Part shown: one piece after another, positions 1-64,000 of the stretch
Position numbering within the stretch: the first letter of the stretch is position 1
Layout: the number at the start of each line of letters is the position of its first letter
Assembly: GCA_947454705.1 (NCBI GenBank)
Contig: CANGKZ010000002.1
Span: 142,882 to 206,881, forward strand
Origin: Verrucomicrobiota bacterium
GTDB lineage: Bacteria > Verrucomicrobiota > Verrucomicrobiia > Limisphaerales > UBA9464
DNA length: 64,000 nt
Direction: 5' to 3'
Program-made: the position numbers and the translations under genes
The notes under the pieces: model-generated
The model's input: only the letters and a program-made list of their open reading frames with translations
Databases searched by the model: none
Told to the model about the DNA's origin: nothing

Positions 1-280
1 TCACCACCAGCAGCCAGTGCTTCCATTCCGTGCGGTTGACTTCGTTGGTGGTGAGCCAGGTCTGGGAAGTCAGGTTGATCGCGTATCCCGTGGCGCTCTC
101 ATCGCGCAGGGAAATGGCCATTTTCCACGAATACGACGGGTCGGGCTTCTTGACGTAGCGGTCGAGGGCGGTCTCACGACGACCGGCACTGCCCGGCGAG
201 GACGTGCTCGTGCAGGCGGTCACCAGGGCGGTGACGGCCACCAAAAGGGCCGAAAGGCGCGAACGGAGTGGGAACGACAT
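1..280 (-). CDS. PhoPQ-activated pathogenicity-related (PqaA-like) lipoprotein, N-terminal part
   Basis: Partial gene running off the left edge of the window; only about 93 N-terminal residues are visible. The start is the ATG at 280. It is followed by a hydrophobic stretch and the lipobox LVTAC, so the product is probably a lipid-anchored envelope protein. After the signal come LDRYVKKPDPSYSW and a segment rich in W and T (LTSQTWLTTNEV), which match the opening of the PhoPQ-activated pathogenicity-related family, an alpha/beta-hydrolase-like group of unknown substrate. The catalytic region lies outside the window. The gene is divergent from recA, with a 181-bp gap between them. The family call rests on this short N-terminus, so it is likely but not certain. 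Confidence 0.65.
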   Translation of the reverse strand, partial: MSFPLRSRLSALLVAVTALVTACTSTSSPGSAGRRETALDRYVKKPDPSYSWKMAISLRDESATGYAINLTSQTWLTTNEVNRTEWKHWLLVV

Positions 281-399
281 GCCGAAAGTTTTCGCAGGTG
301 CCCGGACGTCGGGCCAGAGGAAATCGAGGGTCCTCGCCTTCTGTCGTTGTCCTCATGGAGTCCATTACCGAGGAATCAACTGATCCCTTCCGAGCACAA

Positions 400-427
400 T
401 TGACAGACGGCGCTTCGCTCCTAGCCT
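400..427 (+). promoter_or_regulatory. Candidate sigma-70 type promoter of recA
   Basis: A perfect -35 hexamer TTGACA at 400-405 is followed after 16 bases by TAGCCT, a weak -10 that keeps the first T, the A and the last T. Transcription would start near 434, about 28 bases before the recA ATG. An AGGA ribosome-binding site at 452-455 lies six bases before the start codon. No inverted TGTTC/GAACA-type SOS box is visible nearby. Confidence 0.4.
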
Positions 428-461
428 CGGGGTCCACTTGAACTGACCCGTAGGAATTTCC

Positions 462-1598
462 ATGGCTGCCAAATCCGCTGAACCGAAGTCCACCGCCGCT
501 GAAACCGAGGCCCAGAAGCTCTCCGCCACCCGTTCGCGGGACCTCGAAGCGGCGATTTCCACCATCACCAAATCCTTCGGCGACGGCGCGATCATGCGGC
601 TCGGTGCCGCGGGCGCGCTTCGGCAGGTCGAAGTGATCCCCACCGGGGCGCTTTCGATCGACCTCGCCCTCGGTGTGGGCGGTGTTCCGCGCGGTCGCGT
701 GATCGAGATCTACGGTCCGGAATCCTCCGGTAAAACTACGCTCATGCTCCACCTCATCGCCAACGCCCAGAAGGCCGGCGGCGTGGCGGCGTTCATTGAC
801 GCGGAGCACGCCCTGGATCCCGGCTACGCCAAGAAGCTCGGCGTGGATCTCGACAACCTGCTCGTCTCCCAGCCGGATTCCGGTGAAGAAGCCCTGACCA
901 TTTGTGAGACGCTGGCCCGGTCCAACGCGCTCGACATCATCGTGGTCGATTCCGTGGCGGCGCTCGTACCGAAGGCCGAACTCGAAGGCGAAATGGGCAT
1001 GGCCACCATGGGCATGCAGGCCCGCCTCATGTCGCAGGCGCTGCGCAAGCTCACCGCGATCCTGAACAAGGCCAAGACCACCTGCCTCTTCACCAACCAG
1101 CTGCGTGAAAAGGTCGGCGTCATGTTCGGTAACCCCGAGACGACCCCCGGCGGCAAGGCCCTGAAATTCTACGCCAGCGTGCGTCTCGACATCCGCCGCA
1201 AGGACGCCATCAAGGACGCCGCCGGCAACGTGATGGGCAACCACGTGAAGGTGAAAGTGGTGAAGAACAAGGTCGCGCCTCCGTTCGCCGAGGCCGAGTT
1301 CGACATCCTGTTCAACCACGGCATCGACAAGGAAGGCAGCGCGCTCGACGTGGCCACGACCCTCGGGGTGGTGGAGAAGAAGGGCGCCTGGTTGCAGTTC
1401 GCCGGCGAATTGATCGGCCAGGGCAAGGAAGCCTCCCGCAAGGCGCTGGTCGAGAAGCCCGAGTTGATGAAGAAGATCGTGGACGCCGTGCACGCCAAGC
1501 GCGCGATGGTCGAAGTCCCCGCCGGCGCCGAGGGCAAAGCGGACGCCAAGGCCGAGGGAAAGTCGGAGTCCAAGTCCGAAGGCAAGTCCAAGGGCTGA
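462..1598 (+). CDS. recA: Recombinase A
   Basis: ATP-dependent DNA strand-exchange protein of homologous recombination and the SOS co-protease. The product is 378 residues, slightly longer than typical RecA because of a charged N-terminal extension of about 25 residues (Lys/Ala/Glu) and a Lys/Glu/Ser-rich C-terminal tail after about residue 350. Walker A GPESSGKT is at residues 85-92, Walker [11 protein letters not shown] near 159-168, and the L2-region motif [21 protein letters not shown] is intact. The start ATG is preceded by AGGA at a good distance. The gene is transcribed alone and ends in a strong hairpin terminator. No intein or frameshift is seen. Confidence 0.98.
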
Positions 1599-1629
1599 TC
1601 CGCGAAACTTAGAAATTTCCCCGTTTCAT

Positions 1630-1660
1630 GGGGCCTGGCGACACGCCGGGCCCCTTTTTC
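1630..1660 (+). terminator. Rho-independent terminator of recA
   Basis: An 11-bp stem GGGGCCTGGCG/CGCCGGGCCCC (1630-1640 with 1644-1654, one G-U pair) has a three-base loop and is followed by TTTTTCGTTTTT. It lies 31 bases after the recA stop. Confidence 0.9.
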
Positions 1661-1710
1661 GTTTTTACCTAACTCCGGCAGCCAAAGGTGGGTTCAACCT
1701 GGAAACGGCA

Positions 1711-1742
1711 GTTGAAGGGTTGAAAAGTTAAAGCGTTGAAGG
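1711..1742 (+). repeat. Solo array of 8-bp GTTGAARR-type repeat
   Basis: Four consecutive degenerate octamers (GTTGAAGG, GTTGAAAA, GTTAAAGC, GTTGAAGG) followed by GG. The same array type occurs at 29191-29222, 29762-29793 and 57538-57569. It lies in the 504-bp gap between recA and the adenine deaminase gene, which otherwise holds only other repeats and no credible gene. Confidence 0.75.
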
Positions 1743-1776
1743 GGATTCCTACACTGCCGCGAGCGTTTTCTCATTC

Positions 1777-1899
1777 GTTTGGAGTCCCGTCTTCAGACGG
1801 TTCGGGGAAGCGTGTCTCGAACCATGCAGGCGGTTGATTTCCAACCTTTCGGTGGCGCCGAATCCAACAGCAGAGCCGCGTAAACGCGGTACTCCAAAC
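1777..1899. repeat. REP-like doublet (two inverted hairpin repeats)
   Basis: The left end reads GTTTGGAGTCCCG running into the hairpin CCGTCT-TC-AGACGG. The right end is the inverted counterpart: the hairpin CCGCGT-AA-ACGCGG followed by the complement of GTTTGGAGTACCG. Two similar REP units therefore face each other around about 75 bp of spacer, as in REPIN/BIME elements. The spacer has no gene. A related but distinct doublet is at 9122-9321. Confidence 0.7.
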
Positions 1900-1992
1900 C
1901 TGTGAGGAACCCCGCCGCCTAATTGCGGCGTTGCGAGAGAAAATAACCGCTGGGCAAAGGCCGTCGACACTCACTCCGCGAAACCGATGGAT

Positions 1993-2082
1993 TCATGGAT
2001 CACCCAGAAGGTGAAACCGTTCGAGCGGACTCGAACCATCCTGCACCCTCTCTATCTGTGTGAATCTGTGTCTATTTGTGGT
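1993..2082. repeat. Partial copy of the 144-bp inverted-decamer element
   Basis: From 1993 (TCATGGATCAcCCAGAAGGT) to 2082 (ATCTGTGTGAATCTGTGTCT then ATTTGTGGTTT) the sequence can be aligned by eye with 55426-55516, including the terminal 10-bp-periodic array CTATCTGTGT/GAATCTGTGT. The opposite inverted end present at 55373-55404 is not recognisable here, so this is a half element. It ends about 20 bp before the stop codon of the adenine deaminase gene. Confidence 0.65.
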
Positions 2083-2102
2083 TTGAACTGCAGTTCTTCC
2101 GT

Positions 2103-3908
2103 TCAACTTTCGAACAGCGGGACGATGGTCATCTCGGGAACGAGGACGAGTCCCTTGTCGGTGAGGCGGATTTCCGGGATCACCGAGAGCGGAAGCAGGT
2201 TGAATCCCATGTACGGAAGGATGCACCCGGCTTCGGTCCACGCCTGTTTCAGGGCTTCGGATTCCCGGGCCACCACTCCGGCGCGTTGATCCGAGAGCAG
2301 GCCCGCAATCGGCAGCGACACGTGGGAAACCACCTTGCCGTCGCGCACCACACAGACGCCTCCCTGCGACGCTTTCAACGTCGCCAGCGCGAGCTTCATG
2401 TCCGCTTCGTTGGTGCCGGCCATGACGAGGTTGTGGGCGTCGTGTCCGATCGAACTCGCGACGGCGCCCGATTTCAAACCGAAGTCCTTCAGCAACCCGT
2501 AGCCCACGCCGCCCGTTTTTCCGTGGCGTTCGATCACCGTGAGGAAGCACAGATCGCCATGCGCACGCAGCGTTTCCTCCCACGTGGCCGAGGGCTGGAA
2601 GGCGAGCTTGTCGTGAAAGGTGAGGATTCCAGGCAGGGCCACGCGAAGCACGTGCGCGGTGCACGGGGCCTTGGGCAGCGGGGGAATGACGGCGACGTCG
2701 TCCGCGATATGCACGGTCTTGTACGCCGCGTCGGGATACCGGTAGGGCTTGCTGAGTGCGGCCTCGAGGCGCGGCGTGATGCGGCGGTCGTGCACCACCA
2801 ATTCGCCCCCGTACCAGGTGGAGCGGGGTTCGAGGGAATCGTTGAGCAGCACGATGTCGGCCCGACGCGAGTGGCCGAGTCCGCCGAATTCGCCGTCCAT
2901 GCCGTAGCGGGTCGCGGGATGGAGCGAGCCCATGCTCCAGGCGGTGGTGGGCTTCATGCCGTGCTTCACGGCTTCGCGCACCACCCAGTCCTGTCCGAAG
3001 AGAAACAGATCGTCGGCATCCCGGTCGTCGGTGCACACACAAACCCGCTTCGGATCGGCACCGAGTTCGGTCACCGCCTTGATGGCCAATGGCAGGGAAT
3101 GCCAGGGGGTTTTGGGATTGCCGCCGCGGAGGAAAATCCAGAGACCGGCTTCGAGGAAATCGTTGGCGATTTCGCGGTCGATCGATTCGTGGGTGTCGGT
3201 GATGCCGCTGGCCGCGCCGGCGGCGACGAATTCACGTCCGTAAATGTGCCCGCAAACCGGGCGCCCGCGCTTCAAGGCTTCCGCGAGAACTCCGTGGCTG
3301 CGAGGATCGCCGTAGGCCACAGGAACAAAGTCCATCTTCTCGCCCAGCGCCACGGCTTCGGGCCATTTGTCGAAGACGGCCGCGACCTTCTCCGGCGTGA
3401 AGTCGCCCCCGGCGGTTTCGAGAGAGGCGTTGGTGGCCGGGATGGTGCTCGGCAGGGTGAGGAAAATGTTCAGCGGGGCCTGACGCGCGTCTTCGAGCAT
3501 CCATTCCACACCCGCGACGTCGCACACGTTTCCGATTTCGTGGCTGTCGCAGAAGATCGACGTGGTGCCGTTGAGCAGGGCCGCTTCGGCGTAGGCGCAG
3601 GCGGTCATCATTGAGGACTCGATGTGGATGTGCGGATCCACGAGTCCGGGAGCGAGGATGCCTCCGGCGCAATCAAACGTCGGGGCGGAATGGCCGAGGC
3701 GCTTCGACTCACCGGCGGGTTTCACTGCGGCGATGCGGCCGCAGGCGATCCAGAGTTCACGGTCGCTGTGAATGCGGTCGGTGTAGGTGGAGAGGATCCG
3801 CGCCCCGGTGAGGACCTGATCCGGCGCGGTGTGACCCATCGCGACCGAGGCCAGTTTCCGGGTGACGGTGTAAAGCGGGGGAACGGTGAACCGGGTGAGG
3901 GAGGACAT
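2103..3908 (-). CDS. ade: Adenine deaminase
   Basis: Amidohydrolase-superfamily enzyme that deaminates adenine to hypoxanthine in purine salvage. The 601-residue product has the metal-binding motif DPHIHIES at about residues 91-98, preceded by GGILAPGLV and followed by the adenine-deaminase-specific SSMM. Further conserved stretches are [20 protein letters not shown] and, in the C-terminal domain, [16 protein letters not shown]. The ATG at 3908 is chosen because the upstream in-frame extension is basic, low in complexity and crosses the promoter region. The stop codon is about 20 bp from a repeat element. The gene diverges from an M16 peptidase gene across 145 bp that should hold both promoters; no clear boxes are seen there. 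Confidence 0.93.
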
Positions 3909-4053
3909 GGCAGGACGATGTTGTGACCTTCGCGAAGAGTGGTCCTGATCCGGACCGGGTGCAACGTCGCGGACGGATCGGAACCAATTCTGGAGTTTCT
4001 TCCGTCTCCCGGTTGACCCCGCCGCCTTCCGCTGCTTTTGTGGCGGCAAGATC

Positions 4054-5796
4054 ATGAAACGCTTTCTGCCCGCCCTGGTGGCCGGCTTTCTCGCGGTGTT
4101 CCCGGTCCGCGCCCTCGGTCAGGGCATCCCCGTCGTTGAGCGCACCCTGCCCAACGGGTTCAAACTCCTCATGGTCGAACGCCACGAGGAGCCCCGTATT
4201 TCCGGCGGATGGGTGGCCCACGTGGGCAGCGCAAACGAACGCCCCGGCATCACCGGGATCGCGCATCTCTTCGAACACATGATGTTCAAGGGCACGCCCA
4301 CGATTGGTACAAAAAACGCCAAGCGTGATCTGGAGATCCTCGCCGCCCAGGAAAAACTCCGCGACGAGATGCGCGCCGAAGAGGCCAAGATGCGCGATGC
4401 GTGGCGTCGTGGCACGCTGCTCGATCTCACCAATCCCGAGTTCAAGACCCCGCGATGGAAGGAGCTGAACGCCGAGTTCAAGAAGCTCATCGATGCCGAA
4501 CGCGACGTGCTGGTGAAGAATGAATTCGACCGCATCTACACCACCGCCGGCGCGTCCGGGATGAACGCCTTCACCACGGAGGACCTCACCGGATATTTCA
4601 TCAGCGTTCCCGCCAACAAGCTGGAGCTCTGGGCCTGGATGGAGAGCGAGCGATTGTTGCGGCCGGTGTTCCGTGAGTTCTATGCCGAGCGCGATGTGGT
4701 GTTCGAGGAACGTCGCATGCGCACCGAATCCACGCCGCTCGGGAAATTCGCCGAGGAGTTCAATTCCCTGTTCTGGCAGGCGCATCCGTACCACTGGCCG
4801 GTGATTGGCTGGCCGAGCGACATTCCCTCGATCTCGAAAAAGCAGGCCGACGAATTCTACGCCCTCTATTACCAACCGCAGAACATCACGCTGGTGCTCG
4901 TGGGTGACTTCAAGCCCGACGAAGCCGAGGCGATGGTGAACCGCTACTTCGGCCGCATTCCGCGCGGGAACCAGCCGCCGCCCGATGTGGTCACCCTCGA
5001 GCCCGCGCAGCTCGCCGAAAAGCGAATGTACGCCGAGGCCGAGACCAATCCCGAAGTGGACATGCAGTGGCATACGGTCGGGTTCGGACATCGCGACAGC
5101 TATGCGCTCGATGTCGTCCAGCAGTTGCTCTCCACCCGCACGGGCCGGTTGTACAAGGGCCTGGTGCTGGGACGCGAAGTGGCCACCGACGTCAACGCCC
5201 TGCAGGACTCCAAGAAATGGGCCGGCTCGTTCAGCATCGGGGCCGAGGCGCGCGATGGGAAAACCCTCGCCGAGGTCGAGGCGGCGATTGATGCCGAGAT
5301 TGAACGTCTGAAGACCGAGATCGTTCCCGCCGAGGAATTGCAGAAGGTGAAGAACCAGTTCGCGGCTTCGGAGTATCGGAAATTGTCGGCCAATATGCCG
5401 ATCTTCATGCAGGTGTTGTACAACGAAGGCCTGGGCGACTGGCGCGAGGTGAACGAGGCTGGAAAGAAAATCCAGGCGGTCACGGCGGCGGATTTGCAGC
5501 AGGTGGTGCAGAAGTATTTCACCAAGGAAAACCGCGCGGTCGCGCACTACACCCGCAAGGCGGGCGCGGGGGTGGCCGAGGAGGATCCGGACCTCGTGGG
5601 ACTCTCCGCGGAGCAGAAGCCGGTGGTTCGGCGGATCATGGATTCCCTCAAGTCGGAGTCCGAAGTGGCCAAGCTCAAGGAAGCGGCCACCCGCATGGAG
5701 GCGCAGGCCGCAGGCGCGGATCCGAAACGCCAACAGCTCCAGAAAATCATCCTGAAGAAAGTCCGTCAGCGCATCGCCGAGCTCGAATCGAAGTGA
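4054..5796 (+). CDS. M16 family zinc peptidase, catalytic subunit, secreted
   Basis: Pitrilysin-type (insulinase family) metallopeptidase of 580 residues, exported by a signal peptide (MKRF followed by a hydrophobic stretch ending near ALG, residue 22). The inverted zinc motif HLFEH is at 71-75 (H71, E74, H75). A charged helical insertion of about 75 residues, rich in Glu, Lys and Arg, separates it from the region of the distal zinc-ligand Glu ([10 protein letters not shown]). The C-terminal half holds the second M16 domain. The next gene is a second M16 protein that lacks the zinc motif and starts 26 bp downstream, so the two probably form a heterodimer as in other bacterial two-subunit M16 peptidases. 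The substrate is unknown. Confidence 0.9.
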
Positions 5797-5822
5797 GCCC
5801 CACACCGCCTGCTCCAATCGCC

Positions 5823-7349
5823 ATGATTTCACGTCGCATGAACGCTCGAGTGCTTCCCCTGATTGCCGCCCTTTGTTTCACCGGCGGATTCTCCCACGCG
5901 GCCGATATTCCGGACCGACCCGAGAAGCTCACCTTCCCGCCGCTCACCTTCGAACCGCCCAAGGCCGATCCGTTTCGCGTGCAGTTGAAGTCGGGTCCGG
6001 TCGCGTACGTGGTGCCCGATCGAACCCTGCCGCTGGTCAACATCAGCATTTTGGTTCGCGTTGGCGGGTACCTCGATCCGCAGGGACACGAAGGCCTCGC
6101 CGAATTCACCGGAAGCCTCCTCACCCGCGGCGGCACCAAGTCCCGCACCGCCGAGGAGCTGGATGAACGCCTCGCCTTTCTCGCCGCGGGCTTGAGCTCG
6201 GGCGTGGGGGATGATTCGGGAACCATCAACCTGAACCTGCTTTCCAAGGATTTGCCCGAGGGGTTTTCGATCCTGCGCGAGGTGCTCACCACGCCGCGAT
6301 TCCAGAAGAGCAAGCTGGATCTGCATCGCCAGCAAACGCTGCAGGCCATGAAGCAGCGGAACGATGAATCCACCTCCATCGAAGCACGGGAGAAGGAGCG
6401 TCTGGCCTACGGGGAAAAATTCTGGTCCTGCCGCGATCTGACCAAGGCGTCGGTGGATTCCATCACCGAGGCGGAACTTCACGCCTTTCACGAAAAGTGG
6501 TTTCACCCGGGAAATTTCGTGGTCGCCGTCAGCGGTGATTTCGATCGCGCGGCGATGATCGAGAAGCTGGAGACGCTGTTCGCCGACTGGCCGTTCAAGG
6601 GAGAGAAGCCTCCGGCGATTCCCACCGATATCTCCATGGCCAAGCCCGGAGTGTACGTGGTGGACAAGGATGTGAACCAGGGCCGGGTTTCAGTTATGCT
6701 GCCGGGCGTGCATCGGGATGATCCGGACATGCCGGCGGTGATGGTGATGAACGACATTCTCGGCGGCGGCGGGTTCACATCGCGCATCATGAACCGCGTT
6801 CGATCCGACGAAGGCCTGGCCTACGGGGCTGGCAGCGCGTTCCCCGGCGGTGTGTATTACCCGCTGGCGTTCCAGGCGGGGTTCGCCTCGAAGTCGCGCA
6901 CCGTGGCGTACGCGACGAGCATCGTGCTTGAGGAGATGAAGCGCATTCGCACCCAACTGGTGAGCGACGAAGAGCTCAATACGGCCAAGCGCAGTTTCAT
7001 TGATACCTTCCCCGAGAATTTCAACACCAAGGGCAAGGTCGCGGGGTTGTTCGCCCGGGAGGAATTCACCGGCCGGTACGCGAAGAACCCGGAGCACTTC
7101 GCCAAGTGGCGGGGCCGGATCGAATCCGTGAGCAAGGAAGACGTGCAGCGCGTGGCGCAGAAGCATCTGCAACCGGAGAATGCCGTCATCCTCGTGGTGG
7201 GACAAAAGGAGGAGATTCTGAAGGGGCATCCGGACCACCCGGAAAAACTCCCGGGACTCAGCACCGGTCCGCTCACCGAGCTGCCGCTCCGCGATCCGCT
7301 CACGCTCGAGCCTTTGCCCAAGGAGAAGGCGGAGAAAAAGACCGACTGA
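5823..7349 (+). CDS. M16 family peptidase-like protein without zinc motif (partner subunit)
   Basis: About 508 residues with a signal peptide (hydrophobic core [12 protein letters not shown], likely cleavage after SHA). The N-terminal M16 fold is recognisable, but the HxxEH position reads HEGLAEFTG, so the zinc site is lost. The second half keeps the M16 hallmarks [22 protein letters not shown], the substrate-binding region usually supplied by the non-catalytic partner. It follows the catalytic M16 gene directly. In-frame starts are GTG 5793 (overlapping the upstream stop), ATG 5823 and ATG 5838; 5823 or 5838 fits the signal peptide best and neither has a clear Shine-Dalgarno. The role is inferred from domain complementarity. 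Confidence 0.88.
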
Positions 7350-7440
7350 TCCACAGCGGACCAGATTTGGTACAGGCGGATCTTGGATCCTCAGGGTTGG
7401 GAAGGAAGCACGCACGCTCCCAATTTCGCAGCCCCCGTTT

Positions 7441-8283
7441 TCAACGCCCCGGCTTGGGCGTGTGGGTTTGAATGAACTTCAGGAGCAGCGGAAAGGCCGG
7501 TTCGGGCATCTGGCCGTGGCTGAAGCCGCCGAGCTCGTGCAGGTGGGTGTCGGGGTGTCCAACCAGCTGCATCATCCGCCAGAAATAGGCGTTTTCCTCG
7601 TAGCGCCCGAGCAGCTCGAGTTCGCGATCGCCGGTGATCAACAACAGCGGCGGCGCATCCTTTCGCACGTGATGAACCGGGGCCATGTCGTCGATCACCG
7701 GGGTGGTGTCGGCAATGCCCCGTTCTGCGCGGATGGTGAAGTGGGTGATGGCCTGCGGACTGAACGGGACCAAACCTGCGAGCTGGTTCGGATCCAGCCC
7801 GTGCGGCGCGAGCCAGCGCTTGTCGAGTCCAACCATCGCCGCCAGATACCCGCCGGCGGAGTGTCCGCTGAGAAACACCAGCTTCGAGGATCCGCCGTAT
7901 TTCGGGAGATTGGCGTAGGTCCAGGCGACCGCTGCCGCGGCGTCCTCCAGGTACGCGGGAGCCTTGGCCTGCGGACTCAACCGATAGCTCGGGGCGACCA
8001 CGATGAGCCCGCGGTTCTGCAGCTGACGCGGGATCTCGCGGTTTCCTCCGGTGAGTCCGCCGCCGTGCCACCAGAGCACGATGACCGCATTGCTGGCCCC
8101 GACCGGATAGTGAACATCGAGTCGGCAACGCTCGCGCATCGCGTCGGTGAGATCGCCCGTCCGATAAAGCAGGTTGGTTTCGGTGCGGTGTTCGGCCGCT
8201 CCCAGGCGAGAGGAAAGCGGGGCGAGCAAAAGGGTGAAGGTAAGCGCCCAGATGAATCGAATCGTACGGCCGGTGCGATGCAT
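7441..8283 (-). CDS. Secreted alpha/beta hydrolase (esterase/lipase-like)
   Basis: A 280-residue product with an N-terminal signal peptide (hydrophobic residues 10-30, IRFIWALTFTLLLAPLSS). The oxyanion-hole motif HGGG is at 73-76 and the nucleophile elbow GHSAGG at 140-145 (Ser142), the arrangement of the hormone-sensitive-lipase and BD-FAE-like carboxylesterases. The likely acid is in LLLITGDREL and the histidine in GGFSHGQ near the C-terminus. The ATG at 8283 was chosen over longer in-frame extensions because it starts the signal sequence. The gene converges on the M16 pair and diverges from a deaminase gene across 198 bp. The substrate cannot be told. Confidence 0.88.
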   Translation of the reverse strand: MHRTGRTIRFIWALTFTLLLAPLSSRLGAAEHRTETNLLYRTGDLTDAMRERCRLDVHYPVGASNAVIVLWWHGGGLTGGNREIPRQLQNRGLIVVAPSYRLSPQAKAPAYLEDAAAAVAWTYANLPKYGGSSKLVFLSGHSAGGYLAAMVGLDKRWLAPHGLDPNQLAGLVPFSPQAITHFTIRAERGIADTTPVIDDMAPVHHVRKDAPPLLLITGDRELELLGRYEENAYFWRMMQLVGHPDTHLHELGGFSHGQMPEPAFPLLLKFIQTHTPKPGR

Positions 8284-8481
8284 GCCGGCATCCTCCCCGA
8301 AGGTGGATCTGGCGCGCCACTGATTGTTTTCTTCGGCAGTCGGACGCGTTTTCGCTTGGCCTCGATGCGTTGGCCGACGTTTTCTTTTCTCCAGATGCCG
8401 CGTGGTGGCGGCGTCCTGGACGACCCATCCAGACCAAACCACCCAACCCAACTCAACCGTGCCGCGGTGTCGTGTTTTGCC

Positions 8482-9075
8482 ATGACCTCCCTCCCTGTCC
8501 GTGCCCTGATCGCCCTGACGTTCAGCCAACTCCTCGCCGCTGCCCCCGCGGCATTGCCCGACGATCCCGCGTGCACCGCGGAGGATCGGCGGTTCATGAA
8601 GCGGGCGTATGAACTGGCCCGCGAAGGCGTGGCCTCAGGCAACGCCCCGTTTGGCGCGCTGCTGGTGAAGGACGGCAAGGTTCTGGCCGAGTACCACAAT
8701 CGGGTCAGTACGATGACAAACGTAATCCAGCACGCGGAAACCGGCCTTCTGGCGAAGTTCAGTCCGGTGATTGACCGGGCGACCTTTGCGGCTTCGACGC
8801 TCTACGCCAGCAGTGAGCCGTGCACGATGTGCTGCGGGACGATCCGGTTCGCCGGCATTGGACGCGTGGTGTACGGGGTGACCGAGACGCAGTTCGTGCA
8901 GATGATCACGGGCTCGGTGGAGCCGAATCCGCTGGCGAGCAAGGAGGTCTTTGCCCGTACGGCCCCGAAGGTGAAGGTGCTCGGGCCGCTGATGGAATCG
9001 GAGGGCCTGGTGGATCATGCGAAGTACTGGCCATCGCACTCAAATCCGACCCGCAAGCTTCAGGGGAAGGAGTGA
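8482..9075 (+). CDS. Nucleoside/nucleobase deaminase (CMP/dCMP deaminase superfamily) with N-terminal signal sequence
   Basis: Zinc-dependent deaminase of 197 residues. The catalytic HAE is at 84-86 and PCTMC at 113-117 (C114, C117), the signature of the cytidine/guanine/tRNA-adenosine deaminase fold. The order NAPFGALLVKDGKVL...HAE...SSEPCTMC...RVVYG is closest to guanine deaminase and TadA-like members. Residues 1-22 are hydrophobic and end in AAAPAA, which looks like an export signal and is unusual for this cytosolic family. The start is ATG 8482. The substrate (guanine, cytosine or another base) is not determinable. A REP doublet begins 46 bp after the stop codon. Confidence 0.87.
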   Translation: MTSLPVRALIALTFSQLLAAAPAALPDDPACTAEDRRFMKRAYELAREGVASGNAPFGALLVKDGKVLAEYHNRVSTMTNVIQHAETGLLAKFSPVIDRATFAASTLYASSEPCTMCCGTIRFAGIGRVVYGVTETQFVQMITGSVEPNPLASKEVFARTAPKVKVLGPLMESEGLVDHAKYWPSHSNPTRKLQGKE

Positions 9076-9121
9076 AGGCTGAAGCTCGTTGGCTTCGACA
9101 CACCGAACCCAGTCGCCAGTC

Positions 9122-9321
9122 GTTTTGGAGTGCGGCGGGAAGCGTAGCGCCACGCCGCTTTGGTCAACGCCGAGCAGGGAACGAAGCGACGGGACCGCAG
9201 AAGCGCTGAGACGCGGAAACGTCTCGTTCTTGGTCCTTGGTGCGATGGGATCGGTCGGTGTTTTCTTTGCACCGGTTTCGAAAGCGGTGTCGACGCTCCG
9301 CTCTGCCACCGCACTCCAAAG
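9122..9321. repeat. REP-like doublet (REPIN-type), 200 bp
   Basis: The left unit is GTTTTGGAGTGCGGCGGG with a GCGGCG/CGCCGC hairpin. The right unit, on the other strand, is CTTTGGAGTGCGGTGGC with a GCGGTG/CACCGC hairpin. The two head regions are near-identical and inverted, separated by about 120 bp. Read forwards in one frame the left unit encodes ECGGKRSATPLW, a peptide I recall in many mis-started verrucomicrobial proteins. The long open frame through this element into uvrC is fortuitous. Confidence 0.8.
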
Positions 9322-9416
9322 GCCGAGGCCAAGGCCACGGCCAAGTTTAAAGGTAAAAGGAAAAAGGCAAAACGAAGCGCCCTCCCATCTCCCAACTGCC
9401 AGCTCCCATCTCCTTC
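9321..9416. repeat. Cluster of short-period degenerate arrays (6-mer and two 7-mer types)
   Basis: Three arrays follow one another. Hexamers GGCCGA, GGCCAA, GGCCAC, GGCCAA are at 9321-9344. Heptamers AAAGGTA, AAAGGAA, AAAGGCA are at 9349-9369. Heptamers CTCCCAT, CTCCCAA, CTGCCAG, CTCCCAT, CTCCTTC are at 9382-9416. With the preceding REP doublet they fill the 406-bp gap before uvrC, leaving only about 65 bp for a promoter. Confidence 0.7.
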
Positions 9417-9481
9417 CCCGCTCCCACTCCTCGGGGCGGTTTGATTGTGGGAAAACCGTTTCCGCGCTAGGTTCGGAACCG

Positions 9482-11221
9482 GTGCCCGTCACAGATCACA
9501 TTCGGAACAAGTTGTCCCAGGTGCCCCATCGTCCCGGGGTGTACCTGCACAAGGACCGTTTCGGTACGGTCATCTACGTGGGCAAGGCGCGCGATCTGCG
9601 CAAACGGGTGAGCCAGTACTTCCATCCGTCGCGCCGCATGGGGTGGGATCTGAAGTTCAACGCGCTGGTGGACGCCATCCATGACTTCGACTGGCACGTG
9701 GTGAAGAACGAGCCGGAGTCGCTGCTGCTGGAAGGAAGGCTCATCAAGGACTTCCAGCCGCGCTTCAACATCGATTTCCGGGACGACAAACGGTTCCTCC
9801 TGCTCAAGGTGAACCTGAACGATCCGATCCCGCGCTTCACCCTCACGCGTCTGCGGAAGGACGATGGGTGTGTCTATTTTGGTCCGTTTGCCCACAGCGG
9901 CAGCGTCCGGCGCGCGCTGACGCTGATGCGCCGAAAGTTCCATCTGCGCGGATGCCGTCCGCTCACTCCGGGCGCGGCGGACCACAAGCACTGCCTGTAC
10001 GGGAATCTCAAGCACTGCACGGCGCCGTGCATCGGGAATGTCACCCGCGACGAATACCTCGCGCAGGTGCGGGCGGGGATCGAGTTTCTCGAGGGGCAGA
10101 CCGATGAGTTGCGCGAGGAACTCGAGGCCGAGATGAAAAAGGCCTCCGCCGCGCTGGAGTTCGAAAAGGCGGCCCAGCTCCGCGACGCGCTGGAAGACAT
10201 GCGCCGCACCACGCTCAAGACCGAGAAGTTCGAGCGCATCCCCTACAAATTGCCGGTGGCGATCCATCCCGAGGCCGACATGCGGGAGCTGGGGCGCGTG
10301 CTGGGGCTGCCCGCGGCTCCGGCCCGCATCGAGGGCTACGACATCTCGAACATCAGCGGCACGTTCATGGTGGCCTCGATGGTGAGCTTCTGGCACGGGC
10401 GGCCGGACCGGTCGAATTACCGTCGGTTCCGCATGAAAACCGTGACCGAACAGAACGACTTCGCCTGCATGGCGGAGACGATCCGCCGTCGCTACTCGCG
10501 TCTGGTCCGGGAAATCAAGGAAGGGAAGGTGTCCCGGGAGGATTCCTCGGATTCTCCCGATTCAGGCGGGGAACCCATCCCCGAGGCGCTGGCCGGGGCG
10601 GTCCGGGATGTGTCGAAGGCATTTCACCGGGCGCGATCCACTCCCATGACCGATGCCGCGGCGCCGCGCATTCCCGAGGAATCGATGCAGGAAGGGGCCT
10701 CGGAGGAAGCTCCCGAAGTGCCGCCGCCCTGGGTTCCGCGTCCGCCGTCTCGGCCGGGTTTACCAGATTTGATCCTCATCGACGGCGGCCCGGGCCAGTT
10801 GAACGCGGCGTGCGCGGAGCTGGCGCAGCTGGGGCTTTCCCACATTCCGGTGATCGGTCTGGCGAAGGAAAACGAGGAAATCTACCGCCCGGGCGTGAGC
10901 GCACCGCTCGTTCTGGGGTTGGATCACAATGCGGTGAAGCTGCTGCAGCGTGTTCGCGATGAATCGCACCGTTTTGCCAACACCTACAACGCCCAGCTGC
11001 GTCTGCGCCGCATTTCCGAGAGTGTTCTGGATGAGTTCCCGGGCATCGGCGGGGCGCGCAAACAGGCGCTTTTGCGGCGGTTTGGCTCGGTTCAGAGGCT
11101 TCGACGCGCCACGGCGGAGGAAATTGCCGAGGTACCAGGATTGGGCGGAAAGACGGCCGTGGAGCTCAAGGCGTTTCTCGACGCGCGGGTTGAACAGAGC
11201 GACCCCTCCCGCAGTCCGTAA
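9482..11221 (+). CDS. uvrC: Excinuclease ABC subunit C
   Basis: Nucleotide-excision-repair endonuclease that makes both incisions at lesions marked by UvrAB. From the GTG at 9482 the product is 579 residues. The GIY-YIG domain opens with PGVYLHKDRFGTVIYVGKA (residues 18-36). The Cys-rich region (GCRPLTPGAADHKHCLYGNL), a UVR helix pair (ALEFEKAAQLRDALEDM), the RNase H-like C-terminal nuclease domain (YDISNISGT, LILIDGGPGQLNAA) and tandem helix-hairpin-helix motifs (FPGIGGARKQALL, VPGLGGKTAVEL) follow. The frame is open back to 9089, but those 131 residues are translated repeat DNA and the true start must be at or near 9482. An acidic linker of about 75 residues (near 345-420) is unusually long. 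Confidence 0.95.
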   Translation: MPVTDHIRNKLSQVPHRPGVYLHKDRFGTVIYVGKARDLRKRVSQYFHPSRRMGWDLKFNALVDAIHDFDWHVVKNEPESLLLEGRLIKDFQPRFNIDFRDDKRFLLLKVNLNDPIPRFTLTRLRKDDGCVYFGPFAHSGSVRRALTLMRRKFHLRGCRPLTPGAADHKHCLYGNLKHCTAPCIGNVTRDEYLAQVRAGIEFLEGQTDELREELEAEMKKASAALEFEKAAQLRDALEDMRRTTLKTEKFERIPYKLPVAIHPEADMRELGRVLGLPAAPARIEGYDISNISGTFMVASMVSFWHGRPDRSNYRRFRMKTVTEQNDFACMAETIRRRYSRLVREIKEGKVSREDSSDSPDSGGEPIPEALAGAVRDVSKAFHRARSTPMTDAAAPRIPEESMQEGASEEAPEVPPPWVPRPPSRPGLPDLILIDGGPGQLNAACAELAQLGLSHIPVIGLAKENEEIYRPGVSAPLVLGLDHNAVKLLQRVRDESHRFANTYNAQLRLRRISESVLDEFPGIGGARKQALLRRFGSVQRLRRATAEEIAEVPGLGGKTAVELKAFLDARVEQSDPSRSP

Positions 11222-11299
11222 GAAATTCCGCAACCTTCTCATGCTTTCGCCATTCGACAGGAGCACCGTCAGCCCGCTAGGCTGAGCACCGGTTTGCAG

Positions 11300-12262
11300 A
11301 TGGATTCCACACCCATGATCGAGGTCCGAGACCTCACCAAGCGCTATCCCGGCCGCACGGCCGTGAATGGACTGACGTTTTCCGTCGGCCGCGGCGAGGT
11401 CGTGGGCTTCCTCGGTCCGAACGGGGCCGGGAAATCCACCACCATGCGGATCCTGTCCAGCTTCATGCCCGCAACCAGCGGCACGGCGCGGGTGGCGGGG
11501 TTCGATGTGTTTCATCAGGCCGATGAGGTCCGCCGCCGGATCGGCTACATGCCGGAAAACAACCCGCTGCATCTCGACATGCGGGTGCGCGAGTACCTGA
11601 AGTTCCGGGCGCGTCTCAAGGGCCTCGGATGGCGTCGAAGCCGTGAACGGGTCGATACCGTGCTCCGCCAGTGCGGTCTGGTGGATGTGGAACGCCGCAT
11701 CATCGGCCAGCTTTCCAAGGGATACCGCCAGCGCGTGGGCCTGGCCGATGCCCTCGTTCACGAGCCGGATCTGGTGATCCTCGACGAACCCACCATCGGC
11801 CTCGACCCGAACCAAATCCGGTCCGTCCGCGCGCTGATCAAGGAAGTGGGCCGGAGCCACACCGTGCTGTTGTCCACCCACATCCTGAGCGAGGTGGAGA
11901 TGACCTGCAGCCGGGTGTTGATCCTGAATCGCGGAACCATCATCGCGGCCGACACCACGGAGAATCTCCAGCGGCATCTGTCGCTGGACGGTCAGGTGGT
12001 GGCCGAGATCGAGGCCCCGATGAACATCCTGCGCGAAGGCTTCCGGGATCTGCCTGGAGTGGCGCGGGTGGATTTCTCCGAAATGGATGGCGACTTCATC
12101 CGCGTGGCGTTGACGCCGAAGGACGGCGAGGATTTGCGACCGATCGTGTTTGAACAGGTGCGGCAGCACGGATGGAAGCTCCGCGAGCTCACCCGCAGCC
12201 GGCATTCTCTCGAGGATATCTTTGTGCACCTGACCAAGGGACGGAAGGAGGAGCTGCTCTGA
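11300..12262 (+). CDS. ABC transporter ATP-binding protein, Gld/Nos-like exporter family
   Basis: A 320-residue ATPase of the ABC-2 (CcmA/GldA-like) type. Walker A GPNGAGKST, the signature LSKGYRQRVGLADAL, Walker B LVILDEPTIGLDP and the H-loop LLSTHILSE are all intact. The C-terminal 100 residues are the accessory domain usual in this family. The stop codon TGA shares its last base with the ATG of the permease gene, so the two are translationally coupled. The next two genes (GldG-like and DUF4340-like) complete a module common in Bacteroidota, Verrucomicrobiota and Planctomycetota. The transported substrate is unknown; the gliding-motility name comes from Flavobacterium and need not apply here. 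ATG 11300 is preferred; ATG 11315 is possible. Confidence 0.93.
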   Translation: MDSTPMIEVRDLTKRYPGRTAVNGLTFSVGRGEVVGFLGPNGAGKSTTMRILSSFMPATSGTARVAGFDVFHQADEVRRRIGYMPENNPLHLDMRVREYLKFRARLKGLGWRRSRERVDTVLRQCGLVDVERRIIGQLSKGYRQRVGLADALVHEPDLVILDEPTIGLDPNQIRSVRALIKEVGRSHTVLLSTHILSEVEMTCSRVLILNRGTIIAADTTENLQRHLSLDGQVVAEIEAPMNILREGFRDLPGVARVDFSEMDGDFIRVALTPKDGEDLRPIVFEQVRQHGWKLRELTRSRHSLEDIFVHLTKGRKEELL

Positions 12263-13014
12263 TGGCTGTGTTTCTCGCCCTGGTGCGACGCGAACTCGGG
12301 GTCGCCTTCAATTCCCTCACCGGCTACGTGGTGGTTTCCGTCGTGCTGCTGCTGTGCGGATTCTCGCTGGTGGACATCGTCACCAAATTGAACGGCGGCC
12401 GCGAAGCCGGTCCGGTGGTGGGGTTGTTTTATCGCAGTGCCTATTTCTGGTTGATCCTGCTGCCGCTGCCCTCGGTGATCACCATGCGGTCCTTCGCTGC
12501 GGAACGTTCGAGCGGCACGTATGAATCGCTCATGACCACACCGGTCGGCGACTGGCAGGTGGTGCTCGCGAAGTACGCCGGGGCCATGGTGTTTTACGCG
12601 CTGACCTGGCTGCCGCTGCTGGCGGTGCTCGCGGCGCTGCGGCAGATCACCCACGAGGAGGCGTTCCTCGAAGTCCGCGCCACGTGTTGCGCATTCCTCG
12701 GCATCGGGTTGATCGGATCGCTCTTCATTTCGATGGGTTGCTTTGCTTCCGCACTGACGCGCAGCCAGATGGTGGCGTCGATGCTGGCCTTCCTGTTCAC
12801 CATGGGCCTCTGGCTCGTGGGGCTTGGACCCGCCCTGGCCGACAATGCGGACGCGGGCACGGGCCGGTTCCTGTCCCACGTGTCGGTGCTGCGGCACATG
12901 GACGATTTCGCGGCGGGGATCATTGATTCGCGCCATGTGGTGTTTCATCTCACGGGGACGCTTCTGTTCCTGTTCCTCACCGCCCGCGTGGTGGAGAGCC
13001 GGAAATGGAAATAG
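12262..13014 (+). CDS. ABC-2 type permease, GldF-like
   Basis: A 250-residue integral membrane protein with about six hydrophobic segments. The first (TGYVVVSVVLLLCGFSLV) lies near residue 25, the last near the C-terminus. It contains the family motif TMRSFAAERSSGTYESLMTTPV between the second and third segments. The ATG at 12262 overlaps the stop of the ATPase gene by one base. It is the membrane channel for the ATPase next door. The 26-bp gap to the GldG-like gene indicates one operon. Confidence 0.92.
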   Translation: MAVFLALVRRELGVAFNSLTGYVVVSVVLLLCGFSLVDIVTKLNGGREAGPVVGLFYRSAYFWLILLPLPSVITMRSFAAERSSGTYESLMTTPVGDWQVVLAKYAGAMVFYALTWLPLLAVLAALRQITHEEAFLEVRATCCAFLGIGLIGSLFISMGCFASALTRSQMVASMLAFLFTMGLWLVGLGPALADNADAGTGRFLSHVSVLRHMDDFAAGIIDSRHVVFHLTGTLLFLFLTARVVESRKWK

Positions 13015-13040
13015 GAACGAACGCACGCTGACCCGCTGAA

Positions 13041-14552
13041 ATGTCTGAAGAAACCCCCAGCTTTGTTCCCGGTCGCAAGTGGCGCGTCGGATCGTCCGTC
13101 CTCCTGTCCTCGGTGGCCATGTTCGCCCTCGTGGTGATGGCGAACTACCTCGCGGCCACGCGTCGCGTGTGGCGTTACGACTTCTCCCAAGGACAGGCCA
13201 TCCGACTTTCCCCGCTCACCCTCGGGACGCTCGGGGCGTTGACCAACGACGTCCGGGTGACGGTGCTCTTCAATCAGGGTTCCGGTCTGTATCCGCACGT
13301 CGATTCCCTGCTGCGCGAGTACGAGGGCAAGTCATCTCACGTAGTGGTTCAACGCATCGATCCCGAGCGCAACCCGGGCCTCGCGCGACAGAAGAAGGTC
13401 GAATTCAAACTCGGGGCCAAGAGCGGCAACGTAGTGGTGTTTGAATCCGGGAGCCGCATTCGCGTGGTGCCGGAGGAGGATCTGTCGATTTACAATCAGG
13501 ACGACATCAACGCGCTGGTCCGGGGCGGACACAACGAGATCCGCCGCGCCGCGTTCACCGGCGAGGTCCGGTTTACATCGGCCGTTGCCGCACTGCTCGA
13601 CGGATCGCGTCCCCACGCAGTGTATCTCACCGGACATGGCGAGCCTCCCTGGGAGGGCGAGAACAATGGCGCGGGCTTTGCGGAATTCGACCGGTTGCTG
13701 CGCGGGGAGAAGAACCTGGTGGTCGAAGGCTGGAATCTTGCCACCAATGATTTGCCGGCCGACACGCAGCTGGTGGTGATCGCAGGTCCGACCTCGGCGT
13801 TCCTTCCGGTGGAGTTGTTGCGGGTGGAATCTTTTTTGAGGCGGGGCGGACGCCTGCTCGTGGCGCTGAGCCCCGAGGCGGTGGCCATTCCAACGGGGCT
13901 GGAGGAGTTGCTGCTGCGCTGGGCGGTTGGATGTCCGCCGCGAATTGCGGGCGAAGGAAACAAGGATTTCGTGCGGGGCGGGTTCGATGTGTTGTCGAAG
14001 AGCTTCGGGACGCATCCGTTGATGACCCCGCTGCGACGCGACGGTTCGCAGCTCTATTTCCCGTTTCCCCGCGTGGTGGTGCCGATGGATCCGCGATCCC
14101 TCCCGGCCGATGCCGCACGCGCGGAGTTGCTGGTGAGCACCAGCGAGCAGGGCCTGACGCGGTCTGATTTCAAGGGCGGGGCCGCGGCGTTCAGCGCGGA
14201 TCTGGGCGATCAGAAGGACCAGGTCATCCCCATTGCCGTCGCATCGGAAAAGGGCGGCGTTTCCGGCGTGGCCGCAGGCCGTGGTGCGGCGCGTCTGGTG
14301 GTGATCGGGGATTCCATGCTGCTCAGCAACGGGGTGCTCGACAGCGTGGGCAACCGGGATTTTGCGTCGCTCTGTGTGAGCTGGCTTCTGGACCGTCAGC
14401 AATCCCTGGCCATCGGGCCGCGTCCACTCCGCGAGTGGCGGCTGAGTCTTTCGCAGCGCCAGATCAACCTGATCCAATGGAGTCTGCTCGGCGCGCTCCC
14501 CGGCGGAGTGCTGCTGCTCGGCTTTGTGGTCTGGAGCCGGCGTCGCGCGTAG
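13041..14552 (+). CDS. GldG-like ABC exporter auxiliary protein
   Basis: 503 residues with a transmembrane helix near 20-40 (VLLSSVAMFALVVMANYLAA), a large extracytoplasmic region and a second helix at the C-terminus (LLGALPGGVLLLGFVVW). The first part (YDFSQGQAIRLSPLTLGTL, then VLFNQGSGLYPHVDSLLREY) matches the GldG/IFT52-like domain family that accompanies ABC-2 exporters. YLTGHGEPPWE is the typical central motif. It lies between the permease and the DUF4340-like gene with short spacings, so the four genes are very likely one transcript. Its molecular role is not established. Confidence 0.87.
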   Translation: MSEETPSFVPGRKWRVGSSVLLSSVAMFALVVMANYLAATRRVWRYDFSQGQAIRLSPLTLGTLGALTNDVRVTVLFNQGSGLYPHVDSLLREYEGKSSHVVVQRIDPERNPGLARQKKVEFKLGAKSGNVVVFESGSRIRVVPEEDLSIYNQDDINALVRGGHNEIRRAAFTGEVRFTSAVAALLDGSRPHAVYLTGHGEPPWEGENNGAGFAEFDRLLRGEKNLVVEGWNLATNDLPADTQLVVIAGPTSAFLPVELLRVESFLRRGGRLLVALSPEAVAIPTGLEELLLRWAVGCPPRIAGEGNKDFVRGGFDVLSKSFGTHPLMTPLRRDGSQLYFPFPRVVVPMDPRSLPADAARAELLVSTSEQGLTRSDFKGGAAAFSADLGDQKDQVIPIAVASEKGGVSGVAAGRGAARLVVIGDSMLLSNGVLDSVGNRDFASLCVSWLLDRQQSLAIGPRPLREWRLSLSQRQINLIQWSLLGALPGGVLLLGFVVWSRRRA

Positions 14553-14574
14553 GTTGAACCGTTCCTGTCTCTGA

Positions 14575-16374
14575 ATGAATTTTCGCACCACATGGCTTCT
14601 GGTTCTCGCGGCCCTTGGGCTCGGGGCCTATTTGTATGTGAGTGATCGCACGCCGGCGGTGCGCGTCGATGGACTCGCGGGTCCCCGTGTTCCCTTCACC
14701 CCCGTCGTGGTGCCGCAGGTCCAGGCCATCGAAGTGCTCCGCAGCAACACGGTGGTCCGGATCGAGCGCGATGGCGAAAACTGGCGGGTGCGCGTGCCGG
14801 TGGCGGACGCCGCGGATCGCGTGGTGGTGGAGGCCTTTCTCCGGAATCTCGGACGCCTCAAGCCCAAGAATTGGATTCCTTCGCGCCAGATCGATGCCGG
14901 GTCGGGCGGCCTGAGCGCGTTCGGTCTGGATGCCTCGGCGGTGACCCTCAAAGTCGAGGGCGGTCCGCAGCCAGCGTTTTTCAAACTCGGAGGACGCGCC
15001 CCCATCGGTGAGGGTTTTTATTTCCAGCGCGTGGGCGATGACGGCGTGTTTACGGCCGATGCCGCCCTGCTTGATTCGCTTCCGGAGGGGGCGTCGGGCT
15101 GGAGAAACCGCGCGTTGTTCTCCGTGCCGGCAACGGCGATCGAACGGGTGGAGCTGCGCGGGCGTACCCAATTTGAGGCGCGTCGTGTTTCCCGTGCTGG
15201 CGGGGCGAGTGAATGGAAGCTGATTCGACCCATTGAAGCCCGGGCCAACGGGGACCGCATGGAAGCGCTCGTGGGCCTTCTCCAGCGCGCCCGGATTTCT
15301 GAATTTGTCAGCGATGCCCCTGGGGCGGATCTCGAGCGATTTGGCCTGCAGCCGCCGGAATCCGAATTGATCCTTTCCGGCGCGAGCAATGCGCTGGTGC
15401 ATTTGCAGATCGGACGCTCGCCCTCCAACAGCCCGAGTTTGGTTTACGTGCGTCGGATGGCGGCGACCAACGTGGTCTTGATTCCGGCCACGGCGCTGCT
15501 CCCGGCGCAGGGAACGCTCGCCTCGTTCCGGGATCGCCGGCTCGTTCCGCCGTTGCTGGCGTCGCATCGATTGGAGTTTGCCGCTGCGGGCCGGTCGAAC
15601 GCGCTCGAACGCACCGGAACGAACTGGTGGATCACCGGCACCCCACGAATCCCGGCGCGCGCGGATCTGGTGGAGTTTTTCCTCGGACGCATGGAGGCGC
15701 TCGAGATTGCCGATTTCCCCAACGATGTGGTTGCGGATTATTCCCGATACGGACTGGCCACGCCCTCGCGGGTGTACGGATTCCAGGATTCGAGCAGCAA
15801 TTCTGTGCCAATGCGCCTGCTGCTCGGAGAGGGTTCAGATCGCGAATCGCAAATGATCTACGCACGGCGCGGGGATGAGTCACCGGTGTACGCATTGCGT
15901 CGTGCGGACGTCGCGCGGCTGCCTGAGTCGGCGTTGCAATTCCGCGACTTCCGGTTCGCCTCCACCAATGTCCAGAAGGTGGTTGCGGTCCATCGTGGAC
16001 GCACCCGCACGCTGGAGCGTTCTGTCACCGGCGAATGGATGGTCACCGCGGGTGTCTCGGGCGCGCCATTCAGCCCCGCCGCCGAGGAGACGCTGCACCG
16101 GATCGGGCTGCTCCAGACAATTCCGTTCACCATTGCGAACGAATCCGTTTTCACCTCGCGTCCTTCGTTCAGCGAGATTGGTCTCGATGTCACGCTGCAT
16201 CTGGATTCCACGGCTCCGTTGCGGAAGCTTCGGTTACGGTTCGTGGTGGATCTGGGCTCGCTGGCCGTGGCGCTGGTGAACTTCGAGGATGATCCGGTTT
16301 CCTATAGTCTGGAGCTGCCTGGCGCCCTGTACCGGGAAATCCTGCGCGACTTCAGTGTCATTCCGCGCGAGTGA
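14575..16374 (+). CDS. DUF4340-family protein of the Gld-like ABC operon
   Basis: 599 residues with one N-terminal membrane anchor (TTWLLVLAALGLGAYLYVSD, residues 4-23). The rest is periplasmic and repetitive: blocks of the form LxLGxxxP...GxxYxRR with nearby YGLATPSRVYG and FGLDASAVTLKV elements recur three or four times, the organisation of DUF4340 proteins. These are regularly encoded right after GldG-like proteins. It starts 22 bp after the GldG-like gene and ends 18 bp before the AsmA-like gene. The function is unknown; a periplasmic partner of the exporter is the natural inference. Confidence 0.85.
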   Translation: MNFRTTWLLVLAALGLGAYLYVSDRTPAVRVDGLAGPRVPFTPVVVPQVQAIEVLRSNTVVRIERDGENWRVRVPVADAADRVVVEAFLRNLGRLKPKNWIPSRQIDAGSGGLSAFGLDASAVTLKVEGGPQPAFFKLGGRAPIGEGFYFQRVGDDGVFTADAALLDSLPEGASGWRNRALFSVPATAIERVELRGRTQFEARRVSRAGGASEWKLIRPIEARANGDRMEALVGLLQRARISEFVSDAPGADLERFGLQPPESELILSGASNALVHLQIGRSPSNSPSLVYVRRMAATNVVLIPATALLPAQGTLASFRDRRLVPPLLASHRLEFAAAGRSNALERTGTNWWITGTPRIPARADLVEFFLGRMEALEIADFPNDVVADYSRYGLATPSRVYGFQDSSSNSVPMRLLLGEGSDRESQMIYARRGDESPVYALRRADVARLPESALQFRDFRFASTNVQKVVAVHRGRTRTLERSVTGEWMVTAGVSGAPFSPAAEETLHRIGLLQTIPFTIANESVFTSRPSFSEIGLDVTLHLDSTAPLRKLRLRFVVDLGSLAVALVNFEDDPVSYSLELPGALYREILRDFSVIPRE

Positions 16375-16392
16375 CCGCACCGGGGTCCGATC

Positions 16393-19300
16393 GTGAAACC
16401 CAAGGCCACGACTTCGACTGAACCGCCACCCGTCGGCGTCCGCCGCCGGTTTCGTGCGTTTTGGGGCACGCTGCGATTCTGCCGTCGGTGCGCACTGATC
16501 GCGTTCGCCCTTCTCCTGTTGGTTTTCCTGGTTTTGAACCAGCTCGGACTCCCGGATTTTGCAAAGGGACCGCTGCTGGATCAGTTGAGGTCGCGCGGGG
16601 CGGATCTTGATTTCAGCCGCATGCGCGTCCGCCTCGGGCGCGGCATCGTGGTCGAACAGGTCAACCTGCGTCGAACCGGCGAAGTGGTGGGGGAACAGGT
16701 GTTTGTCACCCAGCTCCAACTGAAACTCCGGTGGTCGGATCTGGTGTCGTTCCGTGTTCCGACGATTACAGCTGTAACGGTACATGGTGGACGACTGAAG
16801 ATTCCGTTCGAAACCGGGGATGGTCAGCGCCCGTATGTCTTCTCGGTGGAGGAGGTGGATGGACGTCTGAAGTTCGACAGTGAGACCCATTGGATTCTCG
16901 ACCGATTCGATGCCAAGTGCCACGGGGGCCGGCTCAATCTGACCGGAGATGTGGTGCTGAAACCCCCGGGGAGTTCCACGAACCGTACCGGATCTGATTC
17001 GGCCTGGCGTCCGGTGGTGTTCCAGATCGGACGAACCCTCGAGGCGATGAAATTCCGCGGCACGCCGCTGCTGGATGTATCGGCCCATGTGGATCTGGTG
17101 CATCCGTCGGATTCGACGGGGCGGATCCAACTCACCGCCGACGGCGTGGAGTCGGGTGCCATGCTTTCAGAATCCATTCGCCTCGACGGTTCGCTGGGAG
17201 CAGTTCCGGAGTCGGAGCGGACGGCGATGTCCGCGATGCGTGCGGAGGTGCACCTCGCATTGACCGGCGTGCGTGCGCCGCAGGGTGATGCGCGTTCCTT
17301 CGCGCTCACGGCGCAGGCGGATCTGACCCGCGATCGGCTGGAACCCGTGAAGGCGCATTGGGATCTGAAGCTGGCGCGTCCCAATACCCGTTGGGCGGGC
17401 GCGCGATTGTTGGAGGCGAAGGGGGATTTTCGTCCCATGGACGGAACCACCAACCGGTTCCTGCATCACGCCGTGGTGTCTGCCTCCGGGCTCACAAATC
17501 AGTGGGGTGCACTGGGCGAAGTCCGGTTTGAGGCGCGGGTGCCGGATCAACTGCATGTGATCCCGGATGTGTCGCAGCCGATGAGCTTGGAGTGGAGTGT
17601 TTCCGCCAATCAGGGCCGGGGAAGCGGGGGCGTGGTGGAGCACGCGGAGGTGTCGGGCGTGGTGCGTCATGAGGCGCGAACCACCGAAGTAAATCCTCCG
17701 CTCGCCTGGTCGTTGAATCGACTTGCCGACTGGACCTGGGACGCCTCTTTGAAGAGCCGGGGGATTTCGCACTCCAAGGTGCAGGTGGACTCGGTGGCGT
17801 TGGAAACCCGCTGGCGCGACGGAGTGCTGACGGTGACCAATCTTTCCGTGGGTGCGTACGACGGTCGTGCCCGGGTGAATCTCCAGGTGGATGCAAGAAC
17901 GCGCGAAGTGCGGGCCCGGGCTGAAACGCTGCTGGATCTCAAGGCGCTCGCGCCAGCGCTTGGGCCGGAAACGGAACGGTGGTTGGGCCAGTTTGGCTGG
18001 TCGCACGAACAACCGCCCGCCGCACAGGCCGAGGCGTTGCTTCGACTTCCCGCCGGGACGAACGGTCCGGTGAATTGGGGCGAAGAGTTGATTTCGAACC
18101 TTCAACTTGCCGGGTTGGCAACCGTGACCAACGGAAGCTACCGCGGCGTGGCGGCGAAGTTTGCCAGTGTTCCGTTCAGTCACACCAATCGCGTGTGGCG
18201 GGTGCTCGGCGCTCGCGTGGAACGGCCGGAGGGACAGGTGGAGTTTGATTTCACGGAGTGGTCGGCGGTGCGTGATTACCATTTTCGGTTGAAGACCTCG
18301 GTGGATCCCGCCGGGGTGTCGTCGCTCTTTGGCGCATCGGCTGCGGAAGCGCTGAAGCAAAACGCGAGGTTCACCGAACCGCCGAAGGTGGAGTTGGATC
18401 TCTGGGGCCGATGGCGCGAGCCGGAACGAACCGGCGTGGCGGGTCGCATCTCGGCCCGACGCTTTCATGTTCGCGGTCAGGACGTGGACGAATTTGATGC
18501 CGCGTACGTGGGCTTCACGAACGGCTGGTTGCGGGTGAAGGACGCGCGCGTGCGCCAGGGCGAGGCCAAGGCGATTCTGCCTCTGGTGGAGTTCGATATC
18601 CCGGGGCGCCGACTCTACTTCACCAACGCCCTGTCCACGCTGAGCCCGCGCAATGTGACCCGCGCCATCGGCCCGAAAACCGCTCGTGCTCTCGAACCGT
18701 TTGAGTTCGCCGTGAATCCCACCGTGGTGGTGAACGGCGTGATTCCCACGCAGGATGATGTCGACGAGGCGGACGTGCGGTTTGAAACCCTCGCCGACCG
18801 TTTTCATTGGTGGCGGCTGAGCGCGACCAATCTCGCCGCCACGGTCTGGTGGCGCGGGCAGTCGCTGGTGGTAACCAATCTTGATTCGGGTTTTCACGGC
18901 GGACGCCTCACCGGGAACCTCGTGGTGGATTTCACCGAGCCTGGCGATTCGGTATTCCGGTTTGATTCGGTGGTCTCGGAAGTGCAGCTCAAGAGCCTGC
19001 TCGCGGAGGTGGTCTCGGCCACCAATCGCATCGAGGGAATCATCGGCGGCCGCCTCACGGTTCGCGAAGCCCACAGCCGCACGAACGGTCCGTGGCAGGG
19101 TTCCGGTATTGCGCGGATGCGGGACGGATTCCTCTGGGATCTCCCGTTGTTTGGCGGTTTGTCGTCCACCCTGGATCGCATCGCCCCGGGCGTGGCACAG
19201 AGTCGTTTCAGTTCTGGTTCGGCCACGTTCACGATCACCAATCGCACGCTGCGGAGCCAGGACCTGGAGTTCCGTTCGCCGTCCATGCGCTTGCTCGCGA

Positions 19301-19638
19301 CGGGGACGGTCGATTTTGACAGCCGTCTCGAAGCCTTGATGCACGCGGAGATTCTGCGGGATGTTCCAGTTTTGGGACCGCTGGTAAGCCTCGCGCTGAG
19401 CCCGGTGAGCCGATTGTTTGAGTACGACGTTCGGGGAACCCTCGGCAAACCGGTGATGTCGATGGCGCACGTGCCGGGAGTGCTGATGGCACCGTTGCGC
19501 CCGATCCAAACCTTCAAGAGTCTGCTCCCCGGGGACACCAACAAACCCGCCGGAACGGAATCCCCCCCGGACCCCAAGGCGTCGCCGCCTTCGTCGCCCG
19601 CTTCGAATCCAGCCCCCGGATCGACTCCGACCAAATAG
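16393..19638 (+). CDS. Large AsmA-like / DUF3971-like membrane-anchored protein
   Basis: A 1081-residue protein with a single N-terminal transmembrane helix (about 35-56, CALIAFALLLLVFLVLNQLG) and a long beta-rich periplasmic region. Its first segment (FSRMRVRLGRGIVVEQVNLRR) resembles the start of AsmA/YhdP-like proteins, and the C-terminus (RMRDGFLWDLPLFGGLS, then EFRSPSMRLLATGTVDFDSRL) resembles the AsmA C-terminal domain. Such proteins are bridge-like lipid-transport or envelope-homeostasis factors. The last 40 residues are Pro/Ser-rich and low in complexity. The start is GTG 16393. It is close enough to the DUF4340-like gene (18 bp) to be co-transcribed. The specific role is unknown. Confidence 0.82.
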   Translation: MKPKATTSTEPPPVGVRRRFRAFWGTLRFCRRCALIAFALLLLVFLVLNQLGLPDFAKGPLLDQLRSRGADLDFSRMRVRLGRGIVVEQVNLRRTGEVVGEQVFVTQLQLKLRWSDLVSFRVPTITAVTVHGGRLKIPFETGDGQRPYVFSVEEVDGRLKFDSETHWILDRFDAKCHGGRLNLTGDVVLKPPGSSTNRTGSDSAWRPVVFQIGRTLEAMKFRGTPLLDVSAHVDLVHPSDSTGRIQLTADGVESGAMLSESIRLDGSLGAVPESERTAMSAMRAEVHLALTGVRAPQGDARSFALTAQADLTRDRLEPVKAHWDLKLARPNTRWAGARLLEAKGDFRPMDGTTNRFLHHAVVSASGLTNQWGALGEVRFEARVPDQLHVIPDVSQPMSLEWSVSANQGRGSGGVVEHAEVSGVVRHEARTTEVNPPLAWSLNRLADWTWDASLKSRGISHSKVQVDSVALETRWRDGVLTVTNLSVGAYDGRARVNLQVDARTREVRARAETLLDLKALAPALGPETERWLGQFGWSHEQPPAAQAEALLRLPAGTNGPVNWGEELISNLQLAGLATVTNGSYRGVAAKFASVPFSHTNRVWRVLGARVERPEGQVEFDFTEWSAVRDYHFRLKTSVDPAGVSSLFGASAAEALKQNARFTEPPKVELDLWGRWREPERTGVAGRISARRFHVRGQDVDEFDAAYVGFTNGWLRVKDARVRQGEAKAILPLVEFDIPGRRLYFTNALSTLSPRNVTRAIGPKTARALEPFEFAVNPTVVVNGVIPTQDDVDEADVRFETLADRFHWWRLSATNLAATVWWRGQSLVVTNLDSGFHGGRLTGNLVVDFTEPGDSVFRFDSVVSEVQLKSLLAEVVSATNRIEGIIGGRLTVREAHSRTNGPWQGSGIARMRDGFLWDLPLFGGLSSTLDRIAPGVAQSRFSSGSATFTITNRTLRSQDLEFRSPSMRLLATGTVDFDSRLEALMHAEILRDVPVLGPLVSLALSPVSRLFEYDVRGTLGKPVMSMAHVPGVLMAPLRPIQTFKSLLPGDTNKPAGTESPPDPKASPPSSPASNPAPGSTPTK

Positions 19639-19721
19639 CGTCGGCTTGCCATCCGCGCACGGGACCGGGAGCCTGCCCCGGATTTGGTGCACGCGCCGTC
19701 TCCCAACCTTTCCCGACTTCC

Positions 19722-20456
19722 ATGCCGTACGAATTGATCCCCTTCCCAACTCCCGCTGCGCTGGCGGAAGACGTCGCGCGACGCCTTCGTGAACGCATTT
19801 CGGGTGCTGCGAGCTCCTATCGGAACTCAGGATTTAACCTAGCCCTTTCGGGGGGGCGGATCGCCAATGATCTTTTCCGGGCGGTGGTCGATCAGGAGCG
19901 GGCCGGAGGAATGGCTTCTGCCTGGAACACGGTGAACTTTTTTTGGGCGGATGAACGTTGCGTGCCCCCGGATCATGCGGACAGCAATTTTCGGGCAGCA
20001 TCGGAATTGATGCTCCATCCGTTGGGGGTGGCTCCCGAGCGGATTCACCGCATCGAGGGGGAACTCTCTCCGGAAGAAGCAGCGCGGCGTGCCGGCGAAG
20101 CGCTTCGCGCCCGCTCGCGCGCGATGGCATCGGGAATGCCGGTCGTCGATCTCGTTTTGCTGGGCATGGGGGAGGATGGTCACATTGCTTCGCTGTTCCC
20201 GGAGGCTCCCGGTTCGGTGGTCGAGTCGGATCAACCGTTCACAAATGTCATTGGTCCGAAGCCTCCTCCCCGTCGGGTGACGATGACCTATTCGCTGCTT
20301 CGAGCGGCGACCGAGGTGTGGGTACTCGCTTCAGGGGAGGGCAAAGAAAACGCCTTGCGAAAATCCCTGAAAAATGGCCGTATCACGCCGTTGGGCGTCC
20401 TTTTGGATTCGCGCGATGCGGTTTTGTTCTCGTCCATTCCACTCGGTCCGGAGTGA
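19722..20456 (+). CDS. pgl: 6-phosphogluconolactonase
   Basis: Hydrolyses 6-phosphogluconolactone in the oxidative pentose phosphate pathway. The product is 244 residues, the usual size of the NagB-fold DevB/Pgl type. Conserved blocks are NLALSGGRIANDLF (phosphate loop, with SGGR where most members have SGGS or SGGRTP), FFWADERCVPPDHADSNFR, LLGMGEDGHIASLFPEA and the C-terminal PRRVTMTYSLLRAATEVWVLASGEGK. It starts 83 bp after the AsmA-like gene and may be read from the same transcript. No zwf or gnd is in the window. Confidence 0.93.
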   Translation: MPYELIPFPTPAALAEDVARRLRERISGAASSYRNSGFNLALSGGRIANDLFRAVVDQERAGGMASAWNTVNFFWADERCVPPDHADSNFRAASELMLHPLGVAPERIHRIEGELSPEEAARRAGEALRARSRAMASGMPVVDLVLLGMGEDGHIASLFPEAPGSVVESDQPFTNVIGPKPPPRRVTMTYSLLRAATEVWVLASGEGKENALRKSLKNGRITPLGVLLDSRDAVLFSSIPLGPE

Positions 20457-20507
20457 GTTTTGGGAGAGGCAGTCGCAGGGCAAATCCGATGGTTGCCGTC
20501 CGGGAAG

Positions 20508-20545
20508 ATCGGGTCCGACCCGACCGTTCCGGAACAAGTTTTTGG
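20508..20545 (+). terminator. Possible terminator of pgl
   Basis: Two small hairpins in a row, TCGGGT-CCG-ACCCGA and the palindrome GTTCCGGAAC, are followed by AAGTTTTT. This lies about 50 bp after the pgl stop and directly before the candidate structured RNA. Confidence 0.4.
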
Positions 20546-20702
20546 TGTCCATTAAGGGTTGGCAGAGAGACCTGGCTCGCGACGGAGCAATGGACACCTC
20601 TTCAGTTGGCTCTGTCGCAGATCTGAGCGCCCGGGTGAGTGCGTCTTGTGGTCTCATCACCAGAGGGGATCGTCCGAAAGGTCGATCCCCTTTTCCTTTT
20701 TT
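20544..20702 (+). ncRNA. Candidate structured RNA or attenuated leader ending in an intrinsic terminator
   Basis: A perfect 9-bp stem GGTGTCCAT (20544-20552) / ATGGACACC (20590-20598) encloses a smaller GCTC/GAGC hairpin. About 65 bases later comes a textbook terminator: AGGGGATCG/CGATCCCCT with an inner CC-GAAA-GG cap, followed by TTTCCTTTTTT (20664-20702). No ORF with a convincing start lies inside. The terminator ends 18 bp before the ATG of the zinc-ribbon gene, so this is either an independent small RNA or a cis-acting leader with attenuation. I compared it by eye with SRP RNA, tmRNA, RNase P RNA and common riboswitch motifs and recognise none. Confidence 0.45.
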
Positions 20703-20720
20703 GAAGGGCCATCCGGCTCC

Positions 20721-21026
20721 ATGACTGCCATGACCACCCATTGCCACGCCTGCGGATGCGACTGGACCTCCTCCCGACAACCCGGTCGGGGCGATTCCTG
20801 CAATCGATGCCGCGCCGACCTTCGTGTGTGCCTGAACTGCAAGCACTTCGATAAAACCGCTGCCTATCAATGCCGGGAACGGCGGGCAGACCCGGTGACT
20901 GAGAAGGCATCGGCCAATTTCTGCGAGTATTTCGAGTTTGTACGACGGACCTTTGCCGGTCCGGCGGCGAATTCTCGTGAAGCTTCCGCCCGCGCGGCGC
21001 TCCGGGATCTTCTGGGTGGCGACTGA
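20721..21026 (+). CDS. Small zinc-ribbon-like conserved protein
   Basis: 101 residues. An N-terminal Cys pair CHACGCDW and a second pair CNRC at about residues 8-32 suggest a zinc ribbon. The conserved core LRVCLNCKHFDKTAAYQCRE follows, then EKASANFCEYFEF. This block is familiar from a widespread family of about 100-residue bacterial proteins of unknown function. The C-terminal 30 residues (Ala/Arg-rich, ending ALRDLLGGD) are variable in the family. The ATG at 20721 is preferred because earlier in-frame codons run through the terminator hairpin. No binding partner can be inferred; metal binding is likely from the cysteines. Confidence 0.75.
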   Translation: MTAMTTHCHACGCDWTSSRQPGRGDSCNRCRADLRVCLNCKHFDKTAAYQCRERRADPVTEKASANFCEYFEFVRRTFAGPAANSREASARAALRDLLGGD

Positions 21027-21202
21027 AAAAAATCTCTCCCAAACGCCATTCGACCCTAAAGTACCTAAGACAAATGCCGATGGGTTAATAGGGGGTTCCT
21101 TATGGGGCCTCCACCGGGTTCAGAGCGAATGACTGAACCCGGGACGGTAACCATTCAACCCTATCGGGAAGGCCACGGGTGGCGGACCCGGGTAAGGCAA
21201 CT
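21027..21202 (+). promoter_or_regulatory. Structured leader region, unassigned
   Basis: This gap holds a strong 10-bp hairpin CCGGGTTCAG/CTGAACCCGG (21114-21142) and further complementary G- and C-rich runs (for example GGGTTAATAGGG near 21083 with TTCAACCCTAT near 21155). It ends in GGTAAGGCAACT before a short ORF. It does not carry the conserved cores of the TPP, cobalamin, c-di-GMP, c-di-AMP, glycine or guanidine riboswitches. A structured 5' leader is plausible. Confidence 0.3.
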
Positions 21203-21310
21203 ATGAGCGCATTTTTTCAGATCGTTTTGTTGGCTGTTTGCTTCGTGGTGACTGCGGTTTTGTCGGTCACGATTTCCCTCCTGGGCGACATGCCTGACGA
21301 GTGGGCTTGA
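21203..21310 (+). CDS. Possible 35-residue single-span membrane peptide
   Basis: The ATG at 21203 has AAGG about eight bases upstream. The 35 codons give a polar start (MSAF), one hydrophobic helix of about 24 residues (QIVLLAVCFVVTAVLSVTIS) and an acidic tail (DMPDEWA). Size and layout are those of small regulatory or assembly membrane proteins, but I recognise no family. It lies 95 bp before the symporter gene on the same strand. Chance cannot be ruled out for an ORF this short. Confidence 0.35.
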   Translation: MSAFFQIVLLAVCFVVTAVLSVTISLLGDMPDEWA

Positions 21311-21405
21311 GCGATTCCGGCCTACTGCGGTTGGCATCCCCGAAATGGGAGATTTCTCGGTGTGAACCGGGTCTGGGCTTGAGTTGATGCACCGGCTGTG
21401 GTGCC

Positions 21406-22692
21406 GTGCCCGAGCCTGTGAGCACACCCAACTCCAACGGCCAGACGGCACCCTCCCGCTTCCGCCTCTCCCCCACTCACTGGATTCTGGTCGGCATCGC
21501 CGCCGGAATTTTGGTCGGTGAATTCTTTCCCTCGTGGGAGCCGGAGATGCGGATTCTCTCCACGGCGTTCCTGCGGCTGATCAAATGCCTGATCGTTCCA
21601 ATTTTGTTCGGAACCCTGGTGGTCGGCATCGCGGGACACGGGAGTGAACTTAAGTCCGTCGGTCGTCTGGCTTTCCGCGCGATCCTCTACTTTGAAATCG
21701 CCACCACGCTGGCGCTGTTCATCGGGCTTCTCGCGGTCAATATCGCCAAGCCCGGCGTGGGGTTGAAACCGCCTCCGACGGCGGCTCACGACACGCCCGC
21801 GGCCCCCAAGACGATGGAGCCGTCATTGCTCCGCCTGATCCCGGAGAGCTTTTTCCGCGACGCCGCCGACAACAACGTCATGCGGGTGGTGGTGTTCTCG
21901 ATCCTCTTCGGCATCGCGACCGCGCAGATCACCGGTCCGGCCCGGGAGACCATGGTGGCGTTCTGTGATTCGCTCTCCACGGTGATGTTCCGCATGATCT
22001 CGCTGGTCATGCTGCTGGCGCCGATTGGCGTCGGGGCGGCGATTGCATCGACCGTCGCCCACAGTGGATTCCAGGTGCTGCTGCAACTCGCCAAGCTGCT
22101 GGGCACGTTGTATGGGGCGCTGGGGATTTTCTGCGTCTGCGTGCTTTTGCCCGCGGCGCTGATTGCGCGGGTTCCGGTGATGGGATTCCTGCGCGCGGTG
22201 CGGGATCCGGCCTTGCTTGCGTTTTCCACCACGTCGTCCGATGCCGCGCTGCCCGATGCCTTGCGTCGCATGGTCCAGTTCGGCGTGCCGCGACGAATCG
22301 TCTCCTTCGTGCTCCCGCTCGGCTACTCGTTCAACCTCGACGGCACCACGCTCTACCTCGCCGTGGCCTCCATTTTTGTGGCGCAGACCGCCGGCATGGA
22401 GCTCTCCATGGGACAGCAGTTCAGCATCCTCCTCACGCTGATGGTCACCAGCAAGGGTGTCGCCGCCGTGCCGCGGGCCTCGTTCGTAATCCTCCAGGCC
22501 ACGCTGCTCGATTACAAAATCCCGATGGAAGGCCTGGTGCTGATTCTCACCGTCGATGCCTTCATGGACATGGCGCGAACCACCGTGAACCTAGTGGGTA
22601 ACTGCCTCGCATCGGCAGTGCTTGCCCGGTGGGAAGGGGCGTTTACTCCAGGCGTCTCGGCAGAAATTGAAACCCCCGAGGCGAAGGCCTGA
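21406..22692 (+). CDS. Dicarboxylate/amino acid:cation symporter (DAACS family)
   Basis: Secondary transporter of 428 residues related to GltP/DctA, which takes up acidic amino acids or C4-dicarboxylates with Na+ or H+. The order of hydrophobic segments starts with HWILVGIAAGILVGEFFP. The first hairpin-loop region LIKCLIVPILFGTLVVGIAG, a Ser-rich loop STTSSDAALPDAL (the equivalent of the SSSxxTLP region), the NLDGTTLYLAVASIFVAQ motif and the C-terminal VDAFMDMARTTVNLVGN motif (substrate-binding D/R/T/N residues) are all in place. The start GTG 21406 follows the family length; GTG 21418 is an alternative. The exact substrate is not determinable. Confidence 0.93.
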   Translation: MPEPVSTPNSNGQTAPSRFRLSPTHWILVGIAAGILVGEFFPSWEPEMRILSTAFLRLIKCLIVPILFGTLVVGIAGHGSELKSVGRLAFRAILYFEIATTLALFIGLLAVNIAKPGVGLKPPPTAAHDTPAAPKTMEPSLLRLIPESFFRDAADNNVMRVVVFSILFGIATAQITGPARETMVAFCDSLSTVMFRMISLVMLLAPIGVGAAIASTVAHSGFQVLLQLAKLLGTLYGALGIFCVCVLLPAALIARVPVMGFLRAVRDPALLAFSTTSSDAALPDALRRMVQFGVPRRIVSFVLPLGYSFNLDGTTLYLAVASIFVAQTAGMELSMGQQFSILLTLMVTSKGVAAVPRASFVILQATLLDYKIPMEGLVLILTVDAFMDMARTTVNLVGNCLASAVLARWEGAFTPGVSAEIETPEAKA

Positions 22693-22719
22693 GGGTGGTG
22701 TATCTTTTTTGATCCGTCG

Positions 22720-23586
22720 CTACTCGACGGATTCCGAACCGTGGTTCTCGGCGGCCATGTTCACGGCGAGCAGCGGGCATCGACAGGCCTGAAGCACGCG
22801 CTCCGTGGTGCTTCCGCGGATTGCATCCAGAAACCCGTGGTGTCCCGCGGTGGGCATGACGATCAGGCTCGCATCGATTGCGGAAGCCGTTTCCAGAATG
22901 CGTTCCACCACCGGTCCATCCCAGAGCTTGAACTCGGAACTCCATCCCGGTCCGGAGGGGAGCGTGACCTTGGGAAACCGGGGGGAACTGCCGATGTGGA
23001 GTCCGACCCAGTGAACGCCCTTGCAGTCGAGTTGCGTGGCCAGGGATGCAGCGGCATTGATGGCAATCTGGGCAAAGGGACGATGATCCAGAGGAATGAG
23101 GACCTGGAGCAGATGCGCCTGCCCGGTGTCGGAATCCACAAATCCGGGAAAGCCGCGCGGGACGAACAGCGTCTGACTCCGGCTCGCGCGGGCGACGCGT
23201 TCCGCATGCGAAGGATGCAGGGTGCGTTGCAGACCGTGACGTTGATGCGTGGAGAGAACCACCAGGTCGGGCTTCACGCGGTCCACGTGGGCGGCGATTT
23301 CCTCGGCGGGATCGGTGCCATGGCGGCGGATTTTGATCGGACGGACACCGGCCTCAATGACGTCGGCCGCGCTCGCCTCCTGGGGGACCAATCCCCACTG
23401 CGCGAGGTGCGACCGAATGCTGGGAAAGTCGGACCAGTGAACCTCCTCCCCCTCCGCTCCCACGTGCATCAACTCCAGACTGGACCGCGCCGCCACCGCG
23501 ATGCGCAGTGCGTGGATGAGGGCGGTTTCGTCTCCGAGAGAAAAGTCGGTGGGATGAAAAACGGACCGAATGGAAGGGAGGTTCAT
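22720..23586 (-). CDS. Tandem universal stress protein (two Usp domains)
   Basis: 288 residues made of two UspA-like domains: the first about 1-145 (SVFHPTDFSLGDETALIHALRIA ... DLVVLSTHQRHG), the second about 150-288 (VLIPLDHRPFAQIAINAAASLA ... SLIVMPTAGHHGFLDAIRGSTTERVLQACRCPLLAV). The second domain carries a G-2x-G-9x-G(S/T)-like ATP-binding stretch near GHHGFLDAIRGST; the first is more degenerate (HQRHGLQRTLHPSHAERVARAS). The start is ATG 23586, matching the usual Usp N-terminus. It converges on the symporter gene with 27 bp between stops. Role: stress-responsive nucleotide-binding protein, target unknown. Confidence 0.9.
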   Translation of the reverse strand: MNLPSIRSVFHPTDFSLGDETALIHALRIAVAARSSLELMHVGAEGEEVHWSDFPSIRSHLAQWGLVPQEASAADVIEAGVRPIKIRRHGTDPAEEIAAHVDRVKPDLVVLSTHQRHGLQRTLHPSHAERVARASRSQTLFVPRGFPGFVDSDTGQAHLLQVLIPLDHRPFAQIAINAAASLATQLDCKGVHWVGLHIGSSPRFPKVTLPSGPGWSSEFKLWDGPVVERILETASAIDASLIVMPTAGHHGFLDAIRGSTTERVLQACRCPLLAVNMAAENHGSESVE

Positions 23587-23705
23587 GGGTTGGGCCGCTA
23601 TGCCGCACCCAAGCTCTTCCTTTCCACGCATTCGGGCTCCACCGCGTTTGCCCGTTTCTTGACCCGGCTTGGCCCGTTGTTACGGACACCAATCCGCAGT
23701 GTGGG

Positions 23706-24251
23706 TCACTCCGGGGAAGGCCAGTCCACGGCGACATTCAAGGTCGCGCCGAAGCGGTTCTTGTAGAAGAGCTGACGGTTCTTCGCCCCGAATTCGTACA
23801 CCATCTTGGTGATCTTGACGTCGAAGCAGCAGTACTCGGCGATCTCCATCATCTTGCCCTGCTTGAACCACTCGAGCGCCTGCAGGCCCTCGCTCGTTTT
23901 GCCCAGGCCGAAGGTGGCCTCGGCGATGGAATCCAGCCCGAGCCGGTGCCCGAGCTTCTCGCGCAGCACCACCAGCATGTCGAGGGTGGGAAGCTGGGTG
24001 AGATCCATGACCGTGTAGCCGTGGAGCACCTCGTAGTCGAAGCGGAGGTGGTTGAAGCCCACCACCAAATCGGCCCGCTGGAGTTCGCGCAGCAGTTCGT
24101 CCACTTCGCGTTCGGCGTAGATCCGGTATCCGCCACGGACGGTGGAGTAGGTCACGCCGAGACTCATCCGCATGTCGCGGATCTTGTCCCACCCTCCGAC
24201 CTCCTCGGCGGACTTCTGGGTTTCCAGATCGAAATAGACGATGTTCTTCAC
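23706..24251 (-). CDS. RNase H-like 3'-5' exonuclease domain protein (YprB-like)
   Basis: 181 residues, essentially a single DEDD/RNase H-like domain. The first acidic motif YFDLET is at residues 6-11. DLVVGFNHLRFDYEVL (about 60-75) is the second motif with its Asp. YCCFDVKITKMVYEFG near 140-155 carries the last Asp. This matches the YprB_RNaseH-like family found alone or fused to helicases. The start codon is GTG 24251. Fifty-four bases separate it from the FG-GAP gene upstream on the same strand. Substrate (DNA or RNA) unknown. Confidence 0.8.
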   Translation of the reverse strand: MKNIVYFDLETQKSAEEVGGWDKIRDMRMSLGVTYSTVRGGYRIYAEREVDELLRELQRADLVVGFNHLRFDYEVLHGYTVMDLTQLPTLDMLVVLREKLGHRLGLDSIAEATFGLGKTSEGLQALEWFKQGKMMEIAEYCCFDVKITKMVYEFGAKNRQLFYKNRFGATLNVAVDWPSPE

Positions 24252-24305
24252 GTCGTGCGAAGTGTGTCGAAGCGGAGGAACGTTTGACGAGCGGGAACCC
24301 TCGCT

Positions 24306-25526
24306 TCAGTGCGACTCGTTGATCCAGATCTTGAGGTTGTGCGTGGCACGGCCCGCTGCGATCAGGTCCGGTTTGCCGTCCCCGTTGAGATCCGCCACCT
24401 GCAGATCCTCGCAGGCCATGGTGTCGTCATCCACCAGCGTGGTGCGCCACTGCGTGCCCTCGGCGTTCAGCGGTGTCAGCAGTTTGATGCCCACCTTCAC
24501 GTTTCTGGGTTTTCCCATGGCGCGCCAGCCGACCACGATTTGATCGCGTCCAAGCCCGAGGAAATCGGCACAGGCGAGGGCGTGTCCATCAACCAGTGCC
24601 TCCTCCAACACGCGGCGATTCCACAAACCGGATTCGCCCGCAGCACGCGGAGTGAACACCACGAGTTGGTTACCATGCATCGGAGACACCGCGGCAACCA
24701 TCCGTTTGCCCGATCCAAGCGAACCCAGTCGAACCTCGCCGCAGCCGCCGTTTTCGTCCGATCCCACGGGCTCCGCTGTGTAGGCGTTTTGGGTGGAGGA
24801 CCAATTCAGCGCGAACACGCCTTCCTTGGCGGCCACCAACAGTTCCTGCGCGGGATCGGTGTCCCATTGAACGGGGTCGAAATTGTGGGTCTTGTGAAAC
24901 GACTCATTCAGCACCTCCACCTTCCACTCGTCGCGAGGATTCGCGGGTGGCAGGTAGCGCTGAATCTTCACGCCGGCACCCTCGCCCTTACCTGGGTTAT
25001 TGCCGCGGCCGTGGAGGGGAACGCTGATCAGGGTCATCCGATTCTGCCAGTCGCGCACCCAGCGGATGCGATGGACGGTGGGCTGATGCGGCAGGGCCAC
25101 CGGTGTCCAGGGCTGGGTGCGATCGGCGGGAGGAATCAGGTAGAACAGCGCGCCGGAGTTTTCGGTGTCACCGGGGTTCCATCCGGCGCCGACGGCGATC
25201 TCGGCCTTGCCATCTCCATCGATGTCGGCCGCGGCCACACACACGTGATCCAACGCCGTGAGCTTGCGGGCGATAACGTGTTTCTCCCACTTGGGATTCT
25301 GGTACCACGCGATCTCCTCCTTGTCGCAAAGCACGATGTCGGGGCGCTTGTCCCCGTCGATGTCGGCAATCGCCAGTCCGTAGCCGATCGCCACATTGGT
25401 ATCGATGGTGAGCGCCCGGAACCTGGGTTCGGGAATCTCGGCGTGAAGTGCGGAACCGAGGGCGAGCGCGGCGGCTGCCGTGGTGATGGCGGCGGCAGTG
25501 CGAACAAATGCGGACGGGAGCGTCAT
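24306..25526 (-). CDS. Secreted FG-GAP/VCBS beta-propeller protein
   Basis: 406 residues with a signal peptide (SAFVRTAAAITTAAAALALG, cleavage near LHA). The mature part is a beta-propeller with repeated Ca-binding loops: DIDGDKRPDIVL, DIDGDGKAEIAV and DLNGDGKPDLIAAG near the C-terminus, plus less regular blades between them. Such proteins are abundant and exported in Verrucomicrobiota and Planctomycetota; their ligands are mostly unknown. ATG 25526 begins the signal sequence; the open frame further upstream lacks supporting features. No catalytic motif is seen. Confidence 0.85.
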   Translation of the reverse strand: MTLPSAFVRTAAAITTAAAALALGSALHAEIPEPRFRALTIDTNVAIGYGLAIADIDGDKRPDIVLCDKEEIAWYQNPKWEKHVIARKLTALDHVCVAAADIDGDGKAEIAVGAGWNPGDTENSGALFYLIPPADRTQPWTPVALPHQPTVHRIRWVRDWQNRMTLISVPLHGRGNNPGKGEGAGVKIQRYLPPANPRDEWKVEVLNESFHKTHNFDPVQWDTDPAQELLVAAKEGVFALNWSSTQNAYTAEPVGSDENGGCGEVRLGSLGSGKRMVAAVSPMHGNQLVVFTPRAAGESGLWNRRVLEEALVDGHALACADFLGLGRDQIVVGWRAMGKPRNVKVGIKLLTPLNAEGTQWRTTLVDDDTMACEDLQVADLNGDGKPDLIAAGRATHNLKIWINESH

Positions 25527-25620
25527 GGAAGTGACCGAGAGGATTCCAGTCACCGCCGGCTGGCAATCCGGGAATTGTGCCGGAGGCTGCGGCTCCTCGG
25601 TTCTCCCGAATTGGATCCGC

Positions 25621-26001
25621 TCAGCCGAGTTCCGCGAGGCGCTGCTTCCAGGCATCGGCTTGAAAACCGACCCAACCTGAGGTGGCGGTGACCACAAAGG
25701 GTCGCTTCACCAGATTCCCGTTTTTCGCCAGCAGGTCGAGGGCTTCGGCCTCGGACAGCTCCGGCAGTTTTGCCCCGAGCCCCAGCGCGCGGTAGTCCTG
25801 TCCCGAAGTGTTGAAGAGCTTTCGCAGTTCCCCGCCGGTGGCCGCGAGCACGCGCTTCAACTCGGTCTTGGTGGGCGGCTGTTCGCGAATGGCGATGAGC
25901 TCGTGCGCGACCCCGTTCTCGGTCAGAAAACGCACCGCCTTCCGGCACGTGTCACACCCGGAATAGGCATACACGCGAATCGCTTTGGGGCCTGCGCTCA
26001 T
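25621..26001 (-). CDS. ArsC/Spx-family thioredoxin-like reductase
   Basis: 126 residues with the ArsC-family thioredoxin fold. CDTCRKA near residue 15 has two cysteines (CxxC), as in Spx/YffB-type members. The downstream Arg-Pro of the family is in NGNLVKRPFVV, and RKLFNTSGQDYRALGL is the central motif. Classical glutaredoxin-dependent arsenate reductases and Spx-like proteins share these features, so the substrate is open; no other ars genes are nearby. It overlaps the nucleotidyltransferase gene by four bases (ATGA), so the two are translationally coupled. Confidence 0.85.
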   Translation of the reverse strand: MSAGPKAIRVYAYSGCDTCRKAVRFLTENGVAHELIAIREQPPTKTELKRVLAATGGELRKLFNTSGQDYRALGLGAKLPELSEAEALDLLAKNGNLVKRPFVVTATSGWVGFQADAWKQRLAELG

Positions 26002-26609
26002 TCCGGATTTTCGAGGAGAAGCCGCAGTCGATCTGCAAGCGGAGGTGAAAGTCGATTGAGCCAGGAACCATCCACCAAACCCAGGTCGATGAGGTCGCGA
26101 AGATGGGTCCGGTCCTTGTCCCGGAATCCGACCAACTTCATTCCGACGAGCGCCTCCAGGGTGACCAAACGAAACTCATCTCCGGGTTCGGAATCGGTGA
26201 CGTCGGGTGCAGCCTGCACATTCTCGGGTCTCACTTTTTCACCGGCAGGAACAATGTGAAGGCCCGCGCGAACACTGGCCTCCGGTCCGTCGAGAAACAC
26301 TTCCAAGCCTCCTGGCATTCCGAGACCGGTGACGTGGCGATAGCTGAAGCCCGCGGCCTCAAGGGCACGGGTCGCAGCGGGAAGATCCGAACGGCGCAGC
26401 AGAATATCGACGCCGCGGGTGTTTCTGACGGCTGATTCATCCGCACGCGACACGTGAGCCGCGACGGCATTTCCTCCAGCGATCGCGTAAGGGATGCCTG
26501 CATCCTCCAACGCTTTCGCAGCCCGAAGGAGTCGTCCCCGGACCTTTTCCACGGCGCGACTCATCCGCGTCCACGAGACCGGGGCAAGCTTTGGTGTGGA
26601 AGCCGTCAC
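25998..26609 (-). CDS. Nucleotidyltransferase-fold protein of unknown target
   Basis: 203 residues. The segment IPYAIAGGNAVAAHVSR followed by RNTRGVDILLRRSDLPAATRALEAAGF matches the minimal nucleotidyltransferase fold (GG near residue 44, acidic DIL about 25 residues later). That fold also occurs in AbiEii-type toxins and tRNA nucleotidyltransferase-like proteins. The C-terminal part (LVTLEALVGMKLVGFRDKDRTHLRDLIDLGLVD) is typical of the DUF6036/AbiEii-like relatives. No antitoxin-like partner is adjacent: the downstream gene is ArsC-like, coupled by a 4-bp overlap. Toxin function is therefore not supported. Start ATG 26609. Confidence 0.65.
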   Translation of the reverse strand: MTASTPKLAPVSWTRMSRAVEKVRGRLLRAAKALEDAGIPYAIAGGNAVAAHVSRADESAVRNTRGVDILLRRSDLPAATRALEAAGFSYRHVTGLGMPGGLEVFLDGPEASVRAGLHIVPAGEKVRPENVQAAPDVTDSEPGDEFRLVTLEALVGMKLVGFRDKDRTHLRDLIDLGLVDGSWLNRLSPPLADRLRLLLENPE

Positions 26610-26675
26610 GACTTGATTGAGGCACAGTTGTGCCCCGGTGTCAGCTGTTCAGGCGGACGGCGAGGAATCTGCCGT

Positions 26676-28040
26676 TCAGATCGCGAAGTCGTTGTATTCC
26701 GGTTTCACCGCTTCGAGGGCGGGTTGCAGCATGCCGGCGGCGACGGTGGCGTTGGTGCCTTGTTCGATCAGGATGAAGGATCCGGTCAGACGGTTGGTCG
26801 CGTAGCCGTCGTAGATCAGCGGCTTGGCGGTCTTGATGCGGATCTCACCAATGTCGTTCAACACCAGCTCCGAGGGCTCGGGCTGCACTTCGTAGTTGTT
26901 GATGTTGATTCGGCTGTCGATCGAGGTGACCACCGCCTGCACGGTTTGCGTGGTGTGCTTGAGGAAGTACTTCCGGCCGCGTTGCAGCGGACGCGCATTC
27001 ATCCAGCAGACCTTGGCGTGCAGATCCGTTCCCATGCCGGGCAGCGATTCGAGGCCGACAATCATGTCGCCCCGGCTGATGTCGAGATCGTGCGCCAGTT
27101 GGATCGTGACGCTCTGCGGGCAGAAGGCCTCGGGGATGGCGCCATCGTAGGTCCAGATTTCCTTCACCGTGCTGCGATGTCCGCTCGGGAGGACCATGAC
27201 CTTTTGTCCCACCTTAATGATGCCGCTGGCGACCTGGCCGCTCAGGCCGCGGAAGTCGTGAAGCTCCTTGTTGGTCGGGTTGTTTGGGCGATTCACCCAC
27301 TGCACCGGCAGACGGAATCCATTCAGATTGAGATCGCTGGCAATGTGCACCGTTTCCAGATGACCGAGCAGCGTGGGGCCGACGTACCACGGCGTGTGCT
27401 TGGACGGGTCCACGACGTTGTCCCCGTTGAGTGCGCTCATGGGGATGAACTTCACGTCCTTGATGTCGAGGAGCGGGAGGAACTTCTCGAACTCGGAACG
27501 GATCTCCAGGTAGCGCTGCTCGCTCCAGTCCACGAGGTCCATCTTGTTGATGGCGATGACCAGATGGGGGATGCGCAGGAGCGAGGCGAGGTAGGTGTGG
27601 CGGCGGCTCTGCTCGATGACGCCTTGGCGCGCGTCCACGAGGACGATCGACAGGTTTGCCGTGGAGGCGCCGGTCACCATGTTGCGCGTGTACTGCACGT
27701 GCCCCGGGGTGTCGGCCACGATGAACTTGCGTCGGGGCGTGGCGAAGTAGCGGTACGCCACATCGATCGTGATGCCCTGTTCGCGTTCCGCGCGGAGACC
27801 GTCGGTGAGGTTCGCGAGGTTGATCTGTCCGCCGCCGGTGAGGTCGGCCGAACGTTCGAGGGCTTCGATCTGATCCTCCATCAGCGACTTGGAGTCATAC
27901 AACAAGCGGCCGATCAGGGTGGACTTGCCGTCATCCACCGATCCGCACGTGTTGAAGCGCAGGAGTTCGACCGGCGCGCCGGAAGAGGGGGATTGGGAGA
28001 TCGGAGATCGGAGATCGGAGATCGTGGGTGGGTTCGACAT
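26676..28040 (-). CDS. cysN: Sulfate adenylyltransferase subunit 1 (GTPase)
   Basis: GTPase subunit of ATP sulfurylase; with CysD it makes adenosine 5'-phosphosulfate. 454 residues, without the C-terminal APS-kinase domain of NodQ-type fusions. G-motifs are intact: GSVDDGKST at 33-41, DTPGH, and NKMDLVDW. The EF-Tu-like domains 2 and 3 follow. The first 20 residues (TISDLRSPISQSPSS) are low in complexity and encoded by a 7-bp tandem repeat (27997-28024), so the functional protein begins at APVELLRFN. It is the last gene of the cysH-cysD-cysN operon, separated from cysD by a four-helix-bundle gene remnant. Confidence 0.95.
   Translation of the reverse strand: MSNPPTISDLRSPISQSPSSGAPVELLRFNTCGSVDDGKSTLIGRLLYDSKSLMEDQIEALERSADLTGGGQINLANLTDGLRAEREQGITIDVAYRYFATPRRKFIVADTPGHVQYTRNMVTGASTANLSIVLVDARQGVIEQSRRHTYLASLLRIPHLVIAINKMDLVDWSEQRYLEIRSEFEKFLPLLDIKDVKFIPMSALNGDNVVDPSKHTPWYVGPTLLGHLETVHIASDLNLNGFRLPVQWVNRPNNPTNKELHDFRGLSGQVASGIIKVGQKVMVLPSGHRSTVKEIWTYDGAIPEAFCPQSVTIQLAHDLDISRGDMIVGLESLPGMGTDLHAKVCWMNARPLQRGRKYFLKHTTQTVQAVVTSIDSRININNYEVQPEPSELVLNDIGEIRIKTAKPLIYDGYATNRLTGSFILIEQGTNATVAAGMLQPALEAVKPEYNDFAI
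27997..28024. repeat. Perfect 7-bp tandem repeat inside the 5' end of cysN
   Basis: Four exact copies of GAGATCG. On the coding (minus) strand they encode ISDLRSPIS, the low-complexity N-terminus of CysN. The array is followed outside the gene by another heptamer array at 28060-28087. Confidence 0.9.
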
Positions 28041-28059
28041 GGCGAAAGGGAGTGGGAGG

Positions 28060-28087
28060 AGCTGGAAGCTGGGAGCTGGCAGTTAGG
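28060..28087. repeat. Heptamer array AGCTGGN next to the four-helix-bundle remnant
   Basis: Four units: AGCTGGA, AGCTGGG, AGCTGGC, AGTTAGG. The last one contains, on the minus strand, the stop codon of the four-helix-bundle remnant. A related array with GGAGATG/GGAGCTG/GCAGATG units is at 57493-57513, and its complement is at 9382-9416. Confidence 0.75.
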
Positions 28088-28235
28088 CGGATGCGGTTCG
28101 GCGCTGGGTGGTCCGGATCAGGCCGGAGACCAACCGCCCGGTTTGAGCAACGAAAGCCATCATCTTTTGATGTTCTTCAACGGTGAGATACGCGGCATCC
28201 AACATGACGTAAGAACGAGAACGAACTTCTCCAAA
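28083..28235 (-). pseudogene. Remnant of a four-helix-bundle (S23/IVP-like) gene
   Basis: After the cysD stop codon the minus strand encodes GEVRSRSYVMLDAAYL, TVEEHQKMMAFVAQTG and RLVSGLIRTTQRR in one frame to a stop at 28083. This matches the last third of four-helix-bundle proteins (…AxYLxxEEh…L…hGRhLxGLIR…). It aligns with the C-terminus of the intact copy at 29216-29719 (ERYLPAEEIAALRES ... MLAGYLRYLRER). The start and first helices are missing, so it is a truncated copy. The stop codon falls in the heptamer array at 28060-28087. It interrupts the cysD-cysN spacing. Confidence 0.7.
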
Positions 28236-28237
28236 GA

Positions 28238-29176
28238 TCAGAAATAGCCTGCTTTCTTGCGGTCCTCCATGGCGGCTTCGCTGGCTTTGTCGTCGGCGCG
28301 GGTGCCGCGTTCGGTGACGCGGGCGGCGGAGACTTCGCCGATGATGTCGTCCACGGTGTTCGCCGGGCTCTCGATCATGCCGGTGCTGATCATGTCGGCA
28401 ATCGTTCGCACGCGGACCACGAGCGTTTTGATCGGTTCCTTGGCGGTCGGACGCGCGCCGGCGTACGGATCGGGCTTGGTGGCGTCGGTGTGGGCCGGCG
28501 GGACCGGCAGCCATTGTCCGCCGCGACGGAAGCACTCGCGCTGGTGGCTGAAGTAGATGTTGGGAACTTCGAGGCGCTCCTTCTTGATGTATTCCCAGAC
28601 GTCCATTTCGGTCCAGTTGGACAGCGGGAAGACGCGCATGTTTTCGCCCGGGTTGAGGCGGCCGTTGTAGAGATTCCAGATCTCCGGGCGCTGGTTCTTG
28701 GGGTCCCACTGACCGAAGGCGTCGCGGAAGCTGAAGAACCGTTCCTTGGCGCGGGCTTTTTCCTCATCGCGTCGGGCGCCGCCGATGGCGCAGTCGAAGC
28801 GGAATTCCTCGATGGCTCCGAGGAGCACCGGGATTTGGAGTTTGTTGCGGCTGATCTCGCCGGGGGCCGGGACGGCGGTGCCGTTGGCGATGGCCTGATC
28901 GACGGTGCGGACGATGAGTTTGGCTCCGAGTTCAGCGGCGCGGCGGTCGCGGAATTCGATCAGCTCGGGGAATTCGTGTCCGGTCTCGACGTTGAGGAAC
29001 GGCATCGGGATGTCGGAAGGCCGGAACGCCTTTTCCGCGAGTCGGAGGAGGCAGATGGAATCCTTGCCGCCGGAGAAGAGCAGGGCGGGCCGCTCGAATT
29101 CAGCCGCCACCTCGCGCATGATGTGGATGGCCTCCGTTTCGAGGTACTCAAGATGGTCCAGATGGTACGATTTCAT
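28238..29176 (-). CDS. cysD: Sulfate adenylyltransferase subunit 2
   Basis: ATP-PPi-lyase subunit of ATP sulfurylase, partner of CysN. 312 residues, close to the usual 302. The PP-loop SGGKDS is at 35-40. FLNVETGHEFPELIEFRD, AIGGARRDEEKARAKERFFSFRD and the C-terminal GRATERGTRADD-like block (here ARVTERGTRADDKASEAAMEDRKKAGYF) are all standard. The start is ATG 29176; 14 bases before it lies the left octamer array of the four-helix-bundle cassette, so the native cysH-cysD spacing has been expanded to about 600 bp. Reading through the cassette is needed for cysH-cysD-cysN to stay one operon, unless a new promoter lies inside it. Confidence 0.96.
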   Translation of the reverse strand: MKSYHLDHLEYLETEAIHIMREVAAEFERPALLFSGGKDSICLLRLAEKAFRPSDIPMPFLNVETGHEFPELIEFRDRRAAELGAKLIVRTVDQAIANGTAVPAPGEISRNKLQIPVLLGAIEEFRFDCAIGGARRDEEKARAKERFFSFRDAFGQWDPKNQRPEIWNLYNGRLNPGENMRVFPLSNWTEMDVWEYIKKERLEVPNIYFSHQRECFRRGGQWLPVPPAHTDATKPDPYAGARPTAKEPIKTLVVRVRTIADMISTGMIESPANTVDDIIGEVSAARVTERGTRADDKASEAAMEDRKKAGYF

Positions 29177-29190
29177 TGCTGAAAGCAGTC

Positions 29191-29222
29191 GTTGAAAGGT
29201 TGAAACGTTGAAGCGTTAAAGG
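29191..29222 (+). repeat. Left inverted octamer array of the four-helix-bundle cassette
   Basis: Units GTTGAAAG, GTTGAAAC, GTTGAAGC, GTTAAAGG, followed by GGGG. The array is inverted relative to that at 29762-29793. The TAA stop codon of the four-helix-bundle gene (29216-29218, minus strand) lies in its last unit. Confidence 0.85.
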
Positions 29223-29719
29223 GGGGAAGAGCCAAGGGTCTCCTCTTCGCCGTCGAATAGGTCGGATGGGGAATCGGTTTCGTGCAGGGCAAGTGATGCT
29301 CCCTGCTTTCGTTCGCGCAGGTATCGGAGGTATCCGGCAAGCATCCGGTGGATTTTCCATGCGGACTCCCTCAAAGCCGCGATCTCTTCGGCCGGGAGGT
29401 ATCGTTCGTCTTCGCAGACGTTGAGGTCGTCGATCAATTCCTCCAGAGAGCCACGCGAAATCAGGGTGAATCGGATTTGATCCAGGTAGTGAAAACGTCC
29501 GTGCCCTTCGGCGATGTTGTTGGTCAATGAAACGGCAGCGCGCCGAATTTGGCCGGCCAAACCAAACCGTTCCGATTCGGGGAGGCCGCGTGCGACCGCG
29601 TACATGACCCGTCGGAACTCCCGCGAAAGGCGGTAGACCTCCAAGTCCTCAAACGTCTTGAAGCTCCGTTGGGAGACCGGAGCTTCTGCAGGGGCTGCGT
29701 TGTGGTTGGTTTGTTTCAC
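29216..29719 (-). CDS. Four-helix-bundle protein (S23/IVP-like)
   Basis: 167 residues. The motif FKTFEDLEVYRLSREFRRVMYAVARGLPESERFGLAGQIRRAAVSLTNNIAEGHGR covers helices 1 and 2 and is the hallmark of the family found in 23S rRNA intervening sequences and scattered in many genomes; the Avd accessory protein of diversity-generating retroelements has the same fold. FTLISRGSLEELIDDL and ERYLPAEEIAALRES give helices 3 and 4. A polar tail of about 25 residues follows. The start is GTG 29719. Pentameric bundles with basic surfaces bind nucleic acid in Avd; here the function is unknown and no reverse transcriptase or variable repeat is nearby. Confidence 0.88.
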   Translation of the reverse strand: MKQTNHNAAPAEAPVSQRSFKTFEDLEVYRLSREFRRVMYAVARGLPESERFGLAGQIRRAAVSLTNNIAEGHGRFHYLDQIRFTLISRGSLEELIDDLNVCEDERYLPAEEIAALRESAWKIHRMLAGYLRYLRERKQGASLALHETDSPSDLFDGEEETLGSSPL

Positions 29720-29761
29720 ACGAGTAGGTCAACGGAGTCGAATGCGTTCCAGCGCATGGCC

Positions 29762-29793
29762 CCTTCAACCCTTCAACGCTTCAACCTTTCAAC
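29762..29793 (-). repeat. Right inverted octamer array of the four-helix-bundle cassette
   Basis: Read on the minus strand: GTTGAAAG, GTTGAAGC, GTTGAAGG, GTTGAAGG, then GG. It contains the TGA stop of cysH (29781-29783). Confidence 0.85.
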
Positions 29794-30458
29794 ACACCTC
29801 CGCCAACCGCCTTGCCGCCCCAGGAGGCGTGGAGGCCGCATTCGCGCTTCTCGTCAGCCTTGGCCGGATCGAAGTAGTCCCACTCGTTCGGCAGCGAGTG
29901 CTGCTTCAGGTAGGCTTCCATGTCGGCGTCGGACCAATAAAACAACGGGCTCACCTTCAGGGAGTTGAAATTCGCGTCGGGACTGACGATGTCGAGTCCG
30001 GCGCGGTTCGGGTTCTGCACCTGACGCAACGCCGTGATCCACACCGCGGGCGCGAGCTCGCGCATGCCGCGCTGGAACGGCTCCAGCTTCATCACGGTGC
30101 TAAACGCCTTGATGCGCTCCTCGTTCTCCGGCGTGGGTTCGGGCATCCCGCCATGAACCGCATCGTAGTGCGCCGCGGTGAGCCGGGGCAGATACGCCTT
30201 CCGGTTCAACTTCAGCCGGGCGGTGAGATCCTCGGCGTGCTTGTAGGTGGCAGGACGGTTGTAGCCGTGGTCCACCCAGAGCACCGGAATATCGGGCTGC
30301 ACCTGCGTGACCAGGTGCAGGATCACGGCCTCGTACGGACGGAAATTGGTGGAGACGATCGCGCGGCCGGGCGACTGCTGCAGGGCCCAGCGGATGATGT
30401 CCAGGGGCGATTGAGAGCGGAGCTGGGCGTTCGCCTGGGCGAGGGATTCGGGAGTCAT
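29781..30458 (-). CDS. cysH: Phosphoadenylyl-sulfate (PAPS) reductase-type protein
   Basis: Thioredoxin-dependent reductase that turns activated sulfate into sulfite. 225 residues. The N-terminal PP-loop-like region reads AIVSTNFRPYEAVILHLV, and WVDHGYNRPATYKHAEDL, REL...WITALRQVQNPNRAGLDIV and the catalytic C-terminal motif KRECGLHASWG follow in order. The paired cysteines (CCxxRK and CxxC) of iron-sulfur APS reductases are absent, so PAPS is the expected substrate, but no APS kinase gene lies in the window. The last four residues and stop codon come from the octamer repeat. First gene of the cys operon, start ATG 30458, divergent from the peroxiredoxin gene. Confidence 0.9.
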   Translation of the reverse strand: MTPESLAQANAQLRSQSPLDIIRWALQQSPGRAIVSTNFRPYEAVILHLVTQVQPDIPVLWVDHGYNRPATYKHAEDLTARLKLNRKAYLPRLTAAHYDAVHGGMPEPTPENEERIKAFSTVMKLEPFQRGMRELAPAVWITALRQVQNPNRAGLDIVSPDANFNSLKVSPLFYWSDADMEAYLKQHSLPNEWDYFDPAKADEKRECGLHASWGGKAVGGGVLKG

Positions 30459-30667
30459 GGAGTCGGTGGCGTTCGGAATTACGGGGTCGGTCGGAGAAAA
30501 ACGTTTTGCTGAATTTCAGGGTGACGGCTTGCGCGTTCGCGGGTGTGGGATTAATTCCCGGGTTCGTTGCAGGTACCGGAAGTCCCCAAGGCGGGTGATT
30601 GTTCGGGCCGTTGAAACCGAATCCGCAGTCCTAGTTCCAGCGTTAGAGCTGATTGACCCCTGACATC

Positions 30668-31276
30668 ATGAGCGACATCACCCAGATCCGGGTCGGCCAG
30701 GCCGTTCCCGATTTTGAACTCGAAACCTACGAGCCCTCCACCAGCCAGTTTGGAAAGCTCTCGCTTGCCGCAGAGAAGGCGGCCGGCCGCTGGACCATCC
30801 TGGTGTTCTACCCGGCGGACTTCACGTTTGTGTGCCCGACCGAGCTGGCGGACCTCGCTGAGAAGCACGCAGCGCTGGTGAAGCTGGGCGCGACCGTGGC
30901 CGGTGTTTCCACCGACACCAAGTTCTCCCACCTCGCGTGGCGCAACTCGGAACGCCTCATGGCCGGCGTCCAGTACACCCTCGCCGCGGATCCCACCGGC
31001 GCGCTCTCCAAGCTGCTCGGTGTGTACGACGAGAAGAGCGGCCTCGCCCTGCGCGGCACGTTCATCATCAACCCGTCCGGCGTGCTCGTGTCGTCGGAGA
31101 TCAACTTCTACAACGTCGGACGCGACGCCAACGAACTCCTCCGCAAGATGGAGGCGAACGCGTACCTCATCGACCATCCCGCCGAGGCCTGCCCCGCGCG
31201 ATGGAAGCCGGGCGCAAAGACCCTCGCGCCGAACGAGAAGATGGTCGGCAAGGTCTATGAAGCGTTGAACGGCTGA
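30668..31276 (+). CDS. 2-Cys peroxiredoxin, AhpC/Prx1 type
   Basis: Thiol peroxidase of 202 residues that reduces H2O2 and alkyl hydroperoxides. The peroxidatic cysteine is C56 in FYPADFTFVCPTEL and the resolving cysteine about C175 in PAEACPARW. STDTKFSHLAW and LRGTFIINPSGV are standard. ATG 30668 is chosen; ATG 30653 adds five residues. It ends at a strong shared terminator with cysI. Neighbouring sulfur-assimilation genes on both sides, but on the opposite strand, make a link to thiol metabolism plausible. No AhpF-like reductase is in the window. Confidence 0.94.
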   Translation: MSDITQIRVGQAVPDFELETYEPSTSQFGKLSLAAEKAAGRWTILVFYPADFTFVCPTELADLAEKHAALVKLGATVAGVSTDTKFSHLAWRNSERLMAGVQYTLAADPTGALSKLLGVYDEKSGLALRGTFIINPSGVLVSSEINFYNVGRDANELLRKMEANAYLIDHPAEACPARWKPGAKTLAPNEKMVGKVYEALNG

Positions 31277-31329
31277 GTCCGTCATCGACGTCTTCGTTGC
31301 GGTTGACGCAATCAAGATCAATTCAAGGA

Positions 31330-31360
31330 AAGGGCGGACCCGCATGGGCCCGCCCTTTTT
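31330..31360. terminator. Terminator between peroxiredoxin and cysI genes
   Basis: Stem AAGGGCGG/CCGCCCTT (31330-31337 with 31350-31357), extended by CCC/GGG inside and followed by TTT on the plus strand. The gene pair is convergent; on the minus strand only a short T stretch (TTCC) follows, so it mainly serves the peroxiredoxin gene. Confidence 0.85.
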
Positions 31361-31373
31361 CGTTCCCTGGGGA

Positions 31374-33095
31374 TTAGTTCGCGGCAGCGGGAGCCGGCGC
31401 TGCAGGGGCCGGAGTTTCCGCCCAGACCACGCGGGCTGCCCAATCACCGAAGCGTTCGCCCCCGACGCGTTCCTTCGAGAAGCGGGTCAGCAGGGTGCGG
31501 AGCTCGGGCAGGATTTCGGGTTCCTTCACCACGTCCTTGAACAGGCGGTTCAAGCGGGTGCAGGCCTCGTTGCCGCCGAGGTAGAGCTGATACCGGCCCG
31601 GGCCCTTGCCCACGAAACCGATCTCCGCCATGTACGGACGCGCGCAGCCGTTCGGGCAGCCGGTCATGCGGATGATGATTTCCTCGTTCGACAGACCGGT
31701 CTCGGTGAGCAGGCCTTCGATGCCCGACATGAGGGTCGGCAGATAGCGTTCGCTCTCGGCCAGGCCGAGTCCGCAGGTGGGCATCGAGGGGCAGGCCATC
31801 GAGGCGCGGCGGATTGCGCTCGCCTGATTTTCCACTGGGATGCCGTGGTCGGCCAGCACCTGGGTGATCGCGGCGCGATCCTCCGGACGAATGTTCGCCA
31901 GGATCAGGTTCTGCGACGGAGTGAGCCGGAACTCAGGCGCGAATTTCTGCGCGATGAGCTTCAACGCGGACTTCAGCTTGGTCGTGCCGTTGTCCTTCAC
32001 GCGGCCGGTCTCGACGTAAAGACCGAGGAAGGCCGATCCATCCGCGGCGGTTTCCCAGCCGAAGTGATCGCCCTGCTTGGCGAAGGTGTAGGGCTTCGCA
32101 TCGCCGAGCTTGTAGCCCAGGCGGGTTTCCAATTCGGTGCGGAACCACGCGGCACCCTTTTCCTCGAGCACGTACTTGAGGCGCGCGTGCTTGCGGTTGG
32201 TGCGATCGCCGAAGTCGCGATGGATCATCAAGACGCCGCGGGACACTTCGATCAACTGCTCCGGAGTGAGGAAGCCGATGACGTCGGCAATGCGCGGATA
32301 CGTTTCCTCATTGCCGTGGCTGCGACCGAGTCCGCCGCCAACGGAGAGGTTGTAACCCACCAGCTTGCCGCCTTCTTCGATGGCGATGAAGCCGAGGCAG
32401 TTGGTGAGCACGTCCACGTCGTTCAACGGCTGAACGGCAAAGGCGGTCTTGAACTTGCGGGGCAGGTACTGACGGCCGTAGAGGGGATCGACGAAGTCCT
32501 TGTTCTCCGGGGCTTCGAGATTGAGCTGCACGCCTTCGACCCAGATGGAGTGGTAGGCGCGGGTCTTCGGCATGAGCGCGAGGGAGACCGCCTTGGCGTC
32601 TTCGAGCACCTGACGATGGATCGCGTTGCGGGCCGGAGCGGGCGGGGACATGACGTTGCGGTTCACGTCGCCGCAAGCCGCGACGGTGTCCATCATGGCC
32701 TCGTTCAACTGCTTCATCAGCGGTCCGAGCCCCTGCTTCACCACGCCGTGGAACTGGAAGCTCTGGCGGGAGGTGATGCGCAGCGTCTGGTTGCCGAACT
32801 CGGTCGCGAGACGGTCGTACACCAGGTATTGCGGCGAGGACAGCACGCCGCCGGGGATACGGCCGCGGATCATCCAGATGAACTGCTTGCCGGCCTTGCG
32901 CTTGTCGCGGTCGTCCTGCTGGTAGATCCCGTGGAATTTGAGGAATTGCTCATCATCCGCCGAAAAACAGGCGAGCGAAGCATCCGCCAGCGTGGCGGCA
33001 ATGTTCCCCGCCAGGGTCGGGATCGCGATTTTGAGTTCTTCGTTCCGCGAAAGCTTCTTCGTCGGAACCTCTGCGCCAGCATCAACGACAGCCAT
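31374..33095 (-). CDS. cysI: Assimilatory sulfite reductase hemoprotein (NADPH type beta subunit-like)
   Basis: Siroheme and [4Fe-4S] enzyme reducing sulfite to sulfide. 573 residues. Two ferrite-reductase repeats are visible: the first around RITSRQSFQFHGVVKQ, the second around NLILANIRPEDR. The cluster/siroheme ligands are C435, C441 (CPSMPTC) and C480, C484 (GCPNGC), which is diagnostic. NVMSPPAPARNAIHRQ and GYNLSVGGGLGRSHGNEETYPR fit CysI rather than nitrite reductase. The C-terminus is an Ala/Pro-rich tail. No cysJ flavoprotein lies next to it, so the electron donor (separate CysJ or ferredoxin) is unknown. It is transcribed from a promoter shared with the desulfurase region, 260 bp away. 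Confidence 0.93.
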   Translation of the reverse strand: MAVVDAGAEVPTKKLSRNEELKIAIPTLAGNIAATLADASLACFSADDEQFLKFHGIYQQDDRDKRKAGKQFIWMIRGRIPGGVLSSPQYLVYDRLATEFGNQTLRITSRQSFQFHGVVKQGLGPLMKQLNEAMMDTVAACGDVNRNVMSPPAPARNAIHRQVLEDAKAVSLALMPKTRAYHSIWVEGVQLNLEAPENKDFVDPLYGRQYLPRKFKTAFAVQPLNDVDVLTNCLGFIAIEEGGKLVGYNLSVGGGLGRSHGNEETYPRIADVIGFLTPEQLIEVSRGVLMIHRDFGDRTNRKHARLKYVLEEKGAAWFRTELETRLGYKLGDAKPYTFAKQGDHFGWETAADGSAFLGLYVETGRVKDNGTTKLKSALKLIAQKFAPEFRLTPSQNLILANIRPEDRAAITQVLADHGIPVENQASAIRRASMACPSMPTCGLGLAESERYLPTLMSGIEGLLTETGLSNEEIIIRMTGCPNGCARPYMAEIGFVGKGPGRYQLYLGGNEACTRLNRLFKDVVKEPEILPELRTLLTRFSKERVGGERFGDWAARVVWAETPAPAAPAPAAAN

Positions 33096-33128
33096 AAGAT
33101 AAGTGTTTTACTAAAGATACAGATGATA

Positions 33129-33142
33129 ACCCGAATTCGGGT
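33129..33142. promoter_or_regulatory. Perfect 14-bp palindrome upstream of cysI
   Basis: ACCCGAATTCGGGT, followed by CGGGTC. It lies 34 bases upstream of the cysI start codon in the divergent gap before the cysteine desulfurase gene, a suitable place for an operator. No regulator gene is adjacent and the motif is not one I recognise. The 261-bp gap holds no gene. Confidence 0.4.
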
Positions 33143-33356
33143 CGGGTCAATGCGGTTTTTGTCGGGTGCCGGGCCGCAGCCGGATCGGTCGATTCAACCG
33201 GTTCTGCGGCGCAGTGGGAATCGGGAAATTGGTTTCCACCGAGTTGTGTGTGGAATTTGGGCTGCCTGGGCCTTGAGAATTCACGCCTTGCGCCATCGTC
33301 CCCACGCCGTAACATAGCGGAGTCATTTGATCCGGTTTGATTTTCCCGCCGACCCC

Positions 33357-34625
33357 ATGAGCCAGGCTGCTTCCAAAAAAGTCGTTTATTTCGATAACAA
33401 CGCGACCACGCGCATCGCCCCCGAAGTCGTGGAAGCGATGCTTCCGTTCCTGACGGACCTCTGGGGCAACCCCTCCAGCGCCTACGGATTTGGCGCACAG
33501 GTGCACGGGCACGTGGAGAAGGCGCGTGAGAAGGTGGCGGCGCTGCTGAATGCCGATCCGAAGGAAGTCACCTTCACGAGCTGCGGCACCGAGTCGAACA
33601 ACACGGCGATCCACAGCGCCCTGGTGATGAATCCGGGCAAGAAGCACGTGATCACCACCGCCGTCGAACACTCGGCGAACATGAACTACGGCGACTTCCT
33701 GCAGCGCCGCGGTTACGACGTGACCTATCTTCCGGTGGAGAGCGACGGTTCGCTCGACATTCATCGTTTGGAGAAATCGATCCGGCCCGATACCGCGATC
33801 GTTTCGTGCATGTACGCCAACAACGAGACCGGCGTGCTGTTCCCGATCGCTGAGATTGCCGCCATCTGTCGCAGCAAGGGTGTGCTCTGCCACACCGATG
33901 CCGTGCAGGTCCCGGGCAAGATCAAGCTCGATGTCCGTGAACTCGGTGTCGATTTCCTCTCCCTGAGCGCCCACAAGCTGCATGCGCCGAAGGGCATTGG
34001 CATGCTGTACGTGAAGCGTCGGACCAAGTTCCAGCCCTACCTCATCGGCGGCCATCAGGAACGCGGACGTCGCGGCGGCACCGAGAACGTGGCCAATATC
34101 GTGGCCTTCGGCCGCGCGGCGGAACTCGCCATGGCGACGCTCGACGAGGAAAACACGCGCGTGCGTGCCCTTCGCGACCGCCTCGAGGACACAATCCTCG
34201 CGAAGATTCCCAACACGGTCCGCAACGGGAATCGCAACAACCGCCTCCCGAACACGGCCAACATCGCCTTCGATTTCGTCGAAGCCGAAGCCATTCTCCT
34301 GCTGCTCGACGGTCTGGGCATTTGCGCCAGCTCTGGCTCCGCCTGCACCACGGGATCGCTCGATCCGTCCCACGTGCTGACCGCCATGGGACTGCCTCCG
34401 ATGCGCGCCCGCGGATCCGTCCGCTTCAGCCTCGGCATCTACAACACTGAGGAAGAAGTGGACTACGTGCTCCAGCACCTGCCGGGCATCATCCAGAAGC
34501 TGCGCGACATCTCGCCGCTGAATCCGGATCACCCGGACAACGACCGCTACGACATCGACGCCGCGCGCGAAAAGCACGAGGTGGATCTCGCGGCGGCGCG
34601 TCAGTCGGAATCGCTTTCAGCCTGA
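33357..34625 (+). CDS. Cysteine desulfurase (NifS/IscS family)
   Basis: PLP enzyme that removes sulfur from cysteine for iron-sulfur clusters and thiolated tRNA. 422 residues. VYFDNNATTRIAPEVVEAM opens the fold, the PLP lysine is in SLSAHKLHAPKGIG, and the sulfur-accepting cysteine is in CASSGSACTTGSLDPSHVL, the long-loop (NifS/IscS) form. The C-terminus carries an extra tail of about 35 charged residues. ATG 33357 is used; an in-frame TTG at 33327 would add ten residues. It is monocistronic as far as the sequence shows: no iscU or iscA follows, so the acceptor is unknown. Confidence 0.94.
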   Translation: MSQAASKKVVYFDNNATTRIAPEVVEAMLPFLTDLWGNPSSAYGFGAQVHGHVEKAREKVAALLNADPKEVTFTSCGTESNNTAIHSALVMNPGKKHVITTAVEHSANMNYGDFLQRRGYDVTYLPVESDGSLDIHRLEKSIRPDTAIVSCMYANNETGVLFPIAEIAAICRSKGVLCHTDAVQVPGKIKLDVRELGVDFLSLSAHKLHAPKGIGMLYVKRRTKFQPYLIGGHQERGRRGGTENVANIVAFGRAAELAMATLDEENTRVRALRDRLEDTILAKIPNTVRNGNRNNRLPNTANIAFDFVEAEAILLLLDGLGICASSGSACTTGSLDPSHVLTAMGLPPMRARGSVRFSLGIYNTEEEVDYVLQHLPGIIQKLRDISPLNPDHPDNDRYDIDAAREKHEVDLAAARQSESLSA

Positions 34626-34715
34626 TTCGCGGTTGCGTGGGTCGGTGGTTTTGTGTGGATTGGATCCGGGACGCTGGAAAACAGCGTTCCGACACCTCTT
34701 GTCCCGCTTCCACCC

Positions 34716-35465
34716 ATGACACTGCCAAGCCTGTCTTCACTCCGGCATCGGGCCGGGTTCACCCTGATCGAGCTGCTGGTGGTGATCGCGATCATCGCCA
34801 TCCTCGCCGGCATGCTGCTCCCCGCGCTGGCGCGCGCGAAGTCGAAGGCGCAGTCGATCAAGTGCATCAGCAACGAGAAGCAGATGAGCATCGCGCTCAA
34901 GCTGTACGTGGATGACAACCGCGACTTCTTCCCGGTGCACTCCGGATGGGGGGATTACGGCGGGAAGTATTGGACCAACGCCAATGCCTCGGGGAATGCA
35001 GCCTCCTACGGCGGCAAAACCCAGGAGACCAACCGGCCCCTCAATCGGTACGCCGGGGCCACCGAGCTGTTCCGGTGTCCGGCCGATGCGGGCGACTCCC
35101 TCAACACGCAGGTGAAGACCTGCTTCACCGGCTGGGGCAACAGCTACCTCATTGAATGGGCCGGCGAGGCGTTTCGCGTGAAACACATCACAGGCGATTC
35201 CCTGGCGGCGAAGGGTTCCCCGGAGGCGACGCCGATGCGTGAATCCGAAATCGCGCTCAGTCCGGCCAACAAGGTGATCCTCGGCGACTGGCCCTGGCAC
35301 GCGAACCGGGATGCCAACGCCAAGCAGACCGTCTGGCACAATTACAAAGGTAAACGGTACGAGAACATGCTGTTCGGCGACGGCCACTCGGAGAATTTCA
35401 AATTCCCCAAGCAGATGGACCAATGGATCGGGCTGGCGCCGGATCCGGCGTTCCAATGGTGGTAA
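34716..35465 (+). CDS. Pseudopilin-like protein with prepilin N-terminal leader
   Basis: 249 residues. A short basic leader (LRHRAG) precedes [20 protein letters not shown], the class III prepilin-peptidase site and hydrophobic helix, then [16 protein letters not shown]. The body has [10 protein letters not shown] and ends with the FGDGHSENF motif, the DG element of the H-X9-DG-type pseudopilins greatly expanded in PVC bacteria. ATG 34716 is preferred over the upstream ATG 34653. The function of these paralogues is unknown. It is not adjacent to any type II secretion or type IV pilus gene. It converges on guaA. Confidence 0.85.
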
Positions 35466-35486
35466 CTGCGGGACGGAAAGCCGACC

Positions 35487-35513
35487 GGCCCGCGCGCCGG
35501 AGCGCGACGGGCC
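35487..35513. terminator. Strong hairpin between convergent pseudopilin and guaA genes
   Basis: GGCCCGCGCGC pairs with GCGCG-A-CGGGCC, giving 11 bp with one bulge and a four-base loop (CGGA). No T-run follows on either strand, so it may be a weak or Rho-assisted terminator or just a boundary structure. Confidence 0.45.
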
Positions 35514-35532
35514 ATTCGGTCACTCCGCGGGA

Positions 35533-37074
35533 TTACTCCCACTCGATCGTGCCGGGTGGCTTGCTGGTGAGATCCAGCACCACGCGGTTCAATCCACGGA
35601 CTTCATTGGTGATGCGCAGTGAGATGCGCTCCAGCAGATCGTACGGCACGCGCACCCAGTCGGCGGTCATGCCGTCCTGGGATTCCACGGCGCGGATCGC
35701 GATGGTGAAGTCGTAGGTGCGTTCATCGCCCTGCACGCCCACGCTGCGAACCGGCAGCAGCACGGCGAAGGTCTGCCAGGTCTTGTAGTACAGATCGGCC
35801 GCCTTCATTTCCTCGACCACGATGGCGTCGGCACGGCGCAGGATGCGCAGCTTGTCGGCCGTGATGTCGCCAAGGCAGCGAACCGCGAGGCCGGGGCCGG
35901 GGAAGGGCTGGCGATAGACGATCTCTTTCGGCAGTCCGAGCTCGACGCCGAGCTGGCGCACCTCGTCCTTGAACAGGCACTTCAGCGGTTCCACGAGCTG
36001 GAACTTCATGTTCTTCGGCAGGCCGCCCACGTTGTGGTGGGACTTGATCATGGCCGCCGGATTGCCGGCGATGGGCACCGACTCGATGACGTCGGGATAC
36101 AGCGTGCCCTGCGCGAGGAACTTGGCCTTGCCGGCGCGGCGGGTGGCGGTTTGGAAGACGTCGATGAAGGTCTTGCCGATGATCTTGCGCTTGCGCTCGG
36201 GATCCGTGACGCCCTTGAGCTTGCGAAGGAACAGCTCGGTGGCGTCCTCGTATTGCAGGCGGATCTTGAAGTGGCGTCCGAACACTTCCTGAACGACGTC
36301 CTCTTCGCGGGCGCGAAGCAGGCCGTTGTTCACGAAGATGCAGGTCAGCTGGTCGCCGATCGCCTTGTGCAGCAGCGCTGCCGCGACGCTGGAATCCACG
36401 CCACCGGAGAGGCCGAGGATGACGCGATCCTTGCCCACCTGACGGCGGATGTCCTCCACCGCCTGGTCCACGTAATGCCGCATGGTCCAGTTGCGACCGC
36501 AACCGCAGATGCCGTGGATGAAGTTGTTCAGCAGCTCGCTGCCCTTCGGCGTGTGGACGACCTCGGGGTGGAACTGGATGCCGTACATGCGGCGTTCGCG
36601 GTTCTCGATGGCGGCGAATTCCGAATTGTCGGTGGTGGCGACCGCCTTGAAGCCGGTGGGGATCTTGGTGAGCTTGTCCCCGTGGCTGTTCCAAACTTGG
36701 AGCGTCTTCGGGAGCTTGCGGAACAGCGCGCAGGACTTGTCCTTGATGGTCAGCGTCGCCTTGCCGTATTCGCGTCGCTGGCCCTTCTCGACCTTGCCGC
36801 CGAGCGAGTGGGCGAAGATCTGGACGCCGTAGCAGATGCCGAGGATCGGCACGCCGAGCTTGAAGATCGCCTTGTCCGGCAGGGGGGCGCCCTTGGCGTA
36901 CACCGAGCTCGGGCCGCCGGAGAGGATGATTCCCTTCGGGGCCAGCTTGCGGATTTCCTCCGCCGGGGTGTCAAAGCGGAGGATGGTCGAATACACGCTG
37001 GCCTCCCGCACGCGGCGGGCGATGACCTGGGTGTACTGGCTTCCGAAATCGAGGATGACGATCTGTTCGTTCAT
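35533..37074 (-). CDS. guaA: GMP synthase (glutamine-hydrolysing)
   Basis: Converts XMP to GMP with glutamine. 513 residues. The N-terminal class I amidotransferase domain starts [10 protein letters not shown], with nucleophile C81 in GICYGVQ and the His/Glu pair in FHPEVVHT. The ATP-PPase domain has [14 protein letters not shown], and the C-terminal dimerisation domain ends [11 protein letters not shown], the standard end of GuaA. ATG 37074 matches the family N-terminus; the longer open frame does not. Transcribed alone; the 244-bp gap to the divergent oxidoreductase gene shows no obvious regulatory motif. Confidence 0.98.
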
Positions 37075-37318
37075 GGGCCGAATGTCAAAGCACAGGTTAT
37101 CGGGCGCGGCGGGGTCGGTTGGCGAGCGATTTTTCGCGGTTCCCGTCCCGCCCCGGCGCAAAACCTCAGCGCTCCCGCGCAATCGTTCAGAACTCTTTGG
37201 GTTTTCTGGAGTTTGGCGTTGACGGTGTTTTTGGGGGCCGCGTTAGCTTGGCGGCAGTCCTCTCCGATGTGTGAACCCATCCTGGGTCGCCTACGGATTT
37301 GGCCGTGCCCAATTCATC

Positions 37319-38431
37319 ATGAGCCGCAAATTGAACGTCGCCATCGTCGGACTCGGATTCGGATCCGAGTTCATCCCCATTTATCAGCGCCATCCGCAGG
37401 TGAACATGTACGCCATCTGCCAGCGCTCGAAGGAAAAGCTGGATGCCGTCGGCAAGGCCTTCGGTGTGGAGAAGCGCTATCAGGCGTTTGAAGACCTCAT
37501 CCGCGACCCGAACGTGGACGCGGTGCATATCAATTCGCCGATCCACCTGCACGCGTCGCAGTCCATCGCCGCCCTCCGCGCCGGCAAGCACGTCGCCTGC
37601 ACCGTCCCCGCCTGCACCACCGTCGAGGAGGCCCGCGAAATCGTGAAGGCCGCCAAGGAAAGCGGGAAGAAGTACATGATGATGGAGACCGTGGTGTGGA
37701 GCCGCGAGTATCTCTACGTCCGCGAACTGCGCGATTCCGGCAAGCTCGGCCGCATCCAGTTCGTTCGCGGCAGCCATCTCCAGAACATGTATGGCTGGCC
37801 CGGTTACTGGGAGGGCTTGCCCCCGATGCACTACGCCACGCACTGCGTCAGCCCGTGCCTCGGCATCGTCAACGGCGAGGCGGAATTCGTCTCCTGTCTC
37901 GGCTCCGGCCGCATCGCCGACAAGCTCATCGCCAAGTACGGCTCGCCCTTCAGTTTCGAGACCGCGCACTTCAAGGTTCGCAACCAGGACGTCGCCGGCG
38001 AAGTCACCCGCTACCTGTTCGACGCCGCGCGTCAGTATCAGGAGAGCTTCGATTGCTACGGCTCCCAGACCTCGTTCGAGTGGCAGCTCACCGAGCACGA
38101 TGATCCGGTGCTGCACCTCGGCGGCGAGACCGTGGAAAAGGTGAAGATCCCAGATTACGCGCACCTGCTGCCCGAAGGCATCCGCGACTTCACCACCAAG
38201 TGCGTGTACGACATGGCCGAGAACGCGCACCTCAGCTTCATCCAGGGCAGCGGCCACGGCGGCAGCCATCCGCACCTCGCGCACGAATTCGTGACCGCCG
38301 TGCTGGAGAACCGCCCGAGCTTCCCCGACGTGCACCAGTCCGTGAACTGGACCATGGTCGGCATCCTGGCCCACGAGTCCGCAATGCGCGGCGGCGAGAA
38401 GATCGTGATCCCGAATTTCCGCGGAGTCTGA
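37319..38431 (+). CDS. Gfo/Idh/MocA family oxidoreductase
   Basis: NAD(P)-dependent sugar-type dehydrogenase of 370 residues. The Rossmann N-terminus VAIVGLGFGSEFIPIYQRHP and the HxN-type motif VHINSPIHLHASQSIAALRAGKHVACTVP (with a Cys-Thr in place of the usual E-K-P) are clear. The C-terminal alpha/beta domain follows (LGRIQFVRGSHLQN). The usual catalytic lysine of the EKP motif is replaced (CTVPACTT), so the substrate or chemistry may differ. ATG 37319 gives the usual start. Together with the MFS gene downstream it may form a sugar-use pair, but a strong hairpin lies between them. Confidence 0.88.
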   Translation: MSRKLNVAIVGLGFGSEFIPIYQRHPQVNMYAICQRSKEKLDAVGKAFGVEKRYQAFEDLIRDPNVDAVHINSPIHLHASQSIAALRAGKHVACTVPACTTVEEAREIVKAAKESGKKYMMMETVVWSREYLYVRELRDSGKLGRIQFVRGSHLQNMYGWPGYWEGLPPMHYATHCVSPCLGIVNGEAEFVSCLGSGRIADKLIAKYGSPFSFETAHFKVRNQDVAGEVTRYLFDAARQYQESFDCYGSQTSFEWQLTEHDDPVLHLGGETVEKVKIPDYAHLLPEGIRDFTTKCVYDMAENAHLSFIQGSGHGGSHPHLAHEFVTAVLENRPSFPDVHQSVNWTMVGILAHESAMRGGEKIVIPNFRGV

Positions 38432-38472
38432 TCTAGGTTCTGGAATTGCCCCGAAAATGGGGCGCGAGCGAA

Positions 38473-38510
38473 CGGCCGGTTGTGGAGATCCACAGCCGGC
38501 CGCATCGTTT
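38473..38510 (+). terminator. Terminator after the oxidoreductase gene
   Basis: A perfect 13-bp stem CGGCCGGTTGTGG/CCACAGCCGGCCG (one G-U pair, loop AGAT) is followed by CATCGTTTT. It stands 41 bp after the stop. Confidence 0.75.
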
Positions 38511-38616
38511 TGGTGGACTCCCGCTCTTCAACCCGATTTACTGTCGGGGTTCCCGCATGCACGCGTCACCGCGCGTGCGTTGGTATTTAACGAGCAACCA
38601 TGAGCAGCATGATTCT

Positions 38617-40269
38617 ATGAGCAACGGAAACGACATCGGCATTGTACCCAATGCAAAACGCCTTCTATGCGCCGGGTTTGCGGCCATTTTCGCGGCGGGC
38701 ATCGGCTTCGCCTTGCGCAATGGCCTTACCGGAGAATGGAAGACACTCTTCCACTTCACGGATGGTCAGGTTGGTCTCATCGGCGGAGCGGGTTTTTCGG
38801 GTTTCTGCTTCGGCATCATCTTCGGTGGTATCGTGGTGGATAGAATTGGTTACGGAAAGTTGGTGGGGGCAGCCTTCTTGCTGCATGTGCTGTCTGCGGC
38901 CGTCACCCTTTCTCCTGCCCCGGATGTCAGTCAGGCGACCGCCTTCAATCTGCTGTTTTGCGGTTCGTTCATTTTTTCGCTCGCTAACGGTACCCTCGAG
39001 GCCGTCGCCAATCCGCTGATTGCGACCATTTATCCGAAGAACCGCACGCATTACCTCAACATCCTTCACGCGAGCTGGCCAGCCGGGATGATTTTCGGCG
39101 CGTTTGTCACTCTCTTCTTGGGTGAAACACTCCCCTGGAAGATGAAATTGGGTCTGTACCTCATCCCCACAGCGATCTACGGGTTGATGTTCTTTGGGCA
39201 GAAGTTCCCCAAATCCGAAGCCTCCTCCAAAGGTCTTTCCCTTGGAGAGATGATGAAAGATGTCGGAATTCTCGGAGCGAGTATCGTTGGTGTGCTGCTG
39301 TTCCTGTTCTTCCGTGATTCGCTAGGCGGCATCATTGGTGCGATCACTGGAAATGGATTCTTCACGTCTCAGGCCTGGGTCGTTGTTTCAGCCATCGTTG
39401 CGGTGGGTTTTGTCGCCTGGGTCGCGGTGATCACGCGGTTCGCGCTCGGGCATTGGATGATATTCACCCTCTTTGTCGCCCATGCGATCCTTGGTTCGCT
39501 TGAGTTGGGCACCGACTCGTGGATTGAGAATATTAACGGCAGCATCCTGACCGCGAAACAGGGCACCATTCTCTTCATCTTCGCGTCGTCGATGATGTTC
39601 GCGCTGCGTTTTTCGAGCCACTGGATCGAGTCCCGCCTCAAGCTCTCTCCGATTGCGATCCTGTTCACCTGCTCGATCTTTGCCATTGTTGGTTTGCTAG
39701 CCTGTTCGTCGGTCACAACCCTCACGGTCGCCTTTGGCGCTGTTCTGCTTTACAGCATCGGCAAGACTTTCTTCTGGCCGACCATGCTTGCGGTCGTCGG
39801 CGATCGTTTCCCGCGCTCTGGCGCGGTGGCGATGTCCATCATGGGCGGAATTGGCATGCTTTCCGTGGGACAGATTGGCGGGCCCGGTCTCGGCTATGCC
39901 AAGGACCGTTTTACCGCTGAACATCTGGAGGCAAATGGTCAGCAGGCGGTGCTCATTGCAAACAAAGCGGAGAAACCGTCCGGATTGCTTGGATTGTTCA
40001 AGGAGGTTTCGGCTCTGGATGGGGCAAAAATTGAGGCTGCTAAAAGGCTGGCTGAAAAGGAGAAGCACGAGAACGTTCCCGCCGATAAATCACAGCTCAC
40101 TCCGGATCAAAAAGCGATGGTGGATGCCAATATTGCGGGTGCTCGCAAGACGCTGAAGGCTGATGCCGCACTCCCGGTCGGAATGGCCTGCATCTACCTC
40201 CTGCTGATGCTCTACTTCAAGGCCAATGGCGGCTACAAAGTGGTGCGAATCGGCGACGCAGGAGCTTGA
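38617..40269 (+). CDS. MFS transporter
   Basis: 550 residues with about 12 hydrophobic helices. The first half has LLCAGFAAIFAAGIGFALRNGLTGEW and FCFGIIFGGIVVDRIGYGKLVGAAFLLH (the MFS loop 2-3 D-R-x-G motif). A cytoplasmic stretch of about 65 charged residues follows helix 11 (KEVSALDGAKIEAAKRLAEKEKHENVP), and the last helix is at the very C-terminus. Start ATG 38617; upstream codons are non-hydrophobic. By eye this gene is noticeably richer in A and T, including at third codon positions, than its neighbours. The substrate is unknown. It ends in a clear terminator. Confidence 0.88.
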   Translation: MSNGNDIGIVPNAKRLLCAGFAAIFAAGIGFALRNGLTGEWKTLFHFTDGQVGLIGGAGFSGFCFGIIFGGIVVDRIGYGKLVGAAFLLHVLSAAVTLSPAPDVSQATAFNLLFCGSFIFSLANGTLEAVANPLIATIYPKNRTHYLNILHASWPAGMIFGAFVTLFLGETLPWKMKLGLYLIPTAIYGLMFFGQKFPKSEASSKGLSLGEMMKDVGILGASIVGVLLFLFFRDSLGGIIGAITGNGFFTSQAWVVVSAIVAVGFVAWVAVITRFALGHWMIFTLFVAHAILGSLELGTDSWIENINGSILTAKQGTILFIFASSMMFALRFSSHWIESRLKLSPIAILFTCSIFAIVGLLACSSVTTLTVAFGAVLLYSIGKTFFWPTMLAVVGDRFPRSGAVAMSIMGGIGMLSVGQIGGPGLGYAKDRFTAEHLEANGQQAVLIANKAEKPSGLLGLFKEVSALDGAKIEAAKRLAEKEKHENVPADKSQLTPDQKAMVDANIAGARKTLKADAALPVGMACIYLLLMLYFKANGGYKVVRIGDAGA

Positions 40270-40298
40270 TTCAACTCAGGCCCTGGCCTGAACCTTTC

Positions 40299-40334
40299 AA
40301 CGGCGGCTCCGCAAAACGGGGCCGCCGTTTTTTC
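40299..40334 (+). terminator. Terminator of the MFS gene
   Basis: AACGGCGGC pairs with GCCGCCGTT across TCCGCAAAACGGG and is followed by TTTTTC, 30 bp after the stop codon. Confidence 0.88.
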
Positions 40335-40386
40335 TTGGAGGATTCGGAATCCAGATTCGCGCGTTCCGATCCCACCGATGCCGCGC

Positions 40387-42438
40387 TCAGGGCGACGGCT
40401 TGAGGTAGCGATTGTACCAGGAAAGGTAGCGTTCCAGACGGTCTCGGACGTAGCTCGGACGCTGGATGCCGTGGGTTTCTCCCGGGTAAACCACCAACTG
40501 CGTCGGCACACCGAGACTTCGCAGCGCTTGGTACATCTGTTCGCCGCCGGCGATGGGCACGTTGAAGTCCTTTTCGCCGCCGAGGAACAGGGTGGGCGTG
40601 CGGATCTTGTCGGCCTTGAAGAACGGGTACGAGACCTTCATCCACGCCTCCGGGGAACGCCACGGCGGGCCGAGCTCGTTGTCGTATTGCACGATGTACA
40701 TGTCCGACCCGTACATGCTGAGCTGATTCGCACTGCCCGCACCCGAGATCGCCGCCTTGAAGCGGGTGTCGGTGGCGATGGTGTAGTCGGTCAGGATGCC
40801 GCCGTAACTCCACCCGCCGATTCCCAACCGCTCGGGATCGGCCAGGCCTGATGCGATCACCGCGTCCACACCGGCCAGCAGATCCTCGACTTCCTTGTGT
40901 CCCCAGTCTCCGGCGATGGATTGGGTAAACGCCGCGCCCCGGCCGCTGCTGCCGCGATAGTTGATCGACAGGACCAAATACCCATTCGCTGCGAGCAACT
41001 GACGATCCAGCGCTGCGGAGGAGTGGCCGTTTTGGAGCCCGTGGGAATCCTGCCCGTTGGGGCCACCGTGGATTAGCAGGACCGTCGGATACTTTCGTCC
41101 GGAGACGTAGCCCCGGGGTTTGACCACGATGCCGTGAATGTCGGTGCCGTCGCGGCTGCGAAATTGGAGATCCTCCACGGGGCTGAGATCCCAGTCGCTG
41201 ACCAGGCTGGTGTTGTGACCCGTGAGGCGGCGAAGACGTCCGTTTTCCAGGGCATACAGTTCCCCCAGCGACGTGTCGGTGGATGCTCGCACCACCACGC
41301 GTCCGGCACCCGCGGCCAGGTCACTAATGTGGAATCCCGGCTCGGTCAACCGCTTCAGGGAACCGCCCTGGATGGGGATTTGGTACACGTATTGCCGTCG
41401 GTCGTCCGCCGCAAGGAAGTGAAGCATCGTCCCGGCGAGGCCCGGACTCGAAGCGGGACGATCCAGCACGCGGGTGAGCGGGATCACGGGGCCACCAGCC
41501 ACCGCCACCGAGGCCAGCGAGTCCACCCCGTACGCGTTCCACTTCGCCTCCGGCCCTTCCAGGAAGAGGAGCATGCGTCCGTCGGGACTCCATTTCAGGG
41601 TCTGCGAGGAGGGCTGGCGGGTGGTGGCGACCTTTTTTGGTACAGCGCCCGATCGGGGTTCCATCACGAACAGGTCCTCGGTGACGGTGCGGTCCGGGTC
41701 GGCGTCGTGATTGCTCGTGAAGGCGAGCCATTTTCCGTCCGGGGACCAGGCGGGGGCGAATTCCTCGAAATTCGCGTTGGTGGTCAGGGTGTCCAACTTC
41801 TTCGCCACCGTGTCGTAGAGATACAAATGATTCCGTGACGACGCGGTCAGGTAGCCATCGCCATCCTGCTTGAAGTGGTAGCGATCGGTGACGATCGGCT
41901 TGGGGACCGCGTCCTTGGCGGGTGCGTCCTTCGGGTTCGCGGCGGCCTTCTCCGCCTCCTCGTCGGGAGTCGCGAGGAGCAGGATCTGTTTACCGTTCGG
42001 AGACCAGTGGTAGCTGGAGATTTTAACCTTTACGTCCGTAAACTGCCAGGCCTCGCCGCCGCGGTGATCCATCACCCACAACTGCGTTCCCTTGGCCTTG
42101 CCGGGGCGCGACGAGAGAAACGAGAGGTAGCGGCCATCGGGACTGAATTGCGGTGCGGTCTCCGATTCCGTTCCGTAGGTGAGGCGAAGGTTTTGTTTTC
42201 CATCCCAGCCCACGATCCAGACCGCGGTCTTCCGCTTGTCGTCCTCTCGATCGATGGTGGTGGCGGTGTAGGCGATCCAATTGCCATCGGACGACACCAC
42301 CGGGCTGCCCACCTCGGTGATGCGTTCAATATCCTCGATGCGAACCGGGTGTTTTCCCGGCGTGTTTTGGGCCTGGGAAGGGGAGGTCAGCAGGCCCGAG
42401 AGGATCAGCGTGGGAAGAAATCCTTGGATGGGACGCAT
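40387..42438 (-). CDS. Secreted S9 family prolyl oligopeptidase-like peptidase
   Basis: 683 residues with a signal peptide (LPTLILSGLLTSPSQA). An N-terminal beta-propeller of WD40/TolB-like blades (SSDGNWIAYTA, SPDGRYLSFLS, SPDGKWLAFTS, SPDGRMLLFLE) covers roughly residues 35-420. A C-terminal alpha/beta-hydrolase domain carries the triad S544 (GWSYGG), D624 (GGEKDFNVP) and H656 (GETHGI). This is the dipeptidyl/acylaminoacyl-peptidase layout. HGGPNGQDSHG gives the oxyanion region. The gene is transcribed alone towards the MFS gene. It probably digests peptides in the periplasm or outside. Confidence 0.93.
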   Translation of the reverse strand: MRPIQGFLPTLILSGLLTSPSQAQNTPGKHPVRIEDIERITEVGSPVVSSDGNWIAYTATTIDREDDKRKTAVWIVGWDGKQNLRLTYGTESETAPQFSPDGRYLSFLSSRPGKAKGTQLWVMDHRGGEAWQFTDVKVKISSYHWSPNGKQILLLATPDEEAEKAAANPKDAPAKDAVPKPIVTDRYHFKQDGDGYLTASSRNHLYLYDTVAKKLDTLTTNANFEEFAPAWSPDGKWLAFTSNHDADPDRTVTEDLFVMEPRSGAVPKKVATTRQPSSQTLKWSPDGRMLLFLEGPEAKWNAYGVDSLASVAVAGGPVIPLTRVLDRPASSPGLAGTMLHFLAADDRRQYVYQIPIQGGSLKRLTEPGFHISDLAAGAGRVVVRASTDTSLGELYALENGRLRRLTGHNTSLVSDWDLSPVEDLQFRSRDGTDIHGIVVKPRGYVSGRKYPTVLLIHGGPNGQDSHGLQNGHSSAALDRQLLAANGYLVLSINYRGSSGRGAAFTQSIAGDWGHKEVEDLLAGVDAVIASGLADPERLGIGGWSYGGILTDYTIATDTRFKAAISGAGSANQLSMYGSDMYIVQYDNELGPPWRSPEAWMKVSYPFFKADKIRTPTLFLGGEKDFNVPIAGGEQMYQALRSLGVPTQLVVYPGETHGIQRPSYVRDRLERYLSWYNRYLKPSP

Positions 42439-42511
42439 GGCCTAGGCTCATCGAACTGGCCCGCGGCCGTCAATGCGGGGGCTGGGGCTGAAGATCGCAG
42501 CCCGATGATTC

Positions 42512-42635
42512 AAACCGCAGATAAACGCGGATGAACGCAGATGCTGACGACGAGGAGTGCCGGGCGAGGCACTCCTGCGCCATGGATTTGCTCCGCCGAT
42601 TTCCAACTCTCCGCGCCTCTGCGGTGATTCCGCGT
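42512..42635. repeat. 10-bp-periodic degenerate repeats in the S9/pepP gap
   Basis: The left part AACCGCAGATAAACGCGG then ATGAACGCAGATG (42512-42543) is the CACAGATGGA-type decamer. The right part, read on the minus strand, is AATCACCGCAGAGGCGCGGA (about 42608-42632), a second decamer type (CGCAGAGGCG). Between them is the hairpin GGAGTGCC/GGCACTCC. The 213-bp gap shows no gene. Confidence 0.55.
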
Positions 42636-42651
42636 GGAGTGTCCGCCCCGA

Positions 42652-43947
42652 TTAGGAACGACGGCGAGCCATGAGGGCTTCGATGTCGTCGGCTTCGATC
42701 GGGATGTTGGCCATCAGGTTCACGTTGCCGTCGCGACGGATGAGAATGTCGTCCTCCAATCGCACCGCCAGCCCCTCCTCGCGGATGTAGATCGCGGGCT
42801 CCACGGTCATCACCCAGCCCTCTTCAAACGGCTTGGCGAGCGAGCCGACATCGTGGACGTCGAGTCCGAGGGGATGGCCGCATCCGTGCATGAAATACTT
42901 CCGGTACGCAGGGCGTTCCGGGTCCTGCTTCTTGATGTCGCGGGTGGTGATCAGCCCGAGGTCCACCAGTTCGCGTTCGATGGAGGCCTCGCATTCCTTC
43001 TGCCATTGCGACCACTTCTTTCCCGGGACCAGGCCGTCGGTCTGGGATCGCAGCACCCGGAGCACGGCGTTGTACACCTGACGCTGCCGGCGGGTGAATT
43101 TGCCGTTCACCGGGATGGTGCGGGTGAGGTCCGCATTGTAGTTCGCGTAGCTGGCTCCCACGTCGAGCAGCAGCAGATCGCCATTGCGGCAGGGTTGGTC
43201 GTTCTCGATGTAGTGCAGCACGCAGGCATTGGGCCCGCTGGCGATGATCGGCGTGTAGGCGAAGCCTCCGCCGCCCTTGGTGAATTCGTGGATGAACTCG
43301 GCTTCGAGTTCGAGCTCGCTGATGCCGGGCTTGGTCTTGCGGGCCACGCGGGCGAATCCGCGTCCGGTGAGGTCGCAGGCCTTTTGCAGCAGGTCGACTT
43401 CCACGGGCGATTTGACCACGCGCAGCGTATGAAGCACCGGTGCGAGCCGGTGGTAGGTGTGGAGCGGGTACTGCGACTGGACCTGGCGGATGAAACGATC
43501 GTCACGCGTCTGCACCTCCGACACCGAGCGCTTGTGCTCGTTGGTGTTGAGGTACACGTGTTCGGCCTCGCACATGAGGCGGCGCAGGAGGCCGGGAAGA
43601 TCGGAAAGCCAGTGAATCTGCTGAATGCCGGTGCGGCGGCGCGCCTCTTCCTTGGTCAGCTTGTGGCCTTCCCAGATGGCGATGAGTTCGCTCGTTTCGC
43701 GGAGGAAGAGGATTTCGCGATGCTTGGGATCATCGGCATCCGGAAACAGCAGCAGCACGGTTTCCTCCTGGTTCACGCCGGTGGCCCAGAAGAGGTCGGA
43801 ATTGGCCACGAGACGGAGCGATCCGTCGGCGTTGGTCGGAAGGATGTCGTTCGAGTTGAGGATGGCGATGGATCCCGGAAGCAGCAAACGGGTGAGCCGG
43901 GCGCGGTTTTCGACAAACAACTCGGGATCAATCGGTGCGTGACGCAT
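42652..43947 (-). CDS. pepP: Xaa-Pro aminopeptidase (M24B)
   Basis: Metallopeptidase that cleaves X-Pro from N-termini. 431 residues, the normal size. The N-terminal creatinase-like domain is followed by the pita-bread domain with the metal ligands in LLLDVGASYANYNADLTRTIPV (two Asp), the His in FMHGCGHPLGLDVHD, and the Glu residues in MTVEPAIY and RLEDDILI. ATG 43947 overlaps the upstream region of the divergent TSUP gene only slightly. Expected cytoplasmic; no signal peptide is seen. Confidence 0.94.
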   Translation of the reverse strand: MRHAPIDPELFVENRARLTRLLLPGSIAILNSNDILPTNADGSLRLVANSDLFWATGVNQEETVLLLFPDADDPKHREILFLRETSELIAIWEGHKLTKEEARRRTGIQQIHWLSDLPGLLRRLMCEAEHVYLNTNEHKRSVSEVQTRDDRFIRQVQSQYPLHTYHRLAPVLHTLRVVKSPVEVDLLQKACDLTGRGFARVARKTKPGISELELEAEFIHEFTKGGGGFAYTPIIASGPNACVLHYIENDQPCRNGDLLLLDVGASYANYNADLTRTIPVNGKFTRRQRQVYNAVLRVLRSQTDGLVPGKKWSQWQKECEASIERELVDLGLITTRDIKKQDPERPAYRKYFMHGCGHPLGLDVHDVGSLAKPFEEGWVMTVEPAIYIREEGLAVRLEDDILIRRDGNVNLMANIPIEADDIEALMARRRS

Positions 43948-44057
43948 GGGGAGAGATTCCCCGGGGGACGAGGCGTCTGCAACCTTCTGAATGCGGGTCG
44001 ATGCAGGAAATGCTGCACCGGGCTCCGCAATCCCGCATCCTGCGGCAGGATTTGTTC

Positions 44058-44819
44058 ATGCACCTGAGCCCCTGGATGTATCCGCTGCTGTTCCTCACCG
44101 GACTGACGGCGGGGTTTGTTGATGCCATCGCCGGCGGCGGTGGACTGATCACCGTTCCCATGCTCTTCGCCGTGGGGCTCGACTCCAAGGTGGCCCTCGG
44201 GACCAACAAGCTTCAGTCCTCCTGCGGCACCGCGCTGGCGCTGAGGCATTATGCGCGCAGCGGGTGGATCGACTGGTCGGAGCTGCGGGTGGGGCTTGCC
44301 TCGTCCTTTGTGGGAGCCCTGCTGGGGGCGGCGGCGGTGAATCAAATGGATTCCGGATTCCTTCGCGGGGTGGTGCCGATCCTCCTGCTGGCCATCGCTG
44401 CGTACACGATGCTTTCCCCAAAATTGGGCGCGGAGGCGTCGCGTCGTCGAATGTCCCCCACCGCGTTTGGACTCCTCTTCGGGTTGGGGATTGGTTTTTA
44501 CGACGGCTTCTTTGGCCCGGGCACGGGTTCCTTCTGGACCATCGCGTGCGTGGGCGTGCTCGGGCTCGACCTCATGCGTGCCACGGCGGCGACCAAGGCC
44601 ATGAACCTGATGAGCAATCTCGCCTCGCTCGTGATCTTCGCGTCGGCCGGCAAGATCGACTACGGCGTCGGCGCGGTCATGGCCGCGGGACAGATGATCG
44701 GAGGCCGGCTTGGATCAGGCCTCGCGGTGCGCGGTGGGGTGCGGATCATCCGGCCGGTGTTTCTCACCGTGGTGCTGGCCATCACGGCACGACTGCTCTG
44801 GCAGAAGTATCACGGTTGA
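44058..44819 (+). CDS. TSUP family permease (TauE/SafE-like)
   Basis: 253 residues with about eight hydrophobic segments. The two internally duplicated motifs GFVDAIAGGGGLITVPML and GFYDGFFGPGTGSFWTIA are the TSUP signatures. The family exports or imports sulfonates, sulfite or other small sulfur and carboxylate anions. The start ATG 44058 has AGGA at a suitable distance; an open frame upstream overlaps the pepP start and is rejected. It diverges from pepP. The window holds a second TSUP gene at 56718-57482 that is not a close copy. Confidence 0.9.
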   Translation: MHLSPWMYPLLFLTGLTAGFVDAIAGGGGLITVPMLFAVGLDSKVALGTNKLQSSCGTALALRHYARSGWIDWSELRVGLASSFVGALLGAAAVNQMDSGFLRGVVPILLLAIAAYTMLSPKLGAEASRRRMSPTAFGLLFGLGIGFYDGFFGPGTGSFWTIACVGVLGLDLMRATAATKAMNLMSNLASLVIFASAGKIDYGVGAVMAAGQMIGGRLGSGLAVRGGVRIIRPVFLTVVLAITARLLWQKYHG

Positions 44820-44846
44820 TACACCTCGGCCGCGACCGCCCCGGCG

Positions 44847-46244
44847 TCAGCCCGGGAATCCGAGCAGTTTGCGCTGGCGGATCATGTCGGCGACCTGGGC
44901 GGGAACTCCTGCTTCCCATCCCGGGGTTCCGGACTGGATCTGCTGCAGGAGCTCGCGGCTGAAGATCGAGAGGTTGTCCTCGTTGATGTCCTTCATGCCC
45001 TGGATGAAGTGGTTCTCCAGCAGGTAGCGGTAGAGGTGTTCCAGATTTGGTGCCACCCGGAGGTTCCCCGCCGTGATGATCGCCCCGGACTTGGCGTCCT
45101 GGTACGGGTACACGTAGAGCTTCAGCTCGTTGCGGAAGAGTCGGCCGAAGGATTCCAGAATGCCGCCGTCGAGATTCGCGTAGTACTTCTCGTCGAACAG
45201 TTCCTTCAGCGTCGGCACGCCCATGACGATGCCGATCGGCATTCGGGTGTAGCGGAACATGTATCCGGCCAGGCGGTAGAATTCGCCGTAGTTGGTGATC
45301 AGCACCGGACGCCCGAGGGTGCCGAGCATGTCGGCGCGGTCGAGGAAGTCGCGGTGGTTGATCTTGCCCTCGACGTTGAGGTTTTTGAGGGTCATTTCCA
45401 TGACCACCAAGACGTCCTGACCGGCCACGGCGGGCTCCTGCACGAACTGGGCCTGGGCGTAGCGGATCATGTCCACCGTCACCTTGGTGGGCGGACGGAA
45501 GCTGCCGCGCTCGATCAGCACGGGCTTCTTGTAGAGCTGTTCGGCGGGTTGGACGATTTCGCCCTCGGGGGTGAACATCGCCGCGTTGGTAAGGCCGCGT
45601 TCGACCAGCTGAAGCGAGATCAACCGGTTGTCCACCTGCTCAAAATCTGGGCCCTCGAACTGGATGACGTCGACCTCGATGCGTTCGATCGAGAGTTGAT
45701 CGACCAGCGCCTGGATCACCGCGTCGGTGTCCTTGGGCATGTAGAGGGCCGCGTGGATCAGGTTCACGCCGAGCACGCCGAGGGCCTCGGCCTGCTGCAT
45801 GTTTTCGCGGTCCCACATGCGGACGTGCATGAGGATGTCGTTCGGCGGGCCGCCGGGTTCAGTCTGGAACCGGATGCCCATCCAGCCGTGGGTTTCCTCC
45901 CGGCGGCTGTAGCTCTTGGCCGCCACGGTGTCGGCAAAGACGAAAAACTTGGTGGTGGATCCCCGCTTGGCGGAGAGGCGCTCCACCAGCAGCGAATACT
46001 CGTGGTCGAGCATCGAGACGAGACGCTGCTTGCTGACGTAGCGTTCGGAGTGCCCGTAGATCGCGTCGCTCACGATCATGTCGTAGGCCGACATGCTCTT
46101 GGCCACGGTGCCGCTCGCACCTCCGACCCGGAAGAACCAGCGGGCCACTTCCTGGCCGGCTCCAATCTCGGCAAACACGCCGTACTTGCCTGGGTCCAGA
46201 TTGATCTGGAGTGCTTTCTGGTGGGTGTCCAATCGGTCGCTCAT
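44847..46244 (-). CDS. Conserved protein of unknown function, about 465 residues, soluble
   Basis: I recognise this as a family seen in Bacteroidota and PVC genomes whose database names are inconsistent. Start: ALQINLDPGKYGVFAEIGAGQEVARWFFRVGGASGTVAKSMSAYDM, followed by VSDAIYGHSERYVSKQRLVSMLDHEY and GWMGIRFQT. The protein has no signal peptide, transmembrane helix or TonB box, so it is not an outer-membrane receptor although homologues have been named so. ALGVLGVNLIHAALY and PVLITNYGEFYRLAGYMFRYT are other conserved blocks. ATG 46244 is preferred over TTG 46259. The function is unknown; the regular alternation of alpha and beta segments suggests an enzyme fold. Confidence 0.7.
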   Translation of the reverse strand: MSDRLDTHQKALQINLDPGKYGVFAEIGAGQEVARWFFRVGGASGTVAKSMSAYDMIVSDAIYGHSERYVSKQRLVSMLDHEYSLLVERLSAKRGSTTKFFVFADTVAAKSYSRREETHGWMGIRFQTEPGGPPNDILMHVRMWDRENMQQAEALGVLGVNLIHAALYMPKDTDAVIQALVDQLSIERIEVDVIQFEGPDFEQVDNRLISLQLVERGLTNAAMFTPEGEIVQPAEQLYKKPVLIERGSFRPPTKVTVDMIRYAQAQFVQEPAVAGQDVLVVMEMTLKNLNVEGKINHRDFLDRADMLGTLGRPVLITNYGEFYRLAGYMFRYTRMPIGIVMGVPTLKELFDEKYYANLDGGILESFGRLFRNELKLYVYPYQDAKSGAIITAGNLRVAPNLEHLYRYLLENHFIQGMKDINEDNLSIFSRELLQQIQSGTPGWEAGVPAQVADMIRQRKLLGFPG

Positions 46245-46421
46245 TGGGTTGGAAATCAATCACAGGCGGGTGCGCGGGGCGATTTTTTTCCATCGCCGAT
46301 CGCGTTAAAACACGCGCCAACACGGGTCGCATCACACTCCCTTGATGCATCGGACGGTGGGATAAGAATCTTGAATCGGAGGAGCCAGCTCACCGGCCAG
46401 CCACCCCCTGAAAACGAAAAA

Positions 46422-46496
46422 CCCGCGACCCGGTTGCTAATCGGATCGCGGGAAAAAAAACCCGGGCGGCAGTCAGAGGATGACCGTCCGCCCGGG
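46422..46496 (-). terminator. Two tandem intrinsic terminators on the minus strand
   Basis: First hairpin (upstream on the minus strand): CCCGGGCGG/CCGCCCGGG at 46461-46496 followed by eight Ts. Second: CCCGCGA/TCGCGGG at 46422-46452 followed by TTTTTCGTTTTC. Both are correctly oriented for minus-strand transcription only, and no minus-strand ORF precedes them. Confidence 0.85.
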
Positions 46497-46660
46497 GGAA
46501 TATTCAGAATCAGTTCTGTAGGACTTAGTGGGATATCCGCACACGATGAACTAAGCCGAGTGCGAAATTTGCCGGGCAACCAAAGAACAATGCGAACCTC
46601 GAACTGGCCGAGACCGCCTAGATTTGCCCTAAAACTTCAGTCCTAACTTCTAGCTACTTC
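46461..46660 (-). ncRNA. Candidate small RNA ending in a strong terminator
   Basis: The 621-bp gap between the unknown-function gene and uppP has no convincing ORF but ends on the minus strand in tandem terminators. Upstream of them the sequence has an outer stem TAGGACT/AGTCCTA (near 46640-46648 with 46515-46525) that would close an RNA of about 130 bases, plus inner complementary GC runs. The layout (long closed stem, bubble, terminator) is like 6S RNA, but I cannot confirm this by sequence. It is not recognisable as tmRNA, RNase P or SRP RNA. Confidence 0.45.
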
Positions 46661-46865
46661 TGCTTACCGCGGGCGGAACCTAGAATCCTTTGCGGAGGAG
46701 TCAAGGGCCAACCCGAAGATTTTTTTCATTCCCTCAGGCATCAAAGAACGTGTCGGTAACGGGTGGATGGACGCCTTCGAAGCGGGTTTGTTCAAAATTA
46801 GTTTACAGATGTGACCGGCTTTCGTCTTGCACCTCCACCGTGGTTCCCGGTTCATGCGGCCCACC

Positions 46866-47657
46866 ATGTCGCATTGGATCATTGTTCTGCTGCTCGGAGT
46901 GATTGAAGGAATCACCGAGTTCCTTCCCGTTTCCTCCACCGGGCACCTCCTGATCGCGGAGCGGTTGCTTCACGCGCGTCAGAGCGATCTTTTCAACGTG
47001 GTCATCCAGGCCGGCGCGGTGCTGGCCGTGATTCCGCTCTTCTCCGGGCGCATCCTTGGGGCGTTGCAGAATCCCGGCTCGAGCACCGTTCGCGACTACT
47101 GGACCAAGCTGATCGCGGCGTTCGTGATCACCGGGGCCGGCGGCGTGGTGCTGGACAAGATGAAGGTGAAGCTTCCCGAGGATCCGACGCCGGTGGGCAT
47201 CGCGCTGCTGGTGGGCGGCGTATTGTTCCTGGTGGCGGAATGGCTGATCCGCGGCCGCAAGGGCAACGATCAGATCACCTGGACGATTGCCATCGCGGTG
47301 GGCGTCGGACAGCTCGTGGCGGCTGTGTTCCCCGGGGCTTCCCGGTCCGGAACGACCATCATCGTGGCTTTGATCCTTGGATTGAACCGCACCGCGGCGA
47401 CCGAATTCACCTTCCTCCTCGGCATTCCCACGATGCTCGCGGCGAGCGGATTGAAGATTTTCAAGGCGCTCCATCACCCGCCGGTGGGCGCCGCCCCGGA
47501 GGATTGGTCTGCGGTGGGACTCGGGTTTCTGGTTTCGGCCGTGGTGTCGTTTGTGGTGGTGAAGTGGCTCCTCGGCTACGTGCGGAACCACACCTTCGCT
47601 GCGTTCGGGTACTACCGAATCGCTGCCGGTTTGCTGATCCTGATCGCGCTGCGCTGA
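46866..47657 (+). CDS. uppP: Undecaprenyl-diphosphatase
   Basis: BacA/UppP recycles undecaprenyl pyrophosphate for peptidoglycan and O-antigen synthesis. 263 residues with about eight membrane helices. The first active-site region GVIEGITEFLPVSSTGHL (E14, E18, S23, S24, H27) and the second, VFPGASRSGTTI, are intact. ATG 46866 is chosen; ATG 46854 would add four residues. It is transcribed alone, converging on an SDR gene with 8 bp between stop codons. Confidence 0.96.
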   Translation: MSHWIIVLLLGVIEGITEFLPVSSTGHLLIAERLLHARQSDLFNVVIQAGAVLAVIPLFSGRILGALQNPGSSTVRDYWTKLIAAFVITGAGGVVLDKMKVKLPEDPTPVGIALLVGGVLFLVAEWLIRGRKGNDQITWTIAIAVGVGQLVAAVFPGASRSGTTIIVALILGLNRTAATEFTFLLGIPTMLAASGLKIFKALHHPPVGAAPEDWSAVGLGFLVSAVVSFVVVKWLLGYVRNHTFAAFGYYRIAAGLLILIALR

Positions 47658-47665
47658 GAGGCTGG

Positions 47666-48451
47666 TCACGCGGGCTTCGCGACCGGGCGGCGGTACAGCT
47701 TGTGGATGGCAGCCTGGTCGGTGGGCTTGATCACCACCTCGTCGATGCACACATGCGGCGGGCGCGAGGCCATCCAGACGAGAGTTTCGGCAATGTCGGT
47801 GGCCACCAACGGCTGGGTGCCTTCGTACACCTTGGCCGCGCGGGTGGTGTCGCCTTTGAAACGAACGACTGAGAATTCGGTTTCCGCCAGACCTGGATCG
47901 AGTGAACCCACGCGGATTCCGGTGCCGTTCAGCTCCAGTCGGAGGGCACCGGTAACGCTGCGTTCCGCCGCCTTGACCCCGCAGTAAGCTGCGCCGCCCT
48001 CGTAGGCGACGTGTCCGGCAATTGAACCAATGTTGATAATGCTCGCTCCGTCGTGGTGGGGCAGCAGCGGGAGCACTGCGCGGGTCACCCGGAGGAGTCC
48101 GAGGAAATTCGACTGCACCATGGCCTCCCAATCCTCATCGCGCGACGTGGCCACAGTGTCGAGTCCGTGGGCGCCGCCGGCGTTGTTGATGAGAATGTCC
48201 ACGCGCGGGGTGAGCCCTTTGGTCCATTCCACGAAGGTGGTGACGCTGGCCGTGCTGGCGACATCCAGCGCGTGGACGTGTGCCGAGGCGGCCCCTGCGG
48301 TCCGCGCTTCTGCAGCCACAGCTTTCAGGCGGTCCACCCGACGCGCCCCGAGCACCACGTGGGCTCCTTCGGCGCCAAATGCCTTCGCGGCAGCCGCGCC
48401 GAATCCGCTGGATGCGCCGGTGATCAGGATCCACTTGCCGGAAAGTTTCAT
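47666..48451 (-). CDS. Short-chain dehydrogenase/reductase (YdfG-like)
   Basis: 261 residues of the classical SDR family. The NADP site TGASSGFG is at residues 11-18, the NNAG motif in ILINNAGGAHG, and the catalytic Ser in INIGSIAGHVAYEG with the YxxxK in YCGVK. LDVASTASVTTF and GLAETEFSVVRFKGD resemble YdfG-type 3-hydroxy acid/serine dehydrogenases. ATG 48451 is chosen by the family start (MKLSGKWILITGA). The substrate is not established. Thirty-two bases separate it from the SET gene upstream on the same strand, so a small operon is possible. Confidence 0.92.
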   Translation of the reverse strand: MKLSGKWILITGASSGFGAAAAKAFGAEGAHVVLGARRVDRLKAVAAEARTAGAASAHVHALDVASTASVTTFVEWTKGLTPRVDILINNAGGAHGLDTVATSRDEDWEAMVQSNFLGLLRVTRAVLPLLPHHDGASIINIGSIAGHVAYEGGAAYCGVKAAERSVTGALRLELNGTGIRVGSLDPGLAETEFSVVRFKGDTTRAAKVYEGTQPLVATDIAETLVWMASRPPHVCIDEVVIKPTDQAAIHKLYRRPVAKPA

Positions 48452-48483
48452 AACGGAAGCTAAACGGATCCCGAGCGCGTGCG

Positions 48484-48915
48484 CTAGCCCGCACCGATCG
48501 GCGCGGTCGGGGGAACGCACCCAAACTTCCACGCGATGTCGCCGTCGAAGGCCCGGTAGTCGCAGGTCAGCTCTTCTCCGGCCGCGATGTCGCGCAGGGC
48601 CACGGTCACAACCGGTTCGCCTTCAACGAACGACGCTCCCGTCGGCACGCCGGTGTTGGGTGTGTCTGAGTGATTCATGAACCGGGCATCGTCGCCGGAG
48701 AGAATCATCCGCCCAGAATCCCGATCAAAATAGGTGAAGTGTCGAACGAACCCCCGGGCGGGTTCCGGCAGCGCTGCCCAGGCTTCAGCGGTGAAGGATT
48801 GATCGAATCCGGGTGCGTGGCGGTAGAATGGCGTGCCCGCTGGGAGGGGGCGGACCGCGAACAACCCGTTGCCGTGAATGCCGCTCGGGGCCACGCGGGT
48901 TTCGACCAGGATCAT
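48484..48915 (-). CDS. Small SET-domain protein
   Basis: 143 residues consisting almost only of a SET domain: GIHGNGLFAVRPLPAGTPFYRH at the start, the pseudoknot motif DDARFMNHSDTPNTGV and GEELTCDYRAFDGDIAWKF at the end. The NHSxxPN and DY motifs that bind S-adenosylmethionine and shape the active site are present, so a protein lysine methyltransferase is likely. Bacterial single-domain members have unknown targets. Start ATG 48915. It lies between a DUF3568-like lipoprotein gene and an SDR gene on the same strand. Confidence 0.85.
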   Translation of the reverse strand: MILVETRVAPSGIHGNGLFAVRPLPAGTPFYRHAPGFDQSFTAEAWAALPEPARGFVRHFTYFDRDSGRMILSGDDARFMNHSDTPNTGVPTGASFVEGEPVVTVALRDIAAGEELTCDYRAFDGDIAWKFGCVPPTAPIGAG

Positions 48916-48937
48916 GCGCTCGTCTTCGGGTTCCGAA

Positions 48938-49336
48938 TCAGAACGATTTGCGAAATGCCTCGTGGATTTCGCGGGCCATGCGTTCGTCGCCGAACATTCC
49001 CACGCGAATGCGAACTTCGGTGGTCTTGTCGGTGATGCGCCGGAGATTGAAGGTGATACGGCGGTCGGTCGCCGACTTGGCCACGAGCGTGGCTTCCAAC
49101 GCGTCCTTGGCTCCGGATTCCTCCTCAAATTCGAGACGTTTGAGCGCGCCGTGGCAGGCGTCCCAGGCGTCGTCCATGTTGATGGATTCGTTGGCAACCA
49201 ACGACCCGTGGGAATACACCACCGCTCCCGTTTTGGTAACGGGTGTGGAGCAGCCGGCGGTCAAAGCCAGCAGCAGTCCGCAGGCCGCAAGAGGGATCCA
49301 GGAGTTCCAGAGTTTACGGAGGAAGTCACACGACAT
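48938..49336 (-). CDS. DUF3568-like lipoprotein
   Basis: 132 residues with a lipoprotein signal (WIPLAACGLLLALTAGC, lipobox LTAGC). The mature part reads VYSHGSLVANESINMDDAWDACHGALKRLEF, then ATLVAKSATDRRITFNLRRITDKTTEVRIRVGMFGDERMAREI, the pattern of the DUF3568 family of small secreted proteins of unknown function. ATG 49336 begins the signal. It diverges from mnmA across 113 bp. Confidence 0.8.
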   Translation of the reverse strand: MSCDFLRKLWNSWIPLAACGLLLALTAGCSTPVTKTGAVVYSHGSLVANESINMDDAWDACHGALKRLEFEEESGAKDALEATLVAKSATDRRITFNLRRITDKTTEVRIRVGMFGDERMAREIHEAFRKSF

Positions 49337-49449
49337 GAAACCAAGAGAGCAGGACGTCCAAGCGTGTGCAACGCGCAACCCTCCGAGCGTCCACTCCCGG
49401 AGATGCTTCGCCATTCGACCCCGGAGAAATCCTGTGCCATTCTCCCGCG

Positions 49450-50547
49450 GTGACGGTGTCAAAAAAACAACGGGTGCTGGTGGGAATGAGCGGCGGGGTG
49501 GACTCCTCGGCCACGGCGGCCTTGTTGCAGCAGGAGGGGTTCGACGTCGTGGGCGTGACCCTCAAGCTGTGGCCGCAGGACTGCGTCAACCGCGCCGAAG
49601 ACAAATGCTGCGGGCCGCAGGCCGTAATGGATGCCCGGAGCGTCTGCGCCCAGCTCGGCGTGCCGTACTACCTCGTCGATGAATCGGGCCTGTTCCACAA
49701 AAAGGTCATCGAATACTTCGCCGCCGAATACCGCTCCGGACGCACGCCCAATCCGTGCGTGATGTGCAACCAGCATCTGAAATTCGGCGTGTTGATTGAT
49801 CGGGCGCGCCAGCTCGGATGCGACTTCATTGCCACCGGGCACTTCGCCCGCCTTCAGCGCGATCCGGAGACCGGCCGCGCCCTCCTCCTGCGTGGACTCG
49901 ATCTGCGCAAGGATCAGAGCTATTTCCTCTTCAGCCTCCGGCAGGACCAGTTGCAGCGGTCGATGTTCCCGCTCGGGGAGCGTACCAAAGCCGATACACG
50001 CGAGGTCGCCCGCACCTGTTCGCTCCGAACGGCGGACAAGGAGGAGAGCATGGAAATCTGTTTCGTGCCCGACAACGACTACGGGAAGTTCCTGCGCGAG
50101 GCGCGTCTCGCGGAGAAGCATCCGGGCGACATCGTGGACGAAACCGGCCGCAAGCTCGGGGTGCACGACGGGGTGGAATTCTACACCGTGGGGCAGCGTC
50201 GCGGACTGGGCATCGCGGCGGCCGAGCCGTTGTACGTGGTGGAGCTCGACCCGGATCAAAATCGGGTCGTGGTGGGGCCCGAGTCCCGATTGAACCGCGA
50301 CCGCTTCACCGCGCTGAACTGCAATTGGATTCCCTGGGAGACCCCGCCCGCCTCGTTCGAGTGCCGGGCTAAAATTCGGTACAATCATCCCGGGGCCGCG
50401 GCCACGGTCACGCCCGGACCGGATGGCACGGCGTCGGTGCGGCTGCACGAACCCGCCCGGGCCATCGCGCCCGGACAGGCCTGCGTGTTCTACGGCGGAC
50501 CCGATGGCGATGTCGTGTTCGGCGGCGGTTGGATCGCGCGGGATTGA
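49450..50547 (+). CDS. mnmA: tRNA-specific 2-thiouridylase
   Basis: Thiolates U34 of Lys, Glu and Gln tRNAs using sulfur relayed from a cysteine desulfurase. From GTG 49450 the product is 365 residues. The PP-loop is SGGVDS at 14-19. The catalytic cysteines lie in RTPNPCVMCNQHLKFG and in EESMEICFVPDNDYGKFL. DFIATGHFAR, the central and C-terminal beta domains (FYTVGQRRGLGI ... EPARAIAPGQACVFY) are complete. GTG 49450 is the best start; upstream residues in frame are not conserved. It is followed 32 bp later by the large ceramidase-like gene. A NifS-like gene lies at 33357. Confidence 0.96.
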   Translation: MTVSKKQRVLVGMSGGVDSSATAALLQQEGFDVVGVTLKLWPQDCVNRAEDKCCGPQAVMDARSVCAQLGVPYYLVDESGLFHKKVIEYFAAEYRSGRTPNPCVMCNQHLKFGVLIDRARQLGCDFIATGHFARLQRDPETGRALLLRGLDLRKDQSYFLFSLRQDQLQRSMFPLGERTKADTREVARTCSLRTADKEESMEICFVPDNDYGKFLREARLAEKHPGDIVDETGRKLGVHDGVEFYTVGQRRGLGIAAAEPLYVVELDPDQNRVVVGPESRLNRDRFTALNCNWIPWETPPASFECRAKIRYNHPGAAATVTPGPDGTASVRLHEPARAIAPGQACVFYGGPDGDVVFGGGWIARD

Positions 50548-50579
50548 CCCCGCGGAGCGACCGGGGATAACTCCCGGGA

Positions 50580-53500
50580 ATGTTCCCTTCCCGAACCCTC
50601 CGCGTCGTTCACCGGATTTCGTGGCGTGCATGCGTGGGCGCGTGGCTGGTGTGGAGAAGCGTCTGCCCCGGGGTGCTGATGGCGGAATCCGCGCCGCTCT
50701 CCATCGGCGTCGCCCGAATGGATGTCACCCCCACGGGACCGATCCGGCTCACCGGATATGTGGCGCGCAAAAAGGAATCGGAAGGCGTGGAACAACGCCT
50801 CTGGGCCAAGGCCATCGCCCTCGGAACCGACGCCGAGGGTGCCTCGATTTTGGTCACCGTGGACAACTGCGGAGTCGGAGCCCGCGTGGTGGATGCCGTG
50901 GCCGCTCGATTGAAGCAGAAGGCGGGAATTCCCCGCGAACGCTTCGCGGTGTGCTCGAGCCACACCCACAGCGGGCCGATGTCCGACGGATTCGCGGCCA
51001 ATATTTTCGGGGAGGATCTCCCGTCCGACCAGCAGGAGCGCATTCACCGCTACACGGCCGAGTTGACCGATCGCATCGAAGCGGTGGCTCTCGCGGCGCT
51101 GGCGGATCGGAGCCCGGGGCGATTGCGTCTCGCGCACGGGCAGGTGGGATTTGCCGCCAATCGTCGCACCGCCGGCGGACCGACCGACCGCCGGTTGTCG
51201 GCGTTGATCGTGACCGATCCCTCGGGACGACTCCGTGCGGTGCTGGTGAATTATGCCTGTCACTGCACCACGCTCGGAAGCGAGGTGGTGAAGGTGCACG
51301 GGGATTGGGCCGGGGACGCGCAGGAGGCAATTGAACAGGCGCACCCGGGAATCGTTGCCTTGGTGTCGATCGGCTGCGGTGCGGATTCGAATCCCTCGCC
51401 GCGCGGCGGGACGGATTTCGGCCGAACCCTCGCACGCATGCACGGACGCTCCATTGCCGCCGAGTTGGAATTCCTGTTGAAGCAGGGAACCGAGCTTACC
51501 GCGCTTCCGCAGTGCCGGTATCGGGAGTTCCCGCTTCCCTTCATGCCGTTGCCGGATCGCGCGGGATGGGAGGAGCGGGCGCGCCAGTCGGGAATCGTGG
51601 GCTATCACGCGCGACGCAACCTGCAGCGGCTGGACCGCGGGGAAACCCTCCCCACCACGCTGCCGTACCGGGTGCAGAACTGGAGCTTTGGTGAGGGACT
51701 TTCCATGGTGTTCCTCGCCGGCGAAGTGGTGGTGGACTACGCGCTCCGCATGCAACGCGAGTACGATCCCGAACGACTCTGGATCAATGCCTATGCCAAC
51801 GATGTGCCGTGTTACATCCCGTCGAAGCGCATCCTCGCGGAGGGCGGCTACGAGGCCGAGAGCTCGCTTTGGTACTATGACCGACCAGCGCGCCTCGCCC
51901 CCGAAACCGAGGATCTGATTCACGCCGCGGTTCGTGATCTGGTGCCGGCCGGGTTTCGCAGCACCGGTGCCCGGCCGGATCTCCCGCCGATGAAATCCCC
52001 GCGCGCCGCGCGCGACAGCCTGCGTCCGCGTGCGGGACTCGAGGTGCATGCGGCTGCGACCGAGCCTCAGATCGATTCCCCGGTGGCGATCGATTTTGGT
52101 GCGGATGGACGCCTGTGGGTTTGCGAGATGGCCGATTATCCATCGGGCCTCGATGGAAAGGGCAAACCCGGCGGACGCGTTTCCGTGTTGAAGGACCGCG
52201 ATGGGGACGGGGTGTACGAGGAGTCGGTCGTGTTCGCCTCCGGCTTTCCCTATCCCACCGGACTGATGGCCTGGGGCGATGGCGTGTTGATCTGCGCGGC
52301 ACCGGACATTTTGTGGGCGCATGACACGGATGGCGATGGCCGCGCGGATCGGATCGAAACCCTTTTCTCCGGCTTCGCGACTCACAACTACCAGGCGCGG
52401 GTGAGCGGGCTCCGATGGGGACTGGATGGCTGGGTTTATGGATCGGGCAGCCTGTTTGGCGGAAAGATCCGATCGGTTCGGACCGGCCGCGAGGTGGAAG
52501 CGACGGGACGCGATTTCCGTTTCAAACCGGATACAGGCGAATTCGAGGCCCTAGCGGGCGTGAGCCAGCAGGGGCGAACGCGCGATGATTTCGGGACCCA
52601 GTACGGGAACGACAACAGCACGTTGCTGTGGCAGTTCCCGCTGGAAGACCGGCTGCTGCGGCGCAATCCGCATGTCACGCCGCCGCCCGCCCGTGTGTCG
52701 CTCGCGCGGGGTGCCGATGCCAATCGCGTGTATCCCATCAGCCGAACGCTGGAGCGGTTCAACGATCCGCAGTCGGCCAATCATCTCACCTCGGGCTGCG
52801 GGCCGGAGATTTACCGGGATTCCGTTTTGGGCGCGGAGTTCGAGGGAAACGCGTTTGTCTGCGAGCCGGTTCACAATCTGGTGCGACGGTCGGTGTTTCA
52901 GTCGGAGGGAATCATCAACGCCGCCGTGCGTGCTGCGGAGGAGCAGGACCGGGAATTCCTCGCCAGCTCCGACAATTGGTTTCGACCCGTGGAGGTGCGC
53001 ACCGGGCCGGATGGAGCGTTGTGGGTCGTGGATATGAACCGCTTCGTGATCGAGCATCCGCGCTGGATCCCGGCCGATCGACTCAAGGAGCTCGATCCCC
53101 GAGCTGGCGCGGGAACGGGTCGGATCTGGCGCGTGGCGCCGGCGGGGTTGAAGTCGTCGCCATCGCTGTCGAGGGACTACACACGACTAAAGGCCGGGGA
53201 ACTGGCATCGCTGCTCGACACGTCCAATGGCGTGGTGCGCGACCTGGTGCATCGGGAACTGCTGCGGCGCGCCGGGCCGACGCCGCTGGAGGGCGCGGTG
53301 AGAACACGGATCGAAACCGTGGCGCAATCGGGTCGGACTCCCGGCGCACGGGCGCAGGCGATCGCGGTGCTGGCCGGATGCGGAGTGCTATCCGATCGGA
53401 CGCTGGTGGCCGGACTGCGCGACTCCGACCCGCGGGTGCGCCGCGTGGCGGTGCGGTTTTCCGAGATGCGTCCCGGAATGGCGCGAGCGCTGGTGGCGTT

Positions 53501-55343
53501 GAGCTCCGATCCGGACGCGGGGGTTCGCTGTCAGCTGGCCCTCACGCTTGGGACGCTTCCGCACGGAACTTCCGCAGCGATCTTCCAAGCCCTGGCGCAA
53601 AAGGATGCTGCGGACCCCTGGATTCGCGCGGCGTTGTTGTCGTCGTTGCCCGACCTGCCCGATGTTGTTCTGCCGCCCTTGGCTGCGGTTCCAAAACCGG
53701 GCGAGCGAGAGTTGATGGAAGGAGCGATCCGGACCTGGACCGGGATGGGGGATCAGATCCGACTCGGCCGTGCGCTGGGACAACTGGTTTCGGCGAAGGA
53801 GTTCACCGCGGGCCCCGACGCGTCGGCCACCGTGCTGCAACTTTACGCAGCGTTGTTGAAAGTTCGTGCGGACGAGAATGGATCGCGCGAAACCCGAAAG
53901 ACCATGGATCGCGTCCGAAAGGAAGTGGTCCCTGCGGTGTCGGAAGCGTTCGAGGCGCGGCGATTGAGCGAGCCCGCATCGTTGGCGTTGCTCCAGATTT
54001 GGGGCGCGGAACGACGGTCGGATGCGGAACGCGTGAAGCAGTGGGTTCGGACCTTCGATGCCGAACTGCCCGCGGCAGTTCATGCGGCCGTGCGGGAGGG
54101 AATCTCGCGTCAATCCTCGCTGGATCTCGCCCGGGCCCTGCTCGCAGGCACCGCAGTGCGGTCGGTGCGATGGCGCAACGAGGCCATTGAATTGATGCTC
54201 GGACGACGCGAGTGGACTGCGGAATTGCTGTCGATGATCGAACGCAGAGAGCTTGGCGTTGGTGAACTCACGCCCTCGCAGCGTCAACGCGTGCTGGGCC
54301 ACACCGATGCTACCCTCCGCGCCCGTGGCGAGGTGTTGTTCGGCGGGTTGCGGGGCGGTGATCGAGCGTCGGTGGTGCGACGATTTGCTTCGGCGGCGGA
54401 TCTCACTGGGGACGAGACGCGCGGGATGCGCGAGTTCGACCGGTTGTGCGCTTCGTGTCATCGCGTGCGGGGTCATGGATCCGCCGTGGGACCCGACCTC
54501 TCCCCGTACCGCAGCAAGCCTGCAGCGGATTTCCTGCTCGCTGTGCTGGATCCAAATTCAGCCATTGAGCCGAAGTTCACCGCCTACACGGTGGAACTGC
54601 GCGAGGGACGATCGCTCACCGGGATCTTGCGCAATGAAACCAGCGCCGGATTGGAACTCGTTCAATCGGGAGGCGTGGTGGAGAGGATTGCGCGAAGTGC
54701 CGTGACGGGCATCACCCCGCAGGCGCAGTCGCTCATGCCCGAGAGCCTCGAACAGGGGTTGGAGCCACAGGCGCTGGGCGATCTGCTGGCGTGGCTGCGC
54801 GGCGGGACGGTGGCGGCTTTTGGATCCGCGGATGCCGCGAGCGCATCGGCCTCACTGAAGGCGCTGGCACCTGCCGCGACGAAGGTCACCGTGCGGGGAG
54901 GTCGGCTGACCTACCCCGGATGGATTGGGGCGCGTCCTATGTCGTACTGCCGGCAATCGGCGGGCGAGAATCGGTTGGCGTGGGAGTCCATCGCTCCGAT
55001 CGCCGAGGCGGGACGACTGAGGTTCCGTTTTCCGGCGGCGATGGGCATGAAGTCGCAGCCCGCGGGGACGTTCCAAATTAAGGTGCAGGGTGGGATGGCG
55101 GTGGGGTTCAACGTGTCCCTCGAGGATGAAGAATGGACCGATGCGGCGGGCGCGGTCCGAATTCGGTACACGGTCCGCGAACGCAACGGGGAGGACAGCT
55201 GCGGTCCGCTGGAGATTGAAATCCCCGCGGCGGGAATCGCGCCGGGCAGCGTGGTGCGTTTTGAGATCACGGGTTCGGAATCGGCGAGCCAGCGATGGTT
55301 TGGGCTCTATGAAGTCGCGGAAGTTGAAGGGGTGAAAAAGTGA
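50580..55343 (+). CDS. Ceramidase-like / PVC membrane-bound dehydrogenase / heme-binding fusion protein
   Basis: Very large exported protein (1587 residues) with a signal-like N-terminus (residues about 15-35). Four parts are visible. The neutral/alkaline ceramidase N-terminal domain is at about 40-460, with zinc-site motifs SSHTHSGP (H128, H130) and NYACHCTTLG. The PVC-type dehydrogenase beta-propeller at about 490-860 starts GLEVHAAATEPQIDSPVAIDFGADGRLWV and includes DRDGDGVYE and DTDGDGRAD. HEAT-like alpha repeats are at about 890-1240. A cytochrome c-like domain has CASCH at 1290-1294 and ends near 1400. A beta-sandwich-like C-terminus follows. Dehydrogenase/HEAT/heme parts are a standard PVC combination; the ceramidase fusion is uncommon. 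Substrate unknown. Confidence 0.87.
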   Translation: MFPSRTLRVVHRISWRACVGAWLVWRSVCPGVLMAESAPLSIGVARMDVTPTGPIRLTGYVARKKESEGVEQRLWAKAIALGTDAEGASILVTVDNCGVGARVVDAVAARLKQKAGIPRERFAVCSSHTHSGPMSDGFAANIFGEDLPSDQQERIHRYTAELTDRIEAVALAALADRSPGRLRLAHGQVGFAANRRTAGGPTDRRLSALIVTDPSGRLRAVLVNYACHCTTLGSEVVKVHGDWAGDAQEAIEQAHPGIVALVSIGCGADSNPSPRGGTDFGRTLARMHGRSIAAELEFLLKQGTELTALPQCRYREFPLPFMPLPDRAGWEERARQSGIVGYHARRNLQRLDRGETLPTTLPYRVQNWSFGEGLSMVFLAGEVVVDYALRMQREYDPERLWINAYANDVPCYIPSKRILAEGGYEAESSLWYYDRPARLAPETEDLIHAAVRDLVPAGFRSTGARPDLPPMKSPRAARDSLRPRAGLEVHAAATEPQIDSPVAIDFGADGRLWVCEMADYPSGLDGKGKPGGRVSVLKDRDGDGVYEESVVFASGFPYPTGLMAWGDGVLICAAPDILWAHDTDGDGRADRIETLFSGFATHNYQARVSGLRWGLDGWVYGSGSLFGGKIRSVRTGREVEATGRDFRFKPDTGEFEALAGVSQQGRTRDDFGTQYGNDNSTLLWQFPLEDRLLRRNPHVTPPPARVSLARGADANRVYPISRTLERFNDPQSANHLTSGCGPEIYRDSVLGAEFEGNAFVCEPVHNLVRRSVFQSEGIINAAVRAAEEQDREFLASSDNWFRPVEVRTGPDGALWVVDMNRFVIEHPRWIPADRLKELDPRAGAGTGRIWRVAPAGLKSSPSLSRDYTRLKAGELASLLDTSNGVVRDLVHRELLRRAGPTPLEGAVRTRIETVAQSGRTPGARAQAIAVLAGCGVLSDRTLVAGLRDSDPRVRRVAVRFSEMRPGMARALVALSSDPDAGVRCQLALTLGTLPHGTSAAIFQALAQKDAADPWIRAALLSSLPDLPDVVLPPLAAVPKPGERELMEGAIRTWTGMGDQIRLGRALGQLVSAKEFTAGPDASATVLQLYAALLKVRADENGSRETRKTMDRVRKEVVPAVSEAFEARRLSEPASLALLQIWGAERRSDAERVKQWVRTFDAELPAAVHAAVREGISRQSSLDLARALLAGTAVRSVRWRNEAIELMLGRREWTAELLSMIERRELGVGELTPSQRQRVLGHTDATLRARGEVLFGGLRGGDRASVVRRFASAADLTGDETRGMREFDRLCASCHRVRGHGSAVGPDLSPYRSKPAADFLLAVLDPNSAIEPKFTAYTVELREGRSLTGILRNETSAGLELVQSGGVVERIARSAVTGITPQAQSLMPESLEQGLEPQALGDLLAWLRGGTVAAFGSADAASASASLKALAPAATKVTVRGGRLTYPGWIGARPMSYCRQSAGENRLAWESIAPIAEAGRLRFRFPAAMGMKSQPAGTFQIKVQGGMAVGFNVSLEDEEWTDAAGAVRIRYTVRERNGEDSCGPLEIEIPAAGIAPGSVVRFEITGSESASQRWFGLYEVAEVEGVKK

Positions 55344-55372
55344 GCCTCAAAAAGCCGGAAAAAGGAGAGTTT

Positions 55373-55516
55373 AACCACAGATGGACACGGATGAACACAG
55401 ATGGAAATGCACCGAACGGAAGGCCTCATGAATCAATCAGAAGGTGACAATCGTCGATCCTCTCTAGAGCCACCCATCTTCCTCTCTATCTGTGTGAATC
55501 TGTGTCCATCTGTGGT
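55373..55516. repeat. 144-bp element with inverted 10-bp-periodic ends
   Basis: Left end: AACCACAGATGGACACGGAT then GAACACAGATGG (55373-55404). Right end, read on the minus strand, AACCACAGATGGACACAGAT then TCACACAGATAG (55485-55516). These are near-identical inverted arrays of a CACAGATGGA-type decamer with an 80-bp middle. The middle and right half recur at 1993-2082. The element nearly fills the 272-bp gap between the fusion gene and an oxidoreductase gene; nothing else is seen there. Confidence 0.75.
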
Positions 55517-55615
55517 TGCGACTGCCTTTTTTGGGATGAAGCGTTGAAGAGGCGCGCTTGTCACTGGAGAGGCGGGGTGCGTAGGTTCGCGGCGTTTCTT
55601 CTGATTTCATCTCTC

Positions 55616-56695
55616 ATGAGCACGCTCAACATTGCCATCATTGGAACCGGCGGCATCAGCCTCCAAAACCACCTGCCCGGACTCGCGCTGTGCCGCGATG
55701 TGAAGGTGCACGCGCTTTGCGACGCGAATGCCGCGACGCTCGAGACCGCGCGTCAGACGACCGGCGCGCCGGTGGTGTCCACCGATTGGAAGGAGATCGT
55801 GCAGCGGGATGACGTTCACGCGGTGATCATCGCCACGCCGAATTTCCTGCATCCCGACATCGCCATCGCCGCGGCCCGGGCCGGCAAACACATCCTGTGC
55901 GAGAAGCCGATCGCGCTGAACGCCGCTGACGCCGCCCGCATGGCCGAGGAGGCCGATCGCGCTGGGGTGCGCCACATGACGGCCTTCACCTACCAGTTCG
56001 TTCCGGCGATGCGCTACCTGCGCCATCTCGTGGCCCAGGGCGACCTCGGTGTGCCGTACCATTTCCGGTCGTGCCGTCTGCAGGACTGGGGCACGCGCAA
56101 CCTCGGCTGGCGCCAGGTGAAGAAGCTCGCGGGCACCGGCGAGATCGGCGACATGCTGAGCCACCGTATTGATTTCGCGCTGCAGCTGATCGGGCCGATG
56201 AAGCGTCTGGTGGCAAACCTGATGACCCTCACGCCGGTGCGTGGCGGCGCTCCGAACGACACCGACGACTGGGTGGCGATCCTGGCCGAGTTCCGCAACG
56301 GCGCGAGCGGCGTGCTGGAGAGCTCGAAGCTGGCGAGCGGACGCAATGAATCCTGGCGAAGCCTGGATTACGTGGAGATCAACGGCAGCGAGGGCACGTT
56401 TGAATTCACCACCGGCAAATGGGGCGAACTCCAGGCCGGCAAGGTGGGCGGGCCCGGCCTCGCGCCGCTGGTGGTGCCGAAGGAATTCCACGTGTGGCCC
56501 GGCTCCCCGCGCGATCCGGGCGTGGGTGATCCGCTGGTGTCCTTCCGCTACGACCAGGCGGTCGAGTTCATCAACGCCATCCGCGAACAGCGTCCGTGCG
56601 CGGTGACCTTCCACGACGGCGCCCGAGCCCAGGCCGTGATGGACGCCGCGGTGCGCTCCACCGAGCTGCGCCAGTGGGTCGACCTGCCGGCCTGA
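55616..56695 (+). CDS. Gfo/Idh/MocA family oxidoreductase
   Basis: 359 residues. Rossmann start NIAIIGTGGISLQNHLPGL (MSTLNIAIIGTG), nucleotide-contact motif VIIATPNFLHPDIAIAAARAGKHILCEKPIALN with an intact EKP lysine, then TAFTYQFVPAMRYLRHLV and GEIGDMLSHRIDFALQLIGP. This is a conventional member of the family, unlike the one at 37319 with the altered EKP motif. ATG 55616 gives the usual start; the open frame upstream crosses the repeat element. The TSUP gene follows 22 bp later, so the pair may be an operon. Substrate probably a sugar or sugar-derived polyol, not determinable. Confidence 0.9.
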   Translation: MSTLNIAIIGTGGISLQNHLPGLALCRDVKVHALCDANAATLETARQTTGAPVVSTDWKEIVQRDDVHAVIIATPNFLHPDIAIAAARAGKHILCEKPIALNAADAARMAEEADRAGVRHMTAFTYQFVPAMRYLRHLVAQGDLGVPYHFRSCRLQDWGTRNLGWRQVKKLAGTGEIGDMLSHRIDFALQLIGPMKRLVANLMTLTPVRGGAPNDTDDWVAILAEFRNGASGVLESSKLASGRNESWRSLDYVEINGSEGTFEFTTGKWGELQAGKVGGPGLAPLVVPKEFHVWPGSPRDPGVGDPLVSFRYDQAVEFINAIREQRPCAVTFHDGARAQAVMDAAVRSTELRQWVDLPA

Positions 56696-56717
56696 GTTTG
56701 GTCTCGCCCCAAGTTTG

Positions 56718-57482
56718 ATGCTCCCGAATTTCACCGCGGTTCAATGGCTGTTGGCCGCATTGGCGGGGCTCGGGATTGGTGTGTCGAAGAGCGGTCTCCC
56801 GGGCATCAGCCTGATGCACGTGGTGATCTTCGCGCAGCTGTTCCCGGGGATTGCCTCGACCGGTGTGGTGCTGCCCATGCTGGTCTGCGGCGACATCGGG
56901 GCGGTGCTGTTGTTCCGGCGCGATGCGCGCTGGCCGCATGTGTTTCGCACCCTGCCGCCGGCGGTGTTCGGTGTTGCGGTGGGGTGGATGATCATGCGGT
57001 GGGCGCAGGCGCATCACATCGATGGAAAGCAGTTCAACCCCTTCATCGGCGGCATCGTGCTCACGCTGGCGGTGGTGCAGCTGTGGCGGAATCTGAAGCC
57101 GGATCTGTTTTCGCACCTGCCCCACAGCCGGGTCTTTGCCTGGACCATGGGAGGCATCGCCGGCGTGACCACGATGGTGGCCAACGCGGCCGGTCCCGTG
57201 ATGGGTCTCTACCTGCTCGCGGTGTCGTTGCCGAAGGAGGCCTTCGTCGGAACGGCCGCGTGGTTCTTCCTGCTGATCAATCTCATCAAGATCCCATTTA
57301 GCGCGCAGCTCGGGCTCATTGGTGGGAATTCACTCGAGTTCAACCTGCTGCTGATCCCGTTCATTGTGTCGGGATTGTTCCTCGGGAGGAAAGTGGTGGC
57401 CGCGCTCCCGCAGAAGAGCTTCGACAACCTGGTGCTGATCTTTGCCGGCGTGGCGGCGGCGCGGTTGCTTGGGGTGGTTTGA
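56718..57482 (+). CDS. TSUP family permease (second copy type)
   Basis: 254 residues, seven to eight hydrophobic segments. The duplicated half-motifs are GIGVSKSGLPGISLMHVVIF and GGIAGVTTMVANAAGPVMGLYLLA, the sub-family with the NAAGP signature. The second half ends GGNSLEFNLLLIPFIVSGLFLGRKVV. It differs from the TSUP at 44058 and is probably of another substrate class. ATG 56718 or TTG 56715 would give similar products. Twenty-two bases after the oxidoreductase gene. Confidence 0.88.
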   Translation: MLPNFTAVQWLLAALAGLGIGVSKSGLPGISLMHVVIFAQLFPGIASTGVVLPMLVCGDIGAVLLFRRDARWPHVFRTLPPAVFGVAVGWMIMRWAQAHHIDGKQFNPFIGGIVLTLAVVQLWRNLKPDLFSHLPHSRVFAWTMGGIAGVTTMVANAAGPVMGLYLLAVSLPKEAFVGTAAWFFLLINLIKIPFSAQLGLIGGNSLEFNLLLIPFIVSGLFLGRKVVAALPQKSFDNLVLIFAGVAAARLLGVV

Positions 57483-57492
57483 TGAATGCGGA

Positions 57493-57513
57493 GGAGATGG
57501 GAGCTGGCAGATG
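57493..57513. repeat. Heptamer array in the TSUP/dnaG gap
   Basis: Three units GGAGATG, GGAGCTG, GCAGATG, related to the arrays at 28060-28087 and (complement) 9382-9416. It lies between the convergent stops of the TSUP gene and dnaG. Confidence 0.65.
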
Positions 57514-57537
57514 GGGGCGCCGGTATCACTGAATTCC

Positions 57538-57569
57538 CTTTCAACGCTTCAACTTTTCAACCCTTCAAC
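57538..57569 (-). repeat. Solo octamer array in the TSUP/dnaG gap
   Basis: On the minus strand GTTGAAGG, GTTGAAAA, GTTGAAGC, GTTGAAAG: the first three units match in order the array at 1711-1742 (one base apart in the third). It ends 11 bp before the dnaG stop codon. Confidence 0.75.
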
Positions 57570-57580
57570 CATCGGCCCAA

Positions 57581-59434
57581 TCACTCTCCTGAGAGCGGCT
57601 GGATCGGGCCGCGCTTGGCGGCGCGGAGTTGTTGCTGCTCGTGCATCGCGGCCACGCGTTCTTCGTGCGAGAGCGAGGGATCCGACACCTGACCGGTGAG
57701 CGAAGTAATGCGTCGATCGTAGGCGGCGTTGCGGAGACGTAGAATCGCATCGGCCAGCTGCTTCTCCGGTTCAGGAATGGCGCGCTGTTCCATCGCGGAT
57801 TCAGCGATGAGCTTGCGCGCCAGATCGTCTCCCTCGAATTGGGCGAGCAGCCCCGGAATGTCCGTCCCCATGGAGAAGTGCACCGCGGCAATTCGCCGAA
57901 CCGTGGGATGCGTGACCCAGCTTGGATCGAGATGCGCGGCGGCGAAGTGGGTGAGGTCCTCGGACAGAAGCAGGTACTTCAGCAACCAAAGCTCGGTGAC
58001 GGGCGGCGGGGGGAGTGGTTCGGATTCGACGCTCGGGGCGGCATCCGATTCGTCGGGCAGGGGTTCCTCGAACCCGGATCCACCCGCGGGACCGGATCTG
58101 GCGCTCGGTTCGGGCTCAGGCTCGGAACGGGAGGGCAGGGGCCGCATCTTGCGGAACTCGGTGCGGACGGAATCGACCGAAACACCCAGACGCTGACTGG
58201 TCTTCTGCGCGTAGGTGTCGAGCAGGACGGCATTCGCTGTCTTGACCAGGTCGGTGCCCATTTTCCGCACCACCACGAGGCGTCCGCGGTCGCTGGTGAT
58301 GTCGTTCTCCGTGCAGAGATGACGCAGGAAGAAATCGAAATAGCCCTCGGCTCGACCGAGGATGGCCCGGAAGGATTCCGCACCGTGCTGGCGGATCCAG
58401 CTGTCGGGATCATCGGGCGGAGGAATGGAGGCGACGCGAATGGCCAGGCCGGATCCAAGCAGTCCTTCAAACGAGCGGATGCTCGCGTTGCGGCCAGCCT
58501 TGTCGCCGTCGAAGCACAGCACGACTTCTTCGACATAGCGCTTGAGCATCCGCGCATGGTCGGCGGTGAGGGCGGTGCCTTGTGGGGCGACGACGTTGCG
58601 AATGCCCGCGGCGTGACACGCGATGGTGTCGAGCTGGCCTTCGCAGATCACGGCGTGCCCGGCGTCGAGGATCGCGCGCTTGGCCTTGTCGAGAGCGAAC
58701 AGCACGCGGCCCTTGGTGAAGAGCAGGGTCTCGGGGGAATTGACGTACTTCGCCGTTTTTTCGTCGCCCTGGAGGATGCGTCCGCTGAAGGCGATGACGC
58801 GTCCCTGCTCGTCGCAGATGGGAAACATCAGGCGTCCGCGGAACCGGTCGTAGTGCCGGCCGGTCTCCTCCTTCTTGAGAATCAGCCCCGCCTGCTCGCA
58901 CAGGCCGAAGTCGAAGCCCTTGGATTTGGCCCAATTGACGGTGTCGTCCCACGACTCGGGAGCGGCGCCGATCCGGAATTCCTTCACGGCGTCGGGACTC
59001 ACGCCGCGTTTCTCCAGGTAGTCGCGGGCCACCTGTCCGCCGGCCTCGTTGGCCAGGCATTGCTGCCAGCGGACGCAGATGGCTTCGTGCAGCTTGAGCA
59101 GCTGGTCCTTGAGGCTGCGCGATTGCAGGGCGCCGGGGGAGTTGTCGGTCTCGACCGGGATGCGGGCACGCTCGGCGAGCCGCACCACGGCCTCGGAGAA
59201 GTTCAGCCCCTCGTACTCGCGCACGAAGGTGAACACGTCGCCGCCCTTGTGGCAGCCGAAGCAGTGGAAGATCTGCTTGCCCGGGTTGACGTTGAAGCTG
59301 GGGGACTTTTCTTTGTGAAACGGGCAGAGCGTCACGAAGTTCGCCCCGGCGCGTTTGAGCGGGAGCGCGCCGCCGATGACATCCACGATGTCGCTGGCGG
59401 CGCGCACCTGTTCGAGAAACTGAGGCGAAAACAT
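57581..59434 (-). CDS. dnaG: DNA primase
   Basis: Synthesises RNA primers for replication. 617 residues. The N-terminal zinc domain has C37, H40 (CPFH), C58 and C61 (HCFGC). The catalytic core follows with the TOPRIM motif AVICEGQLDTIACHAAGI and CFDGDKAGRNAS. RFRGRLMFPICDEQGRVIAFSGRIL is the RNAP-basic motif. A Pro/Glu-rich linker of about 50 residues precedes the C-terminal helicase-interaction domain (AHLDPSWVTHPTVRRIAAVHFS). ATG 59434 (MFSPQFLEQVRAASDIVDVI) is the conserved start; the 72 upstream in-frame residues are not. No rpoD lies next to it. Confidence 0.97.
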   Translation of the reverse strand: MFSPQFLEQVRAASDIVDVIGGALPLKRAGANFVTLCPFHKEKSPSFNVNPGKQIFHCFGCHKGGDVFTFVREYEGLNFSEAVVRLAERARIPVETDNSPGALQSRSLKDQLLKLHEAICVRWQQCLANEAGGQVARDYLEKRGVSPDAVKEFRIGAAPESWDDTVNWAKSKGFDFGLCEQAGLILKKEETGRHYDRFRGRLMFPICDEQGRVIAFSGRILQGDEKTAKYVNSPETLLFTKGRVLFALDKAKRAILDAGHAVICEGQLDTIACHAAGIRNVVAPQGTALTADHARMLKRYVEEVVLCFDGDKAGRNASIRSFEGLLGSGLAIRVASIPPPDDPDSWIRQHGAESFRAILGRAEGYFDFFLRHLCTENDITSDRGRLVVVRKMGTDLVKTANAVLLDTYAQKTSQRLGVSVDSVRTEFRKMRPLPSRSEPEPEPSARSGPAGGSGFEEPLPDESDAAPSVESEPLPPPPVTELWLLKYLLLSEDLTHFAAAHLDPSWVTHPTVRRIAAVHFSMGTDIPGLLAQFEGDDLARKLIAESAMEQRAIPEPEKQLADAILRLRNAAYDRRITSLTGQVSDPSLSHEERVAAMHEQQQLRAAKRGPIQPLSGE

Positions 59435-59577
59435 CGGCACGGCCGAAAGGGAATAGCGCGCTTCGGGGGAGTTGTCGAAGGGGCAAAGTCCGGCGGCGGG
59501 AATCAGGCCTGTTCCCAAGGCGGAATCTACGAACCTTTTCCCTTTTGTGCGGGTCCGGTTGGGATTCTGCTTCGCGT

Positions 59578-60588
59578 GTGGAGTTCCAGTACCATCGTGG
59601 GGCGATTCACATTCCATCGATTGGATTGTGGCTCGATGCCCACAAGCCAATCGGCCCGAAGGAGGCGGTGTTTGTGAGTCACGCCCATTCGGACCACATC
59701 GCGGGTCATGCGGAGGTGTTTCTCACTCCCGCCACGCGCGATCTCATGCGGGCGCGGCTGCCGGGACAACGGATCGAGCACGTGATCGAATTTGGGCGCC
59801 GCGTGGATTTGTCGGACGCGGCGTTCGCGGTTCGACGCGAGGCCCATCTGACGCTTCTCCCGGCGGGACACGTGCTCGGGTCGGCCATGTCGTTGGTCGA
59901 GACCGCCGCAGGATCGCTGCTCTACACCGGGGATTTCAAACTCCAGGTGGGACGCTCAGCCGAAGCCTGTGAGCCGCGCCAGGCCGATACGCTGATCATG
60001 GAGACGACCTTTGCGCGTCCGAAATACGTCTTCCCGCCGCTGGCCGAGGTGGCGGCGAAGGTTGTGGCGTTCTGCCAGGAGGCACTGGCCGGCGGTAACG
60101 TGCCGGTCCTGCTCGCCTACTCGCTGGGGAAGAGCCAGGAGATCATGCCGTCGCTTGCCGAGGCCGGGCTGAAGGTGATGGTGAGCCCGCCCACGGCCAA
60201 GATGTCGCGGATCTACGCGCGGTTTGGTCAGCAGCTCGGAGCGTGGGAGGAATGGGACGTGGACCAGGCTCAGGGCCGCGTGGTGATCGCCCCGCCGGGA
60301 GCCAAGCTCAATGCACTCAAGACCGCTCTGGGTGGACGGATCCGAACCGCGGTGCTGACCGGGTGGGCGATCGATTCCGGGTGTCGCTTCCGGTACCAGG
60401 CCGATGCGGCGTTCCCGCTGAGCGATCACGCCGATTTTCCGGACCTGCTGGAATTCGTGAAACGGGTGGCGCCCAAGCGCGTGTTCACGCTTCACGGGTA
60501 CGCATCGGAATTCGCCACCACGCTGCGCCAGCAGGGCATCGAAGCCTGGGCGCTCGGGGAGGAGAATCAGCTCACGCTCCAGCTTTGA
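59578..60588 (+). CDS. MBL-fold metallo-hydrolase, beta-CASP/exonuclease-like
   Basis: 336 residues. The metal motif VFVSHAHSDHIAGH near residues 33-46, a second GHVLGSAMSLVETAAGSLLYTGDF at about 100-123, and the C-terminal AFPLSDHADFPDLLEFV and VFTLHGYASEFATTL match the beta-CASP-type MBL nucleases, the family often annotated as putative exonuclease or mRNA 3'-end-processing-factor-like and frequently beside an ATP-dependent DNA ligase. No ligase is seen here. GTG 59578 is the likely start, since the residues before it are repeat-free but not conserved. It diverges from dnaG across 143 bp. DNA- or RNA-directed activity is expected but not proven. Confidence 0.85.
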   Translation: MEFQYHRGAIHIPSIGLWLDAHKPIGPKEAVFVSHAHSDHIAGHAEVFLTPATRDLMRARLPGQRIEHVIEFGRRVDLSDAAFAVRREAHLTLLPAGHVLGSAMSLVETAAGSLLYTGDFKLQVGRSAEACEPRQADTLIMETTFARPKYVFPPLAEVAAKVVAFCQEALAGGNVPVLLAYSLGKSQEIMPSLAEAGLKVMVSPPTAKMSRIYARFGQQLGAWEEWDVDQAQGRVVIAPPGAKLNALKTALGGRIRTAVLTGWAIDSGCRFRYQADAAFPLSDHADFPDLLEFVKRVAPKRVFTLHGYASEFATTLRQQGIEAWALGEENQLTLQL

Positions 60589-60731
60589 TACGCGTCCAAA
60601 GGGAACGGATTCAGGGGTGGCGTTTTGCGTTCGACCAGGTTTAATCGTTGGATCATCCCCGTGCCCGTTGAATCCGTGTTCCCTGCGAGTTTTCGCATCT
60701 GGAATCGGACCCGTGGAGATTGGGAGTCCGC

Positions 60732-62825
60732 ATGCGCATGAATTTTTCAATCTCCGCCCGGCGAATGCTGGCGATTTCGCTGATTGCCGGGAGTTTCGCC
60801 GCCGCCACCGCCGTCGGGGCCGAGTCGCCGACCTACCGTGAACCGTGGCGTCCCCAAGTGCATTTCACCCCGGCGTCCACGTGGATGAACGATCCTAACG
60901 GGATGGTGTATTACGAGGGCGAGTACCACCTGTTTTATCAGAACAACCCCTTCGGCGACCGCTGGGGCCACATGAGCTGGGCGCATGCGGTGTCGCGCGA
61001 CCTGGTGCGCTGGGAGCATCTGCCGCTCGCGCTCGCGGAGGAAAACGGGGTGATGATTTTCTCCGGCAGCGCGGTGGTGGATTGGAAGAACACGAGCGGA
61101 TTCGGCCTCGACGGAAAACCACCACTGGTCGCGATTTACACCGGACACCACACGTCCAAGCCGCTGCAGAATCAGCACATCGCCTTTAGCAACGACAAGG
61201 GCCGGACTTGGACCAAGTACACGGGCAATCCGGTGCTCGATCTGGGCGAGGCGGACTTCCGTGATCCCAAGGTGTTCTGGCACGAGCCCACGCAGAAATG
61301 GGTGATGGCGGTCTCGTGGCCGATGCACCGCAAGGTCCGGTTTTACGGATCGGCCGATCTGAAATCGTGGAAGCATCTCAGCGATTTCGGTCCTGCGGGT
61401 TCGATTGTCGGCATTTGGGAATGCCCGGATTTGGTCCCCGTGGCCGTGGAGGGGAATCTCGACGCGACCCATTGGGTGTTGGTGGTGAATGTGGGTTCCG
61501 GCGCGCCCGCGGGCGGATCGGGAACGCAGTATTTTGTGGGCGAGTTTGACGGAACCACCTTCGTGCCCGACGCGCGATCGCTCCCGGCGTCGAAGCCCGC
61601 GATGGCTCCGGAAGGGCGCACCGTTGTGGTCGGGGATTTCGAAGGCGGGTCGTATTCCGGTTGGACCGCCACCGGCGATGCCTTCGGGGCCGCTCCGGCC
61701 GCGGGATCGATCGGAACGCAGCAGGCCGTGGATGGATTTCAGGGCAAGGGCCTCGTCAATACGTTCCGCAACGGCGATGCCTCCACCGGCACGCTCACTT
61801 CGCCGGAATTTCAGATCGACCGAAAACACCTCAGCTTCCTCGTAGGCGGCGGCAACAAACCGGAAACGCTGGCGGTGAATCTGCGCGTGGGCGGGGCGGT
61901 GGTGCGAACGGCCACCGGAGCGGATGCGGAACGGCTGAGCTGGCGCTCGTGGGATGTCTCGGAATTTCAGGGCAAGGCGGCGCGGTTGGAGATTGTGGAC
62001 AACGCCACCGGCGGTTGGGGCCACCTGAATGCCGATCAGTTCGTTCTGTCGGATACGCCGGCCAGCAACGCGCAGGAAGGGGCGTTGTGGGCGGATTACG
62101 GAAGCGATTTCTACGCCGGGGTCACCTGGTCGGATGTCCCGGCGCGGGATCGTCGGACCTTGTGGATCGGCTGGATGAGCAACTGGACCTACGCCAACGA
62201 TGTCCCCACGAGTCCGTGGCGGAGTGCGATGTCGATCCCGCGCGTCCTGCGCCTGCGCGACACGCCGAACGGATGGCGACTGCTTCAAAAACCGATCCAC
62301 GAGATTCAGCGGCAACTCGATTCACCCGACCGGCTGCATCGTTCCTCGGTTGAGGACGCCAATGCGTGGCTCTCTCCGCGCCGATTCCCGGGCGGAGTGG
62401 TGGATCTGGAGATGACCATGGATCACCTCTCCCCCACCGGTTCGATGACCCTTGAATGCCGGCACGGAACCAACGCGGTTACCAAACTGATTGTGGATTT
62501 CACGCGGCGCGAGCTGCGGCTCGATCGCACGGCTTCGGGTCGAAGCGATTTCTCCCGGACCTTCGCCGCGGTTCACCGGGCGCCGCTTCGGTTTTTCGGA
62601 GAAGAGCTCACCTTGCGTGTGCTGCTCGACACCTCATCGATCGAAGTGTTTGCCCAGGGGGGAGAGACCGTGATGACCGATCTGATCCTTCCACCCACCA
62701 AAGAAGTGTCCTTTGCCCTGTCGCTCGAGGTCCCGCAGCGCAGCTGCCGGATCACGTCGTTGACGGTGGGGCCGCTCAAGCCTGCACCCGTTAAAATGTC
62801 CGGTATTCGTCCCAAAACTCCATGA
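60732..62825 (+). CDS. Glycoside hydrolase family 32 (levanase/fructan hydrolase)
   Basis: Exported beta-fructosidase of 697 residues with a signal peptide ([17 protein letters not shown]). The catalytic triad of GH32 is complete: WMNDPNG with nucleophile D54, RDP at 177-179, and the acid/base E230 in WECPDL. A lectin-like insert of about 130 residues ([21 protein letters not shown] to [10 protein letters not shown], about 300-440) interrupts the five-bladed propeller, as in many bacterial levanases. The C-terminal beta-sandwich ([16 protein letters not shown] ... [17 protein letters not shown]) is complete. ATG 60732 or 60738. Its stop overlaps the pseudopilin start by 4 bp. A fructokinase-like gene follows, consistent with fructan use. 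Confidence 0.95.
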
Positions 62826-63661
62826 ACTCGCATCCATCCCCGGCGCTGAACCCCTCCTCCTCCGCTGGCTCCCCAAGTCTGCCGACTTCCCGGACCGGGC
62901 TGCGGTCGGCCTTCACCCTGATTGAGCTGCTGGTGGTCATTGCGATCATCGCCATCCTGGCCGGCATGCTCCTGCCCGCGCTGGCGCTGGCGAAGGAAAA
63001 GGCCAACCGGACGGCGTGCCTCAACAACCTCAAGCAGGTCGCGTTGTTCATGCAGTTTTACACCGATGAGTATCGCGACGTGTTCCCCGCGCATCGGAAC
63101 CAGGGCGAGGCTGACAATCCCACCACGGCGGTCACCAACTGGTGGGGCACTGCGATCGTGGGCAAGGACGCCGGCGCGTCGAATCTCTTCCGCTGCCCCA
63201 GCATCAAGGGCAAGCGCACCGATGCGGGCGTGAAATGGGAATGGAAGTTCAACGCGCACTTGGTGGGCTACGGCTACAACGCGTTTTTCCTCGGCCATTA
63301 CCCCTACGGCCCGGAGTCCGTCACGGTCAGCGGGATCAAATTTGATGTGGCCCCGTGGTTCAAACGGTCGGCCGTGGTGAACCCGACCCAGACACTGATG
63401 TTGGGCGACGGCATTCCCAAATCCGACGGAACCTGGAGCAGCAGCCTTTGGTGGCCGACCAGCGGCATGAACAAGGGCCAGGGCCTGGAGGGCATCGACA
63501 ACAACCGTCACAGGGGCTACGGCGTGGTGGTGTTTGTGGATGGTCACTCTGAGGCGCGTCGTGGCAGCCAGATCAATCCGCCCGTGGATCCCGTCAGTGG
63601 TGGAAGCACTGCGCTGAACAATTCCCAATTCTGGGACCCGCTCAATCGCGCTAATCGCTGA
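62822..63661 (+). CDS. Pseudopilin-like protein coupled to the fructan hydrolase
   Basis: 279 residues. A Ser/Pro-rich leader of about 30 residues ends in TGLRSA, then [20 protein letters not shown] marks the prepilin-type processing site and helix. The body contains [22 protein letters not shown], and [12 protein letters not shown] exactly fits the H-X9-DG motif of PVC pseudopilins (near residue 240). The ATG lies in an ATGA overlap with the GH32 stop, so it is co-translated with the enzyme. A role in surface presentation or secretion of the hydrolase is conceivable but not shown. The leader is longer than usual for prepilins. Confidence 0.87.
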
Positions 63662-63680
63662 TTCAACGTCGCCTTTCGGA

Positions 63681-64000
63681 ATGAGTTTCCATCTTGTCGG
63701 CCTGGGTGAGGTGTTGTGGGACCTGCTGCCGTCGGGCCCACAACTCGGCGGGGCTCCGGCGAATTTCGCCTGCCATGCCTCGGCCCTCGGTGCGCGCGCA
63801 TCGGTCATTTCCCGCGTCGGCAGCGACACCCTCGGAATGGAGGCGGTCCGATCGCTTCAGGAGCGGGGACTTGATCTGCGAGGACTCGAAACCGATCCCA
63901 CGCTTCCCACCGGGGTGGTCACGGTGACCCTCGCGGCGGATGGACACCCGGAGTTTGCCATCGCTCCGTCGTCCGCCTGGGATGCCCTGGGTTCCACTGC
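63681..64000 (+). CDS. PfkB-family carbohydrate kinase (fructokinase-like), N-terminal part
   Basis: Partial at the right edge; 106 residues are visible from ATG 63681. FHLVGLGEVLWDLLPSGPQL followed by GGAPANFACHASALGARAS and SRVGSDTLGMEAVRSLQERGLDLRG are the two N-terminal signature regions of the PfkB/ribokinase fold, in the form typical of fructokinases (GEVLWDLLPSG). The C-terminal ATP site is outside the window. It begins 19 bp after the pseudopilin stop, so it belongs to the fructan cluster and would phosphorylate released fructose. Confidence 0.88.
   Translation, partial: MSFHLVGLGEVLWDLLPSGPQLGGAPANFACHASALGARASVISRVGSDTLGMEAVRSLQERGLDLRGLETDPTLPTGVVTVTLAADGHPEFAIAPSSAWDALGST

Follow-up and report, generated by a model that had tools for sequence, protein, structure and literature searches.

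S23/IVP genes between inverted short-tandem arrays: a cassette at a cysH-cysD junction and its counterparts across bacterial phyla

Genes of the S23/IVP and GxxExxY families are both widespread and have no assigned function; until now S23 was known mainly from insertions in rRNA genes. The intervening sequence (IVS) of the 23S rRNA of Coxiella burnetii has an S23 ORF and a terminal stem, and was earlier suspected to be mobile (PMC4990558). A co-occurrence with CRISPR has also been reported, with 18 genes in cas loci (PMC3936711). The solved relative 2GSC is a ring of five four-helix bundles, according to the passage of PMC4990558 that cites it. Its fold is homologous to that of Avd, the accessory protein of diversity-generating retroelements (PF05635 / 2GSC resembles 4DWL; PMC10053308).

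Here, we analyze an S23 cassette found in a stretch of 64,000 nucleotides (the window) of a Verrucomicrobiota genome, G000. It resembles the 23S rRNA IVS in its family, its size (~430-600 bp), its stem-forming terminal inverted repeats, and its sporadic distribution. However, it lies outside an rRNA gene and is flanked by cysH and cysD. S23 cassettes also differ from the IVS in the lineage-specific 7-8-bp tandem arrays that make up their ends, in their many gene-less relatives, and in the lack of a covariation bias on the sense strand. A search of the 8 genomes that represent the genus gave no match to reverse transcriptases (RVT_1), which indicates that diversity-generating retroelements are absent there, and we rejected a reverse transcriptase as helper of the cassette.

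Other described repeats share part of this architecture. MITEs and the DNA transposons with terminal inverted repeats (TIR) also comprise short gene-less copies that are dispersed between genes and end in the same terminal repeats as a relative with a gene, whereas the S23 form has no known transposase, no target-site duplication that we could find, and an array unit that depends on the lineage. REP/REPIN sequences and their RAYT (Y1) genes (PMC3116915, PMC3733652) are likewise small extragenic inverted pairs, amplified in some genomes, with a suspected mobiliser gene. In contrast, S23 is a four-helix bundle, the ends are octamer or heptamer arrays rather than GTAG-tagged palindromes, and the gene is inside the element. 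Finally, the STRR are intergenic direct repeats of the heptamer TAACTGA in Beggiatoaceae and cyanobacteria, with a sporadic and apparently horizontal spread (PMC4679880). They are intergenic tandem heptamers of sporadic occurrence like the arrays described here, but were reported with neither a linked gene nor an inverted architecture.

Arms of the window cassette and of S23 genes elsewhere

The cassette (29191-29793, 603 bp) consists of one S23/IVP four-helix-bundle gene enclosed by inverted arms at the cysH-cysD junction (Table 1). Each arm has 34 nt, i.e., four GTTGAANN octamers followed by GG, and the two are 91% complementary and 535 nt apart. An earlier note on this DNA had proposed an S23-family gene flanked by inverted octamer arrays, and the arm and profile matches bear this out. 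It gave the arrays a length of 32 bp, whereas each arm, with its GG, has 34 nt. It had also assigned the stop codons of the inner gene and of cysH to the left and right arrays, respectively, and both do lie inside the arms. The protein matches PF05635 (23S_rRNA_IVP) with 96.7 bits (E 1.1e-27, cut-off 33.8), TIGR02436 with 89.1 bits (cut-off 24), and 2GSC with an E-value of 3e-15 (phmmer). Profile searches with this protein returned PF05635 and its NCBIfam counterparts alone, and no known transposase. We know of no nuclease motif in S23. Remains of a second element separate cysD from cysN, and in a relative, G001, the S23 gene at the position matching the remnant at 28083-28237 is intact. The GGAGATC array is a translated part of the CysN N-terminus in G001 too.

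Table 1. Positions of cassette parts, neighboring genes, and gene-less arrays in the window
Feature	Position	Strand	Remark
Left terminal arm	29191..29224	+	Downstream of the S23 gene; four GTTGAANN octamers + GG; carries the S23 stop codon
S23/IVP four-helix-bundle gene, 167 aa	29216..29719	-	PF05635 / TIGR02436; solved relative 2GSC (pentamer)
Right terminal arm	29760..29793	-	Upstream of the S23 gene; four octamers + GG; carries the cysH stop codon
cysH (PAPS reductase)	29781..30458	-	Last codons VLKG* array-derived
cysD, downstream neighbor of the cassette	28238..29176	-	Identity by sequence and operon order
Remnant of a second S23 gene (decayed, C-terminal part) at the cysD-cysN junction	28083..28237	-	58% identity over 36 aa to an S23 protein, E 3e-14
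GGAGATC x4 heptamer array, outer arm of the decayed second element	27996..28024	+	Read as CysN N-terminus
AGCTGGA-type short array adjoining the S23 remnant	28060..28079	+	-
Gene-less octamer array GTTGAAGG GTTGAAAA GTTAAAGC GTTGAA	1711..1740	+	Followed by the MITE interior motif GGAGTCCCGTCTTCAGACGG
Gene-less octamer array, 30-nt consensus of the genome-wide family	57540..57569	-	-
Gene-less pair, left arm, ~10-bp units (CACAGATGNA)	55376..55403	+	Unit type flanking the GxxExxY gene of G000
Gene-less pair, right inverted arm	55488..55514	-	Partner of 55376..55403

A set of 58 related genomes, many of them incomplete assemblies, yielded 105 PF05635 genes. Each gene was given the score of the best inverted match of its left and right 400-bp flanks, with a threshold of at least 14. 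Inverted short-tandem arms were found around 85 of 104 S23 genes and around 12 of 455 other, mechanically called ORFs of the same stretches (2.6%; Fisher 9e-68). The median arm scores were 18.5 and 9.5, respectively. The picture was similar in a second, independent set, which comprised 80 S23 loci in GTDB contigs (Cyanobacteria, Acidobacteria, Bacteroidota, Verrucomicrobia, Planctomycetes, Nitrospirae, and others), with inverted arms at 55 of 79 loci against 6 of 167 controls. About 20-30% of the S23 genes have no arms at this threshold. Among the 140 passing elements, the period of the array is 7 in 93, 8 in 24, 6 in 11, and 9 or 10 in the remainder. The S23 cassette architecture is real and general: arrays accompany such genes elsewhere, in most of ~180 loci, so that the idea of a cassette withstood the refutation set for it in the earlier note, a lack of such company. 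We found no description of it in the openly licensed papers that we searched, although other papers may hold one.

The unit is the same in both arms of an element and varies between lineages (GTTGAARN, AGTTTTCR, GGAGTCA, AGTNATC, GGGTCTG, AAGGCAA, and others). Across 9,575 pairs of elements with non-homologous flanks, the similarity of the units increases with that of the proteins (Mantel r 0.50, 0/999 permutations). The correlation holds within the relatives (r 0.25) and within the cross-phylum set (r 0.37) taken apart, with 0/999 permutations each. The co-variation at such non-syntenic sites indicates that gene and arms evolve as a single cassette, and the S23 protein may recognize the unit of its own cassette. 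We also looked for a common order of variant units in the two arms of one element, and discarded it as a weak signal (16 of 84 elements at p<=0.05, a figure biased by the choice of arms).

Arms sit tightly at gene ends. Among the 117 elements whose co-directional upstream gene ends at most 150 nt away, the stop codon of this gene is inside the arm in 29 and at most 12 nt outside it in 50. Hence, the coupling of arms and stop codons is a frequent consequence of this position, and not fixed as the earlier note had it. The S23 gene is mostly co-directional with its neighbors. Mechanical ORF calls gave a ratio of 30:2 for the relatives, or 27:7 when genes were called more strictly, and of 40:1 across phyla. 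This bias may result from a dependence on read-through or from selection against antisense insertions.

Variable junctions and gene-less copies

The cysH-cysD junction is polymorphic in the genus of the window. It holds the S23 cassette in G000 and G001, a GxxExxY gene flanked by CACGGATTT arrays in G006 and G007, a hairpin made of GGGAGATGG units and without a gene in G003 and G005, and only a short empty spacer in G002 and G004. In more distant genomes, the junction has a GTTGAAGG-type S23 cassette (G016) or unrelated cassettes of the GGGTCTG type (G032, G036). The S23 protein of the window shares 73% identity with its counterpart in G016 and 31% with the one in G032, and the units of G000 and G032 are unrelated, which implies that this junction was struck more than once. 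These empty, otherwise filled, and gene-less junctions of relatives support the insertion of an element with terminal repeats that had been suspected at this site.

Other junctions vary likewise. Between metK and ahcY, G005 has an S23 cassette of the AGTTTTCG type and G003 an AGTAATC array alone, and the AhcY of the two are identical across the 209 aa compared. In Picosynechococcus, the cmr2-cmr3 junction on a plasmid of strain PCC 7003 (L407) is occupied by an S23 cassette, whereas that of PCC 7002 is a 12-nt spacer. The stop codon of cmr2 comes from the 5' array of this cassette, and the 3' array terminates at the ATG of cmr3. This filled and empty pair is a direct example of insertion between cistrons. 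The S23 gene of L407 thus lies within a type III-B CRISPR operon. We also sought a clean empty site for a gene-less AGTTTTC copy in G003 and G005, the closest pair available. The site tested turned out to be common to both and decayed in G003, and another lacked synteny.

Arrays also exist without the gene, as the earlier note had stated: two octamer arrays are in the window (Table 1) and many are spread over the genome. We counted the period-8 triple of GTTGAA (GTTGAANNGTTGAANNGTTGAA), taking overlapping matches singly, so that arrays are fewer than matches. There are 293 matches in G000 and 248 in G016, the two well-assembled genomes bearing a cassette of the GTTGAA type, then 17 in G006, 9 in G039, 2-3 in three genomes, and 0 in 51. 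When the pattern is read backward, it has no match in G000 and one across all genomes. G001 has the cassette and just 2 triples, in an assembly that is 54% complete, and no S23 gene of the GTTGAA type was detected in G006 despite its 17 triples. Amplification is associated with the presence of the cognate S23 gene (Fisher 0.0018, for few genomes). The AGTTTTCR triple is found 13 times in G005, 9 in G003, 8 in G017, 6 in G025, 3 in G006, once in three genomes, and not elsewhere. G005, G017, G025, and G006 carry an AGTTTTC-type cassette; G003, the sister of G005, does not.

An inverted partner was present at 8 of 20 sampled array sites of G000, and one-armed copies are frequent. Six of the two-armed copies are 241-246 bp long and resemble each other in their interior; the other two, of 319 and 344 bp, have a different one. 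The MITE copies of G000 have the same kind of TIR as the window cassette, with 34 bp and four octamers, and hold their interior in common. At 11 of the 20 sites, the 30-nt array is identical, with the unit variants in the same order, which points to a master copy as their source. It is also doubtful that the gene-bearing form is non-autonomous, as had been proposed, because it resembles the master and the gene-less copies its dependants. Arrays pile up at some intergenic junctions (L351, L353, and L369 in G000, L384 in G005), where those of GTTGAA, GATGCTGG, GGGAGAT, GAATTNC, and AGTTTTC are nested or adjacent. An extra inverted AACCTAGAAACGGCA borders some gene-less copies of G000 (L361, L364, L001), and a similar AAACGGCAGTT borders copies of the CACAGAT type.

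Possible routes of movement

We think it rather probable that the cassette is a compact mobile element of DNA, whose S23 protein recognizes its own array and helps to mobilize gene-less copies in trans. The element would consist of a single S23/IVP gene flanked by terminal inverted repeats built as lineage-specific 7-8-bp tandem arrays, and would insert in the short gaps separating cistrons. Most likely, a multimer of S23 binds its unit at both ends and is needed for movement, as suggested by the way in which protein and unit vary together and by the pentameric ring of the solved relative. The numbers of gene-less copies, two-armed and one-armed, with the same ends, point to their mobilization in trans across the genome. 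Cutting and joining may be done by a host nuclease or transposase, or by S23 itself. We favor movement at the DNA level, given the many copies in genomes without a detectable reverse transcriptase and the arm mismatches, which show no excess of G-U on the sense strand. As for the traces that movement could have left at its targets, we found no target-site duplication of fixed length in the 140 elements, and none in the two-armed copies of G000; the boundaries are blurred by the array ends. Flank similarity is slightly in excess, for direct and inverted matches alike, which is probably residual array. An inverted duplication that seemed to extend into the unique flanks of L055 and L225 proved to be native coding sequence.

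An IVS-like element acting at the RNA level is an unlikely alternative, even if part of the data fit it. The stem formed by the arms would be cut by RNase III, making insertions in rRNA or between cistrons tolerable, and the element would spread by reverse transcription or by rare recombination. In the folded transcript of the cassette, the arms pair over their full length (z -7), the IVS of Coxiella joins its S23 ORF to a terminal stem of 28 bp that RNase III cuts in vitro (PMC4990558), and the co-directional bias is in line with a role of the transcript. However, this bias may reflect just selection for read-through expression. The mismatches of the arms on the sense strand comprise 115 G-U and 128 A-C, and without an excess of G-U there is no sign of selection for pairing in this strand. 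The lack of RVT_1 in the genus, the dispersion of gene-less copies with the same ends, and the high frequency of one-armed ones also argue against this explanation.

It seems to us somewhat less likely still that the arrays owe their movement to some unrelated helper, for instance a Y1 (REP-associated) transposase, and that S23 is a passenger caught by chance between copies of the array. Y1_Tnp matches are present in 52 of the 58 genomes, with one gene in G000, and both the failure to find a target-site duplication and the excess of gene-less over gene-bearing copies are compatible with such a helper. Yet the unit tracks the lineage of the S23 protein across phyla, which is unexpected of a passenger, S23 cassettes are found in G051 and G054, both lacking a Y1_Tnp match, and array ends have no REP-like GTAG palindrome. 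It is very improbable that the repeats of the arrays have a regulatory or structural function and that S23 is a domesticated protein which binds RNA or DNA and regulates its operon (sulfate assimilation here, metK-ahcY elsewhere), because, while cassettes return at identical operon junctions in several genera and some are retained between species, close relatives have these junctions empty, with another gene family, or with a gene-less array alone, and the neighbors include unrelated operons, e.g., the CRISPR cmr genes.

S23 array cassettes occur in many bacterial phyla and suggest that a kind of mobile element has gone unnoticed. If S23 and GxxExxY proteins are working parts of array-bounded elements, then their odd distribution, the presence in rRNA, and the co-occurrence with CRISPR would follow from insertion between cistrons and not from a role in a pathway; the association of S23 with cas genes may thus reflect insertion rather than function. 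The heptamers of the STRR may be gene-less arms of S23-like elements, which would offer an origin for these intergenic repeats (PMC4679880). The nature of the rRNA intervening sequences would also become directly testable, by the specificity of protein for unit in vitro.

A parallel in GxxExxY genes

More broadly, we tentatively suggest, as a possibility that we rate below the mobile element itself, that S23 are unrecognized transposition proteins, with a 7-8-bp word in the tandem-array ends that is read by one lineage and differs from those of the others, and with a GxxExxY parallel using words of ~10 bp. The two families would then make up a super-class of minimal mobile elements that is found in many bacterial phyla and has the rRNA IVS as one special insertion site. 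GxxExxY genes (TIGR04256; PF13366, PDDEXK_3) belong to the PD-(D/E)XK nuclease superfamily. Inverted arrays with units of ~10 bp flank 22 of 28 GxxExxY loci (L181-L210), including L198 in the genome of the window (G000:C9:42813-43151). The GxxExxY unit CACAGATNNA occurs 69 times in G000 and 35 times in G039, where it flanks a GxxExxY gene in both, and 13 times in G007. Part of the control ORFs that passed the arm threshold in the S23 analysis look like GxxExxY genes, and the control at L043 has the arms of the GxxExxY locus L193.
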